From assembly GCA_040755715.1 (NCBI GenBank), contig JBFLXN010000120.1, forward strand, positions 1 through 8,531: DNA of 8,531 nucleotides, read 5' to 3'. How positions within the stretch are numbered: the first letter of the stretch is position 1; each line of letters starts with the position of its first letter. The notes under the pieces were generated by a model. It was not told the origin of the DNA and did not search any database. It was given only the letters and a program-made list of their open reading frames with translations. Shown here piece by piece: positions 1 through 8,531 of this stretch. The position numbers and the translations under genes are program-made. This DNA comes from JBFLXN01 sp040755715 [NCBI: Candidatus Edwardsbacteria bacterium] (GTDB lineage: Bacteria; Edwardsbacteria; AC1; JBFLXN01).

Positions 1-28
1 ACAGCCTATCTTCATCCACAAAGCTCAT
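1..28 (-). CDS. Possible 5' end of a further minus-strand gene (cut by window edge)
   Basis: An ATG at 28-26 opens a frame that stays open to the window edge (MSFVDEDRL). It lies about 90 nt after the stop of the large FN3-DUF6754 gene, on the same strand. The stretch before it is very purine rich (GGGGAGATAAGAGAAGAGAT), which could act as a weak ribosome-binding region. Nine codons are too few to recognise a family, and the start may be fortuitous. Confidence 0.25.
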
Positions 29-114
29 TAAATCTCTTCTCTTATCTCCCCAATCTCTCTCTTTTTCTTCTCTCCATCCCTAATCTTTACTTATATTTCT
101 CATTTTGCAGAAGT

Positions 115-2475
115 CTAATAGATATTGAAGAGATTAAACACTGGAAGCCCTAATTTCAGCAGAGCAATGATGGTAGCGATAACCATCACAATTACAATCA
201 CCATTTTCCCGTAGTCTTGACTCTTTAATGCCGCCAGAAGGCTCGGATTTTTTGATATGTAGGCGCTTGCTGCATATAACTCTTCGCCAATCAGGGTGTA
301 GTCGCAAGCAGTAATGAAGAAAGGTAATTGTGTCACCGCATCAGTACCGGCAATCTGAATGGCTCCGGTTGATGAACCAGTCTCGGCCATAATCAGGGAT
401 TCAGCCCAGAACATACCAACCAGAAAATTGGCGGCTGGTTTTTCTCTGAGCATAATTCCATCTACGGCCGCCGCATAAGCGAACTGGGAATCGGTCACAA
501 AATAGACACTATCAGGATTATATGCATCTGGTCTGCCTACTTTATTATACGCCTCCTTAACTACTTCCCTAGCTACGGTAAAGACAATCGGGTCTCTATT
601 CGGCACAATCAATGGTGTGTTACTTTGGGCTGCCTTTTTTGCTACTTCACTAAGAATATTTAAGGAAGCAATAGTGGCCACATCGGTAATATCAGAAGTA
701 CCCGGAACATAGAGAATAGGTCGTCCCATCTCGGTTGCTCGACCCACAGTCTCATCTATTGCCGATAATCCGGAAATTCTGCGAATAAAAAGTTCTTTAC
801 CTCTTTTTGTCAGCTCCATAAAAAACACTACCAGAAAGACAAAAATAACCAGAGAAATCAATGCATTTATTCTCCCTTTATGGAACCACTGAGGAGAAGC
901 AATAACATACGGAGTTATTTGCGAAAATACTTTTTCGTTATTTTTTGTTATGGCAACCAGTCGGTAGGCATAAGGAATGCCATTAAAGATGGCGAGGCGG
1001 TCTTGAAATTTGTTCACCTCTCTCCCTAATCGGGCATAGACACCATAACTTCCGCTGTCTCTTTCTGTACGATTTACCACATACCCCATAAACTCCTTTG
1101 GTTCCCTTGATGGATTCCAGACAAGTGTTGTTCTCCTTTTTTCCTTTTCCATTTTATCTTCAGTAATTCTAAATGGAATTGAAATTTCTTTTACGGCCCT
1201 TGCTTCATATATGTATTCTTTTTTCGGTTCGGCTATTCCGTCTATAAATTTATTCTCATTAGGAGCAGTGAAGTCCACATATTTGAATTGATTAGCGCTA
1301 TCCTTTTCGGCACGATATATGAGTGTCAGGTCATAACTTTGTCCAATTACTTTGGGATTAATCTTCCACTCAAGTTTAATTACCCTGCCGGTCATACCCA
1401 TGGAATCGGAAACTATTGTTGCTGGCATAGTAATCTGATAAGATTTTCCAATATAATAACGATAGTCAAGCTGAGGTTTAGCCGTAGTGTCAGTATATAT
1501 AAAAATATCTTTGAATGATGCTAATGAATCATACCCCAGTCTAAGCAGGAGATAATTTTTAATCTCATCAGCATTGGGCGAAGGTTCCCAGGTAATTCTA
1601 AAGCCTTTACCTTCATCATCGGGTATGTCTTCGGCAATCATGCATTTTGGTGTTCCTATGGTAAATAGGCGTTCCGAGGCTTTAGAAAATGATTTTTCTG
1701 TCCCTTTTATTGAAGCAACTTTGTAGTAGTATCTTACTCCATCCTTCATCGTTGTATCTTTGTATGATGAAATACCGAATTTTACAAATCCTATCGGTTC
1801 ATATTCACCTTCTTTATCCGTGCGCCATACTTCATATATCTCGCCCAGATAAAGTTCATTGGGTCTTTTCCATCGCAGTATGTTTTGTTGTTTGCCATTG
1901 GTTGTATCTTTCGCAACTTTGTGGATAATGGATACAACTTTCACTGCGCGGACTTTATATCGGCTATTAGGTGAATACAATTCGTCTTTAAATTCACTTT
2001 GGCTTGTGGGAGGAAGGGCATATCTTTTCCTATCTTTCAGGATTTCAATATCAGTAAAACCCAATGCTTTTTGTGGGAGATGCCAGGAGATTATTTTTGT
2101 TTTGCTATTGATACGATGCGGAACTTTTATCACTTCTTTCTTAATCACATCATACTGATATTCGTGTTTGGGGTTGAGATTTTGGTCAATAAAAACAGAG
2201 TCTTGAACCAATGAACCCAAAAGAATATATTTAGACCTCAAGACCTGATAGCCATCAATTATTCGTTCGTCTTTTGACTTCTCCCAGCCGATGGTGATGC
2301 TAATACTGTCATTGTTGACAATCTTCGTCACCTTAACATTTTTTGGCGGGTCTAAGGCAAAAACAAAGAATACTTGTGTAAACAAAATAGTCAGAAGGAT
2401 ACTTCCTGAAACCCTCAATAATCTCACTATTTTGTTTGGTTTTTTTATAGAAACAATTCTTAAGATGAAAGTCAT
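115..2475 (-). CDS. Large multi-FN3 membrane protein with C-terminal DUF6754-type domain
   Basis: This 786-residue protein is anchored in the membrane and its function is unknown. An uncleaved-looking hydrophobic segment lies at about residues 24-41. It is followed by a long extracytoplasmic region (about 42-530) with roughly six divergent FN3-like repeats, marked by recurring W-K/N-x-P and Y-Y/x-Y-x-V-x-A strand patterns near 42-115, 125-178, 195-272, 278-345, 360-428 and 440-525. Then come a TM segment (about 537-554), a conserved domain (about 560-755) and a final TM segment (about 758-776). The conserved domain matches the 378-residue paralogue at 5200-6336 at roughly three quarters identity by eye. 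Shared motifs include GRATEMG, TIASLNIL, TDSQFAYAAAVDG, AIQIAGTD and TACDYTLIGEELYAASAY; I assign it to the DUF6754 family from recall. The start is preceded by GAGG at a good distance (CCGAGGTTCCTATG). Its ATG overlaps, as ATGA, the stop of a chimeric remnant ORF. Coordinates and architecture are clear; the function is not. Confidence 0.9.
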   Translation of the reverse strand: MTFILRIVSIKKPNKIVRLLRVSGSILLTILFTQVFFVFALDPPKNVKVTKIVNNDSISITIGWEKSKDERIIDGYQVLRSKYILLGSLVQDSVFIDQNLNPKHEYQYDVIKKEVIKVPHRINSKTKIISWHLPQKALGFTDIEILKDRKRYALPPTSQSEFKDELYSPNSRYKVRAVKVVSIIHKVAKDTTNGKQQNILRWKRPNELYLGEIYEVWRTDKEGEYEPIGFVKFGISSYKDTTMKDGVRYYYKVASIKGTEKSFSKASERLFTIGTPKCMIAEDIPDDEGKGFRITWEPSPNADEIKNYLLLRLGYDSLASFKDIFIYTDTTAKPQLDYRYYIGKSYQITMPATIVSDSMGMTGRVIKLEWKINPKVIGQSYDLTLIYRAEKDSANQFKYVDFTAPNENKFIDGIAEPKKEYIYEARAVKEISIPFRITEDKMEKEKRRTTLVWNPSREPKEFMGYVVNRTERDSGSYGVYARLGREVNKFQDRLAIFNGIPYAYRLVAITKNNEKVFSQITPYVIASPQWFHKGRINALISLVIFVFLVVFFMELTKRGKELFIRRISGLSAIDETVGRATEMGRPILYVPGTSDITDVATIASLNILSEVAKKAAQSNTPLIVPNRDPIVFTVAREVVKEAYNKVGRPDAYNPDSVYFVTDSQFAYAAAVDGIMLREKPAANFLVGMFWAESLIMAETGSSTGAIQIAGTDAVTQLPFFITACDYTLIGEELYAASAYISKNPSLLAALKSQDYGKMVIVIVMVIATIIALLKLGLPVFNLFNIY

Positions 2476-2618
2476 AGGAACCTCGGAATGTTGTTATTTA
2501 AAAAAACTCTTCTGTCAAAAGTGTAGTTATTCATTGAAAAACAGTTTATTACTATTTCACTATCTTTAGTGATGCCTCCTGCGGCGCGGATTATATGCTC
2601 TAATTGTGGACGATTCAT
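2472..2618 (-). pseudogene. Truncated DUF6036/AbiEii-like nucleotidyltransferase, first 24 codons
   Basis: From the ATG at 2618 the minus strand reads MNRPQLEHIIRAAGGITK and then DSEIVI. As I recall the family, this is the characteristic N-terminus of DUF6036 (AbiEii-like) nucleotidyltransferases, which would continue with IGSQAILG, the start of the nucleotidyltransferase fold. Here similarity stops at about 2547. The frame runs on through 24 unrelated codons and ends in a TGA at 2474-2472 that overlaps the ATG of the FN3 gene. The GS motif and catalytic acidic residues are therefore absent, and the product cannot be an active transferase. Its start lies inside the end of the preceding remnant gene in another frame, the overlapped order expected for this two-gene module. 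This is a deletion remnant. Confidence 0.7.
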
Positions 2619-2884
2619 AAATCCTTATCCTTCCCTCATTTGAGAGAATTCCAGCAAACGGACTTAATTGTCAGAGTCTTCGTGCATCTTCATTAGAAGA
2701 TACCAACAACTTCAGGAGCTTTTGGATAGGTTCATTATTAAGTATTCTTTTCCATTCTGAGAGGCAAACGGGAACTTTCGCACCATCTTTGAGATATTGC
2801 ACTCGCCAATTCTTTATATTTTCCTTTGCAATACTGATAAGTTTAGGATTAGACTTTATTAGTTTTGCAATACCTTTGTGTCAT
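2566..2884 (-). pseudogene. Broken small helical partner gene of the DUF6036-type nucleotidyltransferase
   Basis: One minus-strand frame from 2880 to 2566 encodes about 105 codons. It begins HKGIAKLIKSNPKLISIAKE, goes on through NWRVQYLKDGAKVP and SEWKRILNN, and ends in RAYNPRRRHH before a TAA at 2568-2566. An in-frame TGA at 2673-2671 interrupts it between SNEDARRL and QLSPFAGILSNEGRIRIYE. In relatives I recall an arginine at this place (RRLRQ-SPFAG), so CGA to TGA is the likely lesion. The candidate ATG at 2884 is one base out of frame with the readable part, a second likely lesion. The protein would be small, basic and helical. I recall such proteins encoded directly upstream of DUF6036 nucleotidyltransferases, in an antitoxin-like position, which matches the downstream remnant. 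Reading through one stop with coherent sequence on both sides supports a pseudogene. Confidence 0.65.
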
Positions 2885-2896
2885 AACCCCATCTTT

Positions 2897-2956
2897 GTAA
2901 AGGGCAGGACTTGTCTCTGTTCTATCATTTGGGCAACCATAAAGGTTGCCCCCTAC
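2897..2956. repeat. 60-bp inverted-repeat (MITE/REP-like) element
   Basis: The ends are imperfect inverted repeats: GTAAAGGGCA at 2897-2906 and TGCCCCCTAC at 2947-2956, matching at 8 of 10 positions. Inside lies a perfect 8-bp stem, GGGCAACC (2931-2938) and GGTTGCCC (2944-2951), with a 5-nt loop, and a decayed second palindrome around 2906-2920 (CAGAGACAAGTCCTG on the minus strand). The form GTAGGGGCAACC...TTGCCC...GACAAGTCC...CTAC resembles short dispersed intergenic elements I recall from uncultured candidate-phylum genomes. There is no T-run after either strand's hairpin, so it is not a typical intrinsic terminator. Confidence 0.5.
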
Positions 2957-2981
2957 CGTAAAGATACGAATTGCGCCACAG

Positions 2982-2998
2982 TCTCTTTGAAAAAGAGA
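2982..2998. repeat. Short hairpin downstream of the membrane-gene operon
   Basis: TCTCTTT and AAAGAGA form a perfect 7-bp inverted repeat with a 3-nt loop, about 35 nt past the stop of the last membrane gene on the minus strand. It is AT rich and lacks a following T-run, so it is at most a weak 3'-end structure. With the inverted-repeat element next to it, it is the only candidate transcript-end structure in the gap. Confidence 0.3.
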
Positions 2999-3032
2999 GA
3001 GCATCTACCCATGCAGTAACTGGAAGAATGTT

Positions 3033-3674
3033 TCACTTAATCAAGTGTATCCAATCAGTAAAAAGAAACTGGACTCTGCCTATAAGGAGTGATATACGAG
3101 CCATTACCGTGTAGCCGAAGGCCGCACCGAAACCAACCATAATGAAGATGATGCCAGTATAGGAGGAAACCTTCAATGGACCTTTATGTTCTTTAGAAAA
3201 GAAAAAGTAAGAGAGGGTGCAGAGAACTCCCACCAGTAATATCACTGACCAGATAATTCCAATTGAACCTGCTCCCCAGCGAGAAAAATTCTGGGGAGTA
3301 AGAATAGTTCCTTGAATCTGCTTTACAATGTCGGCTTGAACACTAGCAGGAATTGAGGCTCCGGTATAATAACCAATCGTCACCGCAATAGGTATTCTAA
3401 TCAACCAAGAGATTTTAGAAATGAATCTTGTCAAATAGAGGAGACCAACTACGAAGGCGGCGATGAGGGCCAATCGTCCATCACGAAACAGAGGAATAAA
3501 GAGATTAGGGACCAAAACCCGATGCCACATAAATGTCACCATATAGCCATTGGCGACTCCCACAAAGAGATGTTCAGCAAATTTGTAAAATGGATTGTCC
3601 TTGTAGAGAAAGGAAAATATCGCCAAACTTAGAAGTGCACTTATCCAGACCCAAGGATTAAGCGAAATACTCAT
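3033..3674 (-). CDS. Six-TM integral membrane protein of unknown function
   Basis: This 213-residue, strongly hydrophobic protein has about six membrane segments (roughly residues 7-24, 36-60, 69-86, 88-106, 135-158 and 171-195). A polar loop at about 107-134 may lie on one face. Near the N-terminus, NPFYKFAEHLFVGVANGY has conserved-looking polar and aromatic residues (F, H, N) inside a membrane segment, which could be functional. I know no characterised homologue. The ATG at 3674 overlaps the stop of the previous gene as ATGA and is preceded by AAGGAGGAG, which fixes the start and indicates translational coupling. It is the last gene of the tightly packed membrane set. The gap that follows holds only remnants before the paralogous FN3 gene. 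It is probably a structural partner of the DUF6754-type protein in one complex. Confidence 0.85.
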   Translation of the reverse strand: MSISLNPWVWISALLSLAIFSFLYKDNPFYKFAEHLFVGVANGYMVTFMWHRVLVPNLFIPLFRDGRLALIAAFVVGLLYLTRFISKISWLIRIPIAVTIGYYTGASIPASVQADIVKQIQGTILTPQNFSRWGAGSIGIIWSVILLVGVLCTLSYFFFSKEHKGPLKVSSYTGIIFIMVGFGAAFGYTVMARISLLIGRVQFLFTDWIHLIK

Positions 3675-4534
3675 TTTCTCCTCCTTTTGATAAAATAGCC
3701 AATATTACCAATGATGACAAAAAGAATAATCACTAAATGGGATGTAGTCAAGGCAGTCAAGGCTTCGCTTGCTTTTCTCCTTTTTTTAATTTGGAGATTT
3801 CTCTCCACCATTTCTTCGTATTCTGCCGCACCTTTCATCCCAGCCAAAAGACCAGAAAATTGGCCTGTCTGAAGGTAGGGATAGAAATCTGAGGTGCTAA
3901 CTGCAGTAATGCCAGCACCGACCTTGAGCCCAAATCTATTCTGGGCGTAGGCCACCCACCAGACAGGAGGACTGCCTCCACTAATTGAAACAAGTAACCC
4001 AACATCGTTATAGTTCTTTATTCCTCTCATCATTGGAAGGGTATCAGTCTTGTTCCCGTAGTAATCGGTCTTGTAGACTTTACTAATACTCTCACCCATT
4101 CCGAGAATTGGGATAATTGGTGGCGGTTGCCAGCCGAGAAATACATAATCCCTTCCGTAAATAATACTATCAGCATGCGTTTTGCTTTCTTTATTCATCT
4201 CCCCCACCACAATATTTAAGGCATCCTCGGCTAATCCAAGTGGCTGAACAAATAAAGAAAGAACTGCCACCTTTATCTTCCTTCTAAAAGCATGTCGTAA
4301 TAGAGCAATTCCCATTGGATGCAGTTCAGGTTGGGTTTGTGGGTCGTAATCAGAATCAATCATCAGCACCTTATTAGAAGGAATTCTGTCAACTGCCTCG
4401 TATAATTTTTTTACCGGGAACATCACCCTGATTGATTGGGCGATAGGAAAAATCAAAGGAATTACCACCACCAGTGCTAAAATAAGAAAAATTATCCGAC
4501 GGTCAATATTTGTGAGAAGGTCTAAAATTTTCAT
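3671..4534 (-). CDS. Two-TM protein with a conserved soluble domain, unknown function
   Basis: Taken from the ATG at 4534 the protein has 287 residues. It has an N-terminal TM segment (about 14-38), a soluble domain (about 40-240), a basic linker (KKRRK near 250-254) and a C-terminal TM segment (about 263-282) ending in RRRK. The soluble domain has alternating strand/helix character, such as KVLMIDSDYDPQTQPE, KIKVAVLSLF and DVGLLVSISGG, followed by PPVWWVAYAQNRFG and FYPYLQTGQFSGLLAGMKGA. It suggests a Rossmann-like fold, but I cannot name a family. A longer in-frame start at 4552 would add MAWRWR. I reject it because 4534 has GGAGG six bases upstream and overlaps the previous stop as ATGA. 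The next gene overlaps its stop in the same way. The protein is probably a component of the same membrane complex as its neighbours. Confidence 0.85.
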   Translation of the reverse strand: MKILDLLTNIDRRIIFLILALVVVIPLIFPIAQSIRVMFPVKKLYEAVDRIPSNKVLMIDSDYDPQTQPELHPMGIALLRHAFRRKIKVAVLSLFVQPLGLAEDALNIVVGEMNKESKTHADSIIYGRDYVFLGWQPPPIIPILGMGESISKVYKTDYYGNKTDTLPMMRGIKNYNDVGLLVSISGGSPPVWWVAYAQNRFGLKVGAGITAVSTSDFYPYLQTGQFSGLLAGMKGAAEYEEMVERNLQIKKRRKASEALTALTTSHLVIILFVIIGNIGYFIKRRRK

Positions 4535-5190
4535 TCTCCACCTCCAAGCCAAGAACGCTCAATACCTAAGATAATCTTAATAGCCGTAGCTAAACTGCCC
4601 AAGGCAATACCGAATGTGATTCCTCGCTTGGCGGCTGTATTAGGAACATCAAGAATCCACTGGGCAAAGGAAGGAAGACCGTGAGAGATTTTATCTCCCA
4701 GAGGTAGAACGCCAAGCATCACAATAAAAGCGGCGGCTAAAAGTAAGGTCGCCTCAGCTGAACGGGCCCGGAACGCTCTATATGATGCCGAAGCCATATA
4801 AAATGCCAAGATGGCAAACATTGTTGAACCGAGTGGAACTTCAATATTCATATAGAGTGTCTGAATATCGAAAGGAAAAGAACCAATTTTAGTGGGAAGA
4901 AGACCCTTACCGCTAACTCCACCAAAAAGTCCGATTATTGAGGTAAGGAAGAAACTTATAATTAGAACCCAGGAGTACGGCCAGTTTACTTGTTTCCTCC
5001 CTATCTTATCAAAGTGGACTCTCAATAGACTTCCCAGCCCAAGGACAATGGCAAAGGCTGAGACGAGCCGGAGAAAATCATTGCGAAGGAATTCATCGGT
5101 ATTCTGAACAATCGGATGGGGAATAATAAATGGAATCATTCCCAGAACACCAAATATGAGCACAAGTAAAAGTGGAAATTTCCTCTTCAT
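4531..5190 (-). CDS. Six-TM integral membrane protein of unknown function
   Basis: This 219-residue protein has about six hydrophobic segments (near residues 5-24, 38-57, 72-91, 118-137, 145-164 and 189-209). A loop after the third segment (GGVSGKGLLPTKIGSFPFD) precedes a short stretch that may be extracytoplasmic. An RAFRARSAEA segment near 138-147 is probably a cytoplasmic loop by the positive-inside rule. I recognise no characterised family. The ATG at 5190 sits 9 nt after the stop of the FN3-DUF6754 gene, and a Shine-Dalgarno (TAGGAGG) overlaps that stop codon. Its own end (GGGE, TGA) contains the Shine-Dalgarno of the next gene. This packing strongly suggests an operon and stoichiometric production with its neighbours. 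Confidence 0.85.
   Translation of the reverse strand: MKRKFPLLLVLIFGVLGMIPFIIPHPIVQNTDEFLRNDFLRLVSAFAIVLGLGSLLRVHFDKIGRKQVNWPYSWVLIISFFLTSIIGLFGGVSGKGLLPTKIGSFPFDIQTLYMNIEVPLGSTMFAILAFYMASASYRAFRARSAEATLLLAAAFIVMLGVLPLGDKISHGLPSFAQWILDVPNTAAKRGITFGIALGSLATAIKIILGIERSWLGGGE
4541..4545 (-). promoter_or_regulatory. Shine-Dalgarno that fixes the start of the two-TM gene
   Basis: GGAGG on the minus strand lies inside the last codons of the upstream gene (GGA GGT GGA GAA TGA), six bases before the ATG at 4534. It supports the shorter start and ATGA coupling over the in-frame ATG at 4552, whose upstream sequence lies within coding DNA and has no comparable site. Confidence 0.7.
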
Positions 5191-5199
5191 CTTTTCCTC

Positions 5200-6336
5200 C
5201 TATTTAAATAATCCCAATATTGGGAATTTTGTTAAAAGACCTAAAACCGAAGCAGTAGTTAAGACAACAATAATGATAATCTTCCCCCAATCTTCTCCTT
5301 TTATTGCCCCTAAGAGTAGCGGTTCCTTGGAAAGATAGGCAGAAGCAGCGTAAAGTTCTTCTCCAATGAGTGTATAATCGCAGGCAGTGAAAAAAAATGG
5401 CAATTGAGCAACAGAATCAGTGCCGGCAATCTGGATAGCACCGGTTGACGCTCCGGTTTCCGCAAGAATTAAAGCTTCAGCGGCAAAAGTCCCAATTAAA
5501 AAATTCGTCGCCGGTCTATCACGCAGCATCATTCCATCCACCGCAGCCGCATAGGCAAATTGTGAATCAGTAACAAAAAAGACACTATCAGCATCAAATG
5601 CATCAGGTCTGCCGACAACCGTATAGGATTCCTTTACAATTTCCCTCGCCACTGTATAAACCACCGGGTAGTAATTAGGAACAATCAGTGGTGTATCATA
5701 CTGGGCTATCTTTTTTGCTACTGCACCTAAAATATTAAGAGAGGCAATGGTTGCAATATAATCAATATCACCTGTACCAAGGCAATAGAGAACTGGTTTC
5801 CCCATCTCAGTTGCTCTACCTACAGCATCGTCCACTGCTTGAAGACCAGCTATTTTTCTTATGAACAGAGGTTTTCCACGCCGAGCGTGAGAAATGAAGA
5901 GAAGAACCAAGCCCCCAAAGACAATGAGGGCCACAAAGATATTTATTTTCTTTTTGTCAACCCATTGGGGAAAACTTTTGATGGGTCCCGTGGTTTCTGA
6001 CTGCACCCTTATAGAATCACAAAGAGTTGCCACATAGTAGTAGTATTTTACTCTATCTTTAGTTTGATCAGCAAAACTACAAACACTTCTACCAACGAAA
6101 CCTATTTTTTCAAACACTCCGCCTTCTTCTCTTCTATAGATTTCATAACCTTCAATAATGGAATCATCGGGTGAGAGCTTCCATTCTATGCTAATTTCTT
6201 TCCCCCCATCATTCGGCGTATCAAATGCCTTCACTTCTGTAGGTGGAGCAATAGAGGATTTCGGTAGTTCTTCCGCTGAACAAAAATTCGCAATCCCCAG
6301 AATCCCCACCGTCAAACAGAGTATTGTTTTTCGCAT
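5200..6336 (-). CDS. Secreted/anchored FN3-DUF6754-type membrane protein
   Basis: This is a 378-residue protein with a signal peptide (residues 1-21, cut predicted after FCSA). One fibronectin type III-like domain follows (about 30-118, with the core EISIEWKLSPDDSIIEGYEIYR and a YYYYVATL strand). Next are a TM segment (about 130-149), a conserved domain (about 153-348) and a C-terminal TM segment (about 352-372). The conserved domain carries GRATEMG, TIASLNIL, TDSQFAYAAAVDG, AIQIAGTD and TACDYTLIGEELYAASAY. I match it to DUF6754 from recall; no function is known to me. The FN3 domain should lie outside the membrane and the conserved domain on the other side. The start is well supported: AAGGAGG lies five bases before the ATG, inside the 3' end of the ferredoxin gene, which it overlaps by 25 nt. 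It heads the membrane gene set and is a shorter paralogue of the 786-residue protein at 115-2475. Confidence 0.92.
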   Translation of the reverse strand: MRKTILCLTVGILGIANFCSAEELPKSSIAPPTEVKAFDTPNDGGKEISIEWKLSPDDSIIEGYEIYRREEGGVFEKIGFVGRSVCSFADQTKDRVKYYYYVATLCDSIRVQSETTGPIKSFPQWVDKKKINIFVALIVFGGLVLLFISHARRGKPLFIRKIAGLQAVDDAVGRATEMGKPVLYCLGTGDIDYIATIASLNILGAVAKKIAQYDTPLIVPNYYPVVYTVAREIVKESYTVVGRPDAFDADSVFFVTDSQFAYAAAVDGMMLRDRPATNFLIGTFAAEALILAETGASTGAIQIAGTDSVAQLPFFFTACDYTLIGEELYAASAYLSKEPLLLGAIKGEDWGKIIIIVVLTTASVLGLLTKFPILGLFK

Positions 6337-6824
6337 ACTTTCCTCCTTCTAAAGAATCTAACCTTCATTTCCATTCCCTTTGGCACTGCGAGAGAGATAA
6401 TCGGGGTTCTATCTTGTGCTTTGGTATTTAGCACCCTCACCACCTTTGCTGGACAACAAGATTTTCCACTTCGGTCCAAACCTTTAACAATTTCCCCAAC
6501 TTTAGGCAAGGGCAAAAACTCGTACGGAAGCATAACCAACGCTTCTTCCTTAGAATAATCTAGATTGATAACAAAGACAGCCAACCCTGGACAGTTAGCA
6601 ATACAAATTCCGCAACCGGTGCATTTTTCCGCATCAAATTGTGGCAAGGCATTTATATCTTCGCCAACCTTTATTGCCTCCTTCGGACAAGTCGTCTCGC
6701 AAGGATTACAGGGAATTTCTTGAAAACATTCAATGATAGCAACGGCACCTTTCCTCTTTCTTTTTATATAAGGAACAATCTTCTGCAAATCTTTTACAGT
6801 AGGAACACCACTCTTTTCTATCAT
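6312..6824 (-). CDS. 2x[4Fe-4S] ferredoxin-type subunit of an HcnAB-like redox module
   Basis: This 170-residue protein carries two iron-sulphur motifs. The second is canonical, CTGCGICIANCP (C68, C71, C74, C78). The first is C33-x5-C39-xx-C42-xxx-C46-P (CFQEIPCNPCETTCP), with a wider first spacing that I recall as typical for this family. After about residue 90 there is a non-cluster C-terminal domain with a CC pair (C123-C124). It likely passes electrons between the FAD/NAD(P) oxidoreductase encoded upstream and a partner in the cytoplasm. The ATG at 6824 has only a weak upstream GGA and follows a palindromic repeat, so its expression may differ from that of the two upstream genes. Its 3' end overlaps the FN3 gene by 25 nt and contains that gene's Shine-Dalgarno. 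The last residues (FFRRRKVCEKQYSV) may therefore be shaped by the overlap. Confidence 0.88.
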   Translation of the reverse strand: MIEKSGVPTVKDLQKIVPYIKRKRKGAVAIIECFQEIPCNPCETTCPKEAIKVGEDINALPQFDAEKCTGCGICIANCPGLAVFVINLDYSKEEALVMLPYEFLPLPKVGEIVKGLDRSGKSCCPAKVVRVLNTKAQDRTPIISLAVPKGMEMKVRFFRRRKVCEKQYSV

Positions 6825-6833
6825 AGTATATCC

Positions 6834-6932
6834 GATTACGCAGATTATAGAATATGATTACACAGATTAGCACAGATATTTCTGATAATATCTGTGCTAA
6901 TCTTGCGATATTTTATCTGCGCTAATCTGCAA
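6834..6932. repeat. Palindromic intergenic repeat (GATTAnRCAGATTA family)
   Basis: A perfect 17-bp inverted repeat, AGATTAGCACAGATATT (6864-6880) and its complement (6887-6903), encloses a 6-nt loop. Related units flank it: GATTACGCAGATTA at 6834-6847 and GATTACACAGATTA at 6856-6869 (13 of 14 bases shared), and ATCTGCGCTAATCTGC at 6915-6930 on the other side. I recall similar 'GATTACACAGATTAGCACAGAT' elements dispersed between genes in many environmental genomes. It overlaps the 3' end of the oxidoreductase gene. As RNA it would make a stable hairpin between the second and third genes, with no T-run, so it could be an mRNA processing or stability element rather than a terminator. Confidence 0.65.
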
Positions 6933-8030
6933 TTTCTGTTTACCGATTCTCGGCTTTTCTCCAAATGGTCCAGCCCGCAGTAAACTTAACCTCTCACGGA
7001 CCTGTGCTTTTTCTTTATCTAAACTCAAATTCTTAATACTTTCCGCAGCAGCCAAACCAGCCAATTGGCCTTCCAACATAGCAGTAGAAGCTTCTTCAAT
7101 TCCGGAGACATCACCGGCCACATAAATTCCTTGGACGCTCGTCTCCATATCTTCATTATGCCAAGCAACATGTCCGCCCAGTTCGGGGATATAATACATT
7201 TCGCAACCCGCTTGCCAGAGAATTTCTGTCAGCGGTGAAAGCCCCACTGCCAGGCAGATTGTATCTATTTTTAATTTTTTTTCAGTGCCAGCAATGAGTC
7301 GCCAATTCTTGTCTATCTTCACGATAACCGCTCCTTCAACTTCTTCCTTACCAATAGCTTCTTTAATTGTATGAGAGACTAATATTGGCACACCCGTTCT
7401 AGCAATCTTAGAGGCATGGACCAAATATCCGCCAATCTTCGGGAGTGCTTCAATAACTGCGACCACAGAAACACCAGCCTGCAATAATTGATAAGAAACA
7501 ATCAGACCAATATTTCCTGAACCAACCATCAAGACTCGTTTGCCCGGTCTCACACCATAAACATTCATCAGGGTCTGCACTGCTCCAGCACCATACACTC
7601 CTGGCAAATCGTTATTCGGAAAGGAAACTATATTTTCTGCGGCACCAGTAGCGACAACCAATGCTTCCGTCTTTATTTTCTCCAATCTATCCGTTTGAAG
7701 AATCGCTATTTGGTTTCCCTCATAATATCCAATCACAGTGCTATTTAACAGAACTCTAATTCCTCTCTTTTTTACTTCGGCACTCAGTTGACTTCCTATA
7801 TCAATTCCTCTTATCCCTGCTTTTTCCTGATGTGAACCAAAAAACATATGCGTTTGTTTAATCAACTGTCCACCCAATCGGTCATTTTCATCAATCAGAG
7901 TAATATCTACCCCATATTCTGAGGCACTCAAAGCTGCCATCAGTCCTGCCGGTCCACCTCCAATGATTAAAAGTTCCGTAGTTGGCTCTAGGCTGTCTAC
8001 TTCTGTTATCTGTGTTCTGTCATCTGTCAT
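6897..8030 (-). CDS. FAD/NAD(P)-dependent oxidoreductase, HcnB/sarcosine-oxidase-like
   Basis: This 377-residue flavoprotein has the two-dinucleotide-fold architecture: FAD-binding GGGPAG (24-29), an ATGA motif (127-130), a second nucleotide-binding GSGNIG (170-175) and the FAD-contacting GDVSGIEEAS (306-315). It belongs to the group that forms the alpha/B subunits of hydrogen cyanide synthase, opine oxidase and dye-linked proline dehydrogenase complexes. There it relays electrons to or from a separate DadA-like subunit. The C-terminal BFD-like [2Fe-2S] domain found in some members is absent. The start lies 7 nt after the previous stop with only a weak AAAG upstream, in a simple ACAGATG repeat. 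A later ATG is out of frame, and the native core begins near residue 17 (TTELLIIGGG). The last dozen residues (QISADKISQD region) are encoded by a dispersed palindromic repeat and are probably not ancestral. Confidence 0.9.
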   Translation of the reverse strand: MTDDRTQITEVDSLEPTTELLIIGGGPAGLMAALSASEYGVDITLIDENDRLGGQLIKQTHMFFGSHQEKAGIRGIDIGSQLSAEVKKRGIRVLLNSTVIGYYEGNQIAILQTDRLEKIKTEALVVATGAAENIVSFPNNDLPGVYGAGAVQTLMNVYGVRPGKRVLMVGSGNIGLIVSYQLLQAGVSVVAVIEALPKIGGYLVHASKIARTGVPILVSHTIKEAIGKEEVEGAVIVKIDKNWRLIAGTEKKLKIDTICLAVGLSPLTEILWQAGCEMYYIPELGGHVAWHNEDMETSVQGIYVAGDVSGIEEASTAMLEGQLAGLAAAESIKNLSLDKEKAQVRERLSLLRAGPFGEKPRIGKQKLQISADKISQD

Positions 8031-8036
8031 CTGTCT
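7996..8036 (-). repeat. Simple ACAGATGACAGA-type repeat at a gene start
   Basis: The minus strand reads GACAGATGACAGATGACAG and then AACACAGATAACAGAAGTAGACAG, a run of imperfect 7-8 nt ACAGATR units. It spans the junction of the [2Fe-2S] gene and the oxidoreductase and encodes residues 1-12 of the latter (MTDDRTQITEVD). It provides the start codon but no clear Shine-Dalgarno, so initiation probably depends on coupling to the upstream stop at 8038-8040. Confidence 0.45.
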
Positions 8037-8037
8037 T

Positions 8038-8352
8038 TCAGCTTTGAAGTTTCAATCTTCCCTTTCCCTTTTGCCTCTTAACGGTCATTCCCTCTCTCAG
8101 TGGAGTCACACAGACCATCACATTCGGCACACCGTCAACTTCCATCAAGCAAGATGAACATTTGCCATTAGCACAAAAAAAGCCGCGGGGACGATTCAGT
8201 CTGTGACTATATCGCAGGACTTTAATCCCGGCGGCATGCAAAGCGGCCACAATGGGTTCTCCATTATAGCCTTCCAATGTTTCTCCTTCAAATTGAAAGG
8301 GAACTTTTTCTCTCCTCTCAAATTGCAGAATTGGATGTTCTTCAATGCGCAT
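8038..8352 (-). CDS. [2Fe-2S] ferredoxin-fold subunit, HcnA/sarcosine-oxidase-alpha N-terminal type
   Basis: This 104-residue protein has a plant-type [2Fe-2S] cluster motif: C60-x4-C65-x2-C68 (CANGKCSSC) followed by C81. It begins with MRIEEHPIL, contains the YNGEPIVAALHAAGIKVLRYS segment and has NRPRGFFC just before the cluster. This pattern is typical of the small subunit paired with HcnB-like flavoproteins in HCN synthase, opine oxidase and proline dehydrogenase complexes. It probably passes electrons within that cytoplasmic or membrane-associated complex. It is the first gene of the minus-strand operon and is followed after 7 nt by the flavoprotein gene. No Shine-Dalgarno precedes the ATG, and the -10 box ends 8 nt before it, so the mRNA is probably leaderless. 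The length is normal for a stand-alone subunit. Confidence 0.92.
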   Translation of the reverse strand: MRIEEHPILQFERREKVPFQFEGETLEGYNGEPIVAALHAAGIKVLRYSHRLNRPRGFFCANGKCSSCLMEVDGVPNVMVCVTPLREGMTVKRQKGKGRLKLQS

Positions 8353-8360
8353 TGTAGGAA

Positions 8361-8390
8361 ATTATATCATATTCATTAAAATATTGTCAA
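8361..8390 (-). promoter_or_regulatory. Extended -10 sigma70-type promoter for the redox operon
   Basis: On the minus strand TTGACA (8390-8385) is followed after 18 bp by TATAAT (8366-8361), with a TGn extension just upstream of the -10 (TGATATAAT). Only TTCCTACA separates the -10 from the ATG at 8352. Transcription would therefore start within about a base of the start codon. Confidence 0.8.
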
Positions 8391-8410
8391 CATAAAAAAC
8401 CAGGAATGTC

Positions 8411-8435
8411 ATTTAAAATTCAAAAGTGAACTCTT
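8411..8435 (+). repeat. Direct repeat, copy 1 (operator- or transposase-site-like)
   Basis: This copy contains the core TTCAAAAGTGAACTCTT (8419-8435), identical to the core of copy 2. Within it TTCA-AAAG-TGAA is a small inverted repeat, so each copy could bind a dimer. Confidence 0.7.
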
Positions 8436-8443
8436 TTTAGCGA

Positions 8444-8468
8444 ATTTAAAGTTCAAAAGTGAACTCTT
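8444..8468 (+). repeat. Direct repeat, copy 2
   Basis: It matches copy 1 at 24 of 25 positions. Here the inverted repeat is a full AGTTCA-AAAG-TGAACT (8450-8465). It overlaps the -35 region of the plus-strand promoter, so bound protein could repress transcription. Confidence 0.7.
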
Positions 8469-8481
8469 AAACTGCTATAAT
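8452..8481 (+). promoter_or_regulatory. Sigma70-like promoter for the right-edge gene
   Basis: A perfect TATAAT lies at 8476-8481, with a weaker TTCAAA at 8452-8457 after an 18-bp spacer. It sits 26 nt before a plus-strand ATG with a strong Shine-Dalgarno. The -35 lies within the second direct repeat, which suggests autoregulation. Confidence 0.6.
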
Positions 8482-8507
8482 CTAACCCAAAAAGGAGGGT
8501 TTGGATT

Positions 8508-8531
8508 ATGGCAAAACAGTTGCATAAGAAA
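8508..8531 (+). CDS. 5' end of a plus-strand gene cut by the window, possibly a transposase
   Basis: ATG at 8508 opens MAKQLHKK and is still open at the window edge. AAAAAGGAGGG (GGAGG at 8494-8498) sits 9 nt upstream, and a TATAAT box lies further up, so the start is well supported although only eight codons are visible. The MAKQLHK beginning vaguely recalls N-termini of integrase/transposase proteins from uncultured bacteria. With the repeats upstream, a transposase is a reasonable guess and not more. It is transcribed divergently from the redox operon. Confidence 0.5.

What the first reader, a model, noticed from the sequence alone, without database searches (positions are those of the whole stretch)
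3033..6336. Undescribed four-gene membrane system around an FN3-DUF6754 protein
Four genes with overlaps or gaps of no more than 9 nt, each with a strong Shine-Dalgarno, encode an FN3/DUF6754-type protein, two six-TM proteins and a two-TM protein with a large soluble domain. Such packing suggests one membrane complex with fixed stoichiometry. None matches a transporter, secretion or energy-converting family I know. The extracytoplasmic FN3 domain combined with a conserved polar domain (TDSQFAYAAAVDG, TACDYTLIGEELYAASAY) suggests a surface-linked assembly or sensing function.
Basis: partly seen in the sequence, partly recalled or inferred. Interest (0 to 1): 0.65.

Follow-up and report, generated by a model that had tools for sequence, protein, structure and literature searches.

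The report
Conserved membrane system of unknown function
Four neighbouring genes make parts of an undescribed membrane complex that most sampled members of four little-known bacterial phyla carry, usually together with two partner proteins, and nobody yet knows what it does.

Summary
Four genes (A, B, C, D; window 6336 to 3033, minus strand) are packed with a 9-nt gap and 4-nt overlaps and have strong ribosome-binding sites. Only A has a Pfam name (DUF6754); B, C and D match nothing in Pfam, NCBIfam or the PDB at a meaningful score. A-B-C-D is a fixed block: 129 of 135 testable DUF6754 genes are followed by B, C, D in order. DUF6754 is in 140 of 147 WOR-3, 60 of 60 Zixibacteria, 39 of 39 Poribacteria and 50 of 60 Latescibacterota genomes, against 1 of 56 in an outside phylum. 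Genomes hold up to seven copies of the gene. FN3 is dispensable, and the conserved motifs lie on the predicted cytoplasmic side, so the surface-assembly reading is weak. Function is not shown; an ATP-linked envelope transport machine is my best guess (0.35).

The parts
5200..6336 (-). Gene A: signal sequence, periplasmic FN3 domain (about 28-124), TM helix (about 131-149), cytoplasmic alpha/beta DUF6754 domain with invariant R-x-T-E-x-G, Cys-Asp and Glu-Glu motifs, C-terminal TM helix
   Evidence: PF20539 E 2e-114; AF2 mean pLDDT 81.4, pTM 0.62; FN3 Z 13.5; conserved residues
4531..5190 (-). Gene B: multi-TM protein (5 strong segments, 6 plausible) with conserved R, R and E-R residues; no known family
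3671..4534 (-). Gene C: TM - soluble six-strand alpha/beta domain (predicted periplasmic) - TM with basic C-terminus; no known family
   Evidence: AF2 mean pLDDT 91.7, pTM 0.87
3033..3674 (-). Gene D: multi-TM protein (4 strong segments, 6 plausible) with conserved N, E, R and Q residues; no known family
115..2475 (-). Gene E: second DUF6754 protein with a long FN3-type N-terminal region; probable first gene of a second A-B-C-D module cut by the window edge
   Evidence: PF20539 E 2e-117 and one fn3 match; in L088 and L089 its closest relatives are followed by B, C, D
6312..6824 (-). Flanking 4Fe-4S ferredoxin-type gene, 25-nt overlap with gene A; same-strand run but not found next to the module in the other loci compared
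6897..8030 (-). Flanking FAD/NAD(P) oxidoreductase (sarcosine-oxidase-alpha-like); neighbour not conserved
8038..8352 (-). Flanking 2Fe-2S protein (Fer2_4); neighbour not conserved

Best explanation
A, B, C and D are the subunits of one inner-membrane complex. B and D form the membrane-embedded core; A carries a cytoplasmic alpha/beta domain and, in most WOR-3 copies seen, a periplasmic FN3 arm; C carries an alpha/beta domain on the periplasmic side. A cytosolic GlmL/MutL-type ATPase (ASKHA fold by family, recalled) and a lipoyl-domain-like adaptor, each usually with one main copy per genome, serve all copies of the complex. The most likely job is ATP-linked movement or export of envelope material, with paralogous modules handling different substrates. 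SHOWN: linkage, copy-number pattern, co-occurrence of the six families. PREDICTED: topology and folds. INFERRED: that the products bind each other, that MutL energises the complex, and transport itself.
For: 129 of 135 testable A genes are followed by B, C, D on the same strand; the order is also kept in contigs titled WOR-3, Latescibacterota, Poribacteria, Planctomycetota and Zixiibacteriota. Whole-genome profiles agree: A in 140 of 147 and C in 144 of 147 WOR-3-phylum genomes. B was found in 21 of 25 and D in 22 of 25 chosen genomes, 7 of which were chosen for lacking A; three of those 7 (G026, G134, G135) lack all four families, the other four carry B, C or D pieces at contig ends. MutL and the adaptor were found in the fetched stretch around the module, mostly adjacent, in 16 and 19 of 20 Latescibacterota loci and 8 and 8 of 20 Zixibacteria loci. 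MutL matches at E below 1e-50 in 21 of 21 module-bearing (in G089 as two partial pieces) against 4 of 13 module-lacking genomes; the adaptor in 22 of 23 (in G003 as two pieces) against 4 of 21. Up to seven DUF6754 genes per genome in varied contexts fits different cargoes. Conserved charged residues lie in or beside hydrophobic segments of B and D. Some modules sit beside envelope genes: a gene family typed as SLBB/Poly_export in L078 lies 65-101 nt upstream of A in L075, L078 and L080, and a Wzi-like gene follows D in L084.
Against: No transport or ATPase activity is shown. Neighbours are inconsistent (acyl-CoA dehydrogenases, metG, redox genes), so no substrate is indicated. In the WOR-3 loci fetched, MutL and the adaptor are not beside the module. 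G004 has modules and MutL but no adaptor match; G026 has MutL and adaptor but no module; G175 has the adaptor but no module, with unrelated genes behind it; G171 has MutL only. MutL scores below the NCBIfam cut-offs for GlmL (230.7 against 475), and GlmL-type proteins are not known as transport motors (recalled). The profile tests use related genomes, so their p values (2e-7 and 1e-5) overstate independence.
Confidence: 0.35

Rival explanations
1. A trans-envelope sensor: FN3 arms and the periplasmic domain of C detect an envelope or extracellular state, and the conserved cytoplasmic domain of A signals or catalyses inside.
For: The periplasmic part of A is variable (from no FN3 to about 500 residues) while the cytoplasmic domain is the most conserved part, with invariant Cys-Asp and Glu-Glu motifs; tandem paralogous modules resemble receptor expansions.
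Against: Two conserved multi-TM subunits per module are more than a sensor needs. Presence in all or nearly all sampled genomes of three phyla suggests housekeeping.
Confidence: 0.22
2. A membrane-bound enzyme complex that builds or modifies envelope lipid or polysaccharide, with active sites in the alpha/beta domains of A (cytoplasm) and C (periplasm).
For: Conserved polar residues in both soluble domains (A: R, T, E, Q, C, D, E, E; C: E70, D129, D157, Q225, E240); the C domain is Rossmann-like, best matches MT0777 Z 9.7 (rmsd 3.4, 140 aligned), CODH epsilon 9.1-9.2, Sir2 8.7; envelope genes beside some copies.
Against: Z under 10 may show only a common arrangement, not an enzyme family; no sequence relation to a solved enzyme at a meaningful score.
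Confidence: 0.22
3. A redox-driven ion pump or electron-transfer complex (Rnf/Nqr-like), fed by the iron-sulfur and flavin genes upstream in this window.
For: Gene A overlaps the ferredoxin-type gene by 25 nt in a same-strand run with FAD and 2Fe-2S genes; the adaptor weakly matches RnfC_N and NqrA_N barrel-sandwich domains; one conserved Cys in A.
Against: The window's redox genes have no match in the 32 loci beyond a weak FAD hit in L016 and L018, and none in the closest relatives L088 and L089. No Cys reached 97% conservation in B, C or D. The adaptor matches stay around or below Pfam's cut-offs.
Confidence: 0.08
4. The inner-membrane energising part of a type IX-like secretion system.
For: UPF0164/PorV-like outer-membrane genes recur near the module, closest 89 and 226 nt from A in L031 and L030; SprA_N is matched in 30 of 31 sampled WOR-3, Latescibacterota and Zixibacteria genomes and, weakly, in 4 of 4 Poribacteria (2 over the cut-off).
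Against: SprA_N does not follow the module: it is matched in 8 of 9 sampled genomes of these phyla that lack it (all but G170) and not in G010, which has it.
Confidence: 0.05

Closest known systems
DUF6754 (Pfam PF20539)
   Same: A and E are near full-length matches, 381 and 391 bits against a cut-off of 27
   Different: Pfam names only this one of the genes and gives no function; B, C, D have no family and the adaptor only partial, borderline domain matches
GlmL/MutL family (PF13941, NF040745, TIGR01319), methylaspartate mutase accessory protein
   Same: The partner ATPase matches PF13941 over its whole 450 positions
RnfC / NqrA N-terminal barrel-sandwich domain
   Same: The adaptor weakly matches RnfC_N, Biotin_lipoyl and NqrA_N
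   Different: No match to the SLBB, flavin or 4Fe-4S parts of RnfC
Tripartite and ABC importers/exporters (works-like comparison)
   Same: Two multi-TM subunits, a predicted periplasmic soluble subunit and a cytosolic ATPase partner, in paralogous copies
   Different: No ABC ATPase or binding-protein family match in A-D; the ATPase gene is usually one per genome and in WOR-3 unlinked
FN3 domains
   Same: Predicted FN3 fold in A, Z 13.5
   Different: Optional decoration, absent in several distant copies

Membership tests
DUF6754 (PF20539) | Profile match above the curated cut-off over the domain | tested here: met
   A 381 bits (positions 3-247 of 257), E 391 bits (2-249), cut-off 27
One conserved A-B-C-D gene block | The four families occur together, same order and strand, in distant genomes | tested here: met
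   129 of 135
One physical protein complex | The products bind each other | not testable with these tools
   No multimer prediction or experiment available
Fibronectin type III domain | FN3 fold in A | tested here: met
   Structure Z 13.5; Pfam fn3 not matched in A, 25.0 bits at cut-off 25 in E
GlmL/MutL (PF13941), partner protein | Full-length match to the Pfam model | tested here: met
   E 1e-129 in L028; full-length in most WOR-3 genomes searched
GlmL equivalog (NF040745), partner protein | NCBIfam cut-off 475 bits | tested here: not met
   230.7 bits for L142:7801-9606
Rnf/Nqr ion pump | Sequence match of the membrane subunits to Rnf/Nqr families | tested here: not met
   B and D have no Rnf or Nqr match in Pfam or NCBIfam
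ABC transporter | ABC ATPase or ABC permease domain in the module | tested here: not met
   No match in A-D; the ABC ATPase typed in L001 is a two-domain, ABC-F-like protein on the opposite strand
Type IX secretion motor | Co-variation with the SprA translocon | tested here: not met
   SprA_N matched in 8 of 9 sampled genomes of these phyla without the module
Type IX secretion motor | Relation of A-D to GldL/GldM (PorL/PorM) | tested here: inconclusive
   No Pfam or NCBIfam match in A-D; no structure comparison made against GldLM
Anti-phage defence systems | Match to a PADLOC model | tested here: not met
   0 families for A-E, adaptor and MutL
Rossmann-like NAD/FAD-binding (DHS-like) domain, protein C | Fold match clearly above background | tested here: inconclusive
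   Best Z 9.7, rmsd 3.4, 140 aligned

The most novel reading that the evidence does not exclude
A previously unrecognised class of envelope machine: a cytosolic GlmL/MutL-type (ASKHA) ATPase and a lipoyl-like adaptor drive or assemble a four-subunit inner-membrane complex with one alpha/beta domain on each side of the membrane. It is core to at least four bacterial phyla and amplified into paralogous modules. This would be a new way to couple ATP to envelope transport or assembly.
Probability: 0.3. Interest if true: 0.85.

Novelty: categorically new. Interest (0 to 1): 0.62.

Why it matters
A gene block that all or nearly all sampled genomes of WOR-3, Zixibacteria and Poribacteria, and most of Latescibacterota, keep must do something important there, yet only one gene has even a placeholder Pfam name and no paper in the searched library contains 'DUF6754'. 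Defining its families gives a concrete target in lineages where much of the proteome is unannotated (2,083 predicted genes with 1,107 hypothetical proteins in the cultured WOR-3 strain sy37; PMC12285271, passage seen). It is also a test case for whether GlmL-type ATPases have a role beyond B12 enzymes.

Tried and rejected
B and D as duplicated copies of one another, or A and C as homologous domains: no profile similarity with about 30 sequences each or with 130-161 each. The PDB searches with the A model were filled by FN3 matches, so its DUF6754 domain is effectively untested. PDB sequence searches with B, C, D, A, the adaptor and MutL gave nothing meaningful. Type IX secretion link: rejected as main reading because SprA does not follow the module. 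Redox pump: ranked low because the redox neighbours are not conserved. Defence: no PADLOC match. Mobile origin: no match to A in the phage and plasmid collections. Literature: no paper with 'DUF6754'; 'glutamate mutase L' with 'membrane', and two combined searches on these phyla, returned none; 'GlmL' with 'mutase' returned seven papers, seen as listing only. Of the two WOR-3 papers I saw outline and passages (PMC12285271) and passages (PMC12542636); the word fibronectin occurs in neither main text; neither was read whole.

L028 ('Oligoflexia') may be a mis-binned contig: 1 of 56 genomes of its phylum has the family.
Full report
What is there. The window's minus strand carries, in order, a 2Fe-2S gene, an FAD oxidoreductase, a ferredoxin-type gene, then A, B, C, D, a gap of about 0.55 kb, and a long second DUF6754 gene E. 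A-B gap 9 nt, B-C and C-D overlaps 4 nt, strong ribosome-binding sites on A, B, C and D, a weak one on E. The nearest relatives found are WOR-3 (Stahlbacteria) contigs, up to 70% identity for A.

Known families. A and E belong to DUF6754; B, C and D have no credible Pfam or NCBIfam match, no PDB sequence relative at a meaningful score and no PADLOC match. No paper in the searched library contains 'DUF6754'.

The block is real and conserved. In 32 loci from genome contigs, A is followed by B, C and D homologues in this order as far as the contig reaches, apart from a doubled A in L019 and degenerate copies in L007 and L012. With my own profiles, 129 of 135 A genes with at least 2.6 kb downstream are followed by B, C, D on the same strand. 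The six misses are three doubled A genes (L076, L093, L120), a decayed copy (L012), a third A without partners (L087) and an A followed only by a B fragment (L133). At least two loci in this set repeat others (L094, L106). Identities to the window proteins fall to 31-52% in L030-L032 (Zixibacteria-type) while order is kept.

Distribution. DUF6754: 140 of 147 genomes of the WOR-3 phylum, 1-7 copies where present; 50 of 60 Latescibacterota, one copy in 49 of the 50; 60 of 60 Zixibacteria, 2-6; 39 of 39 Poribacteria, 1-2; 1 of 56 in the phylum of an 'Oligoflexia' genome, possibly a mis-binned contig; 0 of 14 well-known control genomes. C is in 144 of 147 WOR-3-phylum genomes, in G051 only weakly. 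In 25 chosen genomes B is in 21 and D in 22. Of the seven WOR-3-phylum genomes without A, G026, G134 and G135 lack all four families, while G022, G029, G060 and G147 have remaining pieces at contig ends.

Two more partners. In stretches around the module, 20 Latescibacterota loci hold the adaptor gene in 19 and the MutL gene in 16, mostly in the order MutL-adaptor-A-B-C-D; 20 Zixibacteria loci hold both in 8, on either strand. MutL is a full-length PF13941 protein. The adaptor (about 375 aa, start M-x-H-x-Y-x-P-G-L, 51-60% identity to the first row across phyla, alignment A5) weakly matches lipoyl and RnfC_N barrel-sandwich domains. In the WOR-3 loci fetched both genes lie elsewhere in the genome: MutL behind a gene typed in L142 as glycine-cleavage gcvPB, the adaptor in six loci before genes typed in L160 as PorV-like (below cut-off) and accA. 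Presence largely tracks the module: MutL (E below 1e-50) in 21 of 21 module-bearing, in G089 as two partial pieces, against 4 of 13 module-lacking genomes; four more module-lacking genomes have only weak matches inside larger frames, one of which (L172) is caprolactamase-like. Adaptor in 22 of 23, in G003 as two pieces, against 4 of 21. Fisher p 1e-5 and 2e-7, not corrected for relatedness. Of the four adaptor-positive, module-lacking genomes, G206 and G211 have MutL and adaptor at a contig end, where the module would lie beyond the edge; in G175 about 0.9 kb behind the adaptor holds unrelated frames, and G026 has MutL and adaptor on separate contigs. G171 has MutL without adaptor; G004 has modules and MutL but no adaptor match. 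MutL and an adaptor-like domain are fused in single frames of about 950 aa in L168 and L169.

A second module. In the close relatives G083 and G082 (L088, L089) A-B-C-D is followed by an E-like gene and then another B, C and D. E in the window is therefore probably the first gene of a second module whose rest lies beyond base 1; this was not seen directly.

Anatomy. A: signal sequence, FN3, TM, alpha/beta domain, TM. FN3 is absent in L023, L024 and L030-L032. C: TM, alpha/beta domain (mean pLDDT 91.7), TM, basic C-terminus; basic residues before the first TM and after the second put the domain in the periplasm, though WOR-3 copies also have a basic patch just before the second TM that argues the other way. 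The C domain is Rossmann-like with only middling PDB matches (best Z 9.7). A and C soluble domains share the same predicted element order, but no sequence homology was detected. Polar residues conserved in at least 97% of 130-161 sequences include R50, T52, E53, C195, D196, E202, E203 in A (numbering of the L001 domain), E70, D129, D157, Q225, E240, H266 in C, R138, R141, R189, E211, R212 in B and E34, R93, Q119, R193 in D (L001 numbering).

Function. Context does not fix it: different module lineages sit by SLBB/polysaccharide-export genes, acyl-CoA dehydrogenases, DUF4388 genes, a Wzi-like gene, metG or, here, redox genes. Amplified modules with usually one main ATPase and adaptor gene, two multi-TM subunits with conserved charges, and soluble domains predicted on both sides favour an ATP-linked transport or assembly machine; sensing and enzymatic readings remain open. 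A type IX secretion link was tested through SprA and not supported.

Verdict.

Noticed in passing
window 2476-3020, minus strand: Gap between D and E with broken reading frames; one piece reads MNRPQLEHIIRAAGGITKDSEIVI, which resembles the start of a nucleotidyltransferase-type gene (recalled, not searched). Relatives L088 and L089 have a much shorter gap here.
   Followed up: partly
window 6312-8352: 2Fe-2S, FAD oxidoreductase and ferredoxin-type genes, same strand; the last overlaps gene A by 25 nt. Not found next to the module in the loci apart from a weak FAD hit in L016 and L018.
   Followed up: partly
L168:7759-10611, L169:7055-9856, L170:6801-9312: MutL and an adaptor-like domain fused in one frame (L168, L169) or adjacent (L170), besides separate MutL and adaptor genes in the same genomes.
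   Followed up: partly
L138-L150 and L154, e.g. L142:5988-9606: In WOR-3 a gcvPB-type gene (typed in L142), a small unknown gene of about 104 aa and MutL form a recurrent run; 13 loci share the small gene family.
   Followed up: partly
L158-L160, L163, L164, L166: In WOR-3 the adaptor gene is followed by members of two families, typed in L160 as PorV-like (below cut-off) and accA, in six loci.
   Followed up: partly
L019, L076, L093, L120: Two DUF6754 genes in a row before B, C and D: a variant module with two A subunits.
   Followed up: no
L028 / G010: Contig labelled Oligoflexia carries MutL-adaptor-A-B-C-D as in Latescibacterota, while the 55 other sampled genomes of its phylum lack DUF6754; mis-binning or transfer.
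   Followed up: partly
L096:9418-11605: About 2.2 kb lies between B and C.
   Followed up: no
L174:1-930 (G175): Toxin-antitoxin-like frames directly behind the adaptor gene (likeness recalled, not searched).
   Followed up: no
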